Shown here in pieces: positions 1 through 58,489 of a stretch of DNA of 58,489 nucleotides. Under the pieces are notes generated by a model. The model was not told the origin of the DNA. It was given only the letters and a program-made list of their open reading frames with translations, and ran no database searches. This stretch comes from Clostridia bacterium (GTDB lineage: Bacteria > Bacillota > DSM-521 > Neomoorellales > Neomoorellaceae). How positions within the stretch are numbered: position 1 is the first letter of the stretch; each line of letters starts with the position of its first letter. Both the position numbers and the translations under genes were made by a program. Where the stretch lies: positions 1 to 58,489 of the forward strand of contig JASUSV010000007.1 of NCBI GenBank assembly GCA_030445865.1, given 5' to 3'.

Positions 1-160
1 CGGACTTCCCGGCAAATTCGACCTCCTGTCTCAGTTGCCGGCCTCGGGCATCCATGCCCTCGGGTCCGCCTCCGCTTTCGGCCTCGTTAAGTTTGGCTAC
101 CGCTCGGGTTTAGTCGCTCGCTTTCAAGCCAAAGCAGGCCTCCCCCGGCGAAAACTGGGG
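1..160 (+). repeat. Dispersed GC-rich element, copy A (partial, diverged)
   Basis: The stretch before the first gene has no coding signal. It matches the core of the dispersed element seen intact at 43345-43600: shared tracts include 'ttcgacctcctgtctcag' against 'ttcgacatcctgtctcag', and 'ccatgccctcgg'. The left end lies outside the window and the right half has drifted, so no terminal repeats or target duplication can be seen. It sits just downstream of the trmL stop codon. Confidence 0.55.
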
Positions 161-169
161 ATAACCCAG

Positions 170-634
170 TTAAACCATTCCCGGAAAGCCCAACTGGCGT
201 AGAGCCTCGTAAAGGACCAGGGCCACGGTATTCGCCAGGTTAAGGGAACGCAGGCCGGGAAGCATAGGCACGCGCAAGGCCCTCTCGCCGGCCTCGGCCA
301 GAATTTCCGCTTTAAGCCCCCGCGTCTCGGGGCCGAAAATTAAAAAATCGCCGTCGCGGTAGCGAACTTCGTGGTAGAAGCACCTGCCCTTGGTGGTGAA
401 GAAATAAAAGTTACCCTGGGGATGGGCTTCTTTAAAGGCAGCATAACTGGCGTGGGTTTTAAGGATTACCTTATCCCAGTAATCCAACCCGGCCCGCTTG
501 AGATGTTTTTCGTCGAGCCGGAAGCCTAAAGGGTGGACTAAATGAAGGACGGCGCCGGTAGCGGCGCAGGTGCGGGCGATGTTGCCCGTATTCTGAGGTA
601 TTTCCGGTTCTACCAGGACGACGTTAAGGGGCAT
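170..634 (-). CDS. trmL: tRNA (cytidine/uridine-34 2'-O)-methyltransferase TrmL
   Basis: A 154-residue SPOUT methyltransferase, the usual TrmL length, expected to 2'-O-methylate the wobble base of leucine tRNAs using S-adenosylmethionine. The N-terminus carries PEIPQNTGNIART, the middle FGPETRGL, and the C-terminus RSLNLANTVALVLYEALRQ, which together form the trefoil-knot cofactor site. The ATG start has a GAGGT ribosome site. It follows the DUF503 gene by 9 nt, so the two are probably co-transcribed. Family assignment is firm; the exact tRNA target is inferred from the family. Confidence 0.93.
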   Translation of the reverse strand: MPLNVVLVEPEIPQNTGNIARTCAATGAVLHLVHPLGFRLDEKHLKRAGLDYWDKVILKTHASYAAFKEAHPQGNFYFFTTKGRCFYHEVRYRDGDFLIFGPETRGLKAEILAEAGERALRVPMLPGLRSLNLANTVALVLYEALRQLGFPGMV

Positions 635-643
635 ATTCTACCT

Positions 644-931
644 CTAAATAGGGATAATTTCCGTGTGATAACCGAGAACCTCGATCTCACCGTTGGCATC
701 TAGGAAGCGTACCACTGCGGCCAGCACCCGGTCGGCATGGGCTTTTTCGTTGCTTACGCAGGCAAAGCCCAGGGAGGCCAGGTGATGGTTTTCTTGGTGA
801 TCTACTTCGGCCGCCGCGACTTCAAAGCGCCCGCGCACCCGGTCCAGGATGCTCTTTATAATCCTGCGTTTATCCTTGAGCGTCATGGCCCCCGGTAGGC
901 GCACTTCTGCCTCACAGATGCCAACCAACAT
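644..931 (-). CDS. DUF503 (YlxP-like) small protein
   Basis: A 95-residue protein of the DUF503 family, recognised from the N-terminus MLVGICEAEVRLPGAMTLKDKR and the stretch RIIKSILDRVRGRFEVAAAEVDHQENH. In many Firmicutes relatives lie beside translation-factor genes, but the molecular function is unknown. The start ATG has an ACGGAG site 9 nt upstream. It is the first gene of a two-gene unit with trmL and is divergent from the aconitase gene, with only about 60 bp between the two starts. Confidence 0.85.
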   Translation of the reverse strand: MLVGICEAEVRLPGAMTLKDKRRIIKSILDRVRGRFEVAAAEVDHQENHHLASLGFACVSNEKAHADRVLAAVVRFLDANGEIEVLGYHTEIIPI

Positions 932-992
932 TTACACCAACTCCGTCTTTTGCTATATTATAAAAGATAATCCGGAGAGGAGGAACCCCAGC

Positions 993-2912
993 TTGAGCCA
1001 AAATATTGTTCAAAAAATCATAACCAGCCACCTGGTAGCCGGCCGGCCCATACCGGGCGAAGAAGTGGCCATCCGCATCGATCAGACCCTCACCCAAGAT
1101 GCCACCGGCACCATGGCCTATTTACAACTCGAAGCCATGGACATTCCCCGGGTACGCACCGAGCTCTCGGTCAGCTACGTGGACCACAATACCCTGCAGA
1201 ACGGCTTCGAAAACGCCGACGACCACCGCTTCTTGCAAGACATCGCCGCTAAATACGGCATTATTTTTTCCCGCGCCGGCAACGGGATCTGCCACCAGGT
1301 ACACCTGGAGCGTTTCGCCGCGCCCGGTAAAACCATCCTGGGCTCCGACAGCCACACCCCGACTGCCGGCGGAGTAGGCGCGCTGGGCATCGGTGCCGGC
1401 GGGCTGGAAGTAGCCGTAGCCATGGCCGGCGGCCCCCTCTATCTTATCATGCCGGAAGTCGTACGCGTCAACCTCAAAGGGAAGCTTCCGCCCTGGGTCA
1501 GCGCCAAGGACGTAATCCTGGAAGTTTTGCGCCGTTTAAGCGTTAAAGGCGGCGTAGGCAAAATTATCGAGTACGGCGGCGAAGGGGTTAAGACCCTTTC
1601 GGTCCCGGAAAGGGCCACCATTACCAATATGGGCGCCGAACTCGGCGCCACCAGCTCCATCTTCCCAAGCGATGAAGTGACCCTCGCTTTCCTGCGCTCC
1701 GTAGGGCGGGAAAAAGACTGGGTGGAGCTGCAGCCGGACCCGGACGCCAACTACAGCCAGGTTATCGAGATCGACTTAAGCACCCTCGAGCCTATGGTCG
1801 CCAGGCCCCACAGCCCCGATAACGTGGCCAAAGTGCGGGAAGTAGGGCCTATTAAAGTTGACCAGGTGGCCATCGGCAGTTGCACCAATTCTTCTTATAC
1901 CGACCTCATGCGCGTAGCCGCCATCCTCAAGGGCAAAGTTGTACACCCCGATGTCAGCCTGGTCATTTCCCCCGGCTCGCGCCAAGTCTTCCGCATGCTG
2001 GCCGCCAACGGCGCTCTGGCCGACCTGATCGATGCCGGAGCCCGCATCCTGGAATGCGCCTGCGGTCCCTGCATCGGCATGGGACAGGCCCCGCCCTCGG
2101 GCGGAGTTTCGGTGCGCACCTTTAACCGCAACTTCCAGGGCCGCAGCGGCACGGCCGATGCCTTAGTGTACCTGGCCAGCCCGGAGGTAGCAGCGGCCAC
2201 CGCCCTGCGCGGCGTCTTAACCGATCCGCGCGAGCTGGGCGAAGCGCCGGTAGTGACTATGCCGGAACGTTTCCCGGTAGACGATAAAATGCTCATTTTC
2301 CCGCCGGCCGACGGGACCAAGGTGGAAGTGCGCCGCGGCCCCAATATTAAGCCTTTACCTAAAGCCCAGCCCCTAGCAGGCCGCATTACCGCCCAGGTAT
2401 TGCTGAAACTCGGCGATAATATCACTACCGACCATATATCCCCCGCCGGGGCCAAATACCTGCCCCTGCGCTCCAACATCCCGGCCCTGGCGGAACACGC
2501 TTTTGAAGGCGTAGACCCCACCTTTGCCAGCCGCGCCAAGAAAGCCGGCAGCGGCATCCTTGTGGGCGGGCAAAACTACGGCCAGGGGTCCAGCCGCGAG
2601 CACGCCGCCCTCTGCCCCATGTACCTGGGGGTTAAGGCCGTGATAGCCAAATCCTTCGCCCGCATTCACCGGAGCAACTTGATTAATTTCGGTATTTTAC
2701 CCCTGACCTTTGTTGACGGCAACGCCTACGAGCAGATCGAACAGGAAGATATACTCGAAATCGACCTGCAGGACGGCTTCGCCGCGGAAACCTTGACGGT
2801 GTACAACACCACCAAGGGCACTTCCTTCCAGGTACGCCACGATCTCACGACGCGCCAGCAGGAGATCATCCGGGCCGGAGGCCTGCTGAACTATACCAGG
2901 GAGAGAAATTAA
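993..2912 (+). CDS. Aconitate hydratase, short (Aquifex-type) class
   Basis: Interconverts citrate and isocitrate with a [4Fe-4S] cluster. The frame is open further upstream (to 849), but that extension overlaps the divergent DUF503 gene and is not aconitase-like. The chosen start is TTG at 993 with GGAGAGGAGGAA 7 nt ahead, giving 639 residues, the usual size of the short class. Cluster ligands are Cys297 (GSCTNSS) and Cys357/Cys360 (CGPCIGMG). The C-terminal swivel domain has GDNITTDHISPAG and GQNYGQGSSREH. With the isocitrate dehydrogenase and homocitrate/citrate synthase-family genes at 38-40 kb it would complete a route from oxaloacetate to 2-oxoglutarate. A homoaconitase role is less likely. 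Confidence 0.93.
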   Translation: MSQNIVQKIITSHLVAGRPIPGEEVAIRIDQTLTQDATGTMAYLQLEAMDIPRVRTELSVSYVDHNTLQNGFENADDHRFLQDIAAKYGIIFSRAGNGICHQVHLERFAAPGKTILGSDSHTPTAGGVGALGIGAGGLEVAVAMAGGPLYLIMPEVVRVNLKGKLPPWVSAKDVILEVLRRLSVKGGVGKIIEYGGEGVKTLSVPERATITNMGAELGATSSIFPSDEVTLAFLRSVGREKDWVELQPDPDANYSQVIEIDLSTLEPMVARPHSPDNVAKVREVGPIKVDQVAIGSCTNSSYTDLMRVAAILKGKVVHPDVSLVISPGSRQVFRMLAANGALADLIDAGARILECACGPCIGMGQAPPSGGVSVRTFNRNFQGRSGTADALVYLASPEVAAATALRGVLTDPRELGEAPVVTMPERFPVDDKMLIFPPADGTKVEVRRGPNIKPLPKAQPLAGRITAQVLLKLGDNITTDHISPAGAKYLPLRSNIPALAEHAFEGVDPTFASRAKKAGSGILVGGQNYGQGSSREHAALCPMYLGVKAVIAKSFARIHRSNLINFGILPLTFVDGNAYEQIEQEDILEIDLQDGFAAETLTVYNTTKGTSFQVRHDLTTRQQEIIRAGGLLNYTRERN

Positions 2913-2921
2913 CGAAAATGA

Positions 2922-2946
2922 GGGGCCGAAAAGGCCCCTTTTTAAT
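2922..2946 (+). terminator. Rho-independent terminator of the aconitase gene
   Basis: GGGGCC-GAAAA-GGCCCC followed by a run of T residues, beginning 10 bp after the aconitase stop codon. It separates this gene from the convergent ferredoxin gene. Confidence 0.9.
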
Positions 2947-2967
2947 CTTCCTTAGCCAGCCCTTTAA

Positions 2968-3345
2968 TTAACCGTGGATCAAGGGCGGCAGGCAGCGGGC
3001 GCAAAACCAGGCGCTTTCTCCTTTATAACGGGCAAAAAACAGGACGGCCTCGTCGTCTTTGACCCCACAGCGGTGGCAGACCGGCGCGGCTCCGCGAGCC
3101 TCGCGCTCTTTCAAGTGCCAGGCAGCGGCTTCGGCGTCAAAGGCCGGCGCCTCCCGCTCTTCAATGCTCAAAGCCCCTACCGGACAGACGTCCAAACAAA
3201 CACCGGCGCCGTCGCAGAGCTCTTCCCTCAAAACCTTGGCTTTACCGTTAATAATCTCTATAGCCCCCTCCGCACAGGGCGAAACGCAAAGGCCGCAACC
3301 GGTACATAAATCCTCGTCTATGCGAACGATCTTCCTTTTAGCCAT
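2968..3345 (-). CDS. Ferredoxin-type 4Fe-4S protein with C-terminal zinc-ribbon-like CxxC pair
   Basis: A 125-residue cytoplasmic iron-sulfur protein. The N-terminal half has [11 protein letters not shown] and a second, wider-spaced [15 protein letters not shown] motif, a layout seen in ferredoxins that bind two [4Fe-4S] clusters. The C-terminal third has CHRC and CARC about 27 residues apart, suggesting a bound metal or a rubredoxin-like knuckle. The start chosen is ATG (MAKRKIV) with GGAGG 8 nt upstream; a GTG nine bases earlier overlaps that site. It lies 84 bp downstream of nth on the same strand. The electron partner is unknown. Confidence 0.88.
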
Positions 3346-3429
3346 TAAATACACCTCCGCTTGCTTTTTATTTTAACCAATCCCGGGCAAGCGGCTGTGA
3401 TCTACAGGAACAACCGAACGTGACCTAGA

Positions 3430-4074
3430 TCACTCTCGGCCTTGGCGCGTATATCCAACACAAAGATCGGACAAAAAACATTCCTGGCATTTAGGATTAC
3501 GCGCCTTGCAGACTTCGCGCCCGTGCTGGATCAAAAGGTGGTGAACCAGGCCCCGGCTCCCAGATGGGAGGACCTGCATAAGTTGATCTTCTGCCTGGCG
3601 TACATTTCTGGCCTTGGTCAACCCCAGGCGGTTGGCTACTCGAAAGACATGGGTATCAACAGCAATGACATCCTGCCCAAAAGCGTTGCTTAATACCACT
3701 AAAGCTACTTTGCGGCCTACGCCGGGCAGGCGCAAAAGTTCTTCCAGGCGGCCGGGCACTTTCCCCCCGTATTTTTCCACCAGCATCCGGCTAAGAGCCA
3801 CGAGCTGGCGGCTTTTAGCACGGTACAGGCCGATACTTTTTATCTCTCCGGCCAGTTGCTCCGGCTCGATAGAAGCCATGGTCGCAGGAGTAGGGTATTT
3901 TTTAAAGAGGCTGGCCGTCACTCTGTTCACCTGGCGGTCGGTGCTCTGGGCCGAAAGCACAGCCGCAACCAAAAGCTCAAAAGCATTCCGGTAGCTCAAG
4001 CCCGAACGGGCTTCAGGGTAACGTTGCCGCAGCCTTGCCAGAATTTCCTCTACGCCAGCATTATTTAAATGCAT
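3430..4074 (-). CDS. nth: Endonuclease III
   Basis: A base-excision repair glycosylase and AP lyase acting on oxidised pyrimidines. The 214-residue length is typical. The helix-hairpin-helix LPGVGRKVA carries the catalytic lysine (Lys122), VDTHVFR carries the catalytic aspartate (Asp140), and the [4Fe-4S] loop C-X6-C-X2-C-X5-C is complete (Cys189, 196, 199, 205). The start is ATG with GTGAGG upstream. Its promoter would have to lie in or near dispersed element copy B, which occupies the upstream interval. Confidence 0.96.
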   Translation of the reverse strand: MHLNNAGVEEILARLRQRYPEARSGLSYRNAFELLVAAVLSAQSTDRQVNRVTASLFKKYPTPATMASIEPEQLAGEIKSIGLYRAKSRQLVALSRMLVEKYGGKVPGRLEELLRLPGVGRKVALVVLSNAFGQDVIAVDTHVFRVANRLGLTKARNVRQAEDQLMQVLPSGSRGLVHHLLIQHGREVCKARNPKCQECFLSDLCVGYTRQGRE

Positions 4075-4107
4075 AAACCAGCCTCACCCAACAGAGAATA
4101 GAAAAAA

Positions 4108-4361
4108 GGAGTCCTCCGAAAGAATGAACAATGCCGGGGATGCTGGCGTAAGGCGACTTTGGGCGAGCCTTGTGAGCCGTTGGCGAGACCGAGCCCGGAG
4201 GCGGGGCCGAGGACAGAGAGGCCTGCGGCCGGCCACTGAGGCAAGGATGCCGAATTGGCCGGGAACCCCGCCGGAGGGCGACGGGGAGCCATACGGATCG
4301 CTGGCGAGCCCGAAAGATACCGTCGCCCGCGCCCCGGCACGAAGAATGGTTCGGAAGCGTG
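4108..4361 (-). mobile_element. Dispersed MITE-like element, copy B (reverse orientation)
   Basis: About 254 bp with the same sequence as copies E and F but inverted. The ends match the family: CCGAAAGAATGAACAATGCCGGGG on the left is the counterpart of GCCCCGGCACGAAGAATGGTTCGG on the right. Flanking A-rich octamers are only similar, so the target duplication has decayed. It fills the 312-bp gap between nth and the thiamine-binding-type gene. Open frames inside are products of its GC-rich sequence, not genes. Confidence 0.8.
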
Positions 4362-4386
4362 AAAAGAAGAGGGGAGAGAAACCTCA

Positions 4387-4623
4387 GTGCTCTGCGCAGA
4401 AGTAAGCCTCTATCCCCAAAAAACCACCCAGGCCAGTGAAATCATTAATACCTCGGTTCAATCATTGGCCAAACATGGGGTCAATTTTGAAGTGGGCAGC
4501 ATAAGCACCCACCTGCACGGGACAGATGAACAGGTCTGGTCGGCGCTCCGCTCCATGTTCGACCTGGCCAAAGACAAAAGTGAAGTAAGCATGGTCGTTA
4601 CCCTCTCTAACGCCGCGCATTAG
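4387..4623 (+). CDS. Thiamine-binding (YkoF/MTH1187-type) small protein
   Basis: A 78-residue single-domain protein. It starts at GTG with GGGGAGAG 8 nt upstream and reads MLCAEVSLYPQKTTQASEI, with a central HGVNFEVGSISTHLHG and the end VSMVVTLSNA, typical of the small ferredoxin-like thiamine/hydroxymethylpyrimidine-binding domain. The likely role is carrying or sensing a thiamine-type ligand; no thiamine genes are nearby. It begins 25 bp after dispersed element copy B, so its transcription probably starts in or through that element. The family call is by eye. Confidence 0.65.
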   Translation: MLCAEVSLYPQKTTQASEIINTSVQSLAKHGVNFEVGSISTHLHGTDEQVWSALRSMFDLAKDKSEVSMVVTLSNAAH

Positions 4624-4664
4624 AAAAGGCCCTGGAACTGCGCACCGGGCAGTCGGATTAAAGG

Positions 4665-6260
4665 CTAACCTGCCGCGGCAATTTGACCGTTACCCGGTCC
4701 CGCCTCGATGACCTCTTGCTGTATACCTTCAAACCTGGCAAAGTTTCGGCAGAACCTCCCGGCCAGCTCCCAAGCCGCGCGGTCGTAAGCCTCTTTATCT
4801 TCCCAGGTCTGGCGCGGGTCCAGAATTTCGGCTGGGACGCCGGGGCAAGAAACCGGCATCAAGATCTTAAAAACGGGGTGCGGCCTGTATTCAACCTTTT
4901 CCAGACTCCCGTCCAAAGCCGCCCGCACCATAGCCCGCGTAAATTTCAGGTTTATACGATGGCCTACTCCATAGGCACCGCCGGACCAGCCGGTATTGAC
5001 GAGGTAAATTTTAGTCCGGTGCCTCTGTATACGTTCCCCCAGCATCTGGGCGTAAACTGTAGGGGGCAAAGGCAGGAAAGGAGCGCCGAAACAAGCTGAA
5101 AAAGTGGCTTCGGGTTCGGTAATACCCCGTTCGGTTCCAGCCAGTTTGCTGGTATAACCCGAAAGAAAGTGGTACATGGCCTGTTCCGGGGTTAACTTAG
5201 CAATAGGCGGCAGGACGCCGAAGGCATCGGCCGTAAGAAAGATGATCGTTTTTGGGTGACCGCCCACCCCTGGGATTACGGCCCCGGGGATAAAATCTAC
5301 AGGATAGGCCGCCCGCGTATTTTCCGTCAAAGTGTCGCTGTCGAAATCTACCACCCGCGTCTCCGGGTCTACAACTACATTCTCCAGCACGGCTCCAAAG
5401 CGTATGGCCTCCCAGATCTGCGGTTCGTTTTCCCGCGAGAGGCGAATGCATTTGGCGTAACAGCCGCCCTCCAGATTGAAAATACCGTCGTCCGTCCAGC
5501 CATGCTCGTCGTCGCCAATCAAAAAACGGTCCGGATCAGCCGAAAGGGTAGTCTTACCTGTTCCGGAGAGACCGAAAAAGAGGGCAACACCGCCGTCTCT
5601 GCCCACATTGGCCGAGCAGTGCATGGGCAGAACGCCTTTTTGGGGAAGGAGGTAGTTCATTGCCGTAAACATAGATTTTTTAATCTCCCCGGCGTAACTG
5701 GTACCGCCGATAATGACTACTCTTTTTTCAAAGTTTAAAATTATAAAGGCTTCCGACCGGGTGCCATCCAGTTCCGGTGTGGCCCGGAACCCAGGGGCGC
5801 TGATGACAGTAAATTCTGGTAGGTGACTTTCCAGTTCTTCCGGGGTAGGGCGTAAGAATAGCTGGCGGGCAAAAAGATTCTGCCAGGCGAACTCATTAAT
5901 CACGCGTATGGAAAGGCGATAACGCGGGTCTGCCCCGCAAAAACCGTCAAAAATAAAGAGGTCCCGGCGCTGCAGGTAAGCAGTCAGGCGCGCATACAGG
6001 CGATCAAATTTTTCCTTACTGATGGGGCGGTTGACAGACCCCCAGGCTATTTTTTCATGCACTCCCGGTGTATCCACGATAAATTTGTCCTTCGGCGAGC
6101 GGCCGGTATATTTCCCCGTCCTAACATTGAGGGCCCCGCTCGGCGTAAGAATGCCTTCACCGCGGGCCAGAGCCATCTCAATCAGGCGGGCTACCGGCAA
6201 GTTGTAGTAAATTTTTCCCGGCTGGCTAATACCCAGTTCCTCAAGCCCCAACAATTGCAA
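4665..6260 (-). CDS. pckA: Phosphoenolpyruvate carboxykinase (ATP)
   Basis: Interconverts oxaloacetate and PEP with ATP/ADP. The 531-residue length is normal. The P-loop [11 protein letters not shown] is at about residues 230-240, the metal/substrate motif IGDDEHGW follows, and [15 protein letters not shown] is near residue 375. The start is TTG (reading MQLLGLEE) with a GGGGGG ribosome site 11 nt upstream. A good sigma-A promoter lies 70-100 bp before it. In an acetogen-like metabolism it would link the partial TCA branch to gluconeogenesis and the glycogen genes nearby. Confidence 0.96.
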
Positions 6261-6327
6261 TATTTAACCAACCCCCCTGTACAAGCGGTCAAAGATAAAG
6301 TTAACACAAATGGAACGAATTCATCAA

Positions 6328-6357
6328 ATTTTACCCCAAGGTTCACAAAAATGTCAA
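6328..6357 (-). promoter_or_regulatory. Sigma-A promoter for pckA
   Basis: On the minus strand TTGACA (6357-6352) and TAAAAT (6333-6328) are separated by 18 bp. The -35 lies just inside the 3' end of the upstream CPBP protease gene, so pckA can be transcribed on its own. Confidence 0.7.
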
Positions 6358-7071
6358 TAGCTGGCTGCTGAACGCTAATAGCTCATGGCTAAAATATAAT
6401 AGCAGCAGCATCAAGGTATTCCAAACCCCGTGGGCCACAAAAGGAGCAAGAAGCGAGCCGGTCCTTTCGTAAAGATAGGCGAGGCCGGCCCCTCCCAGGA
6501 CCAGAGGCAAAAAACGGATCGGATCAAAATGCAGGAGGCCAAAAACGGCCCCGTTCACCAGCAAAGCCGGGGCCAAACCCCAGCGGGAGCGCAGAACCGG
6601 ATAAAGAAAACCCCGGAAGTAAGCTTCTTCGCCGGCCGGAGCCAGGAAAGAGGCCAGGAAAAAAGGTAAGATTAAGTCCTTTGGACTTTTAGCCTCAACT
6701 ATGAGGCGGGCAAAAGGCTGGGGAGCCGGAGGGGTTGTGACCCATAGCTGGACCATATAACTGACCAATATTATTGATAAAAACAGGAAAAACCCTCCGG
6801 CCAGGCCACTTAAAAGCGCCCGCCCTGACCCCGGCTTCTTAAGCCCCAGCGTTTCTGCACCTTTACCGTAACGTACCCGGATAAAATAATAAAGGCCGGA
6901 AAAGACGACGATAGCCTGAATCAGCCCGATTAACAAGAACTGGTGTTTAAGTGACAAAATTATTCTTCCCATACGTAATACCCAACCGGTTCCGTAACCT
7001 GCTGCAGCTAGGCCAGCGAGTAGAAAAGCGCAATCTCGTAAGTTCCAGGGAGGATTAGATATTTTTTCCAA
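6343..7071 (-). CDS. CPBP-family intramembrane metalloprotease
   Basis: A membrane protein of about 242 residues with roughly seven hydrophobic segments. It has the glutamate pair of the Rce1/CPBP family (EEAYFRG), the first histidine motif FGLLHFD and the second HGVWNTL, so the active-site metal ligands are all present. Substrates of these proteases in Firmicutes are mostly unknown; some act on anti-sigma factors or peptides. The TTG at 7071 is preferred because AGGTGG lies 5 nt ahead; the GTG at 7080 overlaps that site. It precedes pckA on the same strand, but pckA has its own promoter. Confidence 0.85.
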   Translation of the reverse strand: MEKISNPPWNLRDCAFLLAGLAAAGYGTGWVLRMGRIILSLKHQFLLIGLIQAIVVFSGLYYFIRVRYGKGAETLGLKKPGSGRALLSGLAGGFFLFLSIILVSYMVQLWVTTPPAPQPFARLIVEAKSPKDLILPFFLASFLAPAGEEAYFRGFLYPVLRSRWGLAPALLVNGAVFGLLHFDPIRFLPLVLGGAGLAYLYERTGSLLAPFVAHGVWNTLMLLLLYFSHELLAFSSQLLTFL

Positions 7072-7083
7072 TTTGACCACCTC

Positions 7084-7266
7084 TCAGTTTTTTTCGAGAA
7101 CTGGCCCAACTTCTCCTGCATGGAGAATAATCCCGTGGTATTCTCTTAGCTTCTTTTCCTGATTTTTATTTATAACTGACAGCAATAAATTGCTTTCTTC
7201 TGGAGATAATAAGCCAAGAAGAAAGTCTTTAGCATTATTCCACCAATACCCCCAGATTATCAACAA
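7084..7266 (-). CDS. Possible small protein, unknown
   Basis: An open frame of 60 codons immediately upstream of the CPBP gene, reading MLIIWGYWWNNAKDFLLG at the start and ending in EVGPVLEKN. The composition is protein-like (charged, with helical LLSPEESNLLLS), but no ribosome site is visible before the TTG start and no family is recognised. It fills most of the 200-bp gap between divergent genes, so it could also be fortuitous. Confidence 0.25.
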   Translation of the reverse strand: MLIIWGYWWNNAKDFLLGLLSPEESNLLLSVINKNQEKKLREYHGIILHAGEVGPVLEKN

Positions 7267-7280
7267 AGGAGAACGCCGGC

Positions 7281-7895
7281 ATGGTAACCCTGGTATTTAT
7301 AATTTTGCTTGCCTTACTTGCCGGATTTCTAGGCCTTTACTGGCGAAGATTGTTTCCCCGCCCGGCTGCCAAGCTGCAGACCGGCACCCAAGAAACAGAA
7401 AGTAAACCCGGCGAATTACCGGCAAGTTACGGAAAAGATCAAATAGTAGTAATGGTCAAAGACCCCTACTGGCTTTATGCCTACTGGGAGATTACCGATA
7501 AAAAAAGGGCGGAATTCCGCCGCCAGTTTGGGCCAGATTCCTGGGAAAAATCCCAACCCATGTTAAGGGTCTATGACTTAACCCATAATCTTTATGATTT
7601 TTTACACGCCCCCTTTTTTGAAATAGCTATTACTGAAAATGCCGATAACTGGTATATTCAGGTCAACCGGCCATGCCATACTTTTTGTGTAGATATCGGG
7701 CGCCTGTTGCCTTTACACGGTTTTGTTACTCTGGCGCGCTCCAATATAGTTACGACGCCGGCCGATCAGCCCAGCAGCAAGATCGACCCCTTGTGGCCGC
7801 CCCTTCAGGCGTGTTGGGAAGCTGTCGCCCAACAGCGCGGGCTGCCACCAGGTATCAGTTCGGCAGAACTCCTGGCCTTAATTAGAAAGGATTGA
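7281..7895 (+). CDS. DUF4912 protein with N-terminal membrane anchor
   Basis: 204 residues: a single hydrophobic N-terminal segment (TLVFIILLALLAGFLGLYW), a low-complexity linker to about residue 50, then a DUF4912 domain marked by VMVKDPYWLYAYWEI and a central LRVYDLTH. DUF4912 proteins commonly sit next to GH57 genes, as here (4 bp before the branching enzyme), and may be polysaccharide-linked, but their function is not established. The ATG has AAAGGAG upstream. Confidence 0.82.
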   Translation: MVTLVFIILLALLAGFLGLYWRRLFPRPAAKLQTGTQETESKPGELPASYGKDQIVVMVKDPYWLYAYWEITDKKRAEFRRQFGPDSWEKSQPMLRVYDLTHNLYDFLHAPFFEIAITENADNWYIQVNRPCHTFCVDIGRLLPLHGFVTLARSNIVTTPADQPSSKIDPLWPPLQACWEAVAQQRGLPPGISSAELLALIRKD

Positions 7896-7899
7896 AGCG

Positions 7900-9492
7900 A
7901 TGTCTCAGGGATACGTAGCTTTAATTTTGCATGCTCACTTGCCTTACGTCCGCCACCCGGAAGAAGAATTTTCCCTGGCCGAAAAGTGGTATTACGAAGC
8001 AGTTACCGAAACTTACATCCCCTTAATCCGAATGTGCCAGCGGCTGGCCGAAGATAAAGTCTCTTACCGACTGACCATCTCCTTAAGCCCGCCTCTGGCC
8101 TCCATGATGGCCGACGCTTTCATCCAGAAGCGCTATTTAAAATACCTCGAGAGCCTGCGCGAACTGGCAGCCAGGGAGGTCTGGCGCACCAGGCGCGATC
8201 CCCATTTTCACCCCCTGGCCCGCATGTACCAGCAATTATTTGAAGAGGTATACCGTTTCTATCATCTGGTATATAAAAATGATCTTATTTCGGCCTGGCG
8301 AGAACTACAGGATGCCGGTCAAATAGAGTTTATTACCTCGGCCGCCACCCACGGTTACTTACCCCTTATTGGCCTGCAGCGCGAAGTAACCCGGGCCCAA
8401 ATATCCATCGCCGTAAACAACCACCGGCGCCTTTTTGGTCGCCCGCCGGCGGGGCTGTGGCTGCCGGAATGCGCTTATAACCCCGGGGATGACGAAATCC
8501 TGAGAGAATTTGGCCTGAGGTATTTCTTTGTTGACGCCCATGGCCTGCTCTACGCCACGCCTCGGCCCCGTTACGCCATTTTCGCCCCTGTGGCCTGCCC
8601 CGCTTCCGGCGTGGCTGCCTTCGGCCGCGACTTGGAATCTTCCGAGCAAGTCTGGAGCGCCCAGGAGGGTTATCCCGGGGATTTCGACTACCGCGAGTTT
8701 TACCGCGACATCGGCTACGATTTGGATTACGAGTATATTAAGCCTTATATTCATCCCTCGGGCTTACGTGTAGATACCGGCTTTAAATATTACCGTATCA
8801 CCGGCAAATCTAATTATAAAGAGCCCTACATACCAGAATGGGCGAGCGCCAAAGCCAGGATTCACGCCGGGAACTTTCTGTTCAACCGCGAAAAACAAAT
8901 CGAGTACTTAACCTCTTATATGGACCGGCCTCCTTTAATCGTATGCCCTTATGACGCCGAGCTCTTCGGCCACTGGTGGTTTGAAGGTCCGCAATGGCTG
9001 GAATCCCTTTTTCGCCAGGTATCCGCCTTGCCGCACCAGCCTTTTGTATTTATAACCGCAAGTGAATATCTGGATCACTTCCCTGTCAATCAACCGGCTA
9101 CGCCCTGTATGTCCTCCTGGGGCAATAATGGCTATAACGAAGTCTGGCTGGAAGGATCTAACGACTGGATCTACCGCCACCTGCACAACGCCGCCGAAGC
9201 CATGATCGCCCTGGCCAACCGCTTCCCACAGGCCGAAGGCCTGCAGCTCCGCGCTTTAAACCAGGCCGCCCGCGAGCTCCTGCTCGCCCAGAGTAGTGAC
9301 TGGGCCTTTATAATGAAAACCGGCACTATGGTAGATTATGCCGTGGCCAGGACTAAAAAACACCTACTCAATTTCTGGGAGCTAAAGGAGGCCGTAGAGG
9401 CCGGCAAAGTAGACGAAGAAAGCCTGACCGCCCTTGAGGAAGCCGACAATATTTTCCCGGATATAAATTACAGGGTTTTTGCCAGCACATAA
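7900..9492 (+). CDS. 1,4-alpha-glucan branching enzyme, GH57 (DUF1957) type
   Basis: A 530-residue cytoplasmic enzyme expected to form alpha-1,6 branches in glycogen. The N-terminus LILHAHLPYVRHP is the first GH57 motif. The nucleophile candidate is Glu190 in GLWLPECAYNPG and the acid/base candidate is Asp352 in CPYDAELFGHWWFEGP, agreeing in position and context with the Thermus and Thermococcus enzymes. It forms an operon with the DUF4912 gene and would work with the glycogen synthase (36 kb) and the GT4 enzyme (34 kb). Confidence 0.93.
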   Translation: MSQGYVALILHAHLPYVRHPEEEFSLAEKWYYEAVTETYIPLIRMCQRLAEDKVSYRLTISLSPPLASMMADAFIQKRYLKYLESLRELAAREVWRTRRDPHFHPLARMYQQLFEEVYRFYHLVYKNDLISAWRELQDAGQIEFITSAATHGYLPLIGLQREVTRAQISIAVNNHRRLFGRPPAGLWLPECAYNPGDDEILREFGLRYFFVDAHGLLYATPRPRYAIFAPVACPASGVAAFGRDLESSEQVWSAQEGYPGDFDYREFYRDIGYDLDYEYIKPYIHPSGLRVDTGFKYYRITGKSNYKEPYIPEWASAKARIHAGNFLFNREKQIEYLTSYMDRPPLIVCPYDAELFGHWWFEGPQWLESLFRQVSALPHQPFVFITASEYLDHFPVNQPATPCMSSWGNNGYNEVWLEGSNDWIYRHLHNAAEAMIALANRFPQAEGLQLRALNQAARELLLAQSSDWAFIMKTGTMVDYAVARTKKHLLNFWELKEAVEAGKVDEESLTALEEADNIFPDINYRVFAST

Positions 9493-9592
9493 CTCCTGGG
9501 CTTTGTCTTCTACCAACCCTCCCGCCAGGCCATTTTCCTCACAAACCCCGCCTTTGATACCTCCCAAATACCGAACCTTAATTTTAGAAGTT

Positions 9593-9610
9593 TTTCTTTC
9601 TATAAAGAAA
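9593..9610. promoter_or_regulatory. Perfect 7-bp inverted repeat upstream of trkA
   Basis: TTTCTTT-CTAT-AAAGAAA lies 60 bp before the trkA start within a 178-bp gap (9493-9670) that otherwise holds nothing recognised. TATAAA within it could serve as a -10 element, but no good -35 is seen. It may be an operator; no riboswitch consensus was noticed. Confidence 0.35.
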
Positions 9611-9670
9611 GGATTCTAGCCAACTTGGTCGAATATATAGACCTTAAATTACCTTAAGGGAAGCGATTTC

Positions 9671-11014
9671 GTGCGTATAACCATAATCGGAGCCGGCAAG
9701 GTGGGCTTTAAACTGGCGGAGATGCTTTCATACAGGGGCCATGACGTGCTCGTTATCGAGCAGGACCCCGAAAGACAGAGAATTATCGAAGAAAAGCTGG
9801 ACGTACAGACTCTTCGCGCCAACGGCGCCAGCCCCGCTGTGCTTAAAGAAAGCGGCATTGCCACTACCGACCTCTTAATTGCCGTGACCGAGAACGACGA
9901 ATTAAATATCATCGCCAGCCTTTTTGCCAAAAAGCTGGGCGCAAAGAGGACCGTAGCCCGCATCCGTAACCCTGAATATCTCTCCTGCGCCGAAATAGGC
10001 CTCGACAATACGCTGGGTATCGATCTGGTTATCAACCCCGACTATGTAACGGCTGCAGCCATTGCGGAGCTGGTCGAGGCGCCCGAGGCCATTGAATCCG
10101 AGTACTATGCCGACGGCAAGATCCAGTTACTCGAACTCCGCCTTCCTCCGGAGGCCCAGGCGGTAAACAAAAAGCTTAAAGAACTGCCCTCGCCAAACCC
10201 TTACTTGATAGTAGCCGTCCAGCGCGGAGAAAAAATACTGATCCCTCGGGGAGAAGACCGCCTCCTGGCCGGAGACCTGGTATTCGTCCTCGCGCCGGCC
10301 AAGCAGATGGAACACGTAGAGCACCTTTTGGGCCAAAAACGCATGCACGTGCAACAGGTGGTAATTTTGGGCGGCGCGCGGACGGCCTACTACCTGGCGC
10401 AAAGGCTCCGTGGCAAAAAGATTGAAATCAAAATTATTGAAAAAGACCGGCACCAGTGCGAAATCTTAAGCGAAAAATTGCCCCAGGCCATAATCATCCA
10501 CGGCGACGGAAGCGACCTGAGCCTCCTGGAGGAAGAAGATATTGGACAGGCAGACCTCTTCGCCGCCGTTACCGGCGACGATAAAGTAAACCTGCTCGTC
10601 TCCCTCCTGGCCAAACACCTGGGAGCCAAAAAGGTGGTAGCTAAAGTAGGCCGTTCGGATTACGCCGGTCTCATGGAAAAATTGGGCATAGACGTAGTCA
10701 TCAGCCCGCGCCTGCTGACAGCAGCGGCCATTTTAAAATATGTCATGCGGGGAGAAATTGTTTCCGTAAGCCTGCTGGGGCAGGACAAGGCGGAAATGAT
10801 AGAATTCATCGCGCCGCAAGGATGCCGGGTAGCAGGCAAGCCTTTAAAACAAATTAATTTTCCCCGCCACGCCATTATCGGTGCCATCGCCCGGGGAGAG
10901 GAAGTAATTGTCCCCGGAGGCAATGACTTTATTATGCCTGGTGATCATGTTATCGTTTTTGCCCTACCTGAAGCGGTAGCCAATGTTCAAAATTTCTTCG
11001 GTAGCAACCGGTAG
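9671..11014 (+). CDS. trkA: Trk system potassium uptake protein TrkA
   Basis: A 447-residue cytoplasmic regulator of a potassium channel/transporter. Two tandem RCK units are visible: the first begins IIGAGKVGFKLAEML at residue 4, the second begins VVILGGARTAYYLAQRL near residue 227, each followed by a TrkA_C domain. The first has the full GxGxxG nucleotide site; the second is looser. The start is GTG with AAGGGAAG upstream. It lies 9 bp ahead of trkH and is clearly its partner. Confidence 0.95.
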   Translation: MRITIIGAGKVGFKLAEMLSYRGHDVLVIEQDPERQRIIEEKLDVQTLRANGASPAVLKESGIATTDLLIAVTENDELNIIASLFAKKLGAKRTVARIRNPEYLSCAEIGLDNTLGIDLVINPDYVTAAAIAELVEAPEAIESEYYADGKIQLLELRLPPEAQAVNKKLKELPSPNPYLIVAVQRGEKILIPRGEDRLLAGDLVFVLAPAKQMEHVEHLLGQKRMHVQQVVILGGARTAYYLAQRLRGKKIEIKIIEKDRHQCEILSEKLPQAIIIHGDGSDLSLLEEEDIGQADLFAAVTGDDKVNLLVSLLAKHLGAKKVVAKVGRSDYAGLMEKLGIDVVISPRLLTAAAILKYVMRGEIVSVSLLGQDKAEMIEFIAPQGCRVAGKPLKQINFPRHAIIGAIARGEEVIVPGGNDFIMPGDHVIVFALPEAVANVQNFFGSNR

Positions 11015-11023
11015 AGGACTAAT

Positions 11024-12475
11024 ATGCGTTATAACCTGGTAACCCGAATTCTGGGAAAAATTATAATCTTGGTCGGTTTTGCCCTTATAATTCCCGTAAT
11101 ATTGGCCCTATACTTCCAAGAAAAGGAATGGAAAGCCTTCGCCTATAGCACAGTTATAGCTTTAGCCATCGGTTTCCCTTTAAGCCGTTGGCCTTATAAC
11201 AATGGAGAAATCCGCCGGCGCGAAGGTTATGCGATTGTGGCCTTGAGCTGGGCAGCAGCCTCGATTTTCGGCTGCCTGCCTTATCTTTTCGCCGGGACTT
11301 TTACAAACTTTGCCGATGCCCTCTTTGAGACCGTATCCGGTTTTACTACCACGGGTGCCAGCGTCATGACGGACATTGAGATACATGCCCGCTCCATCCT
11401 TTTCTGGCGCAGCCTGACCCAGTGGCTGGGCGGCATGGGGATCGTCGTGCTTTTTGTAGCCTTGCTTTCCCAACTCGGTGTTGGAGGTCTACACATGCTC
11501 CAGGCAGAAGCGCCCGGACCGGTGACTGAAAAACTAAAGCCCCGCATCCAGGAAACGGCTAAAATCCTGTGGCTAACTTATGTAATCCTGTCTGCCGCCG
11601 AAGCCCTTTTGCTCTGGCTTACCGGCATGCCGCTGTACGAAGCCGTCGTCCATACTTTCAGTACTATGGCTACCGGCGGCTTTTCCAGTAAAAATGCCAG
11701 TATCGGCCATTATGAGAGCCCGTTGATACATTGGATTATTATTATCTTTATGTTTTTAGCCGGCGCTAACTTTGCCCTCTACTACCAGGCTTTAAGACAA
11801 AAAAATCCCCTTTATTTCTGGCGCAATCCAGAGTTCAGATTATATACCCTGATAACCTTGGGGGCAACCATCACCATCGCCCTTGATCTCTTCATTAGGG
11901 GATACTACCGGGGTGAAAATCTTATCCGCCAGGCGGCTTTTCAGGTGACTTCGATCCTTACTACCACCGGCTTTGCCACCGCAGATTTTGATACCTGGCC
12001 CAGCTTTTCACGGCTGCTTCTGCTGGTTTTAATGTTTGTCGGCGGGTGTTACGGCTCTACGGGCGGCTCGATTAAAGTAGGGCGCCACCTAGTACTATTA
12101 AAAAACGGCATGGTAGAGCTTTTCCGCGCCGTCCACCCCCATGCCGTCCTGCCAGTTCGCCTGGGCAACGCAGTCGTGGTTAAAGAAACCCTGATTTTAA
12201 ATATCCTGCAATTTATCGGTCTTTATTTATTAATTTTTGCCCTGAGTACCCTATTACTTGTCTCCCTTACCGGGCTGGATATGGAAAGCGCCGCCAGCGC
12301 CGTGGCCGCTACTTTAGGGAATGTCGGCCCCGGCCTGGGCGTCGTCGGCCCCACCCAGAACTATGCCCACCTGCCGGCGGCGGCCAAATACCTCCTCTCC
12401 TGGCTCATGCTCGTAGGGCGCCTGGAGATCTATACAGTCCTGGTATTGTTCTTGCGGGCTACGTGGAAGAGGTAA
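11024..12475 (+). CDS. trkH: Trk/Ktr potassium transporter membrane subunit
   Basis: 483 residues with about ten membrane segments and four P-loop-like repeats. The selectivity-filter loops are seen as ETVSGFTTTGASV, STMATGGFSSKN, SILTTTGFATAD and TLGNVGPGLG. It forms the ion path with TrkA as gating subunit. The 3' end overlaps the 3' end of the convergent sigma-54 activator gene by 17 bp, and no terminator is visible between them. Confidence 0.94.
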   Translation: MRYNLVTRILGKIIILVGFALIIPVILALYFQEKEWKAFAYSTVIALAIGFPLSRWPYNNGEIRRREGYAIVALSWAAASIFGCLPYLFAGTFTNFADALFETVSGFTTTGASVMTDIEIHARSILFWRSLTQWLGGMGIVVLFVALLSQLGVGGLHMLQAEAPGPVTEKLKPRIQETAKILWLTYVILSAAEALLLWLTGMPLYEAVVHTFSTMATGGFSSKNASIGHYESPLIHWIIIIFMFLAGANFALYYQALRQKNPLYFWRNPEFRLYTLITLGATITIALDLFIRGYYRGENLIRQAAFQVTSILTTTGFATADFDTWPSFSRLLLLVLMFVGGCYGSTGGSIKVGRHLVLLKNGMVELFRAVHPHAVLPVRLGNAVVVKETLILNILQFIGLYLLIFALSTLLLVSLTGLDMESAASAVAATLGNVGPGLGVVGPTQNYAHLPAAAKYLLSWLMLVGRLEIYTVLVLFLRATWKR

Positions 12476-14210
12476 CATCATTCCTATATTTTTGCCACTT
12501 ACGTACAACCGTGGACTGGTCGATTTCCAGCGCCCTGGCTACTTTGCGCGTTGTGCCGTAGCGGGCAAAAGCCAGGGCGAAAAGCTGGCGCTCGGTTTCT
12601 TCTAAGGCGCGGCGCAAGGGGATGATTGTATTTACAACTATTTCGCGGTTAGGGGAAGGCTTTTGTAAGTAAGAAGGTAGATGTTCGGGCCTAATTTCTT
12701 CCCCTTCTGCAAGGACTAAAAGCCGCTCGACTAAATTTTCAAGCTCGCGTACATTACCGGGCCAGGAATAATCCATGAGCAACTCGACAGCCTGGCTATG
12801 GAAGCGGTACCGGGTCCCATACTTTTTATTAAATTTTTCTACAAAATGGTTAACTAAAAAAGGTATTTCTTCCTTCCTCTCCCTTAGAGGCGGCACGATG
12901 ATAGGGACTACATTCAATCGATAATATAAATCTTCACGGAAAGCACCTTCACGGACCATTTTTTCTAGGTCGCGGTTGGTAGCAGCGATAACGCGGATAT
13001 CCAATTTCACAGGCTTAGTCCCACCAACACGGTAAATACGTCCGTCCTGAATTGCCTGGAGCAGTTTAACCTGGATATTAAGGGGGAGTTCGGCGACCTC
13101 ATCCAAGAAGATGGTTCCCCCGTTGGCCAGCTCAAACATCCCCGCCTTACCCTCACGGCTGGCTCCTGTAAAAGAACCCCGTTCATAACCAAATAGCTCC
13201 GATTCTACCAAGGTTTCGGGAATGGCTCCGCAATTGACTTTAATATAGGGACCCGCAGATCTGCGGCTGGTTTCGTGGATAAAACCGGCCACTACGTCTT
13301 TGCCAACACCTGATTCGCCTAATATCAACACTGTAGAATCTACGGCCGCAACCTTTAAAGCTACTTCAAAAACCTTCTGCATAACTTTACTGTGGACGAC
13401 AATATCCCGCGTTTTTCCTTGCAAGAGCTGCAGCCTTTTTACTTCAGCAGCATAAGATGCAGCCCTTTCCCTTGCGCGGCTAAGCTCTTCATTTAAACGG
13501 ATGATTTCGCTTATGTCGCGGACGTTAGTCACTATCCGCCAGATGTTGCCTTGGTCATCGAAAACCGGCGTGGCTGTAACCATAGCCCGTTTTCCGGTAA
13601 TAATGTCGTGGATTAGGGTTACCGGCTGTTTGGTCTCCAGCACGTGCAGGGCTGCAGAATCCGAATAATAACCCTGACGCACCAAATCGCGCAAATTTTT
13701 ACCTACAACCTCTTCTCTTTTGATACCTGAAAAGCGCTCATAACCTTTATTTACTCTCAGGGTATTGCCTTCGCCGTCGCTTATCCAGATGCCGTCATAA
13801 GAAGCTTCCAGGATTGCGTCCAATTCCTTATTCTTCTCTTTTACCAAAGCCAGCTCTCGCACAGCCTCTTCCAGCGCCGATATATCTTGAAAAATCGAAA
13901 CCGCCCCTACGATCGCACCCTCCCGTATAATGGGGGTCCTATTGCTCAAACACGGTATATTGCCGAGATAATGGCGGTGATTATAGATCGGTTTTCCGGT
14001 ATGAAGCACATCAAGCAGCAAGGAGCCTGGTATTACCTCTTCCATCGGTTTACCCAACGCGTCTTCCGCTTTAATACCTACCAGTTTTTCCGCAGCCCGG
14101 TTAAAAACTTTAATCAGGCCGCGGTTATCGATAACAATAATAGCATTATAAGCAGAATCAAAAATGCCGTCTAATTCTTCAGGGGTAAGTTGTCCGAGGA
14201 GATGCGGCAA
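12459..14210 (-). CDS. Sigma-54-dependent activator with two PAS domains
   Basis: A 583-residue enhancer-binding protein. Two PAS domains (about 12-110 and 128-235) precede a short coiled segment, an AAA+ domain (about 265-500; Walker A GESGVGKD at 298-305, Walker B GGTIFLDEV) and a TyrR/RocR-like helix-turn-helix at the end (TTRKVARALEIDQSTVVRKW). There is no receiver domain, so it probably senses a small molecule directly. The sigma-54 contact loop reads GSFTGA (345-350) instead of GAFTGA. The TTG start has AAGGAGG 7 nt ahead. It lies just downstream of the LarA/ABC operon, whose promoter is of sigma-54 type, and is the best candidate for its activator. Confidence 0.93.
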   Translation of the reverse strand: MPHLLGQLTPEELDGIFDSAYNAIIVIDNRGLIKVFNRAAEKLVGIKAEDALGKPMEEVIPGSLLLDVLHTGKPIYNHRHYLGNIPCLSNRTPIIREGAIVGAVSIFQDISALEEAVRELALVKEKNKELDAILEASYDGIWISDGEGNTLRVNKGYERFSGIKREEVVGKNLRDLVRQGYYSDSAALHVLETKQPVTLIHDIITGKRAMVTATPVFDDQGNIWRIVTNVRDISEIIRLNEELSRARERAASYAAEVKRLQLLQGKTRDIVVHSKVMQKVFEVALKVAAVDSTVLILGESGVGKDVVAGFIHETSRRSAGPYIKVNCGAIPETLVESELFGYERGSFTGASREGKAGMFELANGGTIFLDEVAELPLNIQVKLLQAIQDGRIYRVGGTKPVKLDIRVIAATNRDLEKMVREGAFREDLYYRLNVVPIIVPPLRERKEEIPFLVNHFVEKFNKKYGTRYRFHSQAVELLMDYSWPGNVRELENLVERLLVLAEGEEIRPEHLPSYLQKPSPNREIVVNTIIPLRRALEETERQLFALAFARYGTTRKVARALEIDQSTVVRKWQKYRNDVTSST

Positions 14211-14294
14211 AGCAATTCCTCCTTAAATTCAAACCCTTCACTACCTTTTAAGTTAAATGTTATTATATTACCCCTTTCTATGACAATAGGTAAA

Positions 14295-14318
14295 TTAAAA
14301 GGCGGGGTTTTCCCCGCC
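14295..14318 (-). terminator. Terminator of the LarA/ABC operon
   Basis: GGCGGGG-AAAA-CCCCGCC with TTTT on both sides, between the LarA-like stop and the start of the PAS activator gene. It would end transcription that begins at the sigma-54 promoter at 20.25 kb. Confidence 0.85.
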
Positions 14319-14336
14319 TTTTCGCTCGTATTCTAT

Positions 14337-15743
14337 TTATTCCACATAGAACTGCAACCGCGGTTTACTCCAGAAGCTGGGTAGAACAATTACCCTGGGA
14401 TTGGGGCCTACTATCTGCTTGGCCCGGGCAAAGGCAATATCGAAATCCTTAACGGCTTCTACCCCCAGTTTGCGGAAGGCTCCGGGATTTTGAACGTTAG
14501 ACATAATAATCTTGCTGCAGTGGTCAACAATGTACTGGGATTCATAGAACAGCCAGAAAGGATGAATGGGATGATAACCATGGCAGTACCGATACTTAAA
14601 AACTAAATCTTCGCGATTTATAAATTCATCTTCATAATCATAAAGCTCTGCGGCTGTGAAGCAGCGGCTGTAAATATCCATAACTTCGTTGTAAGAGGGG
14701 TGCAAACGCTCGTTAACCTGGCCGTTCGACTGGGCTACCCCAATAACCACGCCCCCTTCGCGTACTAAGTGTTTGTTCACCCAGTGGCGCGGAGCGGTAG
14801 TGGTGCCGGTAAAGGCAATAAGCGGGTTATTGCTGTCGCCGTAAAGCAAAAACTGCGGAATACCTACAACCACTATATCCGCCTGCGGGCATCTAACCTG
14901 GTAGATAGATTCCACAAATTTCCACGCTGGCTCCTGGATCTCTTTATAATGCCCGGCCCATACATTGATAACCTGTCCGCCCTGGCCTACCGCGCAGTCG
15001 ACATAGAAGACCTTTTTACCGATAAACTTTTCTATCTGGTCCATCACGGCGTCTTTATGGCTACGGTAGAACATAGTCCTGGGATCGCCATGGCAGGAGC
15101 GGGGGTCGCCTACTACATCCCAGCTATGGGTAGAGCGCATACTCCGGGCGCTCGCCAGGCCGATAATCACGCCGCAGCCGGTCATACCGCCCCAGTTTGA
15201 AGACTGCACTGTACCGCAGTAAATAAAGAGGTCGGAGGTGGCCAAAAGTTTGTTATACTCTACGTAGTCTCCCATTTCGGAAACGCCCATATAGACCAGG
15301 CCGTCCGGGTCGGAGCAGTCGTGGTTTATCAGCCGGTTGGCGCTGCCCTTGGGCCAGAAACGCTCGAATACTTCCTGGCCTAAATAAGCGCGTAATTGGG
15401 CTTTAGTAAACTTGCAATGGTTGCCGGTAGCGCAGAGCAAGGTGATATCCTCATCAGGGATACCTGCCTGGTTAAGGACCTCCAGCAAAACGGGTATAAC
15501 TACCTGGCGCGGTGGAGCAGGGCGGCAGGGGTCGTCGAAGGCAATAGTAACTTTCATACCCTTCTTGGCCAGCTCTCTTAAGGGGGGCATGCCTAACGGA
15601 TTGTCTATGGCTTTACGCACCAGTTCCTGCGGATTCGGCGCTCCCGGCGGTGGGCTGGATTCCAGCACCAGGGCGTCTTCCGGTACATTAATATTAATCT
15701 TTTTATCCCAGTAGTCAACGGCTACTGTTTTGGTTCCGGCCAT
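14337..15743 (-). CDS. LarA-like (DUF2088) protein with altered cofactor site
   Basis: 468 residues, related to nickel-dependent lactate racemase and other 2-hydroxyacid racemases/epimerases. CATGNHCKF (His109) matches the first catalytic histidine region and STHSWD (His206) the nickel-ligand histidine. However the LarA segment that carries the cofactor-linked lysine (FSGGRK in L. plantarum) is here NWGGMTGCG, with Thr188 at the lysine position, and the preceding catalytic histidine also seems absent. It may therefore use the cofactor differently or do other chemistry. It is the last gene of the operon with the ABC transporter and flavin disulfide reductase, suggesting that all act on one imported compound. 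The alignment is by eye. Confidence 0.75.
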   Translation of the reverse strand: MAGTKTVAVDYWDKKININVPEDALVLESSPPPGAPNPQELVRKAIDNPLGMPPLRELAKKGMKVTIAFDDPCRPAPPRQVVIPVLLEVLNQAGIPDEDITLLCATGNHCKFTKAQLRAYLGQEVFERFWPKGSANRLINHDCSDPDGLVYMGVSEMGDYVEYNKLLATSDLFIYCGTVQSSNWGGMTGCGVIIGLASARSMRSTHSWDVVGDPRSCHGDPRTMFYRSHKDAVMDQIEKFIGKKVFYVDCAVGQGGQVINVWAGHYKEIQEPAWKFVESIYQVRCPQADIVVVGIPQFLLYGDSNNPLIAFTGTTTAPRHWVNKHLVREGGVVIGVAQSNGQVNERLHPSYNEVMDIYSRCFTAAELYDYEDEFINREDLVFKYRYCHGYHPIHPFWLFYESQYIVDHCSKIIMSNVQNPGAFRKLGVEAVKDFDIAFARAKQIVGPNPRVIVLPSFWSKPRLQFYVE

Positions 15744-15802
15744 ACAAATCCTCCTTTGATTTTTTATTAAGGGGGCAATTCAGGATCCTCCTATTTTTTG
15801 GA

Positions 15803-16031
15803 AGTGCTTCCAAACCAAGCGGCTTATGCCGGAGCGGAGGCGCCCGCTGCTAATGGCGACTTGCAAACCATGAGCTCTCTCGCTGACGGGTTTCCCGGCC
15901 AATTCGGCCCTCGCATTCTTAAGCGGCCAGCTCTTAGAGCCCTGCCCTTGGCCTCATGCCGGACTTGGTTTTGATAGCTCGCAAGCGCTCGCCATTCCAG
16001 ACCGCTCGCCGCCACCCACTCCGGCATCGGA
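15803..16031 (+). repeat. Dispersed MITE-like element, copy C (diverged)
   Basis: The interval between the LarA-like and flavoprotein genes holds a degenerate member of the family: GTGCTTCCAAACC and TTATGCCGGAG at one end, CACTCCGGCATCGGA at the other, and a recognisable core 'gggtttcccggccaattcgg'. Most of the rest has drifted. An open frame across it (15824-16027, minus) has no ribosome site or family and is not a gene. Being inside an operon, the element is part of its mRNA. Confidence 0.6.
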
Positions 16032-16034
16032 AAT

Positions 16035-17525
16035 CTACAGGCTCGTTAGATTTTTCTGCCCCGCTCTCAGCCTGGTCAACTGGATGAAATGTTCGGCGTT
16101 CAGGAATAACTCGTGGAAGGTGGCCATTTCATCAACGGTTAACCCCTTGTCCAACAATACAGCTAGATACTGGAAGGCCGCCTTTGCTCCATAACCTACA
16201 TGCCAGAATCCTACAAATCTCCTGGACTTAGGCTCGATTATCGCCTTCTGGAAGCCCGACATTTCTGGATGTACGTGAGCCATAATCATTGAGCGCTCGG
16301 CCAGCGGCAGGCCGATATCGAGGTTAAAGGGAGGCATTTTAATTACTACGGCATCGCCATATTGTTCCCGGCATTGCTTTTCCGTTAGGCCAACCCAGGT
16401 AACTTCGTAGGTAGTGAACATAAACTCGGGTATGGTGCGGTTGGGCATCTCTACGTCTTCGCCCATAATATTGCGGGCGGCGTACATGCCCGATTGCCTT
16501 GCCTTGGACATCACATAAGGTGGCCCGGTAACATCGCCAATGGCATACACGTTGGGAATGCTGGTCTGGAATTTCCTGTTGACGACAATTTCATTATTGG
16601 GTCCAATCTCCACGCCTAGCGGTTTAGCTATTTCGGAATTGGGTATAACGCCTGTACCTAGAAATACAGTATCGCAAGGAATTACTTTTTCTACGCCATT
16701 TTCTTCGATAACTACACCTTCAACTTTCTCCGTACCCCTTATTTCTTTGATTTTTACATTCTCATAGATCTTAATTCCGCGGCGCTTCATGTTGGAGATA
16801 ACGAATTCGCGCACATCGTCATCGAGAAAACGGTATATAGGCGAACGGTTAACTACAGTAACATCACAGCCGCAGGCGCGGAAGAAGGACGTATAACCGG
16901 CAGCCGTTTTGCCCGCACCGATAACCACAACTTTCTCCGGTTCATAATCGATGTTGACGAGCTCCCGGTTAGTTAAAACGTTCTTCAAGTGAACCCCAGG
17001 GATGTCCGGTATCCGGGGGCGGGCGCCTGTAGCGATAACTAAATTTCTGGCTTTATAACGCTCGCCATCAACCTCAACCGTATTGGGATCAACAATTTTG
17101 GCTTCCTTATAAATATCAAACTCTATACCAAGCTGATCTTTGCTCTGATCGGTCATAAACTTATAAACATTGGTATCCCTTACCTTTCTAAAAAGCTCGA
17201 AGATAGGTACCATAGGGATCTTGTCCGGTATTTCCGGCATCCAGGTTAAACCGGAAAACCAGCGTAAGTGATCCATGTAAACTGCGTTATCGTAAGCGAA
17301 ATGTTCCGGCACGCAGTTATGCTTGCAGCATTGACCTCCCAGGTGGTTATCCATTTCAAAAGTAAACTGCGTACCGCCCATGGCCCTTAAGAAAGCAGAA
17401 CCGAATCTCCCGGCAGCACCACCACCAATAAAGATGGCATCGTAAACAAAATCTTTTTTAGGTTTGGATAATGAAGTAGCAGGCGGGATGTAGATACTTT
17501 TGGTCGGCCAATTCAACCTTTTCAT
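16035..17525 (-). CDS. FAD-dependent pyridine nucleotide-disulfide oxidoreductase, mercuric-reductase-like
   Basis: 496 residues with an N-terminal FAD fold (FIGGGAAGRFGSAFL), a redox-type cysteine pair spaced C-X4-C (GGQCCKHNCVPEH), a NAD(P) fold (VVVIGAGKTAAG), the second FAD motif (NVYAIGDVTG) and a dimerisation domain. Two features depart from the family: PEH replaces the usual PSK after the second cysteine, and the C-terminal HPTxxE is replaced by a HELFLNAEH segment. So it may not be a dihydrolipoamide or mercuric reductase. It lies between the ABC ATPase (61 bp) and the LarA-like gene in the same operon. The substrate is unknown. Confidence 0.82.
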   Translation of the reverse strand: MKRLNWPTKSIYIPPATSLSKPKKDFVYDAIFIGGGAAGRFGSAFLRAMGGTQFTFEMDNHLGGQCCKHNCVPEHFAYDNAVYMDHLRWFSGLTWMPEIPDKIPMVPIFELFRKVRDTNVYKFMTDQSKDQLGIEFDIYKEAKIVDPNTVEVDGERYKARNLVIATGARPRIPDIPGVHLKNVLTNRELVNIDYEPEKVVVIGAGKTAAGYTSFFRACGCDVTVVNRSPIYRFLDDDVREFVISNMKRRGIKIYENVKIKEIRGTEKVEGVVIEENGVEKVIPCDTVFLGTGVIPNSEIAKPLGVEIGPNNEIVVNRKFQTSIPNVYAIGDVTGPPYVMSKARQSGMYAARNIMGEDVEMPNRTIPEFMFTTYEVTWVGLTEKQCREQYGDAVVIKMPPFNLDIGLPLAERSMIMAHVHPEMSGFQKAIIEPKSRRFVGFWHVGYGAKAAFQYLAVLLDKGLTVDEMATFHELFLNAEHFIQLTRLRAGQKNLTSL

Positions 17526-17586
17526 AAATGGGAAACCTCCTTAAACTTTTTATAATTATTACCTACCCGTGAAACTCATATGGCTG

Positions 17587-18351
17587 TCAATAAGCTTCTT
17601 TGTTCCCTCCCACCTCCCTTAACTCAGGCTCTATCATTTTTAATAATTGCTGGCGGATTTTATTGAATTGGGGTTCGGTGCGCTCGCGCGGCCGGGGCAT
17701 CTCTATAGGGACATCGGCTTTCAACCGCCCCGGCCTCCGGGTCAAGACCACCACCCGATCCGCCAGGAATACAGCTTCATCAATGCTGTGGGTGACCATA
17801 ACTACCGTCTTTTGTTCTTTAGACCAGATGCGTAACAATTCTTTTTGCAGTTCGTTTCGCGTCTGGGCATCTAGGGAACTAAAAGGCTCATCCATGAGCA
17901 AGACTTTCGGTCCGTAGGCCAGGGCTCTGGCCAGACCAGCCCGCTGGCGCATGCCCCCGGAGAGCTGCTGGGGGTAGTAATTCCCAAAGGATTTTAGTCC
18001 TACCAGTTCGAGATAAGCTTCTACTTTTTTATTTATTTCTTCCCTGGGCACCTTTTGGATTTCCAAACCAAAGGCTATATTTTTTTTGACGGTAAGCCAG
18101 GGAAACAGGGCGTCTTCTTGGAAGACAAAGCCGATCTCACCGTGCTCTACCGAAGGCGGCCGGCCATATAAAAGCACTCTACCGCTATCAGGAGTTATAA
18201 GCCCGGCAATTATTTTCAACAGGGTGGTTTTACCGCAGCCGCTCGGCCCAGTAAGGCAGACAAATTCTTGTTCGTTTACTTCAAAGGTCACATTATCCAG
18301 TACCCGCAATTCCCCGTATTTCAGCGAAACGTTTTCTACAGAAAGCGCCAA
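17587..18351 (-). CDS. ABC transporter ATP-binding protein, SsuB/TauB type
   Basis: The cytoplasmic ATPase of a nitrate/sulfonate/taurine-class importer. Walker A GPSGCGKTT, signature LSGGMRQRAG, Walker B VLLMDEP and the switch histidine (VMVTHSIDEA) are all present. The frame opens at 18375, but the better start is TTG at 18351 with ACGGAGG 8 nt ahead, giving 254 residues and a 16-nt overlap with the permease gene, a sign of translational coupling. Confidence 0.92.
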   Translation of the reverse strand: MALSVENVSLKYGELRVLDNVTFEVNEQEFVCLTGPSGCGKTTLLKIIAGLITPDSGRVLLYGRPPSVEHGEIGFVFQEDALFPWLTVKKNIAFGLEIQKVPREEINKKVEAYLELVGLKSFGNYYPQQLSGGMRQRAGLARALAYGPKVLLMDEPFSSLDAQTRNELQKELLRIWSKEQKTVVMVTHSIDEAVFLADRVVVLTRRPGRLKADVPIEMPRPRERTEPQFNKIRQQLLKMIEPELREVGGNKEAY

Positions 18352-19142
18352 GGCATGAGCCTCCGTTCCAGCCACAGCATACCCTGGTTTAAGATGTAAC
18401 CCACGGCGCCGATGGCAACTATACCGGAGAGGATTTCGGCGTTACGGCCTCCTAAGTTGTAGGCCGACCAGATGTAGTAGCCGATGCCCATTCTACCGCC
18501 AACGAATTCCGCCGCCACAATGCACATCCAGCCTACACCCAGACCTACACGGATGCCGGTAACTACGAGGGGGAGAGCTGAGGGAACCACTACTTTAAAG
18601 ATGATTTCCACGGGCTTGGCCCCGCAGGTACGGGCGGCATCCAGGTGGACCGGCTGAACTCCTTTTACTCCGGCCACAGTATTGACCAGCACCGGGAAGA
18701 AGACGCCCACAAAGACGACGAAGATCTGCACGTAAATCGTCGGCGAAGGTAGGGCGGCAAATAAGAGATAAGCGACGGGTATCCAGGCCAGGGGCGGGAT
18801 GGGGCGAAAAATTTCGATCAAGGTATTCAAGGCTGCTTCCGCGCTGCGCCACCAGCCCATTGCCAGGCCTAAGGGTATAGCCAGGATACAGCCGGCCAGC
18901 GCCCCCTCCATAACCACCTGCAAGCTGGACAGGGTTAACTCCTGGACGGTACGGCGGTAGTACGGGTCACCGGAGACTATTAGCCTTATTAACACCTTAA
19001 GTGTTTCTAAAGGCGTAGGTAATTGAAGCCAGCCCGCCCTGGCTGCCAGGTGCCAGGCAACCAAGAATAGCCCTAATGATAGAAAGCGGATTACGATATG
19101 GTGGTTTTGCTTTTTTTCGGCACCGTTAAGCAAATGACCCAT
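18336..19142 (-). CDS. ABC transporter permease, SsuC/TauC type
   Basis: A 268-residue inner-membrane subunit with about six membrane spans and the cytoplasmic EAA loop (DAARTCGAKPVEIIFKVVVP) that docks the ATPase. It begins 3 nt after the binding-protein stop and overlaps the ATPase gene. The class imports nitrate, sulfonates, taurine or related oxyanions and acids; the actual substrate cannot be read from the sequence. Confidence 0.92.
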   Translation of the reverse strand: MGHLLNGAEKKQNHHIVIRFLSLGLFLVAWHLAARAGWLQLPTPLETLKVLIRLIVSGDPYYRRTVQELTLSSLQVVMEGALAGCILAIPLGLAMGWWRSAEAALNTLIEIFRPIPPLAWIPVAYLLFAALPSPTIYVQIFVVFVGVFFPVLVNTVAGVKGVQPVHLDAARTCGAKPVEIIFKVVVPSALPLVVTGIRVGLGVGWMCIVAAEFVGGRMGIGYYIWSAYNLGGRNAEILSGIVAIGAVGYILNQGMLWLERRLMPWRFL

Positions 19143-19145
19143 AGT

Positions 19146-20192
19146 TTATTTAACCTGCACTTCTAACCCTGCCTGTTCGGCAATGCGGTCGAGCAAGAAG
19201 CCCTGGACTGTGCCTACGCCGGGAATGGCAATAGTCTTTCCGGCCAAATCTTTAATGGAGTTGATCTCTTTTTTGACCACCAGTGCCGAGCCTTCTTCAT
19301 TAGCCCCGGCGATGACCTTGATGGGGATGTTATCGTTAACCCTCTTTAAGGTTGCCGGCGCTCCTCCGAGGTAAGAAGCATCTATCTCTTTATTCTTAAA
19401 GCCTTCCATAACGGCCACACCGTTGGCAAATTCCTTGAGTTCTAAATTTTTGCCGGCAATAAGCCCCACCTGTTCGTAGTAGCCTTCTTTCTGAGCGATA
19501 TAAACGGCCAGTTCATGAAGGTCCTGGCGGAGATAACCCAGCCGCACCTTAATTTGGGAAGGGACAGGCGCGGGTTTAACGCCTTTAACACGGTCGTATA
19601 CTTCTGGGTTAAGGAACGCCTGGAAGAACTGGTCGTCATTGCTATAGCCCAGATCCTGGGGTTTTTTAACGATCAGCCCTTTTTTCTTTAATCCTTCGTA
19701 ATAATTACGGAACTCTTTCTGGTTGGGGAATTCCACGAATTTTATGGTCTTTAAGGCCTCTTTAGTCACTGCCTCGCTCTTACCGCCGAATTCCTGGGCG
19801 TACTTCAGTACTTCCCCTGCCTTTGCCGGGTCGTTGATAAAGTTTGTAGCCTGGAGGTGGGCCCAGGCTAAAGCCTGTTCTACTTCTGAAGGAATACTCG
19901 GGGCCACGGCCAGGACGCAGCAGGGGTGATTGGGCCAGAGATCTTTGGAAGAAACTAAAACCTTGCCTATCCCCTGCCCCACGGCATCGGCGTTAAAAGG
20001 CTCCCAGGCGACAAAGCCGTCAATCTCGCCGGATTTAAGCTGGTTCAACATGTTCGGGGGAGCGGTTTGGGTAACAAAGATTTTATCTTTTTGGGCAGCT
20101 GGCTTGGTACCTGGAGTACTGCAAGCTGTGATGAGTAATGTGAGAATTATCACGACCAACGCCGGTACCACAATTTTATACTTGCCTTGCAT
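19146..20192 (-). CDS. ABC substrate-binding lipoprotein, circularly permuted (NMT1/TauA-like)
   Basis: 348 residues: signal peptide with lipobox LITAC (Cys24), then two halves in the reverse of the normal order. Residues 36-205 match what is usually the C-terminal part of this family (MLNQLKSGEIDGFVAWEPF, then DLWPNHPCCVLAV). Residues 213-348 match the usual N-terminal part (IKVRLGYLRQDLHELAVYIA, EFANGVAVMEGF, AGKTIAIPGVGTVQGFLLD). The protein ends at AGLEVQVK, exactly where the first half would normally continue. The start is ATG at 20192 with AGAGAGGGG upstream; an earlier ATG at 20237 falls at the predicted transcription start. The permease and ATPase follow directly, so it is probably functional. 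Confidence 0.85.
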   Translation of the reverse strand: MQGKYKIVVPALVVIILTLLITACSTPGTKPAAQKDKIFVTQTAPPNMLNQLKSGEIDGFVAWEPFNADAVGQGIGKVLVSSKDLWPNHPCCVLAVAPSIPSEVEQALAWAHLQATNFINDPAKAGEVLKYAQEFGGKSEAVTKEALKTIKFVEFPNQKEFRNYYEGLKKKGLIVKKPQDLGYSNDDQFFQAFLNPEVYDRVKGVKPAPVPSQIKVRLGYLRQDLHELAVYIAQKEGYYEQVGLIAGKNLELKEFANGVAVMEGFKNKEIDASYLGGAPATLKRVNDNIPIKVIAGANEEGSALVVKKEINSIKDLAGKTIAIPGVGTVQGFLLDRIAEQAGLEVQVK

Positions 20193-20246
20193 ATCCCATT
20201 TTTCCCCTCTCTGGCTTTTTTCTTTAATTTCTCGCATTTACTTACT

Positions 20247-20263
20247 AGCAAGTTTTATGCCAA
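20247..20263 (-). promoter_or_regulatory. Sigma-54 (-24/-12) promoter P1, ABC/flavoprotein/LarA operon
   Basis: Minus strand TTGGCATAAAACTTGCT: GG and GC are separated by exactly 10 bp, matching TGGCAC-N5-TTGCW. Transcription should begin near 20236, 44 nt before the binding-protein start, and cover that gene through the LarA-like gene. Confidence 0.82.
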
Positions 20264-20316
20264 GGCAGGGGAGCTACTATTTCTCTCTTGTGTATCTGGA
20301 GTATCTCAAAAAAGGC

Positions 20317-20411
20317 GATGTTGACAAGCATCACCTACTTGAAAATCTTTAAAAAGAGCTGGTCCTTGAAAGCAATTTTCTGGACCATCCCTTGTGATGC
20401 ATGTCAACATC
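20317..20411 (-). promoter_or_regulatory. 18-bp inverted repeat: probable paired enhancer sites and/or atoE terminator
   Basis: Arms GATGTTGACAAGCATCAC (20317-20334) and GTGATGCATGTCAACATC (20394-20411) are inverted copies with one mismatch. Each arm is itself partly dyadic (GATG-N8-CATC). An inner TGGTCC/GGACCA pair (20360-20365, 20382-20387) lies between. On the minus strand the second arm is followed by GCC and TTTTTT, so it could end atoE transcription. The arms lie about 65 and 140 bp upstream of the P1 -24 element, centres 77 bp apart (near seven helical turns), as expected for activator sites. Both roles are inferred. Confidence 0.6.
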
Positions 20412-20429
20412 TTTACTGCTACTACGCCA

Positions 20430-21788
20430 TCACCAAAAGATTAACAGAGAACCCAAGAAAATAATGAGTGAAGCTAGGGCTATAATACTAAAATATTTTG
20501 CTACGTCTTTAACCCGTACTTCAGTAACACCGAGCCATGGCAAGAGGAAGAATAACTGAATGAGCTTGGCCCAAGCAGCACCATAACCGAAAGCCAGGAC
20601 AGTCGCAGGTATGGACGCATTAACGGCTTTGGCACCACTTAGGATAAAGTTACCTTCGACCATCCACTGGGCGCCGGTAACTGGCACTAGGAGATTAGTT
20701 ATGGCCGCCAAGATAAAGGTGGTTACTGGGTAGGTGCCGCTTGAAGAAATACCGGCCAGCCATTTTCCAATACCCTCTCCTAATCCGCTTAGATTAATTA
20801 CGCCCTGCAGGGCAGCAAACATAACTAGGATAGGTGCTACAAACCATAAAAGTTTTGTCCCCTTGGCAAAGTCTGGAGGATAATCCATAGGCTCTTTACG
20901 GATACTTATACCTAACAATAAGGCTATAAAAAGGTAGTTCTTAAGGTTTAGGTTTCCTCCACCTGAAAAGACCATTATCATAGCAATCAAAGCTACCAGG
21001 CCCATAATAACATTAAGGGTGGTCGAGCGCTCCAGCCGTTCGGCTATAACTTTAACCGGACCCCGGTCACCGCGCGACCCTTCTTCAAGCCCTTCAGCTT
21101 GAAGTTGTTCTTGGGTAAGAGGCACTCCTCCTTTGGGGTGCAACAGGTAGCAAACTATTGGTATGATAATCACCAGTAGCAGGGAAGTTATTATGTTGGC
21201 TGGCGATAAGACTGTCTGGCTTAAAGGGAGAAGTTGTATAATTTTACTGAAGAAATGCCCTTTTTCGGCTAAATATAGGGGCACTACTCCAGAAAGACCT
21301 GTTTCCCATACTACCAAGCCGGCGCAGCCGCTGGTAATAAGCAAGGAGTAGTTTACCGTTTTCCCTTTAGCATGGAGCTCTCTAGCAGTCTCGCGGGCCA
21401 GCAGGATACCGCCGATTATGCCCAGCCCCCAGTTAAACCAACTAAGAAAGATAGAGACGGCAGCTAAATATAAGGCGGCTTGCGGAGAAGACTGGGGCTT
21501 TTCGGCTAGAGATCTAATTGTTTTTTGGAAAACAGGGGTGATGGCTAGAGCATAACCGGTCAAAAAGAGGAGGATTATTTCCATAGAAAACGGGTAGAGG
21601 CTAATAAATCCCTTGCCCCAAAACTGAATAATTTCGGGAAAAGACTTGCCGGTTAAGGGACCGCTAATGATCACAAATATGATTGTCAGTATAAAGAGAA
21701 TAGTGGCTGGGTTAGGAAAAACTAATCCCAACTTTTCCTGCCAGCCTACAGCGCCTTCTTTTTTAAGCTCGACATTCCCATTGCTCAT
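20430..21788 (-). CDS. atoE: Short-chain fatty acid transporter, AtoE family (copy 2)
   Basis: A 452-residue membrane carrier with about ten hydrophobic spans. Family features include SWFNWGLGIIGG, a central GLSGVVPLYLAEKGH and NLLVPVTGAQWMVEG near residue 360. It is a close relative of the copy 18 bp upstream, indicating a tandem duplication with divergence. The expected substrate is a short-chain carboxylate such as acetoacetate or butyrate. It lies beside CoA-transferase and AtoS/AtoC-like genes. Confidence 0.88.
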   Translation of the reverse strand: MSNGNVELKKEGAVGWQEKLGLVFPNPATILFILTIIFVIISGPLTGKSFPEIIQFWGKGFISLYPFSMEIILLFLTGYALAITPVFQKTIRSLAEKPQSSPQAALYLAAVSIFLSWFNWGLGIIGGILLARETARELHAKGKTVNYSLLITSGCAGLVVWETGLSGVVPLYLAEKGHFFSKIIQLLPLSQTVLSPANIITSLLLVIIIPIVCYLLHPKGGVPLTQEQLQAEGLEEGSRGDRGPVKVIAERLERSTTLNVIMGLVALIAMIMVFSGGGNLNLKNYLFIALLLGISIRKEPMDYPPDFAKGTKLLWFVAPILVMFAALQGVINLSGLGEGIGKWLAGISSSGTYPVTTFILAAITNLLVPVTGAQWMVEGNFILSGAKAVNASIPATVLAFGYGAAWAKLIQLFFLLPWLGVTEVRVKDVAKYFSIIALASLIIFLGSLLIFW

Positions 21789-21805
21789 TTAACCTTAGCC
21801 TCCTT

Positions 21806-23170
21806 TCACCAAGGGATGAAAAGAATACCGATTGACATCACGATGAAAGAAAAAACAAAAATAACGGCTGCATATCCCATAATATCCCGAATACCGAGTC
21901 CGGCAAAACCTAAAAGCGGTAAAGCCCAGAAGGGTTGTATAAGGTTTGTCCATTCGTCACCGCAGGCGAAGGCCGTAACCGCCTGGGGTAGAGATACTCC
22001 TAAATCTTTCGCCGCCCGCATCACGATCTCGCCCTGCACCGTCCACTGGCCACCGCCCGATGGAACAAACAAATTGACTAAACCGGCACCGAGGTAAGTA
22101 AACCAGGGGTAAGTAAACGGAGTAGAAAAGCTCACAAACCAGTTGGCAATGATAGCTACCAGGCCGGAGGCTACCATAATTCCCATAATACCGCCGTAAA
22201 ACTGAAACTGCAGGAAGATAGGCGCGGCCGCCCTCACGCCCTCTTTCATGGCATTAAAGTAACTGGAAGGCCGGTAATGGAAAATTATACCCGCCACCAG
22301 CATGATAACGATAAAAATATTGAGATCAAAGGCACCGTTCCATTTTGCAAACCAGAAGTAGAGGAAGATTAAACCTATAATTGCCACTGCCGCGGAAATA
22401 ATCACGGAGTTGTTAAGGGCATCGGCAAAAGTCTTACTGCTAATTAAACCGCTGCGTTGTTCTGCAGCAGCCTCCTCTTCCATCATTTTAATAAGAGAAG
22501 GCGGCGCTTCTTTAAAATCTTTCTCCTCCGGAACCATAAAGTAAGTTACTATAGGGATAACAATAAACAGGCCGACGACAATAAACAAATTCCCGGGAGC
22601 AAAAAGGGTTTCGGAAACGGGAATTACGCCGACCAATTTCTCCAGGAAGTGGCCCTTGGTAGCCAACAACAACTGGCTGGCTCCTGAAATACCGTTATGC
22701 CAAACAGCTGTACCAAAATAAGAACCAGCTACCAAAAGCGGGTAATGTATCTTTACGCCTTTCCTGGCCATCTGTCGCGTAATTTCCCGACAGAGAAGCC
22801 CCGTCGCTACACAACCTACGCCCCAGTGGAAATACCAAAGAAGTAAGGAGCTTAGGGAAGCGAGCACGGCAGCCTGGGCAAAATTTTTCGGCAAAGCCGC
22901 TACTTTCGCCAGACCGCGCCTAAAAAGGGGTGAAGCCGACAGAGCATAACCGGTCATCATGGCCATAGAGGACTGCATAGAAAAAGTTAGCATACCCCAA
23001 AAGCCGTTACCCCAAAATTTTGCCACTTCCAAAGGCCCTTTACCGGCAATAAAAATGCCGCCGAGCATAGCCACCAGCGTTAACAACAGGCAAAAGATAA
23101 AGGCATCGGGCAGGTATCTCTGGACAATCCGCGTAAAAAAATTGCCCATGCCCCGAATAACGGCACTCAT
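21806..23170 (-). CDS. atoE: Short-chain fatty acid transporter, AtoE family (copy 1)
   Basis: A 454-residue membrane carrier. Conserved stretches include LWYFHWGVGCVATGLL, HNGISGASQLLLATKGHF and NLFVPSGGGQWTVQGEI, at positions matching copy 2. A conspicuous hydrophilic loop (KDFKEAPPSLIKMMEEEAA, about residues 216-235) separates the two halves. An AAGGAG lies 14 nt before the ATG, rather far. The 162-bp gap to the flavoprotein gene upstream contains a weak sigma-A-like TTGAGT-N16-TATAGA, so it may be read from there as well as from sigma-54 promoter P2. Confidence 0.9.
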   Translation of the reverse strand: MSAVIRGMGNFFTRIVQRYLPDAFIFCLLLTLVAMLGGIFIAGKGPLEVAKFWGNGFWGMLTFSMQSSMAMMTGYALSASPLFRRGLAKVAALPKNFAQAAVLASLSSLLLWYFHWGVGCVATGLLCREITRQMARKGVKIHYPLLVAGSYFGTAVWHNGISGASQLLLATKGHFLEKLVGVIPVSETLFAPGNLFIVVGLFIVIPIVTYFMVPEEKDFKEAPPSLIKMMEEEAAAEQRSGLISSKTFADALNNSVIISAAVAIIGLIFLYFWFAKWNGAFDLNIFIVIMLVAGIIFHYRPSSYFNAMKEGVRAAAPIFLQFQFYGGIMGIMVASGLVAIIANWFVSFSTPFTYPWFTYLGAGLVNLFVPSGGGQWTVQGEIVMRAAKDLGVSLPQAVTAFACGDEWTNLIQPFWALPLLGFAGLGIRDIMGYAAVIFVFSFIVMSIGILFIPW

Positions 23171-23332
23171 TTAGTATGTTCACGCTCCTTTGCTAAATTT
23201 AATTTAAATGACAACTATGTTTTAACATCTATATTGATTTATTCAATTTACTCAATACTCCCCTCACTCCCCTCCTTTCTTCATGATTTAAAAGACTTAA
23301 TTGTCTCTTAACACCTCCCCTCTTGCTCACAC

Positions 23333-23899
23333 TTAATACAGCATCTTTATAAGCCAACTTAGGTTCCTGGCAAAATTGCGAACCGTCCGCAACCCTTCCT
23401 CGTCACGCCATACTTCTCCCGGATCTCGCCCGAAAGCTACGTTCCAGTAGGTAGAGCCGGGCACAACCATACCGTGGTAAAGGAAAAAGTAAAGGAGCTG
23501 GGCGAGAGTAAAATTCTGGCCCGCCCGGCGGGCCACGACCAGGGCACCGCCGACTTTGCGTTCAAATGGGCGGTCGCGGGCAATGCCGAGATAGCCCGCC
23601 CGGTCTATAAAAGCCTTCATCTGGGCCGGCGCCGAGCCAAAAAATACCGGTGCAGCTAAGATTATTCCCTGGGCTTTCACCAATTTCTCGAAAAGAGGCG
23701 GAAAATCGTCATTCAACTTACATTCTTTTGCTTTTTTGCAAAAAAGGCACTCTTGGCAAGGAGTAATGTTCAGCTCCGCTAAATGAACGAGTTCGGTTTC
23801 TAGCCCCTCGCTTTGGCAAACCTTTAAGGCTTCCTGCATAATAATTTCCGTATTGCCTCCACGCCGGGGGCTACCGATAATACCAATTACCTTAGCCAT
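23333..23899 (-). CDS. NAD(P)H-dependent FMN reductase / iron-sulfur flavoprotein family
   Basis: A 188-residue flavodoxin-fold protein. The N-terminal GIIGSPRRGGNT is the FMN phosphate loop, and CQECLFCKKAKEC at about residues 48-60 is the compact cysteine motif of iron-sulfur flavoproteins, so it may bind a [4Fe-4S] cluster as well as FMN. APVFFGSAPAQMKAFIDR matches the family. It is the first gene after sigma-54 promoter P2, ahead of the two atoE genes. A role in electron transfer linked to acid metabolism is only a guess. Confidence 0.85.
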   Translation of the reverse strand: MAKVIGIIGSPRRGGNTEIIMQEALKVCQSEGLETELVHLAELNITPCQECLFCKKAKECKLNDDFPPLFEKLVKAQGIILAAPVFFGSAPAQMKAFIDRAGYLGIARDRPFERKVGGALVVARRAGQNFTLAQLLYFFLYHGMVVPGSTYWNVAFGRDPGEVWRDEEGLRTVRNFARNLSWLIKMLY

Positions 23900-23955
23900 T
23901 CATTTTAGTCCTCCATAATAACCATCAAGATATAACATCACGACAATATTTTTAA

Positions 23956-23972
23956 TGCAACTTTTATGCCAG
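23956..23972 (-). promoter_or_regulatory. Sigma-54 (-24/-12) promoter P2, flavoprotein-atoE unit
   Basis: Minus strand CTGGCATAAAAGTTGCA, with GG and GC separated by 10 bp. The predicted transcription start (about 23945) is 46 nt before the flavoprotein ATG, which has GGAGG upstream. No paired enhancer site is obvious in the 80 bp before it. Confidence 0.8.
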
Positions 23973-24055
23973 AATTGCAAAAACGGTTAATTTCAAGCCC
24001 TGGTTAACACCGACCGCTAAAAGACAATCTTTAAAAAGAATGCTTTTTCATATAA

Positions 24056-24759
24056 CTACGAAACCGAATTCGCAGTAGGACAGACCTTTCGACACTCCCA
24101 GCAGACATATAAACCAAATGTCTCGGCCGAAAAAGCCTTGGGGGGCTTATCAGGAGGTCTCCTGCAGTAAGATCTGCATTTTGCCTTATCAATTGTGCCG
24201 TCTCCCTTTATAGCTCCAGTAGGCCAGGCTCTCGCGCATACTCCACAATTTTGCATAATTTCTCGGTTAAGGGACTATCTGGAACTAAAAGAGCCTCAGT
24301 CACAACAGAACTCAACCAAACACGATTACCATAATGGGGAGTTATGGGTAAAGTATTTACTCCCATCTCCCCCAACCCTGCTAAAACAGCAGCATGTTTA
24401 TGCGAAAAGTCTCCCATGTTCTCTTCCATAAAGGGGTTTCTTGTCGGAATAGGCAGGCTATTAGAACCCTTTTGCTCCAAAAACCTAGCGAGGTCGAGGG
24501 TCACATGTTGATCAAGTCTGGCAGCAATAGAGAATACTGATCGCGTATAAATCGAAGGTTTAGTCGTAAAAAACATGGCCTCGGGCTGCTTAATAGCTAC
24601 AACTACTACCGCCTTAGCATTGGGCAACAAATCTTCAGGGCGGTGTCCAACAGGCGCCTTTTCAAATCGATCTGCCCCAGCTATACCAACGAGATCAATG
24701 CCAAGAGTATAAGCAAACTGCTTTAAAGATGCTGTTAAAGATCTGTTTTTGATTTTCAA
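24056..24759 (-). pseudogene. QueG-like double 4Fe-4S protein, frameshifted
   Basis: The first frame (TTG 24759, GGAGG immediately before) reads an N-terminal domain of the epoxyqueuosine-reductase-like iron-sulfur family, including LGIDLVGIAGADRF and AAVLAGLGEMGVNTL, up to TEKLC. There the frame is lost; the iron-sulfur part continues in another frame as NCGVCARAWPTGAIKGDG and ends VCWECRKVCPTA. The second cluster motif has Trp where ARACPTG has Cys. Two independent lesions (frameshift near 24250 and loss of a ligand cysteine) mark it as a decayed gene. Confidence 0.8.
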
Positions 24760-24815
24760 TCCCTCCTCGCCAACAGGCCGTTTATGAATTGAAAATATAG
24801 AGACTTTATACCAAG

Positions 24816-24845
24816 CAAAAATACCTGCCACCTGTGGGCAGGTAT
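24816..24845 (-). terminator. Terminator of the kinase/regulator operon
   Basis: Perfect 9-bp stem ATACCTGCC / GGCAGGTAT with a 7-nt loop, followed on the minus strand by TTTTT, starting 3 bp after the response-regulator stop. Confidence 0.9.
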
Positions 24846-24847
24846 TC

Positions 24848-26236
24848 TTACCATACATTAGCATAATCTTCCTCGGTTATCTTTAACTCCTTTATCTTCA
24901 TCTGCAGGCTCCGGGTGGAAATCTTCAAATATTTAGCTGCCCTGGTGCGGTTGCCACCGAAAAGCCGCAGGGCGGCGCAGATTTCTTTGCGCTCGAGCTC
25001 GGCTATGAATTCTGCTTTTTTATCTTTTAGGGAAACCGGCGGCGGGCCCTTTTTTTCTTCATTAACTTTCTTAAATTTGGGAGGAAGATGAACAGGTCGT
25101 ACGATCTCATCATCGTTTAAAACTACGATCTGTTCGATGACGTTTTTCAACTCCCGCACGTTGCCGGGCCAATCATAAGCTAGAAAACTCGCCATGACCT
25201 CCGGGGTAAAACCCCGGAACTTTTTATTATACTTGCGGCTAAAATCCTTTAGGAAATGATCGGCTAAAAGCTCAACATCGCCCTCTCGTTCACGCAACGG
25301 TGGCATAATGATAGGCACCACCGCCAAACGGTAAAATAAATCGGACCGGAACTCGCCGTTTTGCACCATCGTCTCCAGGTCGCGGTTGGTAGCCGAGATA
25401 ACGCGCACGTCAACAGCCACCGCTTTAGTGCCGCCCAGGCGCTCAAATTCCTTCTGCTCTAAAGCCCGCAAAAGTTTTCCTTGCAGCATCAAAGGCAGGT
25501 CGGCAATCTCGTCCAGCATCAAGGTTCCTTCATGGGCCTGCTCAAACTTGCCCGGCTTACGGCTGGTGGCGCCCGTGAAGGCGCCTTTTTCGTAACCGAA
25601 TAGCTCGCTCTCCACCAGGTTTTCGGGCATGGCGGCGCAGTTAATGGCCACAAAAGGCTTATCGCGGCGGTTGCTTAGGCGGTGGATCTCCCTGGCGACC
25701 AGTTCTTTCCCGGTACCGCTCTCGCCCAATAGTAATACATTGGCATTGGTAGGAGCTACCTTGGCAATAGTATCTAATAACTTTAAAATTTGAGGGCTTT
25801 TACCGATTATGCTTGAAGCTTCTCTCCAGGTTCCGGCTAAGAAAATATTTTTATAGGCTTCTAGGGCTTTAAGGATTGCCTTTTCGGCATCTTCCATGGC
25901 AAAAGGCTTGACTAGGTAATCAAAGGCGCCCGCCTTCATGGCCTCTACCGCATTCGGTACCGAGGCATAGGCCGTCATCATGATCACCTGGGCTTCAGGC
26001 CTTAAAGCTTTGATCTCCCGCAGGGCGGTGAGGCCGTCTATCTCCGGCATGTACAGGTCAAGCAAGACTACTTCGGGCCTTTCTCCCTGAAAAAGCTTTC
26101 GCCCCTCAGGCCAGGATTGAGCCGTGACAATTTTATATTTTTTACCGAGCGATTCCGTAAACAGCCAGCCCATATTGGGTTCATCGTCGACTACCAAAAT
26201 TTTAGCCTTGAGAGTCGCCTTCATGACAGCGCTCAC
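24848..26236 (-). CDS. NtrC-family response regulator, AtoC-like
   Basis: A 462-residue sigma-54 activator: receiver domain 1-125 (acidic pair DDE at 17-19, phospho-acceptor Asp60, Lys110), AAA+ domain (GESGTGKE, intact GAFTGA, GGTKAVAVDVRVISATNRDLE) and a Fis-type helix-turn-helix at the C-terminus (GNRTRAAKYLKISTRSLQMKI). The GTG start at 26236 has AGGAG 8 nt upstream and overlaps the kinase gene by 35 nt. By E. coli AtoSC analogy it should switch on the CoA-transferase, thiolase and carrier promoters nearby; that link is inferred from context. Confidence 0.92.
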   Translation of the reverse strand: MSAVMKATLKAKILVVDDEPNMGWLFTESLGKKYKIVTAQSWPEGRKLFQGERPEVVLLDLYMPEIDGLTALREIKALRPEAQVIMMTAYASVPNAVEAMKAGAFDYLVKPFAMEDAEKAILKALEAYKNIFLAGTWREASSIIGKSPQILKLLDTIAKVAPTNANVLLLGESGTGKELVAREIHRLSNRRDKPFVAINCAAMPENLVESELFGYEKGAFTGATSRKPGKFEQAHEGTLMLDEIADLPLMLQGKLLRALEQKEFERLGGTKAVAVDVRVISATNRDLETMVQNGEFRSDLFYRLAVVPIIMPPLREREGDVELLADHFLKDFSRKYNKKFRGFTPEVMASFLAYDWPGNVRELKNVIEQIVVLNDDEIVRPVHLPPKFKKVNEEKKGPPPVSLKDKKAEFIAELERKEICAALRLFGGNRTRAAKYLKISTRSLQMKIKELKITEEDYANVW

Positions 26237-27866
26237 CCCGATTTCTCCTGTTGTCCCGGTAGATGAGGTTGCGCGGCAACACGATGGTAAAAGTAGTACC
26301 GCACCCGGCCTCGCTCTCTAAAACCATAAAACCCTGGTGCCGGTAAATAATGCTCTGCGCCAGGGGCAAACCCAAACCTGTCCCCTGCTTTTTGGTGGTA
26401 AAGAACAAATTAAAGACCTTATCTTCTAATTCTTTGGGAATGCCAGGTCCTGTATCGCTGATTTTAACATAAACTACCTTACTGTCAGGCTCGCCGCTGG
26501 TTTTGATGGTAAGACAACCCCCCTTAGGCATGGCCTGTATAGCATTGAGAAAAAGGTTGAGAAAGGCCTGCTGCAGGTGCTCGGGATCGCCGTAAATTAC
26601 CGGTTCAGGCGCCTCGTAAGCTTCCACAATAACGACGCTCTGTTCTCTGGCCAGGGCGCGCACCAGTTCTGTCGTCCGCCTCAAAACGTCGTGGATATTT
26701 ACCAACATAAATTCGGGCCGCGTATACCTGGTCAGCTCTAAAAGCGATCCGGCTATTCGGTCTACACGGTTAATCTCGGCCAGAGCTACGTCAGCAAATT
26801 TTTGCAAATATTCCTTGTCTTCCAGCCTCTCCGGGATTAGCTTAACCGCGCCGCGCAATACCGTCAAGGGGTTGCGAATCTCATGGGCTAAGGCTACGGC
26901 CAGTTGTTCGGCGGCAACTATACCTTCCATGCGCTGTAGTCTTTCCTCTTCCTTTTGAGCATAGCTTAAATCTTCAAAGATAGTTACTACTCCTATGGGA
27001 GCCCCTTCACTCCCTTTCACAGGAGCCACAATTACGTTTAGGTCCCTCTCCTTACCGGCAAAGCTGATGGTCTCGAATTGGTAGGGCTTCTGCGGATCTG
27101 CAAGCCTGGACAACATCTCCATGCCGTCAACAAAACCTATGGCCTTAAAGGCTTCCTGGATCGGCCGGCCTAAAAATTCTTCCGGCTTTTTTAAGCCCCA
27201 AACATCGAGGCGACTGCTGCAAAAGCGGATAAAACCGTTATTGTCGCTAACAATAACGCAAAGATTAAGGCTGTTAATGAAAAGTTTGATGTAAGTTTCT
27301 AAGATGGCAAAGGAACGCTGTATATGCTCGGAAATACCCGCGTAACGTTCATTTATCTTTAGCTTTTCTACTTCCAGCAGCATATTGCTGGCCAACATAA
27401 GCATGCCTGTTAATCCCAGTAACGGCTCCACATTGGGAGAAAAGAAAATCTTCATGCCCCCCTGGGCCATCTGGGCGTAAATATCCTCCAGTGTCTCATT
27501 GGCCCAAATAAACCCTATTACCTCTCCGGCGCGTATAAGGGGGATGACGCAGTTCATAATCTCGCCCCGCACCATGGAACCGACGGCGATAATCTCCTTC
27601 CGGTTGCGCATACACCTCCTGCCGACGTGATTTTCATCTACAGGCAAGCCGACTTTATCGCCAAACAACCTGCTCGGCCCGTAGGTGACAATGGCGTCCA
27701 GTTCCTTTGAGTAATAACCCACACCAACCCCGGCAAAACTTTCTGCCACCAAGTCAGTCGTCGGGGTCAGGGCCTGATTTAAAACCCACAGCTTTTCCGT
27801 CCAACCAGCATGAGGGCTTACGCCTTTTTCCTTTAGAATATCATCGAAGCTCCCCTGCAGATGCAA
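26202..27866 (-). CDS. Soluble sensor histidine kinase, AtoS/NtrB-like
   Basis: 554 residues from the first standard start: GAF-like sensory region (about 30-165; HVGRRCMRNRKEIIAVGSMVRG), PAS domain (about 198-310), His-phosphotransfer helix ALAHEIRNPLT (His328) and an ATPase domain (NLFLNAIQAM, DTGPGIP, GTGLGLPLA). No membrane span is present, so it senses a cytoplasmic signal. The TTG at 27866 has no ribosome site, and the frame stays open and protein-like for 31 more codons to an ATT at 27959, which is preceded by AGGGAG and a TATAAT box. A rare ATT start giving 585 residues is likely. It is translationally coupled to the response regulator. Confidence 0.9.
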   Translation of the reverse strand: MHLQGSFDDILKEKGVSPHAGWTEKLWVLNQALTPTTDLVAESFAGVGVGYYSKELDAIVTYGPSRLFGDKVGLPVDENHVGRRCMRNRKEIIAVGSMVRGEIMNCVIPLIRAGEVIGFIWANETLEDIYAQMAQGGMKIFFSPNVEPLLGLTGMLMLASNMLLEVEKLKINERYAGISEHIQRSFAILETYIKLFINSLNLCVIVSDNNGFIRFCSSRLDVWGLKKPEEFLGRPIQEAFKAIGFVDGMEMLSRLADPQKPYQFETISFAGKERDLNVIVAPVKGSEGAPIGVVTIFEDLSYAQKEEERLQRMEGIVAAEQLAVALAHEIRNPLTVLRGAVKLIPERLEDKEYLQKFADVALAEINRVDRIAGSLLELTRYTRPEFMLVNIHDVLRRTTELVRALAREQSVVIVEAYEAPEPVIYGDPEHLQQAFLNLFLNAIQAMPKGGCLTIKTSGEPDSKVVYVKISDTGPGIPKELEDKVFNLFFTTKKQGTGLGLPLAQSIIYRHQGFMVLESEAGCGTTFTIVLPRNLIYRDNRRNRGERCHEGDSQG

Positions 27867-27986
27867 ATCCAGGTGTTTGGCAATGCCAAAAAGTTTATTG
27901 GCCTTTTCGCCTAAAAGAGCCGTTTCCGCCCGTTGAAAAAGGAGGTAGTTGCTAAAAATAAGGAATCACTCCCTGGTGATAATATC

Positions 27987-27992
27987 ATTATA
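27987..27992 (-). promoter_or_regulatory. -10 box for the kinase/regulator operon
   Basis: Perfect TATAAT on the minus strand, with no clear -35, about 20 bp before a GGGAG ribosome site. It fits a kinase start upstream of 27866. Confidence 0.45.
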
Positions 27993-28033
27993 TTTCGACA
28001 TTTAAATTTAGAGTCCTCCCCTTCCCATCAACC

Positions 28034-28059
28034 AAAAAAGGAGGGGTTTTACCCTCCTT
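28034..28059 (-). terminator. Terminator of the CoA-transferase/methyltransferase operon
   Basis: GGAGGG-TAAAA-CCCTCC type stem (AAGGAGGGTAAAACCCCTCC on the minus strand) followed by TTTTTT, 20 bp after the methyltransferase stop. Confidence 0.88.
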
Positions 28060-28078
28060 CGCAGGGATTAACATGTTT

Positions 28079-28918
28079 TTAATTCTGAAGCGGTTTGATC
28101 GCTCTAAATTTAATACTCGCTACTTTCCCTTGTACAGCCTCAAAATGTTCTCTTTGGAGAGGCGGAGTAAGCTCCCTAACCGGGCAGCTGACCATAACCT
28201 CAAGCTCTTCTCTGGAAAGTAACCGCCTGGCAAAAACTTCTACATGTTCAAAACCGGCCTCTCCAACTGCCCTTAAGTATTCCTTTTCCTCCATACCCGC
28301 CCCTAAACAACCGGACCAGTTGCACCGAAAAATCTTTTGTAATTCAGGGTCTAATTTTTCCGTTAAAACAATATCGGCTATCGCCATACGCCCACCGGGT
28401 TTCAAAACGCGATAAGCTTCCCGGTAGACGGCATATTTATCTAAAGACTGGTTAATGGCACCGTTAGATATAACAACATCTACCAGGTTACTTGGTAGCG
28501 GTAGTTTCTCCATATCCGCAACCAGGAGTTCAACGTTGAAGCGCTGCAATCCTGCCTCGGCAATCACTTCTCTCGCGCGCTCAATCATTAAAGGGGAAAG
28601 ATCTACCCCTATTACCTTTCCTTTCGGCCCTACTTTATGGGCGGCCAAAATTACATCAATGCCTATACCGCAGCCGATATCAAGGACCGCTTCCCCCGGC
28701 CGCATATCAATAAATCTGGTAGGGGTTGTGCAGCCCATGGAGTAATAGAAGGCCGACCTTGGAACCAGGCAAACTTCTTCAGGTTCATAAAGCCTCTGGC
28801 CGACTATACCCACTCCCGCTCCCCCAATGTCAGGAGAGCGAAAATCTTTAAACCCTCCCCTCCTGACGAACTCATCGTAACGTTCTCTTATAAGGTTCTT
28901 AAGATCATGGTCAAGCAT
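28079..28918 (-). CDS. SAM-dependent methyltransferase, arsenite-methyltransferase-like
   Basis: 279 residues with a class I fold: motif I VLDIGCGIGIDV, then GVDLSPLMIERA, DMEKLPLP, and RVLKPGGRMAIADIV. The arrangement GCTTP before motif I and NWSGCLGAGMEEKEYL after it resembles ArsM. However the ArsM cysteine in SNCVINL is replaced (SNGAINQ), so arsenic may not be the substrate. It is 28 bp downstream of the CoA-transferase beta gene, so it probably belongs to the sigma-54 P3 transcript, which argues for a role in acid metabolism instead. Confidence 0.75.
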   Translation of the reverse strand: MLDHDLKNLIRERYDEFVRRGGFKDFRSPDIGGAGVGIVGQRLYEPEEVCLVPRSAFYYSMGCTTPTRFIDMRPGEAVLDIGCGIGIDVILAAHKVGPKGKVIGVDLSPLMIERAREVIAEAGLQRFNVELLVADMEKLPLPSNLVDVVISNGAINQSLDKYAVYREAYRVLKPGGRMAIADIVLTEKLDPELQKIFRCNWSGCLGAGMEEKEYLRAVGEAGFEHVEVFARRLLSREELEVMVSCPVRELTPPLQREHFEAVQGKVASIKFRAIKPLQN

Positions 28919-28945
28919 ACTACCTCACCTTAAGAAGTTTAAATC

Positions 28946-29617
28946 TTACGAAGCCAGCTCTAGATCCATCTTAGTTACCTTTTCCGGGATAATCAACCTG
29001 GCGCCGGTACGCTGTATTACTTCGGGTACAGTGGTGTCTGCGGCTATTTCTTTGAGCAATAAGCCCTCCGGAGTAACCTCGATGACCGCCAGTTCGGTAA
29101 CAATAAGGTCTACTTGTCTGGCGGCGGTCAGGGGTAAGGTGCATTGCTGCACGATTTTCGGGGTCCCGTCTTTAAGGTTGTGCTCCGTAGCTATAATCAC
29201 CCGCCTGGCCCCTACGGTCAGGTCCATGGCACCGCCCATGCCCGGCACCAGTTTGCCGGGGATCATCCAACTGGCAAGATTTCCCTGTTCATCTACCTGC
29301 AGGGCGCCTAGTACGGTAGCATCGAGGTGGCCGCCGCGGATAATGCTAAAAGACAAACAGCTATCAAAGCAGGCGCCGCCGGGGAGTATGGTAACAGGCC
29401 TCCCTCCGGCGTCCACTAAATCCGGGTCTTCCTGGCCGGGCTCCGGTGCCGGCCCCATACCTATGAACCCGTTTTCCGATTGCAACCAGACCTTGACGCC
29501 AGGCGGGAGGTAATTGGCCACCAGGGTAGGAAGCCCAATCCCCAGGTTTACCACGTCGCCGTTTTTAAGTTCCTGAGCCACTCTTTTAGCTATTAGAATT
29601 CTCTTATCATTGCTCAT
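28946..29617 (-). CDS. atoA: 3-oxoacid/acetate CoA-transferase, beta subunit
   Basis: 223 residues. The catalytic glutamate is Glu48 in LQSENGFIGMGP; GGACFDSCLSFSIIRGGHLDATVLG is typical of the beta subunit. The start is ATG at 29617 with GGAGG 8 nt upstream; an upstream TTG overlaps that site. It follows the alpha subunit by 19 bp. With the alpha subunit it would move CoA between acyl-CoAs and free short-chain acids in the cytoplasm. The exact acid specificity is not readable. Confidence 0.9.
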   Translation of the reverse strand: MSNDKRILIAKRVAQELKNGDVVNLGIGLPTLVANYLPPGVKVWLQSENGFIGMGPAPEPGQEDPDLVDAGGRPVTILPGGACFDSCLSFSIIRGGHLDATVLGALQVDEQGNLASWMIPGKLVPGMGGAMDLTVGARRVIIATEHNLKDGTPKIVQQCTLPLTAARQVDLIVTELAVIEVTPEGLLLKEIAADTTVPEVIQRTGARLIIPEKVTKMDLELAS

Positions 29618-29636
29618 ATAAGTTACCTCCAAGGTC

Positions 29637-30284
29637 TTAGAGTTTCACAATTAAATCTATGAAAAGGCCCGGGGTTATAACCTGGTCGGGATCTAGCTCT
29701 CCTATAGGTACGAGTTCCTCGACCTCGGCTATAACTAGGTCGGCGGCCATAGCCATAATGGGGTTGAAGTTTCTCGCCGAGCGCCTGTAGACCAGGTTTC
29801 CGGCCGCATCAGCCTTGTGGGCCTTGAGCAGGGCTACATCCGCCCTCAAGGGCAGCTCTAAAAGGTAACGGCGTTCGTTGACGGTAATTACCGTTTTGCC
29901 TTTTTCCACGGTGGTACCCACACCGGTCGGCGTTAAAATACCTCCCAAGCCGGCGCCTCCGGCACGGATCTGTTCGGCCAGGGTCCCCTGGGGGACCAGG
30001 GTTACTTCCAGCTTGCCGCTATTCATTAACTGCCCGGTGATGGGGTTGGTGCCGATGTGGGAGGCGATCACCTTTTTCAAGCAGCCGGCATCTACCAGTT
30101 TGCCGTTACCCCGACCGGGGAAGGCGGTATCATTTGAAATAAGGGTTAAATCACGCACTCCTTTAGCCACTAAAGCGTCAATAAGGCTTTCCGGTGTCCC
30201 CACCGCCATAAAGCCGCCGACCATGATAGTCATGCCGTCTTTTATGTGCGAGACTGCCTCTGCTGCTGTTACCGTTCTAGCCAT
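29637..30284 (-). CDS. atoD: 3-oxoacid/acetate CoA-transferase, alpha subunit
   Basis: 215 residues. [17 protein letters not shown] near the N-terminus and [11 protein letters not shown] in the middle are alpha-subunit signatures. The start is ATG at 30284 ([11 protein letters not shown]) with GGAGG 7 nt ahead. The open frame continues upstream through the promoter and into the broken thiolase remnant, but that part is not translated with it. Sigma-54 promoter P3 lies 46 bp upstream. First gene of the alpha-beta-methyltransferase operon. Confidence 0.92.
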
Positions 30285-30329
30285 AAAGCGCACCTCCAAA
30301 GCAATAAAACGAGCCTGCCTTTCGCCACT

Positions 30330-30346
30330 AGCAACTTTCATGCCAG
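30330..30346 (-). promoter_or_regulatory. Sigma-54 (-24/-12) promoter P3, CoA-transferase operon
   Basis: Minus strand CTGGCATGAAAGTTGCT, identical over all 17 bases to P4, with the 10-bp GG-to-GC spacing. Predicted transcription start is about 30320, 36 nt before the alpha-subunit ATG. Confidence 0.85.
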
Positions 30347-30384
30347 AACAAGAGGCAGGCCGTAGTCGAACAAAGGTAGGGGCG

Positions 30385-30428
30385 CAAAAAAGAAGGCCCT
30401 TTTGCGCTAGCTGCGAAAGAGCCTTCGC
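30385..30428 (-). promoter_or_regulatory. Hairpin/palindrome upstream of P3 (terminator and probable activator site)
   Basis: Minus strand AAGGCTCTTTCGC pairs with GCGCAAAAGGGCCTT and is followed by TTTTTT, so it can end upstream transcription. Within it the near-palindrome GCGAAAGAGCCTTCGC (30413-30428) is repeated almost exactly at the same distance from P4, about 77-85 bp upstream of the -24 element, which is what an activator site for an AtoC-like protein would look like. Confidence 0.6.
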
Positions 30429-30898
30429 ACTACCATAGCTATTCCCTGGCCGCCACCGACGCACGATGTTGTACTTAACAGCAATATTTTCTGCCGTCAG
30501 GCCCATGTGGTAGTCGCCAAAGGGGCACCAGAGCCCGTCGTGAATCATACCGTCTACAAGTTTATCATGGCCCATACGGTAACCAAACCTGGCTTTAGGT
30601 ATGTAATAAGGAACGCCGCTCATGCTCATACTTTATTAATCGTAAAGGAAGGCACCCCGGCAGGTGTACCCGCCGCCATAGCCGCCTGCCGGGCCGGGTT
30701 AATCCCCTGCCCCGCCTGCAGGACATTGCCCATAATGACCTCGTCCACGGCATTCGCATTTATACCCGCCCTTTTCAGCACCGCCTCAATGACAATCCTG
30801 CCCAGTTCTACCGCCGGCACCTGCGCTAGGCTCCCGCCCAGGTCGCCAATAGCGGTGCGCGCGGCAGCCACAATCACCGGTCGCGGCAATTCCCTCAC
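30408..30898 (-). pseudogene. Acetyl-CoA acetyltransferase (thiolase) with two internal deletions
   Basis: Three collinear pieces of one thiolase. The first (to 30626) is the N-terminal 90 residues, [12 protein letters not shown] to PSFTINKV, stopping just before the catalytic cysteine. The second (30629 to about 30467) resumes at [18 protein letters not shown] and runs to [14 protein letters not shown]. The third, in another frame, is only the last 18 residues, [15 protein letters not shown] to the stop at 30408. About 30 residues including the active-site Cys and then roughly 250 residues including the other active-site residues are gone. It still has a perfect sigma-54 promoter (P4), so decay may be recent. 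Confidence 0.88.
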
Positions 30899-30933
30899 TC
30901 CCCGAAATAAGTTAAAATTCGCTCCATACCACT

Positions 30934-30950
30934 AGCAACTTTCATGCCAG
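30934..30950 (-). promoter_or_regulatory. Sigma-54 (-24/-12) promoter P4, thiolase remnant
   Basis: Minus strand CTGGCATGAAAGTTGCT, 36 bp before the thiolase start. Its surroundings share further blocks with the P3 region (CACGGCCTG / TACGGCCTG, and the upstream palindrome), so the whole control unit is duplicated. Confidence 0.85.
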
Positions 30951-30997
30951 GGCAAGAAACAGGCCGTGGTCAGGAAAAAACAGGAGTTGGTTCAGGA

Positions 30998-31041
30998 TAA
31001 AAAAATAAGGCTCCTTTCTTCCAGCTGCGAAGGAGCCTTCG
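30998..31041 (-). terminator. Terminator after the nucleotidyltransferase gene, with palindrome upstream of P4
   Basis: Minus strand AAGGCTCC / GGAGCCTT stem with a 17-nt loop and then ATTTTTTT, 41 bp after the nucleotidyltransferase stop. It contains the perfect-armed palindrome CGAAGGAGCCTTCG (31028-31041), the probable activator site for P4. Confidence 0.8.
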
Positions 31042-31081
31042 TACTTTTGGGTCTTACGCTGGTTAAAACAATTAATCTCTT

Positions 31082-33547
31082 CTATTTAAGTTCCGTTAGC
31101 AAGACCTCTTTTACCCGCCGCTCGTAAAAGCCGGCCAGTTCTTCGGCCGCCTCCTGAGAAAAGGCTTCGGCATGAATACGATAAAAAGGTTCTTCTTGAT
31201 CCGGCAGGATTAAGGCCCGCCCCCGGCCGTGCTTCACCTGGATGCCGTCTAAAAGTTCCACGCTTTCGGCCGGTTCCGTCTCGGCCAGAATACGGACTAC
31301 CCGGCCTTTGGCCTCCCAGGGGCAGGGGACACTGCGGCTGGCGGCGTAAACCCGGGGCAGGTCGGCCAGGGCCCCGGTCAGCGTCTGGCCCCGCCAAGAA
31401 AGCCAGTCCAAAAGGTAAAGTACGGCGGCCAGGGCGTCGGTATAAATTACAAATTGGGTCAGAGCCTGGGGAGATTCTTCTTTAAGGAGGCTTTCCTGCC
31501 AGAGGCCGGGGTGGTTCTTGGTCCGCCGTAAGGGCCTGCCGGCCCGTGAGGCCACCAGTTCGCTTAAATACGGCGCCGCCACCGGCAGGGTAACGCCGCC
31601 CCCGCGTTCCTTTTCCAGGTAAGCCGCCGTCAAAAGGGCCTGCGCCTGGGCCTGGCTGAGTTTAAAACCCCGCTCGTCCAGGAGGATAAATTCTTCGCCG
31701 TTGAGATCTATTACCACCCCCAGGTCGGCTGCATAGCGCCGGATTTCGTCGCTTAAAAAAGGCAAATCGGCCTGAATTTCGCTCCAGCTCCGGCCCGGCG
31801 CCGGATCCAGACGGATTACGTCGCAGCCGGCCCGGGCCAGCAAGCTCTCGCCCAAACCCGCCGCTTTCGCGCCCTGGCAGGCCAAGGCCACGCGCCAGCG
31901 CCGCCGCGCCAGATTATCCATCTCTACCTGGCGCAATAAATATTCGCGGTAGGCCTCCGCCATGGCCGGCAGGTAATGCACCGACTGCATCTCGCTGGCC
32001 GGGGCCAGGCGGCCGTCTTCCCGCCAGAAAAGGTTTTCCATTTTACGCAGGGCTGACGGCGGCCAGTCGGCGCCTTTTTCGTTGAACAGGCGCAAGCACA
32101 CTTTACCGCCTCCGCCTGCATCCTCCTGAATGCGGCAACCGCCGGCGAAATCGTTGGCCCTCACGGCGTAGCGGCAGACGGGGAGGAGGATATCCCCAAG
32201 GTCGGCCGGCCGGATGCCGGCGGCCTGCAAGCCAGCTATTAAGGCGTTTTTGAGCATTTCCCCCGCCCCTCCGCTAAAAGCGCTGACGGCTATGCCGGCG
32301 CCTGGCTTAAAAGTAGCCCCGTAGGCCTGGCCGAGACGGCTTAATAAAGCCGGAACCGCTTCGCCGTTAAGCTTTAGGGGCACGCTGCTGGCGGTAAAGA
32401 GGTTGCGTACCGCGCCCGGCCCCCAGATTAGGCTCTCGCTGGTGACCGTATCCTGGCCCAAGCATTTTTCCGGCCATATTTTCACTTCCGGCCGCACTTC
32501 TGCCCTCTCCATCACCCTGCTACCGTCGCCGATGACGGCGCCCTCATACAGTCTGGCGCCCGCCAGCACGGCCGCCCGACTGCACACTACCGATCCCCGC
32601 AGGGACGCCCCCCGGCCAATGTAAACGTTATCCCAGAGAACGGCGCGTTTTAAACTGGCGCCGCCCTCGACCTGAGTAAAGGGCCCCAGCACGGTATAGG
32701 GGCCGATTTTACAGCCCGGCCCCAAGCGGCAGTAACCGCCCAGCAACACCGGCCCCTCAATTTCGGCCGCAGGGTCTATTTCCGCTCCTTCCCCGGCTAC
32801 GATGCCGTTCCCTCTATCTTCGCCGATTAAACTTACTTTAACCCGGCCGCTTAAAATGTCGATATGGGCCTGGCGATACTGGGTAAGGTTACCGACATCG
32901 CACCAATATCCGTCCAAAACCAGGCCGAAGAGAGGCCGGCCCTGCTTGAGCAACAGAGGGAAAAGGTCCTTGCTGAAATCAAAGGCCTTTCCTTCAGGTA
33001 TATACTCCAGGATTTCCGGTTCCAGCACGTAAATGCCCGTATTTACCCGGTCGCTGAAGACCTCCCCCCAGCTCGGCTTTTCTAAAAAAGAGCGGATGCT
33101 GCCGTCGGGGTTGGTAATTACGATTCCATACTCCAGGGGATTATCCACCGTGGTTAAAACCAGGGTGGCGAGGGCACCCTTCTCGCGGTGCCAGGCCAGG
33201 ACGCTGCTGAGATCAAAATCGGTAAGGGCGTCGCCGCTGATGACCACAAAAGTTTCATCCAAAAACGGGGCTGCGTTTTTGACGCTCCCGGCCGTACCAA
33301 GAGGGGTTTCTTCGATAAAATAATGCAGGCGAACCCCGAAGTCGGTGCCGTCACCAAAATATTCCTCGATAAGCCCCGGCAGGTACTGCAGGGTGACGGC
33401 AATGTCGCGGATATTATGCTGACGTAAAAGTTCTACGCAGTACTCCATAACCGGCCGGTTGGCTATGGGAACCAGGGGTTTAGGCCGCTTGCAGGTCAAA
33501 GGCCGCAGGCGGGAACCCTCACCGCCGGCCATAATAACCGCCTTCAT
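31082..33547 (-). CDS. Sugar-1-phosphate nucleotidyltransferase fused to a degenerate phosphomannomutase domain
   Basis: 821 residues. The nucleotidyltransferase domain (1-230) has [21 protein letters not shown] and LEKP, then a left-handed beta-helix of hexapeptide repeats (about 245-370), then a phosphomannomutase/phosphoglucomutase-like region (about 380-821). In the last part the metal loop DxDGDR reads DLNGEE (614-619) and the usual phosphoserine loop reads [11 protein letters not shown] (471-481) with no serine, so mutase activity is unlikely. The first domain should still make an NDP-sugar (GDP-mannose or NDP-glucose). Its start overlaps the GT4 stop by 4 nt (ATGA), so the two are coupled. 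Confidence 0.9.
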
Positions 33548-34899
33548 AACTCTTCCCTCCCACGCTGCCAGTTTACCAGGGCCGCTCGGCGCCCGACGAG
33601 GTCGTAGCGCCCCCCTTGAGCGCCGGCGTTAACGGCTTTCTTCTCCTCCTGTTGCCTGCCGCCCCAGTTCCGGGTATAACGCTTGAAACCCGACATAATC
33701 GCAGGCCGCTCCGGCCAGGGCGTCCGCCGGTATTGCTGGTATACTTCCTCATATACCTTTAACGTCTCCCCGGCTATCTGCCTCCAGTCGTAAACCGTAT
33801 CCACAAGCATAGTGCCCTTAGCGCGCAACCCGGCAGCCAGGTCGGCGTCGCGGAGGACGGCTACAATATTTTCAGCCAGCGAGCCGGCGTTGCCGGGAAG
33901 GGCCAGCATACCGTCTACGCGGTGGGTGATGATTTCTGCCAACCCGCCCGTGTTAGTAGCCACTACCGGCGCACCGGCTGCCATTGCCTCCAGGGCCACG
34001 ATGCCGAAAGGCTCGTAGAGACTGGGGACCACGGCAACGTCGGCTAAAGCGTATAGCATATTACGGCTGCGGTCGTCCAGGTAACCAACAAAATATACCT
34101 TGGAATCAAAGCCCAGGGCACGGGCCCGGGCCTTGAGATGTTCCTCCAACGGCCCCCGGCCAACCACGAGCAACTTGGCTTCAGGGCAGGCGGATAGAAT
34201 TTGGGGCATGGCTTCGAGCAAAACCTGTACGCCTTTTTCTATCACCAGCCTGCCGACGAAGAGGAGAATTTTTTCCTGCGGCAGGGCAAAGCGGGCTCTA
34301 AAAAGGGGATCGGGTTTAACCCCTCGAAATTTGGCCGCCACCACCCCATTGGGAATAATATTTATCTTATCGGCCGGCAGTTGGAAAAGGCCCTGCACTT
34401 CCTGGTGCATATGGCGGCTGCAGACGATCACCCGCCAGGCTTCATAAGTAAGCCACCACTCGATGCTATTTATATAACGCTGGCCGTCATTATACAGGCC
34501 GCGGTTCCGGCCGGCTTCGGTAGCATGGATGGTGGCCACCAGCGGCAGGCGGTAGGCGTGTTTAAGGGCGCGGCCGGTAAAGGCCACCAGCCAGTCGTGG
34601 GCATGGAGAAGATGAAAGGAACCGAAATGGCGAAAAATTTTTATGGCCTCTTCCAGGAAACGGGCATTTAATTGTAGGACCCAGGTGATGAAGTCGGGAG
34701 CGTTGACGGGGTAAGGATCAACCCGGTGAACATAGACCCCATTCTCCAAAGCGCGGGTCGCCTCTCCAGGCCGCCCTACGGTCAGGACATGCACTTCCTG
34801 TTTTTCCGCCGCCAGGGCGGCCGCCAGGTCTTCCACGTGGCGGGCCAGGCCGCCCACAGCCTGCGGCGGGTATTCCCAGGAAAGAAGCAAAACGCGCAC
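33544..34899 (-). CDS. Glycosyltransferase family 4 (GT-B fold)
   Basis: 451 residues. The N-terminal [22 protein letters not shown] is the acceptor-side motif of GT4 enzymes resembling glycogen/maltose-1-phosphate synthases. The C-terminal half has [18 protein letters not shown] and the catalytic [20 protein letters not shown] basic tail of about 50 residues after the catalytic domain is extra. It is coupled to the nucleotidyltransferase and divergent from the galT-glgA pair, so a glycogen or trehalose-type synthesis role is plausible; the donor and acceptor are not determined. Confidence 0.85.
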
Positions 34900-35036
34900 T
34901 ACTGCAACACCTCTTTAAGCTAAATCTAACCCTCTTTAGTCTCTCAACTCCCAGGAAATCTTATACTCGCATAATTTCCAGTTAACCGGTATAAGCTAAG
35001 CGTGAAACTTCTTAGTCAACAATCGGAGGCCAATTC

Positions 35037-36059
35037 ATGCCTGAACTGAGACAAGATCCCGTCAGCCAGAGGTGGGTTATTATCGCCACCGAGAGGGCTA
35101 AAAGACCCTCTGATTTCATTCATCCCCAGGAAACTAAACGCGGGCCGGACAACTGCCCCTTCTGCGCCGGTAAAGAAAAGGAAACCCCGCCGGAAGTCCT
35201 CGCCTTCCGCGATCCTGATACGGCGGCCGACACCCCTGGCTGGAAAGTGCGGGTGGTACCCAACAAGTTCGCCGCCTTGAGGCCGGAAGGTGAACTCCAA
35301 TCTAAGGAACAGGGGATTTACCGCACTTTAAGCGGCGTAGGCGCCCACGAGGTAATTATTGAGCACCCCGAACATCACCTGTTCTTCCCCGATTACACCA
35401 CCGAACACGCCGCCCTCGTCCTAAAAGCTTGGCGCCAGCGCTACCTGCAACTGGGCCAAAATCCAAAACTTAAATACGTCCAGATTTTTAAAAACCACGG
35501 GCAAATAGCCGGCGCCTCCCTGGAGCACCCCCACAGCCAGCTCATAGCTACGCCGCAGGTGCCGGCGGCGGTGCGGGCAGAGATGCGGCGCGCCCAAAAC
35601 TACCAGGACTGGAGGGGCAGATGCATTTACTGCGATATCCTGCAAGCCGAGGAAACAAACGGTAGCCGCATTATAGCTTTAAATGATAACTTTTTGGCCT
35701 TCTGCCCTTTTGCCTCCCGGTTTCCTTTTGAAACCTGGATCTTACCCCGAAACCACCAGCCGACCTTCGGCATGGTGGACGACGAACAGCTCTCAGATCT
35801 CGCCTTTATCCTTAAAGAAGTGCTGGGGCGTTTAAAACGGGCCGTCAACGACCCGCCCTACAACCTCATCTTGCATACCAGCCCCCTGCGGGAGGAAGAA
35901 CCGGCCTACCACTGGCACCTGGAACTCCTCCCTCGCTTGACTATTGTAGCCGGTTTTGAATGGGGAACCGATATGTACATCAACCCCACCCCGCCGGAGG
36001 CAGCCGTCCGGTTTCTTCTTGAAACCCCAGGACCAGAGGAGGTAGAGACTAATGGCTGA
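35037..36059 (+). CDS. galT: GalT-family nucleotidylyltransferase (galactose-1-P uridylyltransferase or ADP-glucose phosphorylase)
   Basis: 340 residues of the HIT-superfamily GalT group. Zinc-site cysteines CPFC are at 40-43, and the active site is LEHPHSQL (His164, His166). Classical GalT has HPHGQ; HPHSQ occurs in thermophile GalTs and in the plant ADP-glucose phosphorylase. With glgA overlapping it by 8 nt and no galK or galE in view, an ADP-glucose role is credible. ATG start with CGGAGG upstream; the 137-bp divergent gap to the GT4 gene must hold both promoters. Confidence 0.85.
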   Translation: MPELRQDPVSQRWVIIATERAKRPSDFIHPQETKRGPDNCPFCAGKEKETPPEVLAFRDPDTAADTPGWKVRVVPNKFAALRPEGELQSKEQGIYRTLSGVGAHEVIIEHPEHHLFFPDYTTEHAALVLKAWRQRYLQLGQNPKLKYVQIFKNHGQIAGASLEHPHSQLIATPQVPAAVRAEMRRAQNYQDWRGRCIYCDILQAEETNGSRIIALNDNFLAFCPFASRFPFETWILPRNHQPTFGMVDDEQLSDLAFILKEVLGRLKRAVNDPPYNLILHTSPLREEEPAYHWHLELLPRLTIVAGFEWGTDMYINPTPPEAAVRFLLETPGPEEVETNG

Positions 36060-37515
36060 AACCCTGAAAATTCTCTTCGTCTCGCCTGAAGTAGCGCCCT
36101 TTGCCAAAACGGGGGGGCTGGCCGATGTGGCCGGAAGCCTGCCCAAGGCCCTGGCTGCCCGGGGGCACGACGTGCGCGTGGCCCTACCCCGCTACCGCCG
36201 GGTAAAGGACGTACCTTATCTCACCGACCTGCCGGTAGAAATGGATGGGAGCCTGGAGACGGCCATTATTCGCCGGGCAGCCCTTAAAGGCCGGCCCGAA
36301 GTCCCGGTCTACCTCATCGACAACTACAAATATTTTTACCGGGACGGCATGTACGGCTACGCCGACGACGACGCCCGCTTTAATTTTTTCTGCAAGGCCG
36401 TACTTTCTATGCTTCCCTGGCTGGAATTCCAGCCGGATATCATTCACTGCAACGACTGGCAGACGGGTCCCATCCCCCTTTTTTTAAAAGTCAAGGTGCA
36501 GGACAGCCCCCATTTCCGCCGTACTGCAACCATCTTTACCATCCACAATCTTCAATACCAGGGGCATTTCGATAAAAATGCCCTTAAAACTATGGCCCTG
36601 GGCGAAGAATTTTTTACCCCCGAACGCCTGGAATTTTACGGGAAAGTCAATTTCATGAAGGCCGGCCTGCTCTACGCCGATCTGATTAATACCGTAAGCA
36701 AAAAATATGCCTTAGAAATCCAAACCCCGGAAGCCGGGGAAGGCCTAGACGGGCTCCTGCGCAAAAGAGCCCAGGACTTATACGGCATCTTAAACGGCAT
36801 AGATTATGAAGAATTTAACCCGGCCACCGATCCCAGGATTAAGGCCAATTATGATGCCGGCTCTTTAGAACGTAAAAAGATAAACAAAAGGGCGCTGCAA
36901 AAGGAAATGGATTTGCCGGAACGCGACGTACCCCTTTTAGGCATCATCTCCCGCCTGGTAGCCCAAAAGGGACTTGACTTGCTGGCCGCCATCCTTGACC
37001 CGCTTTTGGCCCAGGATGTGCAATTCATCCTTCTGGGAAGCGGCGAGGATTATTACCAGCAGCTTTTTTCCCGCTATAAATTAAAATACCGCCAGAAAAT
37101 GGCGGTAAAAATCGGCTTTGACCCCGACCTGGCCCAGAGGATATATGCCGGCTGCGATATGTTTCTCATGCCCTCGCGCTTTGAGCCCTGCGGCCTGGGG
37201 CAAATGATCAGCCTGCGCTACGGCACCGTCCCCATCGTGCGGGCCACCGGCGGCCTGGAAGATACCATTATCGATTACCACCACGACCCGGCACGCGGCA
37301 ACGGATTTTCCTTCGTTAACTATAACCCCCAGGATTTGCTGGAAACCATCAATCGCGCCTTAAACCTCTACCGCGAGCAGCCCCACGCCTGGCAGGAACT
37401 CGTCCGGCGCGGCATGGCCGCCGATTTTTCCTGGTCAGCCTCGGCCGCCCAATATGAGGAAATGTACTTTAAAGCCCTGGAAAAAAGAAAAGCAGCCAGG
37501 TTTATGGCGGGATAA
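36052..37515 (+). CDS. glgA: Glycogen synthase (GT5)
   Basis: 487 residues, transferring glucose from ADP-glucose to the growing glucan. The N-terminal substrate loop is PFAKTGGLADVAGSLPKAL, HCNDWQT is the central motif, and the catalytic C-terminal stretch is PSRFEPCGLGQMISLRYGT followed by TGGLEDT. The start codon lies inside the galT stop region (8-nt overlap). It works with the GH57 branching enzyme at 8-9 kb; no glgC is in the window, which makes the neighbouring GalT-like enzyme and nucleotidyltransferase candidates for donor supply. Confidence 0.96.
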   Translation: MAETLKILFVSPEVAPFAKTGGLADVAGSLPKALAARGHDVRVALPRYRRVKDVPYLTDLPVEMDGSLETAIIRRAALKGRPEVPVYLIDNYKYFYRDGMYGYADDDARFNFFCKAVLSMLPWLEFQPDIIHCNDWQTGPIPLFLKVKVQDSPHFRRTATIFTIHNLQYQGHFDKNALKTMALGEEFFTPERLEFYGKVNFMKAGLLYADLINTVSKKYALEIQTPEAGEGLDGLLRKRAQDLYGILNGIDYEEFNPATDPRIKANYDAGSLERKKINKRALQKEMDLPERDVPLLGIISRLVAQKGLDLLAAILDPLLAQDVQFILLGSGEDYYQQLFSRYKLKYRQKMAVKIGFDPDLAQRIYAGCDMFLMPSRFEPCGLGQMISLRYGTVPIVRATGGLEDTIIDYHHDPARGNGFSFVNYNPQDLLETINRALNLYREQPHAWQELVRRGMAADFSWSASAAQYEEMYFKALEKRKAARFMAG

Positions 37516-37561
37516 ATTTCTGCAAAAGCCTGAAAAGGGGTAACTTCTTTTTAGTTTATAT

Positions 37562-37602
37562 AGTTTAAAGCCCCTCGTCATCTAACCGAGGGGCTTTAAA
37601 CT
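37562..37602. terminator. Bidirectional terminator between glgA and the CBM25 gene
   Basis: A perfect 16-bp inverted repeat, AGTTTAAAGCCCCTCG and its complement, around a 9-nt loop, serving the convergent glgA and CBM25 genes. The last bases of the CBM25 gene are inside it. Confidence 0.85.
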
Positions 37603-37987
37603 ATTGCGGCGGGAGCTTGCCGTCGTGGATCTCGAAACTCCAGTTAAGGCCGTTGTTGTTGTCCCAGTTGTTGGCGCTATCTTTAAAGCAAATGTTCAAC
37701 CGCCCGCTACCTTCTGCTCGGATATTTTTAACCCAGCCATAACCCGTCTTTTCCATACGGTAGTCGTAGATATTTTCCCAGCGATCGGCGTCGCCGTAAC
37801 CTACCCGCATCCAGATCTGGTCGGCGCCGGCCTGGGAAAGAAGGCCGTAATAAAGCACGGTAACCTCTTCGTCGCGGGTTATGGGCACCGGGTCAACTAC
37901 TACCCCGCCGGGGTACTCGGCGGCGCGCATTTCTTGCAGCCTCGTTTCGTTTTCGCTGAGAAAGCGGCTGCGCTTTCTGTCGCCCAT
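37601..37987 (-). CDS. Stand-alone CBM25-type starch/glycogen-binding protein
   Basis: 128 residues from ATG 37987 (GGAGG 9 nt upstream); the frame upstream of this has no ribosome site. Residues about 45-128 resemble CBM25: VTVLYYGLL, IWMRVGYGDADRWENIYDYRM, and near the end FKDSANNWDNNNGLNWSFEI. There is no signal peptide or catalytic domain, so it is a cytoplasmic glucan-binding module on its own. Convergent with glgA, it may tether enzymes to glycogen or be a regulatory subunit. The CBM call is by motif, the role inferred. Confidence 0.75.
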   Translation of the reverse strand: MGDRKRSRFLSENETRLQEMRAAEYPGGVVVDPVPITRDEEVTVLYYGLLSQAGADQIWMRVGYGDADRWENIYDYRMEKTGYGWVKNIRAEGSGRLNICFKDSANNWDNNNGLNWSFEIHDGKLPPQ

Positions 37988-38054
37988 AAAATAATACCTC
38001 CCAAGGTTTAGCCTGCTTCGGCTAGTTTGCCCCGGGAGGCCAAAGAATATAACT

Positions 38055-39062
38055 TTAGCCTTTCTCCAGCCGCCTGGCAATAGCCTCGGCCATCTCGGAG
38101 GTGCCCGCCGTGCCGCCGAGGTCGTAAGTCAAATATTTACCTTCGGCCAAGACCGCTTCAATGGCCTGCCGCACGCGGGCCGCCGCCTCCAGCTCGCCCA
38201 GGTGCTCCAGCATCATTACGCCCGACAGGATCATGGCCAGAGGATTAACTTTATTTTGACCGGCATATTTGGGCGCGCTCCCGTGCACCGGCTCAAAGAC
38301 GGCTACTCCGGCGCCGATATTCCCGCCCGGCGCCACTCCCAGGCCGCCTACCAGTCCGGCGCACAGGTCCGAGAGGATGTCGCCGTAGAGATTAGGCATT
38401 ACCAGCACGTCGTAAAGCTCCGGCTTTTGCACTAACTGCATGCACATATTGTCGACGATGCGGTCTTCAAACTCTATATCCGGGTAATCCCGCGCCACCT
38501 GGCGCGCGCATTCCAAAAAGAGGCCGTCCGTGCATTTGAGAATGTTGGCCTTATGCACGGCCGTAACCTTGCGCCGCTTATTCTTGCGGGCGTACTCAAA
38601 GGCGAAACGCACTACCCTCTCCGAGCCCTTGCGGGTAATGATCTTGATGCTTTCGGCCGCATCTTCACCTACCATGTGCTCTACGCCGACATAAAGATCC
38701 TCGGTATTCTCGCGTACGATAACCAGATCGACGTTCTCATAACGCGAAGGTATGTTAGGCAGGTTCCTGGCCGGCCGCACGTTGGCGAAAAGGTCAAGCG
38801 CGAGGCGCAAAGTCACGTTAACGCTGCGAAAGCCGGTACCGACAGGCGTGGTAATAGGTCCTTTCAGGGCTACCTTGTTCCGCCGGATGGATTCCAACAC
38901 AGCCTCGGGAAGCACCGTGCCGTGCTTTTCCAGAACGGCTTCGCCGGCTTCCATAACTTCCCATTGAAATTTTACCCCGCTGGCTTCCAACACCCGGCGG
39001 GCTGCAGCCGCAATTTCGGGACCGATGCCGTCGCCGGGTATCAAAGTTACTTTATGCTCCAA
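38055..39062 (-). CDS. Isocitrate/homoisocitrate dehydrogenase family (NAD type)
   Basis: 335 residues of the beta-decarboxylating dehydrogenase family. [12 protein letters not shown], the substrate loop [19 protein letters not shown], the [15 protein letters not shown] motif and the metal/cofactor segments [11 protein letters not shown] and [12 protein letters not shown] are all present. Serine in the substrate loop favours isocitrate-type substrates over isopropylmalate. It lies 32 bp downstream of the homocitrate-synthase-type gene, so the pair is likely one operon producing 2-oxoglutarate (isocitrate route) or a longer homologue (homoisocitrate route). Confidence 0.88.
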
Positions 39063-39094
39063 TTTTTTCCTCCACCTCGACTACACTGTTTAAA

Positions 39095-40240
39095 TTAACC
39101 GATAACCGCTTTATGGGGTACGCCTTTATATTCCTCGTAAATATAAACCAGCTCTTTATCGAAGAGAGGCCGCTTGAGCTCTACCGCCAGAGCCCGCACC
39201 CGCTCCAAAATGGCCGCCGCCTCTTTTTCCTCCAGGTGCACGCCGTACTCGGCGAACTTAGCCTTAATGGCGGCCGTGCCCGAATGTTTACCGATGACTA
39301 TCTGGCGCTGCAGCCCGACTTCCTCCGGCGTCATAACCTCATAAGTGTGCGGGTGCTTTAAAGCGCCGTCGGCATGGATGCCGGACTCGTGGGCGAACAT
39401 ATTGCTGCCCACAACCGCCTTCCAGGCGGGCAACTCCCGCCGCGCCGCCATAGAGACGTATTCGGCCGCCTCACGGAATTTCTCCGTCTTAAAGCCCAGG
39501 TCGATGCCCAGCGTGTACTTTAAAGCCATAACCACTTCCTCTAAAGCGGCATTACCGGCCCGCTCGCCCAGGCCGATTATGGTTACGCCGGCAAATTTGG
39601 CCCCGGCTTTTATCCCCGCCAGGGTATTGGCCGTCGCCATACCGAAGTCATTATGCATGTGCATCTCTACGTCCATACCGGTCTCATCGATAAGCCACTT
39701 AATCCGCTCGTACGTGCTGAAGGGCTCCATTACGCCTACGGTATCGCAGTAGCGCAGGCGGTCGGCACCGGCATTTTTAGCCGTAAGGGCAAATTTGAGC
39801 AAAAATTCTGGGTCGGTGCGCGAGGCATCCTCGGCGTTCACGGAAACGTAGAGGTTGTGCTTCTTGGCAAATTCGCATGCCCTGGCCATAGAATTGAGCA
39901 CGTCCTCACGGGTGCTGCGGAGCTTATACTTAATATGAATGTCCGAGGTAGAAATAGAAATGGCCACGGCATCAACGCCGCAGTCAATAGAGTTCTGCAC
40001 GTCGTTGATTACGGCCCTGTTCCAGGCCATAATGCTGGCGTTCAAACGGGCATCGACGATTTCCTTGATTACCTTTTTCTCATCCCCGCCCATCACCGGG
40101 ACCCCAGCCTCTATCTGATCTACTCCCAGTTCGTCGAGGATTTTGGCGATGCGGAACTTTTCATGGTTGGCAAAGACAACACCTGCTGTTTGTTCGCCGT
40201 CGCGCAAAGTCGTATCTACAATCTTGATGGGCCGCGTCAT
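39095..40240 (-). CDS. nifV: Homocitrate synthase / Re-citrate synthase family (NifV-like)
   Basis: 381 residues, close to NifV length. VDTTLRDGEQTAGVVF, the metal ligands HMHNDFGMATAN and the C-terminal GIHADGALKHPHTYE are the hallmarks of homocitrate, citramalate and isopropylmalate synthases. No nif genes are in view. In related anaerobes a synthase of this family serves as Re-citrate synthase, and the adjoining isocitrate dehydrogenase plus the aconitase would then make 2-oxoglutarate; homocitrate is the alternative. GAGGT lies before the ATG. The 177-bp region upstream holds nothing recognised. Confidence 0.85.
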   Translation of the reverse strand: MTRPIKIVDTTLRDGEQTAGVVFANHEKFRIAKILDELGVDQIEAGVPVMGGDEKKVIKEIVDARLNASIMAWNRAVINDVQNSIDCGVDAVAISISTSDIHIKYKLRSTREDVLNSMARACEFAKKHNLYVSVNAEDASRTDPEFLLKFALTAKNAGADRLRYCDTVGVMEPFSTYERIKWLIDETGMDVEMHMHNDFGMATANTLAGIKAGAKFAGVTIIGLGERAGNAALEEVVMALKYTLGIDLGFKTEKFREAAEYVSMAARRELPAWKAVVGSNMFAHESGIHADGALKHPHTYEVMTPEEVGLQRQIVIGKHSGTAAIKAKFAEYGVHLEEKEAAAILERVRALAVELKRPLFDKELVYIYEEYKGVPHKAVIG

Positions 40241-40417
40241 TATATCACCTCTATCCTTATTCTAAAATCGCATAACTTAATAATTATTCGCCAAGGCTTA
40301 TCAAAATTCCTCCTAAGGGCAGGATGAATACAGTATTATTAGCTATGGAGCAGCTTACCAGACCATCAGCATCAAGCGATCAGCTTTTCTAGCTTACAAA
40401 AGGCCGAACGCCGATGG

Positions 40418-41257
40418 TTAAACAGGTTTTATGCCGTAGTTCCAGGCTTCGCCCGCGTACTTGGCCTTTAACTCTACTTTTAACTCCTGCTCCCGCGGGA
40501 GCAGATCCCCTCTTACAAAGCGCATACCGTAGAGGGTTTCAAAACCCCGGACGATGCTTTCTTTAACCTGGGAGGCTTGGGCTTTTTCGCCTACTATCTC
40601 CATCAAACCGCAGGCCTGATTTTTGAACCGCCTCTTCAGCTCCTGGCGCAGGGCTTCATTGGGAAACTTGAGCACCTGGAAAAGAAGTTCAGCATTTAAC
40701 TCCAGTACTATCGACCCGTGCTGTAAAACCACGCCCTTCTTGCGCGCCTGAGCGCTGCCGACCACCTTCCGGCCGCCGCAACTCAATTCATACCAGGAAG
40801 GCGCATCAAAACAGGCGGCCGAAGTGTGTTCCTGCGCGTGGCCCTGCCTCCCCGAGGTAAGTTCTGCCGGCGCCCCCAACTCTCTCAAACCCCAAGCCAG
40901 GGCTTCCGACAAACGGCGGTAGGAAGGCAGGATGCCGCCGGCCATAAGGGGGTGATCGGCGCGCGCCACCACGCTGTAGGTCACCTCACGGTCGTGGAGC
41001 ACCGCCCTACCCCCCGTCAGCCGGCGTACCCAGTCTACCTTTAAACGGCGGCAGGCTTCCAGGTCGATTTCCTTTTCTAACTTTTGAGCATAACCGATGG
41101 ATACGGCCGGCGGCTCCCAGGCGTAGAAGCGCAGGGTCGGAGAAGTAAGACCCTGGCTGTGGGCAATGAAAATGGCCTCGTCTATAGCCATATTAGTGGC
41201 GGCATCGGCAACACCGGTATCAAGAAGCCGCCAAATCTCGCCCTCGGCCAAACGCAT
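40418..41257 (-). CDS. lipM: Octanoyltransferase LipM (lipoate/biotin ligase fold)
   Basis: 279 residues. RRLTGGRAVLHDREVTYSVV and GSAQARKKGVVLQHGSI are shared by lipoate ligases and octanoyltransferases. Cys149 in SAACFDAPSWYEL matches the catalytic cysteine (Cys150) of Bacillus LipM, and Lys164 lies in the GRKVVGSAQ loop, so transfer of octanoyl from acyl carrier protein to GcvH is the likely reaction. It directly follows gcvH (18 bp), its probable acceptor protein, which supports LipM over LplA. Confidence 0.88.
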   Translation of the reverse strand: MRLAEGEIWRLLDTGVADAATNMAIDEAIFIAHSQGLTSPTLRFYAWEPPAVSIGYAQKLEKEIDLEACRRLKVDWVRRLTGGRAVLHDREVTYSVVARADHPLMAGGILPSYRRLSEALAWGLRELGAPAELTSGRQGHAQEHTSAACFDAPSWYELSCGGRKVVGSAQARKKGVVLQHGSIVLELNAELLFQVLKFPNEALRQELKRRFKNQACGLMEIVGEKAQASQVKESIVRGFETLYGMRFVRGDLLPREQELKVELKAKYAGEAWNYGIKPV

Positions 41258-41275
41258 AAAGTAACCAGGTACCTC

Positions 41276-41671
41276 CTAATCCCCTTTCTCCTCTTCCACC
41301 ATGGCCCGGTATTCCGCTGCTTCCATGAGGTCGTCGAGCTCGGAAGGATCGCTGAGCTCGATTTCGATCATCCAACCTCTGCCGTAGGGGTCTTCGTTTA
41401 TTAGCTGGGGCGAATCCAATAATTCTTCATTAACGGCGATTACTTTACCGGAAACGGGACAATAAACGTCCGACGACGACTTGGCAGATTCTACAATACC
41501 CAAAGCGTCGTCCTTTTTAAGCTCGTCGCCTTCCTGGGGTAGTTCGACAAAGATGATGTCGCCGAGGGAAGACTGGGCATAGTCGGTAATACCGACCTTG
41601 CCGCGGTTGCCTTCCACTCTTATCCACTGGTGTTCCTTGGAGTAGCGCAGATCATTGGGGTAATTCATCAT
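41276..41671 (-). CDS. gcvH: Glycine cleavage system H protein
   Basis: 131 residues, usual length. The lipoyl domain carries Lys64 in ESAKSSSDVYCPVSG as the modification site, and the N-terminus has YSKEHQWIRVEG. GGGAGG precedes the tandem ATG start. No P, T or L protein genes are nearby; the local partner is lipM. No glycine riboswitch was noticed upstream, and it lies 23 bp after the aminopeptidase gene. In Firmicutes GcvH also serves as the lipoyl relay for other complexes. Confidence 0.95.
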   Translation of the reverse strand: MMNYPNDLRYSKEHQWIRVEGNRGKVGITDYAQSSLGDIIFVELPQEGDELKKDDALGIVESAKSSSDVYCPVSGKVIAVNEELLDSPQLINEDPYGRGWMIEIELSDPSELDDLMEAAEYRAMVEEEKGD

Positions 41672-41694
41672 TAAAACCTCCCGAAAATAAAGTT

Positions 41695-42654
41695 TTATTC
41701 GCCCAGGCGAAGTTGGCCTTGGGAAATTATTACCTGGCCATCGATCAGGAGCGTCGGCTTCAAGACGATGGCATCGAGGTGCAAAGGTACTTCCACTATA
41801 CCGCCGAAGTTGGCGTTGGCCCCCAGGGCCACATGGAGGCTCCCTTTAATTTTCTCGTCCTCCAGGGGCGAACCCGTCAGGATGGCTTTTTCATTGGTGC
41901 CGATGCCGAGTTCGGCTAAATTGCGCGCCTCGGGGCCATAGGGTTGAAGGATTTCTTCCAACTGCCTGGCCTGCCTCCCGCCATAAATCCCGCGGAGATA
42001 TCCTTCTGCGAATTCCAAGGTCAGCGGTTCCTCCAGGCGGCCGATTCCAGCAATACTGCCATCCACCACCAGCTTGCCTGCAGCCGTTCCTTCCAGGGGA
42101 GCAATATAAGCCTCGCCGGCGGGCAGGTTGCCGAAAGCCCCTTTCTCCCAGTACAGGCCGCCATCCACCTGGCCGATTCTACTGTCCAGGCCGAAAGTCA
42201 GCCTGCTGCCACCAGGGCCGATGATCTCGGCTAACCGGCCGCGCGTTAAAACTTCGGCCAGCCTGCGGGACAAGGCTTCTATGGCGCCGTAATCGGCCTG
42301 GAGGGTGCGGATCATAGCCGCTTCGCTTATACCGGGCAAGGAGGCGATCCTGGCCCCGGCAGCGGTAGCTTCCCGGCGCGCCCTGGTATGGGAGAGGGAC
42401 TTGCTTGTAACCAGGAAACAAACCTGAGAATTTACCATGGCTGCCGCTACCGGCGCCGGCGGCTCCTCGCCGTGCATATGGCGCGCCTGCATTTGTAAAA
42501 ATAAGGCTTCGGCGCCCGACTCCCGCGCTGCCTGCCATAGAGCGGTCCCGACGGCCGCCGTTCCGGGGTCGCTCACCACCAAAACGCTTTCCCCGGCTTG
42601 TACTTTTAAGCAGTAAGAGACGGCATTGCGCGCCGCCGCCAAGAGATCGGACAT
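41695..42654 (-). CDS. M29-like aminopeptidase
   Basis: 319 residues from ATG 42654 (AAGGAGGAGAATC upstream). The frame continues 23 codons upstream into MITE copy D, which is not coding. Family features: NLPAGEAYIAPLEGTAAGKLVVDGS with a putative metal-ligand glutamate, ELGIGTNEKAI, EDEKIKGSLHVALG, and the final HLD. It is expected to be a cytoplasmic metallo-aminopeptidase. No partner gene defines its substrate. Confidence 0.78.
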   Translation of the reverse strand: MSDLLAAARNAVSYCLKVQAGESVLVVSDPGTAAVGTALWQAARESGAEALFLQMQARHMHGEEPPAPVAAAMVNSQVCFLVTSKSLSHTRARREATAAGARIASLPGISEAAMIRTLQADYGAIEALSRRLAEVLTRGRLAEIIGPGGSRLTFGLDSRIGQVDGGLYWEKGAFGNLPAGEAYIAPLEGTAAGKLVVDGSIAGIGRLEEPLTLEFAEGYLRGIYGGRQARQLEEILQPYGPEARNLAELGIGTNEKAILTGSPLEDEKIKGSLHVALGANANFGGIVEVPLHLDAIVLKPTLLIDGQVIISQGQLRLGE

Positions 42655-42690
42655 GATTCTCCTCCTTATTCCTTTTCCCTCTCTATCAGA

Positions 42691-42787
42691 GATGCCTCCG
42701 AAACATTCCCCATGCCGGGGCACTGGCGCCGGCTCCTGATGGGCTCGCCAGCGTCCCCGGCATTTTCATACTTCTTTCGGATGCACC
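42691..42787 (+). mobile_element. Dispersed MITE-like element, copy D (97-bp deletion form)
   Basis: Both ends of the family are present (GATGCCTCCGAAA at the left; TTTCGGATGCACC at the right), but the middle is missing. The join falls at CGCCAGCG, a sequence found at both edges of the lost segment in full copies, so the deletion probably used this 8-bp direct repeat. The element is flanked by perfect 8-bp direct repeats CTATCAGA (42683-42690 and 42788-42795), a target-site duplication. Confidence 0.88.
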
Positions 42788-42819
42788 CTATCAGAAGCCT
42801 GCCGCCGAGGCCTGCGCTT

Positions 42820-43320
42820 TCACTTTATAGCGTACCCACCGTGCTTTATGATATGGGGCAATAGTCCGCCGTCTTGAATTAAGCGGTAGATGGCGGCATC
42901 GTAAGGTTTGAAATTGATGGTCCGGGAGGTGTTAAGATTCCGAATGGTACCCCCCTAAACATCTACTTCCAGCAGATGGTTTGTGGCAATGCCGCCGGTA
43001 TCGGCCTGGATTACCAGCAGGCCCAGATTGATGGCGTTGCGGAAAAATAAATGGGCAAACGATTTGGCGATTACGGCGGCAATGCCGGCTTTTTTGAGCA
43101 CTTCTACGGCATCCTCGCGTGAAGAATCGGCCCCGAAAAATTCGCCGGCCACCAGAAAATCGCCCGGCGCTACTCTTTTAGAAAAATCCGGGTCAATATT
43201 AATAAGCATCGTTTGAACCAATTCTTCCAGGGTCGTCCCCGCCGGCCGGTACTTGGCCGACAGATGCAGGTCGGTATTAAAGTAGTCGCCGTAACAATGC
43301 GCTTTGCCTTTTAAAAGCAT
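42820..43320 (-). pseudogene. Homoaconitase/isopropylmalate dehydratase small subunit with in-frame TAG
   Basis: The frame starts well (MLLKGKAHCYGDYFNTD) and contains the swivel motif FGADSSREDAVEVLKKAG, but after NHLLEVDV it meets TAG at 42957-42955. The same frame then continues for 44 residues (GGTIRNLNTSRTINFKPYDAA and GGLLPHIIKH, the expected C-terminus) to TGA at 42822-42820. With the stop read through the length would be 166, normal for the family. A single base change from CAG, AAG or GAG would explain it. Truncation would remove the last quarter, so it is probably inactive. MITE copies D and E lie on either side. Confidence 0.85.
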
Positions 43321-43344
43321 GGCCTCTAGCCACCTTTGTTTATA

Positions 43345-43600
43345 GATGCTTCCGAAACATTCTCCGTGCCGGGGCGCTGGCGCCGGTGTCTCTTGGGCTC
43401 GCCAGCAATCCGTATGGCTCCCCCTCGCGACTTAAAGCGGGGTTCCTGGCCAATTCGACATCCTGTCTCAGCGGCCGGCCTCGGGCCTCCATGCCCTCGG
43501 CCCCGCCTCCGGGCTCGGTTTCGCCAACGGCTCGCAAGGCTCGCCCAAAGTCGCCTTACGCCAGCGTCCCCGGCATTTTCATACTTCTTTCGGATGCACC
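43345..43600 (+). mobile_element. Dispersed MITE-like element, copy E (full length, 256 bp)
   Basis: The reference copy. The ends are imperfect inverted repeats of about 40 bp: GATGCTTCCGAAA inward against GGTGCATCCGAAA, then TGCCGGGG and CGCTGGCG on both sides at nearly equal spacing. It is flanked by perfect 8-bp direct repeats TGTTTATA (43337-43344 and 43601-43608). It encodes nothing and fills the 339-bp gap between the homoaconitase-type large- and small-subunit genes. Confidence 0.92.
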
Positions 43601-43659
43601 TGTTTATATTGGTGCTCTCGATATAGTGGTTCATGCCGGATGGTGGCCCGGAAGAACCT

Positions 43660-44910
43660 CTATATTATCTCCCGCGGATCGGTTATCTCACCCGTCAGAG
43701 CCGAAGCAGCTACCGTGGCCGGTGAAGCCAGGTAAATGAGGGCATTTTTATTGCCCAGCCTTCCCCGGAAATTGCGGTTGGCCGTAGAAAGCACCACTTC
43801 GCCGTCGCCGGGGATTCCTTGCTGGGTCAAACCGACGCAGGGCCCGCAACTCGGCGGCAGGATCACAGCACCGGCCTCCAGCAGCACAGATATAATGCCT
43901 TCCGCTGCTGCCCGCCGGTAAATTTCCCGCGATGCCGGGCTTATAAAAAGCCTTACTCCGGCCGCTACCCGCCTGCCTTTTAAAAACCCGGCGGCCAGGC
44001 GCAGGTCCTCCAGGCGGCCGTTGCTGCAGCCGCCGATATAGGCCTGGTTAACCTTTACGCCACGAGCTTCCCGCACCGGATGCACGTTATGGATGGCATG
44101 GGGAAAGGCCAGCAAGGGTTCCAGGGAGCTTACATCTTCCTGCCTGACCTGGCTATACACCGCGTCGGCGTCGCCGTCGACCGGCCGGCCGGCGCCCAGC
44201 CCCCGCTCTTTTAACCAGGCATCCAGCCTAGCATCCCAGGGCATAATGGCCGTTTGCGCCCCCAGATCGGCCACCATATTGCAAAGCGTAAACCTATCAT
44301 CAATGCTTAAATCGAGAAGGGCTTCGCCGCTAAATTCAATAGCCTCATAATAGCCCCCGTGGAGGCGGCCGCAAAGGTAAAGAATAACGTCTTTGGCATA
44401 GACGCCCGGAGGGAGCTTTCCCTTGACCTCTACCCTGGTCGCCTGCGGTACTTTATACCATAACCTGCCGGTAGCAAAAATGGCTGCCAGCTCCGACGAA
44501 CTTACAGCCAGGCCCAGAGCGTTCAGGGCCCCGCAGGTAGGAGCGTGGGAATCGCCCACGGCGATCAAGCTGCCGGGTAAAACGTGGCCGCCTTCAGCCA
44601 GCAACTGGTGCTCCACCCCTTCGCCAGCCTCATAAAATTTAAGGCCGTGCTCCCGGGCGAAGCGGCGCATGGCCACGTGCCCGTTGGCCGCCTTCTCATG
44701 GGGACAGGGGACAAAATGGTCGATAATCAGGGCGGCCCTTCCGGGCTCCAGGTTGAAACTGAGGCCCGCCTCGCCAAAAAGCTTTATCGCCTGGGGCGTC
44801 TTGGTATCCCCTCCGGCCACAAAATCCAGGGAAACAATGGCAATCTCGCCTGCCGATATTTCCTTCCCGCAGTGGGCGCTGAAGATCTTTTCTACCGCCG
44901 TCCTCCCCAT
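43660..44910 (-). CDS. Homoaconitase / 3-isopropylmalate dehydratase large subunit
   Basis: 416 residues, the shorter LeuC/HacA/AksD class. HxxPTCG-type segment GDSHAPTCGALNALG, first cluster cysteine in GGCSNGRLEDL and the pair in PPSCGPCVGLTQ are all present, so the [4Fe-4S] site is intact. Substrate choice among isopropylmalate, homocitrate and methylmalate types cannot be read; no leuA or leuB is adjacent, and the homocitrate-synthase-type gene 4 kb away suggests homocitrate. Its small-subunit partner is broken. It starts 16 bp after pgpA. Confidence 0.88.
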   Translation of the reverse strand: MGRTAVEKIFSAHCGKEISAGEIAIVSLDFVAGGDTKTPQAIKLFGEAGLSFNLEPGRAALIIDHFVPCPHEKAANGHVAMRRFAREHGLKFYEAGEGVEHQLLAEGGHVLPGSLIAVGDSHAPTCGALNALGLAVSSSELAAIFATGRLWYKVPQATRVEVKGKLPPGVYAKDVILYLCGRLHGGYYEAIEFSGEALLDLSIDDRFTLCNMVADLGAQTAIMPWDARLDAWLKERGLGAGRPVDGDADAVYSQVRQEDVSSLEPLLAFPHAIHNVHPVREARGVKVNQAYIGGCSNGRLEDLRLAAGFLKGRRVAAGVRLFISPASREIYRRAAAEGIISVLLEAGAVILPPSCGPCVGLTQQGIPGDGEVVLSTANRNFRGRLGNKNALIYLASPATVAASALTGEITDPREII

Positions 44911-44926
44911 CTATTCCTCTCCCATC

Positions 44927-45466
44927 TCAATCTTCCGTCAATAAACCGTCGCGCTCGCGGTGGGCCAGCCTGGCGGCCGCAGCCGCCGCAATGGCAGCCA
45001 CCAGGTCATCGAGAAAGGTATTTACTCTTTTCCCTTTTTTCTCGTTGACCACTCCGATGATCCCCGGTTTAACCTTATCCAGGTAACCGAAGTTGGTCAG
45101 GCCTATAGAACCGTAAATATTGACAATACTTAAAGCTAAAATTTCGTCAATTCCGTATAAGCTATCGTCGCTGCGCAGCATGGCAGCTAATGGCTCGGCA
45201 AAAAGCCCTTTTTCGGCCATTTCATCCAGGCTTAAACCGGTAAAAACGGCGTTCTGAACCTCGCGCTTCTCCAAAACGCGCTCTACACTCTCCAGGCAGG
45301 CGGCCAGACTCAGGTCTTTGATATATTTGCTTTGAACTTCCAATACCAGTTGAGCGAGGGCTTCCAGGGTTACACCACGGCGCTCCAGCCACTCAACGGC
45401 CAGGTACTTCAAGGCCGGGTTAGAGTAAGGGTGATCCTGGCGCGACAGAGGCAAACTCATGGGCAA
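44927..45466 (-). CDS. pgpA: Phosphatidylglycerophosphatase A family (YutG-like)
   Basis: 179 residues of the Gram-positive PgpA group, which dephosphorylates phosphatidylglycerophosphate. Recognised from YGIDEILALSIVNIYGSIGLTNFGYLDK and the C-terminal NEKKGKRVNTFLDDLVAAIAAA. Unlike the E. coli protein it is soluble-looking, as is usual in Firmicutes. It is followed at once by the homoaconitase-type large subunit; the functional connection is unclear. Confidence 0.85.
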   Translation of the reverse strand: MPMSLPLSRQDHPYSNPALKYLAVEWLERRGVTLEALAQLVLEVQSKYIKDLSLAACLESVERVLEKREVQNAVFTGLSLDEMAEKGLFAEPLAAMLRSDDSLYGIDEILALSIVNIYGSIGLTNFGYLDKVKPGIIGVVNEKKGKRVNTFLDDLVAAIAAAAAARLAHRERDGLLTED

Positions 45467-45532
45467 AACCTCCCCCAGAACTACAAGTAAATATATTCTA
45501 ACACACCACCGCCCGTGCGTATATACCTTGCC

Positions 45533-46174
45533 CTAGCCTGCCAGGCAGATCTCCACGAATTCCTCCATGCTTTCCACGCTGAAGTCGGGTTCCGCCGCCA
45601 GCAGTCGGGCCCGCGGCACGGCGCTCCAGCCGGCAGCCGCGCTCTTCACCCCGGCTGCCCTGGCCGCCAGGATGTCGAGAGGGCTATCCCCGATCATGAT
45701 GGCGTCTTCGGCCGCTACCCCCAAATCGCGCAGGGCTTTTCGCACCGGCTCCGGGCCGGGCTTGTGGTTGTCTACATCTTCCAGAGCTACAACGGTAACA
45801 AAAAAGTGTAGCAGGTCGAAAATTTCTAGCCCGCGCAAGGTAGTCTTTCGCATGCGCGAAGTGACCACCCCCAATTTTAAGCCGGCTTTTTTGAGCCGCC
45901 CCAATCCTTCCCGGACTCCCGGACAAAGTTTTATTTTCTCCTCAAAATGTTCGTTGGTGTAGCGGCGGTAGACCGGGAGGAGCTCTTCCGCTTTATCGGG
46001 GACGAAAGCAAACAGGCCCTCCCGCAGAGGCGCGCCAAAAAAGGGGTAGACTTCTTCCGGTTTAACTTCACGGCCGAGATAAGGGCGCAGGGTATACTGG
46101 AAAGACTCGATTACCAGGTCGGTAGTGTCTACCAAGGTGCCGTCGAAGTCGAATAAGACGCCAGCGTAGGGCAT
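45533..46174 (-). CDS. ppaX: HAD-family pyrophosphatase PpaX
   Basis: 213 residues. The HAD motifs are complete: FDFDGTLVDT (nucleophile), VVTSRM, KPGPEPVRKAL and MIGDSPLDILAARAAG. It is expected to hydrolyse pyrophosphate, as Bacillus PpaX, or small phosphoesters. The start is ATG at 46174 with AAGGAGAGG upstream; the open frame runs 48 codons further into MITE copy F but that part is not coding. Confidence 0.88.
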   Translation of the reverse strand: MPYAGVLFDFDGTLVDTTDLVIESFQYTLRPYLGREVKPEEVYPFFGAPLREGLFAFVPDKAEELLPVYRRYTNEHFEEKIKLCPGVREGLGRLKKAGLKLGVVTSRMRKTTLRGLEIFDLLHFFVTVVALEDVDNHKPGPEPVRKALRDLGVAAEDAIMIGDSPLDILAARAAGVKSAAAGWSAVPRARLLAAEPDFSVESMEEFVEICLAG

Positions 46175-46201
46175 AGATATTACCCTCTCCTTAAGGTTAG
46201 C

Positions 46202-46508
46202 GATGCTTCCGAAACATTCCCCATGCCGGGGCACTGGCGCCGGCTCCTGATGGGCTCGCCAGCGAGCCGTATGACTCCCCCTCACCCTCCGGCGGGGTTC
46301 CCGGCCGGATTTAAGCATCCTTTGCCTCAGTGGCCGGCCGCAGGCCTCTCTGTCCTCGGCCCCGCCTCCGGGCTCGGTCTCGCCAACGGCTCACAAGGCT
46401 CGCCCAAAGTCGCCTTGCGCCAGCATCCCCGGCATTTTCATGCTTCTTTTAATGTAGCTCCGTTTTTTCCGGCCGGAGCACAGGCTCCGGGCCCTTTCTT
46501 TCGGATGG
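46202..46508 (+). mobile_element. Dispersed MITE-like element, copy F (with insertion near its right end)
   Basis: Starts GATGCTTCCGAAACATTCC and matches copies B and E through CCCCGGCATTTTCATGCTTC. About 50 bp of unrelated sequence containing GGAGC-CTGT-GCTCC (minus strand) hairpin splits the right terminal repeat, which resumes as TTTCTTTCGGATGGC. No target duplication is left. It fills the gap between gatB and ppaX and lies downstream of gatB on its transcript. Confidence 0.8.
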
Positions 46509-46510
46509 CA

Positions 46511-47941
46511 CTACAACCTCTCTTTTAGAAGCTGGTTCACCAGGGCGGGATTGGCTTTGCCCCGGGTAGCTTTCATTACCTGGCCTACCAAAAAGCCCAG
46601 GGCCTTATCCTTGCCGCCCCGATAATCGGCCACCACCTGGGGGTGTTCCGCCAGGACTTTTTCTACAATGGCCGCCAGCTCGCCGGCATCGGAGATCTGC
46701 ACCAGGCCTTTTTCTTCGACTATCTGGCGTGCGCCCTTGCCGGTGGCGAACATTTCTTCGAAAACCTGTTTGGCTATTTTAATGCTTATGGTGCCTTCCT
46801 GCTGTAGCTTTAAAAGTTCTGCCAAACCCTCGGGTTTTACCGGTGAGGCGTCCGGTTCTAGGCCGCTGGCATTAAGGAGGCGCAGGAAATCGCCCATAAG
46901 CCAGTTGCTGACCTGCTTGGCATCGGGGAAAAGGGCCACCGCCCGGTCAAAATAATCGGCCAGGGCCTTGGAAGAAGTGATCACCCCTGCGTCATAAGGC
47001 GGCAGGCCGTAATCGCGGATTAGCCGCTCGCGCCGGCTGTTAGGCAACTCCGGCAACTCGCGGCGCACTTTTTCTATCCACTCCTGGTCAATGACCAAGG
47101 GCACCAGGTCCGGCTCGGGAAAATAACGGTAATCATGAGCCTCTTCTTTACTGCGCATGCTTACCGTAACGCCGCGGCTTTCGTCCCAGCCGCGTGTTTC
47201 CTGCACCACCCGGCCGCCGCTCTCCAGGATGGCGATCTGGCGTTCGATTTCATATTCCAGCGCGCGCTGTAAAGCGCGGAAAGAGTTCATGTTCTTTACT
47301 TCCGTTTTGGTACCGAATTCGCGGGAGCCAAGGGGCCGCACTGAAACATTGGCATCGCAGCGCAGGGAGCCCTCCTGCATCTTGCAGTCGGAAACCTCGG
47401 TATACTCCAGGACGGCCTTGAGCTGTTCCATGTAAGCCCGCGCCTCGGCCGGCGAACGCAGGTCCGGCTCCGATACTATCTCCAGCAAAGGTACACCCGC
47501 GCGGTTGTAGTCTACCAGGGTATAACCGCCCCCGGAGCCGTCCACATGGATAAGTTTACCGGCATCTTCTTCCATATGCACGCGGGCAATACCGATCTTC
47601 TTCTTTTCCCCGTTAACTTCGATCTCCAAAAAACCGTGCCTGGCCAGAGGCAAATCGTATTGCGATATCTGGTAATTCTTGGGTAAGTCGGGGTAATAAT
47701 AATTTTTACGGTCGAATTTACAAAAGGAAGCCACCTGGCAGTTTAAGGCCAAGGCTGCTTTCAGGCCGAATTCTACTACTTTGCGGTTAATCTTGGGTAA
47801 CACCCCGGGTAGGCCAAGGCAAATAGGGCAAACATGGGTATTAGGTTCGCCTCCAAAGGCAGTAGTGCAATTACAAAAGGCCTTGGAGCCCGTTTTTAAC
47901 TCGGCGTGGACTTCCAGGCCGATTACGGCCTCATACTCCAT
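46511..47941 (-). CDS. gatB: Asp/Glu-tRNA amidotransferase subunit B
   Basis: 476 residues from ATG 47941 (GGGGGTG ahead), exactly the usual length; an upstream start would overlap gat[24 protein letters not shown] opens the protein with the zinc-site cysteines, [13 protein letters not shown] follows, and the C-terminal Yqey-like tail ends [15 protein letters not shown]. Catalyses activation and amidation of Glu-tRNA(Gln) and/or Asp-tRNA(Asn) together with GatA and GatC, in the same operon. Confidence 0.97.
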
Positions 47942-47945
47942 AAGG

Positions 47946-49406
47946 CTACACCCCCAGTTCCGGCCGGCGCCGGTGGTAATCCGTATTCTGCTCAAAGGCG
48001 TAAGCTACCCTCAGCAGCGTTTCCTCATCGAAGGGCTTACCGATCAGTTGCAGGCCGACCGGCAGCCCCTGGCTGAAACCACAGGGTATAGAAATAGCCG
48101 GCAGGCCGGCCATATTGACCGGAATGGTGAAAAGGTCCGAAAGGTACATAGCCAGGGGGTCTCCCGCTTTTTCGCCCAGACGGAAGGCCACTGTGGGTGA
48201 AGTCGGCGTGGCCAGCACATCAAAACGCTTAAAGGCCTGCTCAAAATCGCGGCGGATCAGCGTCCGCACTTTGAGGGCTTTAAGATAATAGGCATCATAA
48301 TAACCGGAGCTTAAAGCATAAGTCCCCAACATAATGCGCCGCTTGACTTCGGCGCCGAAGCCCTCGCTGCGCGTGCGCATATACATGTCTATAATATCAT
48401 TTCCTTCTACCCGCAGGCCAAAGCCGACGCCATCGTAACGCGCGAGATTAGAACTGGCTTCCGCCGGGGCGACAAGGTAATAGGCCGGCAGAGCGTATTC
48501 TGTGTGGGGCAGTGAAACTTCCTCGCAAATAGCCCCCAGGTCGGACAGGCGCCCGATGGCCCTTTTTACTATCCTGGCAACCTCGCCTTCCATGCCCTCG
48601 GGGAAATATTCTTTGGGGATACCTATCTTTAAGCCTCGGATCTCGCCGGTCAAAACGGCCCGGTAGTCGGGCACCGGTAAGTTAGCCGAGGTAGAGTCAT
48701 AGGGATCGTGGCCGGCAATAGCCTGCAGGACCAAAGCGCAGTCGGTCACGTCCCGGGTGATGGGGCCGATCTGGTCCAGGGAAGAAGCGAAGGCCACCAG
48801 CCCGAAGCGGGAGACGCGGCCGTAGGTAGGCTTCATCCCTACTACGCCGCAGAAGGAAGCCGGCTGGCGGATGGACCCACCGGTATCCGAACCTAAAGCA
48901 TAGCACGCCTCTCCGGCCGCCACCGCTGCGGTGGCGCCGCCGCTGCTGCCGCCCGGCACCCGCTCCAGGTCCCAGGGATTGTGGACGGGGTAAAAACGCG
49001 AATTTTCATTGGAAGAACCCATAGCAAATTCGTCCATGTTAAGCTTACCCAGCATAACCGCCCCTTCGGCCTCAAGCCTGCGGACGACAAAAGCGCTGTA
49101 GGGCGGCACCCATTCGGCCAGCATCTTGGAAGCGCAAGTAGTGCGCACACCTTCGGTGCAGAGGTTATCCTTCAGGGCCATGGGGACGCCGGCCAGGGGG
49201 CTTAAATTTTCTCCCCGGGCGCGGGCGGCGTCGACTCTGGCCGCTTGTTCCAGCGCTTTTTCGGGCGTTACCGTCAGGTAGGCCCTTACCTTTACGTCTA
49301 CCGTTTCCAGGCGTTCGAGAAAAGATTCAGCGACTTCGCGTGCGCTTACCTCTTTCCTCTGCAGGAGATCGCCGAGTTCATGGGCCGTCAAGTAATATAG
49401 CTCCAA
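47946..49406 (-). CDS. gatA: Asp/Glu-tRNA amidotransferase subunit A
   Basis: A 486-residue amidase-signature glutaminase subunit. The catalytic Ser-cisSer-Lys triad is visible as Lys79 (ALKDNLC), Ser154 (GGSSGGA) and Ser178 ([11 protein letters not shown]). Its stop is 4 nt before the gatB start, and gatC is 19 nt upstream. It releases ammonia from glutamine for GatB. Confidence 0.97.
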
Positions 49407-49425
49407 AACAAAGCCTCCTTTAAAC

Positions 49426-49710
49426 CTAAACTACACGCGGTACTTTAAACTGGCCGTCCTGCGCCTCCGGAGCGCCCGCCAGGGCCTTCTCCCGCGGCAG
49501 GCCGGGCCTGACCTCATCGTCGCGCAATACGTTTTTTAAAGGCAAAACGTGGGCCGTGGGCTCTACGGCCGCGGTGTCCAATTCATTAAGTTTCTGCATG
49601 TATTCCAAAATAGAGTTCAATTGCTGCGTGTACGCCTGTTTTTCTTCTTCCGAGAGGTAGAGCCGCGCCAGCAGGGCGACGTGTTCCACCTCTTTGAGGG
49701 TAATGGCCAT
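49426..49710 (-). CDS. gatC: Asp/Glu-tRNA amidotransferase subunit C
   Basis: 94 residues, typical. [20 protein letters not shown] and the ending [19 protein letters not shown] are hallmarks. It acts as the belt holding GatA and GatB together. ATG with AAAGGGG 8 nt upstream; first of the three gat genes. Confidence 0.96.
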
Positions 49711-49746
49711 AAATTTAGCCCCTTTCTTCTTGTTTTTGTTTCTTGT

Positions 49747-52030
<2,284 letters not shown>

Positions 52031-54208
52031 CTATATTTTCTCAAGCGGAGCGTAACGGGCTAAAAGCTCCTTGATGCCCACTTCGGGGAAAGCCACGCTT
52101 AGCTGCAGGTCTTCCCCTACACCCCGCACGCGCACGATTACGCCCACGCCCCACTTCTTATGCTTTACTTTATCTCCCGGGGTAAATTCCCGACCACCAT
52201 TTTTTGGTCCCTGCCCGGCTTCTTTCCAGGGCATCGCCGTTTCTACGGTTTTGACAATATCCGTAAGGGGGCCCGGCCTCTTGCCTGCCTCATAAAATTC
52301 TACCAGATCCGGCGGTATTTCCTTTAAAAACCGGGAGGGGGGATTGTTAACCGTATTACCGTACAGGGTGCGCTGCCGGGCATAAGAGAGGTAAAGCTTC
52401 TCCTTAGCCCTGGTCATGCCTACATAGCAAAGGCGGCGCTCTTCTTCCAGTTCCTCCTGATCCGTTTGGGAGCGGAAATTGGGAAAAACTCCTTCCTCCA
52501 ACCCCACCAAGAATACCACCGGAAACTCCAGCCCTTTAGCCGTATGCAGGGTCATTAAAGAAACTTTATCGCCGCCTGTAAGCTGGTCAGCATCCGTTAC
52601 CAGGGCCAGCCCTGCCAGAAAATCCTCTAAAGACTTTTCGCCTTCCCGTCGGTCGTAGGCCCGGGTCACCGTAAGAAATTCCCGCAAGTTTTCCAGCCTG
52701 GCCTGGGCTTCCGGCGTTTTCTCGGCTTCCAGCTCGGACTGGTAGCCCGTCTCCTTTAAAATGATTTCTACGCATTCAGTTACTGTTATGTTTTCCCTCT
52801 GTTCCCTTAAAGTATCCAGGAAGCGGTAGAGCTCCTTAACAGCCAGCCGGGTTTTCGAACTTGTACCGGGAATGGCGTCAATTTCGGGCAGGACATAATA
52901 TACCGGCAGGCCACGCTCCGCCGCCAGGACTTGGAGGCGGGCCCAGGTAAGGTCGCCGACGCCGCGCCGCGGTACGTTGATTATGCGACCCAGGCTGAAA
53001 TCGTCGGCCGGGTTGAGCACTACCCGGAGGTAAGCGATCAGGTCCTTAATCTCCCTGCGCTGGTAGAATTTGAGGCCGCCGATAATCTCGTAAGGTATAT
53101 TAAGCTGCATGAGGCCCTCTTCCAGAGCCCGCGACTGGGCGTGGGTACGGTAAAGGACGGCAAAAGAGCCGTAACCCCGCCCTTCCTGGACGTGAAGGCG
53201 GTAAATTTCCTCTGCTACAAAAAGGGCTTCGTCTTTTTCATCGTTTGCCCAGTAACAGATCAAGGGCTGCCCGGACTTTTTACGGGTCCAGAGACGTTTT
53301 TCTTTGCGCCCCACGTTATGTTTGATTACTTCGTTGGCCGCCTGCAAGATGTAAGGCGTAGAACGGTAATTTTCTTCCAAGAGGATAACGCGGGCGTTGG
53401 GGAAATCTTCTTCGAAGGCCAGGATATTGCCTATATCTGCCCCCCTCCACCCGTAAATGGCCTGATCGGGGTCGCCGACCACGCAAAGCCCTTCCCCTTC
53501 TCCGGCCAGCAGGCGAACTAAAACGTACTGAGCGTGATTGGTGTCCTGATATTCGTCTACCAGGATATGCTGAAAGCGCTGCCGGTAATAGCGCAAAATC
53601 AAGGGATTTTCCTTAAATAAAGTTACCGTAGCCATAATCAGGTCGTCAAAATCGAGAGCGTTATAGGCCTTAAGCCTGGCCTGGTACAACCGGTAGATGA
53701 TGGCCACCTTTTGCTCATAAAAAGCAGATGCTTCCTGGACATAACGTTCCGGTGTATAAAGGAAATTTTTGGCCAAACTGATGGTCGCCGCTAGGTTCCG
53801 AGGTGGAAATTTTTTTTCATCTAAATTTAGCTCTTGCAAAATAGAGCGTAAAACTATCAGTTGATCGTCGGCATCGTAAATGGTGAAGTCTTGCCGGTAA
53901 CCCAAGGGCCGGATATCGCGGCGCAAAATCCGTACGCAGGCAGAATGAAAAGTACTTACCCAGAGATCGCGTGCCAGCGGACCCACCATTTGCCCCAACC
54001 TATCCTGCATTTCCTGGGCGGCTTTATTGGTAAAGGTAACGGCCAGGATGTTCTCCGGTGCCACCCCTTGGTGAAGCAAATAGGCAATGCGATAAGTCAG
54101 TACCCGGGTCTTGCCGCTCCCGGCGCCGGCCAAAACCAAAAGGGGCGTTCCCCGATGGCAGACGGCAGCCTTTTGTTGCTCGTTAAGATCGTTTATAAAG
54201 GAATGCAA
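52031..54208 (-). CDS. pcrA: ATP-dependent DNA helicase PcrA (UvrD family)
   Basis: 725 residues, superfamily 1. LNEQQKAAVCHRGTPLLVLAGAGSGKT holds the Q-motif and Walker A; VDEYQDTNHAQY, GDPDQAIYGWRGAD, ENYRST, and the C-terminal TLHTAKGLEFPVVFLVGLEEG and YVGMTRAKEKLYLSYA complete the helicase set. The C-terminal tail has the Tudor-like GDKVKHKKWGVGVIV segment of PcrA. TTG start after AGGTGGG. First gene of the pcrA-ligA-gatCAB operon. Confidence 0.97.
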   Translation of the reverse strand: MHSFINDLNEQQKAAVCHRGTPLLVLAGAGSGKTRVLTYRIAYLLHQGVAPENILAVTFTNKAAQEMQDRLGQMVGPLARDLWVSTFHSACVRILRRDIRPLGYRQDFTIYDADDQLIVLRSILQELNLDEKKFPPRNLAATISLAKNFLYTPERYVQEASAFYEQKVAIIYRLYQARLKAYNALDFDDLIMATVTLFKENPLILRYYRQRFQHILVDEYQDTNHAQYVLVRLLAGEGEGLCVVGDPDQAIYGWRGADIGNILAFEEDFPNARVILLEENYRSTPYILQAANEVIKHNVGRKEKRLWTRKKSGQPLICYWANDEKDEALFVAEEIYRLHVQEGRGYGSFAVLYRTHAQSRALEEGLMQLNIPYEIIGGLKFYQRREIKDLIAYLRVVLNPADDFSLGRIINVPRRGVGDLTWARLQVLAAERGLPVYYVLPEIDAIPGTSSKTRLAVKELYRFLDTLREQRENITVTECVEIILKETGYQSELEAEKTPEAQARLENLREFLTVTRAYDRREGEKSLEDFLAGLALVTDADQLTGGDKVSLMTLHTAKGLEFPVVFLVGLEEGVFPNFRSQTDQEELEEERRLCYVGMTRAKEKLYLSYARQRTLYGNTVNNPPSRFLKEIPPDLVEFYEAGKRPGPLTDIVKTVETAMPWKEAGQGPKNGGREFTPGDKVKHKKWGVGVIVRVRGVGEDLQLSVAFPEVGIKELLARYAPLEKI

Positions 54209-54330
54209 AATCCCACCTGCCCCTAGGCTAACTTTTCGTCACAACAGCTTTTTTTCCTTCCATATCTTAAGCCATTTTACCGCAACCAACATATAATGCA
54301 AGAGGAGTTCTGGTTGTGGGAGAGGATAGC

Positions 54331-54756
54331 ATGGAAACCACTTTTGAGGCATTGCCCCTGCCGGCTGAGGCTAGCGGGAATAAAAAGCAGCAAGCGAGGC
54401 CGGTAAACCTGGCCGCATACAGCCAGACCTTGCTGCGCGAGGCCCTCCTTAACGGAAGAGTAGAGCACGCACTGAATCAGATCCTTACATTAATTGGCCG
54501 CCTGCGCCAGATCCTGGATTATGCCGAGGCGGGAACCCACACGGCCGCTAAAATCGCCGTAACTACCAAAGAGCAATTAGCAAGGGAGCTAGGCCTGCCG
54601 CCCGGCGGCCAGACTACGACCCCGCCCCTGGCCCTAAATGCCTCTTCTATCGGCCTTTTCTGGAATCTCCTTCAAACGGAAGAGTTCCAGAAATTAACTG
54701 CTTCCCTCCTGGTGCAAATCTTAAAAAGCGGAGCTGGTAAAGATTGCACCGATTAG
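54331..54756 (+). CDS. Hypothetical protein
   Basis: 141 residues from ATG 54331 with GGGAGAGG 5 nt ahead; a GTG five codons earlier lies within that site. Unrecognised. The N-terminal 30 residues are rich in small and polar residues, then a helical middle (LNQILTLIGRLRQILDYAEAG), a segment TTKEQLARELGLPPGGQ, and a C-terminal helix (FQKLTASLLVQILKSG). No signal peptide or cysteine motif. Transcribed on the plus strand ahead of a tiny membrane protein, with which it may form an operon ended by the terminator at 54922. Confidence 0.6.
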   Translation: METTFEALPLPAEASGNKKQQARPVNLAAYSQTLLREALLNGRVEHALNQILTLIGRLRQILDYAEAGTHTAAKIAVTTKEQLARELGLPPGGQTTTPPLALNASSIGLFWNLLQTEEFQKLTASLLVQILKSGAGKDCTD

Positions 54757-54802
54757 AAAGCTCAGGCATATACTTATTAAGGTAGAAAGGGGGAATTAAG
54801 CA

Positions 54803-54898
54803 ATGCATGATTTCTGGTGGATTTTCCTGCTGGTAATTGTCATCGTGATCCCGGTAGTTGTGATCGTCATCCCGCTCATGCAAACCGTCAATAAGTAA
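54803..54898 (+). CDS. 31-residue single-span membrane protein
   Basis: ATG at 54803 with AAAGGGGGA 9 nt upstream. The product begins MHDFWW and is followed by 18 residues of Ile, Val, Leu and Pro and a short polar tail MQTVNK: a single membrane helix. It lies 46 bp after the hypothetical gene and 24 bp before a strong terminator, and is too short for standard gene finders. Function unknown. Confidence 0.6.
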   Translation: MHDFWWIFLLVIVIVIPVVVIVIPLMQTVNK

Positions 54899-54921
54899 GT
54901 TTTAAACTATAGAACTGAAAA

Positions 54922-54949
54922 GCCCCGCTAACAGCGCGGGGCATTTTTT
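54922..54949 (+). terminator. Terminator after the small membrane-protein gene
   Basis: GCCCCGC / GCGGGGC stem with a 7-nt loop followed by ATTTTTT on the plus strand. Confidence 0.92.
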
Positions 54950-54962
54950 CCTGTCCCGAAGT

Positions 54963-56234
54963 TCAAACCCTCCTTATAAGAGCGTTCGCCAGCTCGGCGA
55001 AACCCTGGGCCATTTTAACCAGATGCCTGGTGCTTTCTTGTATTCTCTCTACTATAACTTTATAGCTTTGGGTTGAAGCCGAAACCTCCTGGATGCTGGC
55101 CGCCGTCTCCTGGGCAACGGCTGCCATACGCCCGGTTTCTTCCGAAACTTCCTTGACCCGCTCCAACTGCTCCTGCGAGCGAACCCGGATATTTTCCATG
55201 GCGCCCGTAGCCTCGGCGATTACCGCACCAATAGCCTCAAAGGCCGTCTGCGACTTTTCGCCCCGGCGGATATTATTTTGCACCAGTTCTACATTTTTTT
55301 CTACCTGTTCGGCCACCTGCCGGGCCTCGGCCTGGATGCTTGCCGCTAGGTCGGTAATATTCTTGGCCGCTGCCGCCGACTGCTCGGCCAGTTTACGCAC
55401 TTCTTCGGCTACCACGGCAAAGCCGCGCCCCTGCTCGCCGGCCCGGGCGGCTTCGATGGCCGCATTTAAGGCTAATAAATTGGTCTGATCGGCAATGTCG
55501 GTTACCACGCGCACAAATTCCCCTACCTGCCCCATTTTTTCCTCCAACTGGTGCATCTGGTGAACAGATTCTATGTTAGAAGAAGCCGCCGCTCGGATGT
55601 CGGCGAGCAACTGCTGTAGCAATTCCCGGCCTTCCTGCACCCTGTCTTTTATTTCTTCTGCCTTTTGCGACCCTAGCCGGGCCTGCTGGGTTATACCCTC
55701 GGCTAAAACCGTAAGAGCGCTGACGTTGTCAGCCGTACGCTGCGCCGCGCCTGCCTGCTCATCCGCGCCGCTGGCAATCTCCTTGATGGCCGCCATAATT
55801 TCCTCCAGGTTGCGCCTGGTCTCGTTTTGCTCTTCTTCCAGGCGGCCGGCAAAAGATCGCAACTCCTGCGCCGCCTGCTGGTAGCGATCAGCCAGCCTTT
55901 TAAAGCTTTCCAGTACCTCCAAAGCCGGTTCGCGCAGGGCCTGAGAAAGCCTGGCGGAAGCCAGGGCCTGCTCGGCCTGTACAAGATCTTCCCGGCCCAA
56001 AAAATGCAGGATATGGAAGAGATCGTCAAGGGGCCGCATCCAGGTGCGGTAAATAAACCAGAAAATCAAGAGGGCCAGAACAATGCCTGTCCCTAAAGCA
56101 ATTAAGGCCGCGGTAGAAAACTGTTTCCAGGCAAGGCCGCCGCTACCGGTAACCACTGCTCCTATAACTGATGGTATGATGGCTAAAAGCAAGAAAGTTA
56201 CGAAATACTTAATTTTAAATCCTCTGCTAAGCAC
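54963..56234 (-). CDS. Methyl-accepting chemotaxis-type receptor without an extracellular domain
   Basis: 423 residues from GTG 56234 (AGGG 7 nt ahead); a TTG at 56252 falls in the T-run of the preceding terminator and is less likely. Two membrane spans lie close together (about residues 9-30 and 40-62), leaving only about ten residues outside. A long coiled-coil region follows, then the conserved signalling hairpin [42 protein letters not shown]. With no ligand-binding domain it probably senses the membrane or an internal signal. No che genes are in the window. Confidence 0.88.
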
Positions 56235-56250
56235 ACCCTCGCCCTGGTTC

Positions 56251-56290
56251 AAAAAAGCTCACAATACCTAACAATTGTTAGCTTTTGTGA
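56251..56290 (-). terminator. Terminator of the TnpB-like transcript (nested palindrome)
   Basis: TCACAA and TTGTGA enclose the perfect 14-bp palindrome CTAACAATTGTTAG. On the minus strand the structure is followed by GC and TTTTTT, directly before the receptor gene. It would set the 3' end of a transcript running through the TnpB-like gene and the structured region. Confidence 0.65.
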
Positions 56291-56329
56291 ACCGGCCTCC
56301 CCATGACCAGGTTTTCGCTCCTTTCTGGA

Positions 56330-56560
56330 TTAGATTTGCCCGCCCCTGAGAGCGGGCTAAAGCGACAGGGAGACCTCGGCCCCGGGAGTCCCACCCGGAC
56401 GGGAGAACGGCGCTTCACGGGCGCAGGACGCGGACACAAGGGAAACCACCGGGTTTCCATCCTGCGTCGACCGTTAAGCGGTCCGGCATTCAAAGAAATG
56501 GAGCACTGGACGCCTCCCGCGACCTGTTAGATGCGGCCTACCGGTTTGTCCGACACCGGC
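56330..56560 (-). ncRNA. Structured region 3' of the TnpB-like gene (candidate guide-type RNA)
   Basis: No protein of any family is encoded here, but the minus strand can form a series of hairpins: CCGGT/ACCGG (56541-56559), GACCG-CTTAA-CGGTC (56469-56483), a nested stem of CGCAGGA/TCCTGCG around GGAAACC-CGGT-GGTTTCC (56422-56466), GTCC/GGAC (56388-56400) and GCCCGC/GCGGGC (56338-56357). A terminator follows at 56290-56251. The position, size and orientation match the omega/reRNA made from the 3' end of TnpB elements. Expression and guide identity are unknown. Confidence 0.55.
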
Positions 56561-56569
56561 TAAACGGGG

Positions 56570-58249
56570 TCACCTACTCAGCAAAGCGAGCTGCTTCAAG
56601 TCGTGCCAGACAGAATAAAATGATTCCTGCTTGCAACGGTCCAAACCGTTATATACGGGAATCTTTTCGTCCAGCCGGTTGAAAAGCCGCTTCACCTTTC
56701 GGGTCATCCCTCTTCCTTCCCCAGGTAAGGAATTGACCTTTTGGTTCAGCTTTTCTATGACAGCCTGGATTTTTTGCTTCAGTTCATCGGTAATTAGTTC
56801 CTTGAAGCCAATCGCCCGGCGGGCGATAACCAGAGCGGCGGCGTGGTGAACGGTTATGCCGTACCGCTCCATGTACTTGTAATAGCCGATGATGGAGGTG
56901 TGGGCGGGCCGGACCTGCTTTACACCTACCCCTTCCTTGAGGGCGCGCCGGATAACAGCTTCGGTCATTTTCCTGAACGGGAAGTTGGCCGCCATGCGGT
57001 TGAATTTCTTGCTGGCGTCCAGCCGGTCTTTTCCGAAGTCCAGGCCCTCTAATGCGGTGGGCTTGCCCAGAGCTTTGGCGATGTCCACCACCACTTTGGC
57101 CAGCACGCCTATCAGGTAGGTGCGCCGGTAACTTCCGCTATAAGCCAGTTCAGGTATTTTGATATAAAGAAAGCCGTTGGGATGAACAATTACCTGGAAT
57201 TCCCCGGCAAATTTATGCAGTGCCTTCGGGTAAGGAACAGCGAATCCTTCCGGCCAGGGTTCGGGTTGGCCGAAATAATTGACGTTGGCCAAAGCCACCC
57301 CGTCCGGGTTGGTGTCCATCCCCAGGTAGCCCCGGTTGGGATTGGTCACCGGTTCAGGTGCTGCTATGGTGAAGGTGATGTGCACCCTGTACCGGCCGTC
57401 CCGGCCTCTGATTAACTCGACGTTATAGGGAGCGCAGGAAAGAAGAGACTCCCACACCTTGAGCCGGTGCTTTTCCGGCAGCCAGAGCTTTCCCGTTACC
57501 CGGGGAGCCCTCGTCATTACCGGTCTACCTTTGCTGTCTGTGCCTTTTTGCTCCGAAAGGTGAGAGACGGTCACGGAAAGAGCAAATTCACCGTTCCGGT
57601 AATGTATCTTGATGTTCGGGTTGCCGCCCTTGGTTTCGTCTCCCCGGGCGTACAGCCGGTTCTGCCGGGCCTGACGCCATTCTTCTTTTGCGGCTCTGCC
57701 TTTGCAGACCTGTTTCCACAAAGAACGGCCGCCGAAAACTACTGTGGGTATGGTACCGTTATTTTGATGGATTTTCAGCTCATCCAGTTTATCGTTTAGT
57801 TTTTTGACCCGCGCTTTGCGGCCGTGTACGGTGCGTTCGGCTTTCTCGATTTTTACCGGATTGCCAGTTTTTATCGCTGTGGCCAGGTCTTTTTCTGCCC
57901 GGCCAAGCTTCTTCTTTGCACGGGCAAGTTTCGTTTCAGTTTCTTCGATTTCCAGGGCCAGCAGTTCTTTTTGGGAATCGGTGATTTCTCTCGCCTTAAG
58001 GATGGCGTCGTCCACATAGCGGGAGTTTAAGCCGAATACTTCCTGGCCTTCTTTTTTGAGTTCTTCACGGGAACGGCCTTCCAGCAGCCGGTTGAAGGCC
58101 CAGCGCTCGCACGAGCAAAAAAGGCGCATCTCGGTGGCCAGAGGGTCTTCTTCCCCGGGCTTGATTAAGCCGCGCTTTTCCCAGTTGCGCAGGCTGTTTG
58201 GGTGGACGCCCAACTTTTTTGCCGCTTTGCTTATGGTTAAAAGTTCCAT
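56570..58249 (-). CDS. TnpB-related protein with N-terminal MerR-type helix-turn-helix
   Basis: 559 residues. Residues 1-31 (LTISKAAKKLGVHPNSLRNW) form a MerR/IS607-TnpA-type helix-turn-helix, joined to a TnpB-like body: helical N-terminal lobe (40-90), long charged coiled coil (90-160), beta-rich wedge, then RuvC-like segments with Asp312 (GYLGMDTNPDG) and Glu401 (ALEGLDFGKDR). The zinc-ribbon between RuvC-II and III is missing (PAHTSIIGYYKYMERYG), and the third acidic residue seems replaced by His468 (TVHHAAALVIARR). No transposase gene is nearby. It may be an RNA-guided nuclease or DNA-binding protein, an IS remnant, or a domesticated regulator. SD is weak. Confidence 0.82.
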   Translation of the reverse strand: MELLTISKAAKKLGVHPNSLRNWEKRGLIKPGEEDPLATEMRLFCSCERWAFNRLLEGRSREELKKEGQEVFGLNSRYVDDAILKAREITDSQKELLALEIEETETKLARAKKKLGRAEKDLATAIKTGNPVKIEKAERTVHGRKARVKKLNDKLDELKIHQNNGTIPTVVFGGRSLWKQVCKGRAAKEEWRQARQNRLYARGDETKGGNPNIKIHYRNGEFALSVTVSHLSEQKGTDSKGRPVMTRAPRVTGKLWLPEKHRLKVWESLLSCAPYNVELIRGRDGRYRVHITFTIAAPEPVTNPNRGYLGMDTNPDGVALANVNYFGQPEPWPEGFAVPYPKALHKFAGEFQVIVHPNGFLYIKIPELAYSGSYRRTYLIGVLAKVVVDIAKALGKPTALEGLDFGKDRLDASKKFNRMAANFPFRKMTEAVIRRALKEGVGVKQVRPAHTSIIGYYKYMERYGITVHHAAALVIARRAIGFKELITDELKQKIQAVIEKLNQKVNSLPGEGRGMTRKVKRLFNRLDEKIPVYNGLDRCKQESFYSVWHDLKQLALLSR

Positions 58250-58280
58250 AATTTAAACGGTAGCTATTTTGTTATGTTTT

Positions 58281-58315
58281 GTCAATATTTGTTGACTTGT
58301 TAGTAGCTGCTACGG
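58281..58315. promoter_or_regulatory. Inverted repeats upstream of the TnpB-like gene (possible operator)
   Basis: GTCAATATTTGTTGAC (5-bp arms, 58281-58296) and GTAGCTGCTAC (58303-58313) lie 30-65 bp before the start codon. GTAGCT recurs at 58260-58265. The minus strand has TTGACA at the first repeat, but no good -10 follows. Such dyads could be bound by the protein's own MerR-type domain. Confidence 0.4.
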
Positions 58316-58363
58316 ACCTCCCGCCAGAATTATCCATGATTCCATATAATACCACAAAAACCG

Positions 58364-58396
58364 CAAAAATAAAAGCCCCGGTTTCACAGGGGTACG
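58364..58396 (-). terminator. Possible terminator of a gene beyond the right edge
   Basis: Minus strand CCCCTGTGAAACCGGGG followed by CTTTTATTTTT. The stem is short (4-5 bp), so support is modest. The remaining sequence to the window end (58397-58489) holds nothing recognised. Confidence 0.35.
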
Positions 58397-58489
58397 TGTA
58401 AAGCTTTAGTAGGCAAAAAGAGACCCCACTTAAATTTTTAGTTTGACGGCCTATTCCTTCCTGGCTTTAGGGATTATACTGTAGCCCTT

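Follow-up and report, generated by a model that had tools for sequence, protein, structure and literature searches.

The window, that is, the whole 58,489-nucleotide stretch of DNA analysed here, very probably encodes a substrate-binding lipoprotein of the NMT1/SsuA/TauA superfamily that is naturally circularly permuted and functions in an ABC importer of the NitT/TauT type. The permuted protein is predicted to fold as a two-lobed Venus flytrap in which both hinge crossings are retained, to bind its ligand between the lobes by residues from both halves and, with its membrane tether on lobe II rather than lobe I, to hand the ligand over to the permease. This shift of the tether from one lobe to the other would be the only consequence of the permutation that the model allows us to name.

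The gene and its parts

The plus strand of 19146–20192 is closed by stop codons, and the open reading frame sits on the minus strand, running from 20237 to 19146 (Table 1). An internal ATG at 20192 (M16), preceded by GAGGGG, is the likelier start and would yield the shorter, 348-aa product; the preliminary description had ended the gene at this same position. The hydrophobic stretch of the protein closes with the lipobox ITAC at Cys39, and a lipobox-like cysteine is found in all 19 aligned permuted homologues.

In the structural model, the half that is C-terminal in native proteins and now comes first comprises the second part of lobe II, a hinge strand and the C-terminal helices of lobe I. 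The native N-terminal half, now last, comprises the start of lobe I, the first hinge strand and the first part of lobe II, and the chain ends with the helix VQGFLLDRIAEQAGL followed by a short strand. The linker that joins the old C-terminus to the old N-terminus is 6–7 residues longer in relatives, where it carries a conserved W.P motif.

Table 1 Features of the permuted gene and its operon in the window
Feature	Position	Strand	Basis or remark
Permuted substrate-binding protein gene	19146..20237	-	363 aa; likely true start ATG 20192, 348 aa
Lipoprotein signal peptide, lipobox ITAC with Cys39	20121..20192	-	Sequence
Native C-terminal half, now first (aa 50-218)	19584..20090	-	Pfam NMT1_2 151-249, rotated profile, model
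Linker, old C-terminus to old N-terminus (aa 219-228)	19554..19583	-	
Native N-terminal half, now last (aa 229-363)	19149..19553	-	NMT1 6-118, TIGR01728 1-129, model
TauC/SsuC-like ABC permease, cognate	18336..19142	-	BPD_transp_1 E 3.8e-20
TauB/SsuB-like ABC ATPase, cognate, overlaps permease end	17587..18375	-	ABC_tran E 9e-35

The two halves are swapped relative to homologues

Pfam NMT1_2 matched the permuted protein in two stretches (E = 8.7e-31), with positions 151–249 of the profile falling on aa 50–145, while positions 6–118 of NMT1 (E = 1.7e-9) fell on aa 244–359. The better of two stretches matched by TIGR01728 (NCBIfam SsuA_fam) placed profile positions 1–129 on aa 231–360. Against solved structures, TauA 28–118 aligned to aa 261–350 and TauA 129–175 to aa 52–100, and the native joint near TauA residue 126–130 is the meeting point of the two ends of the permuted protein. 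The positions of these matches show that the halves are swapped.

We then compared a profile of six such proteins in permuted order (A1) with one in which the proteins were cut at the linker and the halves swapped back (A2, the rotated profile). Positions 104–306 of the rotated profile align to aa 15–218 of the permuted protein. Rotated positions 33–225 align to TauA 28–218 unbroken across the joint (E = 6e-15), whereas the permuted profile gives no unbroken match. Among the proteins scanned, 20 permuted ones appeared as one domain to the permuted model and as two to the rotated model; for ~40 native proteins the pattern was reversed. A separation this clean in both directions excludes chance. 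Across 398 genomes of the phylum, A1 at E < 1e-30 recovered only permuted genes, in 14 genomes from seven families. In the same 398 genomes, A2 matched native genes without a break at the joint (for example, 3–281 of 307, E = 1.4e-34), whereas its matches to permuted genes fell into two pieces, in swapped order; each full piece of a permuted gene scored ~200 bits or more, and no whole native gene exceeded 129 bits.

The halves are thus swapped relative to homologues, and homology extends over the full length after rotation, which constitutes a circular permutation. The preliminary description had proposed exactly this for an NMT1/TauA-like lipoprotein binding protein and had called for an alignment to unpermuted relatives with the halves exchanged; the Pfam, TIGR01728, TauA and A1/A2 comparisons bear the proposal out.

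The chain is opened in the middle of lobe II

We used AlphaFold (AF2) with an input alignment (A3) of the window protein, the homologues L021 and L022, and halves of Thorarchaeota proteins. In line with the preliminary description, which considered a folded binding protein possible, both halves entered one confident two-lobed fold (pLDDT 91.1, pTM 0.87). Strands and helices follow one another in this model as in a type II binding protein whose chain starts in the middle: the permuted chain begins with the strand KIFVTQ, which in native proteins follows the helix VQGFLLDRIAEQAGL.

In SsuA of X. citri, domain I holds both termini, and residues 107–109 and 204–211 form the hinge (PMC3839906). By our mapping, SsuA Ser141 starts the helix equivalent to the last helix of the permuted protein. 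In the model, the cut is therefore in mid-lobe II, between a helix and the next strand and about midway between the two hinge crossings. The preliminary description had placed it near the hinge, which disagrees with both the model and the SsuA domain limits (PMC3839906). A cut inside lobe II keeps both hinge crossings, which makes a working flytrap easier to understand.

Foldseek matching is sequential and requires the same chain order. The permuted model gave 8 PDB matches at E ≤ 1e-3, the best being OpuAC with a TM score of 0.40, whereas the native Thorarchaeota sister gave 635 at the same threshold (best E = 1.5e-14), even though its model is less certain (pLDDT 72.5, moderate). The best matches of the native sister were to SsuA, NrtA, CmpA-type and Thi5 structures, with TM scores mostly of 0.6–0.79. 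This contrast is what a circular permutation predicts.

A conserved family under purifying selection

An initial search returned three full-length permuted homologues in one distant genome, G032. A scan of GTDB contigs with exact peptide patterns, which reaches close relatives only, added two (L021 and L022), one of them titled Syntrophomonas sp. Of the 14 genomes recovered with A1, two (G134 and G393) consist of a single contig; another three genomes, all from one class, likewise carry permuted genes, one of them only as fragments. In total, ~20 homologues keep the same half order and the same C-terminal end, answering the earlier question of whether relatives share the arrangement. The 19 full-length members align end to end with the linker region in common, and their shared final column holds K in 16, Q in two and E in one. 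A plasmid search returned only matches below 60% identity, at most 36% among the matches listed.

The open reading frame is intact in 19 of 19 full-length permuted homologues, and closer pairs of permuted proteins show dN/dS of 0.09–0.28. The permuted sequence is under purifying selection. The preliminary description mentioned neither that the permutation is a shared trait of a conserved family nor that natural permutation of binding proteins has precedents.

Origin of the permutation

We built a tree from 47 proteins, rotated or native, as well as separate trees of the N-half and the C-half. The permuted proteins form one clade (100/100), unbroken also in both half trees. The sister of this clade comprises native-order Thorarchaeota proteins (L023-L026) with moderate support (87/78), and the next branch, which is uncertain (86/40), is a native protein from G018, whose genome belongs to the same order as the window. 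A native-order relative in G018 (L003:799-1725 / L033) carries a stop codon near its N-terminus and is possibly a pseudogene or affected by a sequencing error. The Thorarchaeota proteins are 42–46% identical to the permuted ones in the N-half, and the two groups have motifs in common on both sides of the cut (DLHQLA, YLGxAPA and EGSA; FVAWEPFNA and HPCC).

A single, fully supported permuted clade nearest to native-order Thorarchaeota proteins suggests one origin, and these sequences are most simply explained by a native gene having been permuted once, in an ancestor. In that event, the old termini in lobe I would have been joined via a linker of ~10–17 residues, and the chain would have been opened anew in a loop of lobe II. 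Duplication, fusion and trimming are the usual route to circular permutation, and the gene most likely arose in this way, by tandem duplication and fusion with later loss of the outer halves. The preliminary description had likewise invoked duplication and trimming; this agrees with the standard model, although the loci found included neither a tandem nor a fused intermediate. The patchy presence of the permuted gene within families suggests horizontal transfer or loss, and its later spread may have been partly by horizontal transfer.

Operon, gene neighbourhoods and ligand

The permease gene starts 3 nt past the clean stop codon of the permuted gene, as the preliminary description had noted, and the two lie in one operon. 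A permease homologue adjoins 16 of the 19 permuted genes and an ATPase homologue 17. Together with the low dN/dS values, this adjacency makes a working importer component the most likely role of the permuted protein, judged from sequence. Two divergent permuted paralogues (L032:7468-8496 and L060:5265-6329) have no adjacent permease or ATPase, so not every member need belong to an importer. Their neighbours are radical SAM/B12 proteins, a prolipoprotein diacylglyceryl transferase and OsmC, and their lobe motifs are altered (VPGIFNLAS, HPDC).

A URO-D/MtaA-type methyltransferase gene lies directly upstream in 10 of the 19 permuted loci, usually accompanied by an MtrH-like protein, a corrinoid protein and its activase. 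The corrinoid methyltransferase cluster directly upstream (L030, L031, L056-L059, L062, L063, L066 and L067) contains a corrinoid protein, an AcsV-like activase, two URO-D/MtaA proteins and an MtrH-like protein, and these loci often also carry CobW, CMD and Hdr/Qmo-like genes. In the window (12459–17525 and 28079–30629) and in G067 (L068), the permuted gene instead lies near genes for a MerA-like flavoprotein, a LarA-like protein, a sigma-54 regulator, an ArsM-like methyltransferase and CoA-transferase. The ligand may thus differ from one member to another, and we can only guess from these neighbourhoods at a small organic anion or a methylated compound.

We considered a link to the mec dichloromethane cassette, which has similar protein types (URO-D/MtaA, MtrH-like, corrinoid protein and activase), and rejected it. 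The main text of the cassette's description mentions no ABC transporter or substrate-binding protein (PMC9768040), so, as far as that main text goes, the likeness does not allow a substrate to be inferred.

A strong stem-loop (20313–20411; two 18-nt arms and an inner hairpin, z-score −3.9) followed by TTTTTT lies on the minus strand of the window, in the gap that separates the permuted gene from the transporter gene upstream of it. Its arms are unique in the genome, and Rfam gave no credible match to this leader; from its sequence, it could be a terminator or an attenuator leader. Elsewhere in the window, a minus-strand open reading frame (56570–58249) has the look of a fusion between an HTH domain and a TnpB-like protein.

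Alternative explanations

The same arrangement of halves could in principle come from a chimera, in which the C-terminal half of one binding protein was fused to the N-terminal half of a different paralogue. The C-half tree, where branching among permuted, Thorarchaeota and other native groups is not resolved, leaves some room for this. However, the permuted set forms one clade in the tree of each half, motifs of the permuted proteins recur on either side of the cut in the Thorarchaeota natives (the first of them as DLHxLA), and AF2 packs both halves into one confident fold. We regard a chimera as very improbable. A scrambled, non-functional relic kept by chance deserves still less credence: the reading frames are intact in every full-length homologue, selection is purifying, the lipobox is conserved, as are the motifs of the lobes, and most loci have transporter genes next to the permuted gene.

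The source genome is a 90-contig draft, and a collapsed or misjoined tandem duplication might therefore be suspected. Such an artefact is next to inconceivable, since the same order recurs in ~20 homologues of independent genomes, two of them single-contig, purifying selection acts on permuted pairs, and only 3 nt separate the clean stop codon from the permease gene. Moreover, a collapsed N–C/N–C tandem would not yield C–N. For the family, assembly collapse is ruled out by the order kept across independent genomes, in agreement with the preliminary description, which had argued against an artefact. A different proposal goes further than ours: that these proteins are an undescribed, independent class of permuted type II substrate-binding proteins with the lipid tether on lobe II, in which the topology change itself was selected (for tethering, permease docking or export), possibly in convergence with OpuAC and MglB-2. 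We consider this unlikely and prefer the reading of a functional permuted lipoprotein of an NMT1/SsuA/TauA-type importer.

Few naturally permuted binding proteins have been described. The present family offers native-order relatives, a conserved joint and linker, and paralogues within single genomes, which makes the effects of permutation on folding, tethering and docking directly testable. It also illustrates how permuted proteins can pass unnoticed among ordinary ones in profile annotation, because the scores of the two swapped stretches add up to a single good score.

Comparison with known systems

The permuted protein resembles SsuA/TauA/NrtA-type binding proteins in its homology over both halves, its export signal and the TauC-like permease and TauB-like ATPase of its operon. 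It differs from them in that the halves are swapped and the termini lie in lobe II, not in lobe I as in the canonical order, and it scores 92.8 of the 163.5 bits set as the NCBIfam SsuA_fam cut-off. It is an NMT1/SsuA/TauA homologue by whole-protein sequence homology, with altered topology, and not a canonical member. The Thorarchaeota proteins are the nearest unpermuted relatives found; they share its motifs but differ in having the native order.

Within the type II fold, the glycine betaine-binding proteins provide a known natural case: OpuAC is permuted relative to ProX (PMC2395249). OpuAC was the top sequential Foldseek match of the permuted model over 293 columns, albeit at the low TM score given above, and as best fold match it may hint at a similar cut position there. 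The Pfam family of OpuAC had no match in the permuted protein at E ≤ 1, and the permutation event appears independent of OpuAC because the closest relatives are unpermuted NMT1 proteins.

The second precedent is Tp0684 (MglB-2) of Treponema pallidum, a permuted, lipidated binding protein, proposed as 'Type Ic', that binds glucose and changes conformation (PMC4990184). It is likewise a natural permutation of a lipidated binding protein, and its ligand binding was shown in that work. MglB-2 has a type I (cluster B) sugar-binding fold with permuted N-lobe strands and an added fourth hinge crossing, and its permuted part is weakly similar in sequence to its homologues. In the permuted protein described here, Peripla_BP_4 matched below the cut-off (E = 0.0024 over ~35 aa), which does not amount to type I/cluster B homology. 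Within the open literature, to which our search extended, we found no description of a permutation within the NMT1/SsuA group. Natural permutation of binding proteins was already known; the case in the NMT1/SsuA group is new and apparently independent.
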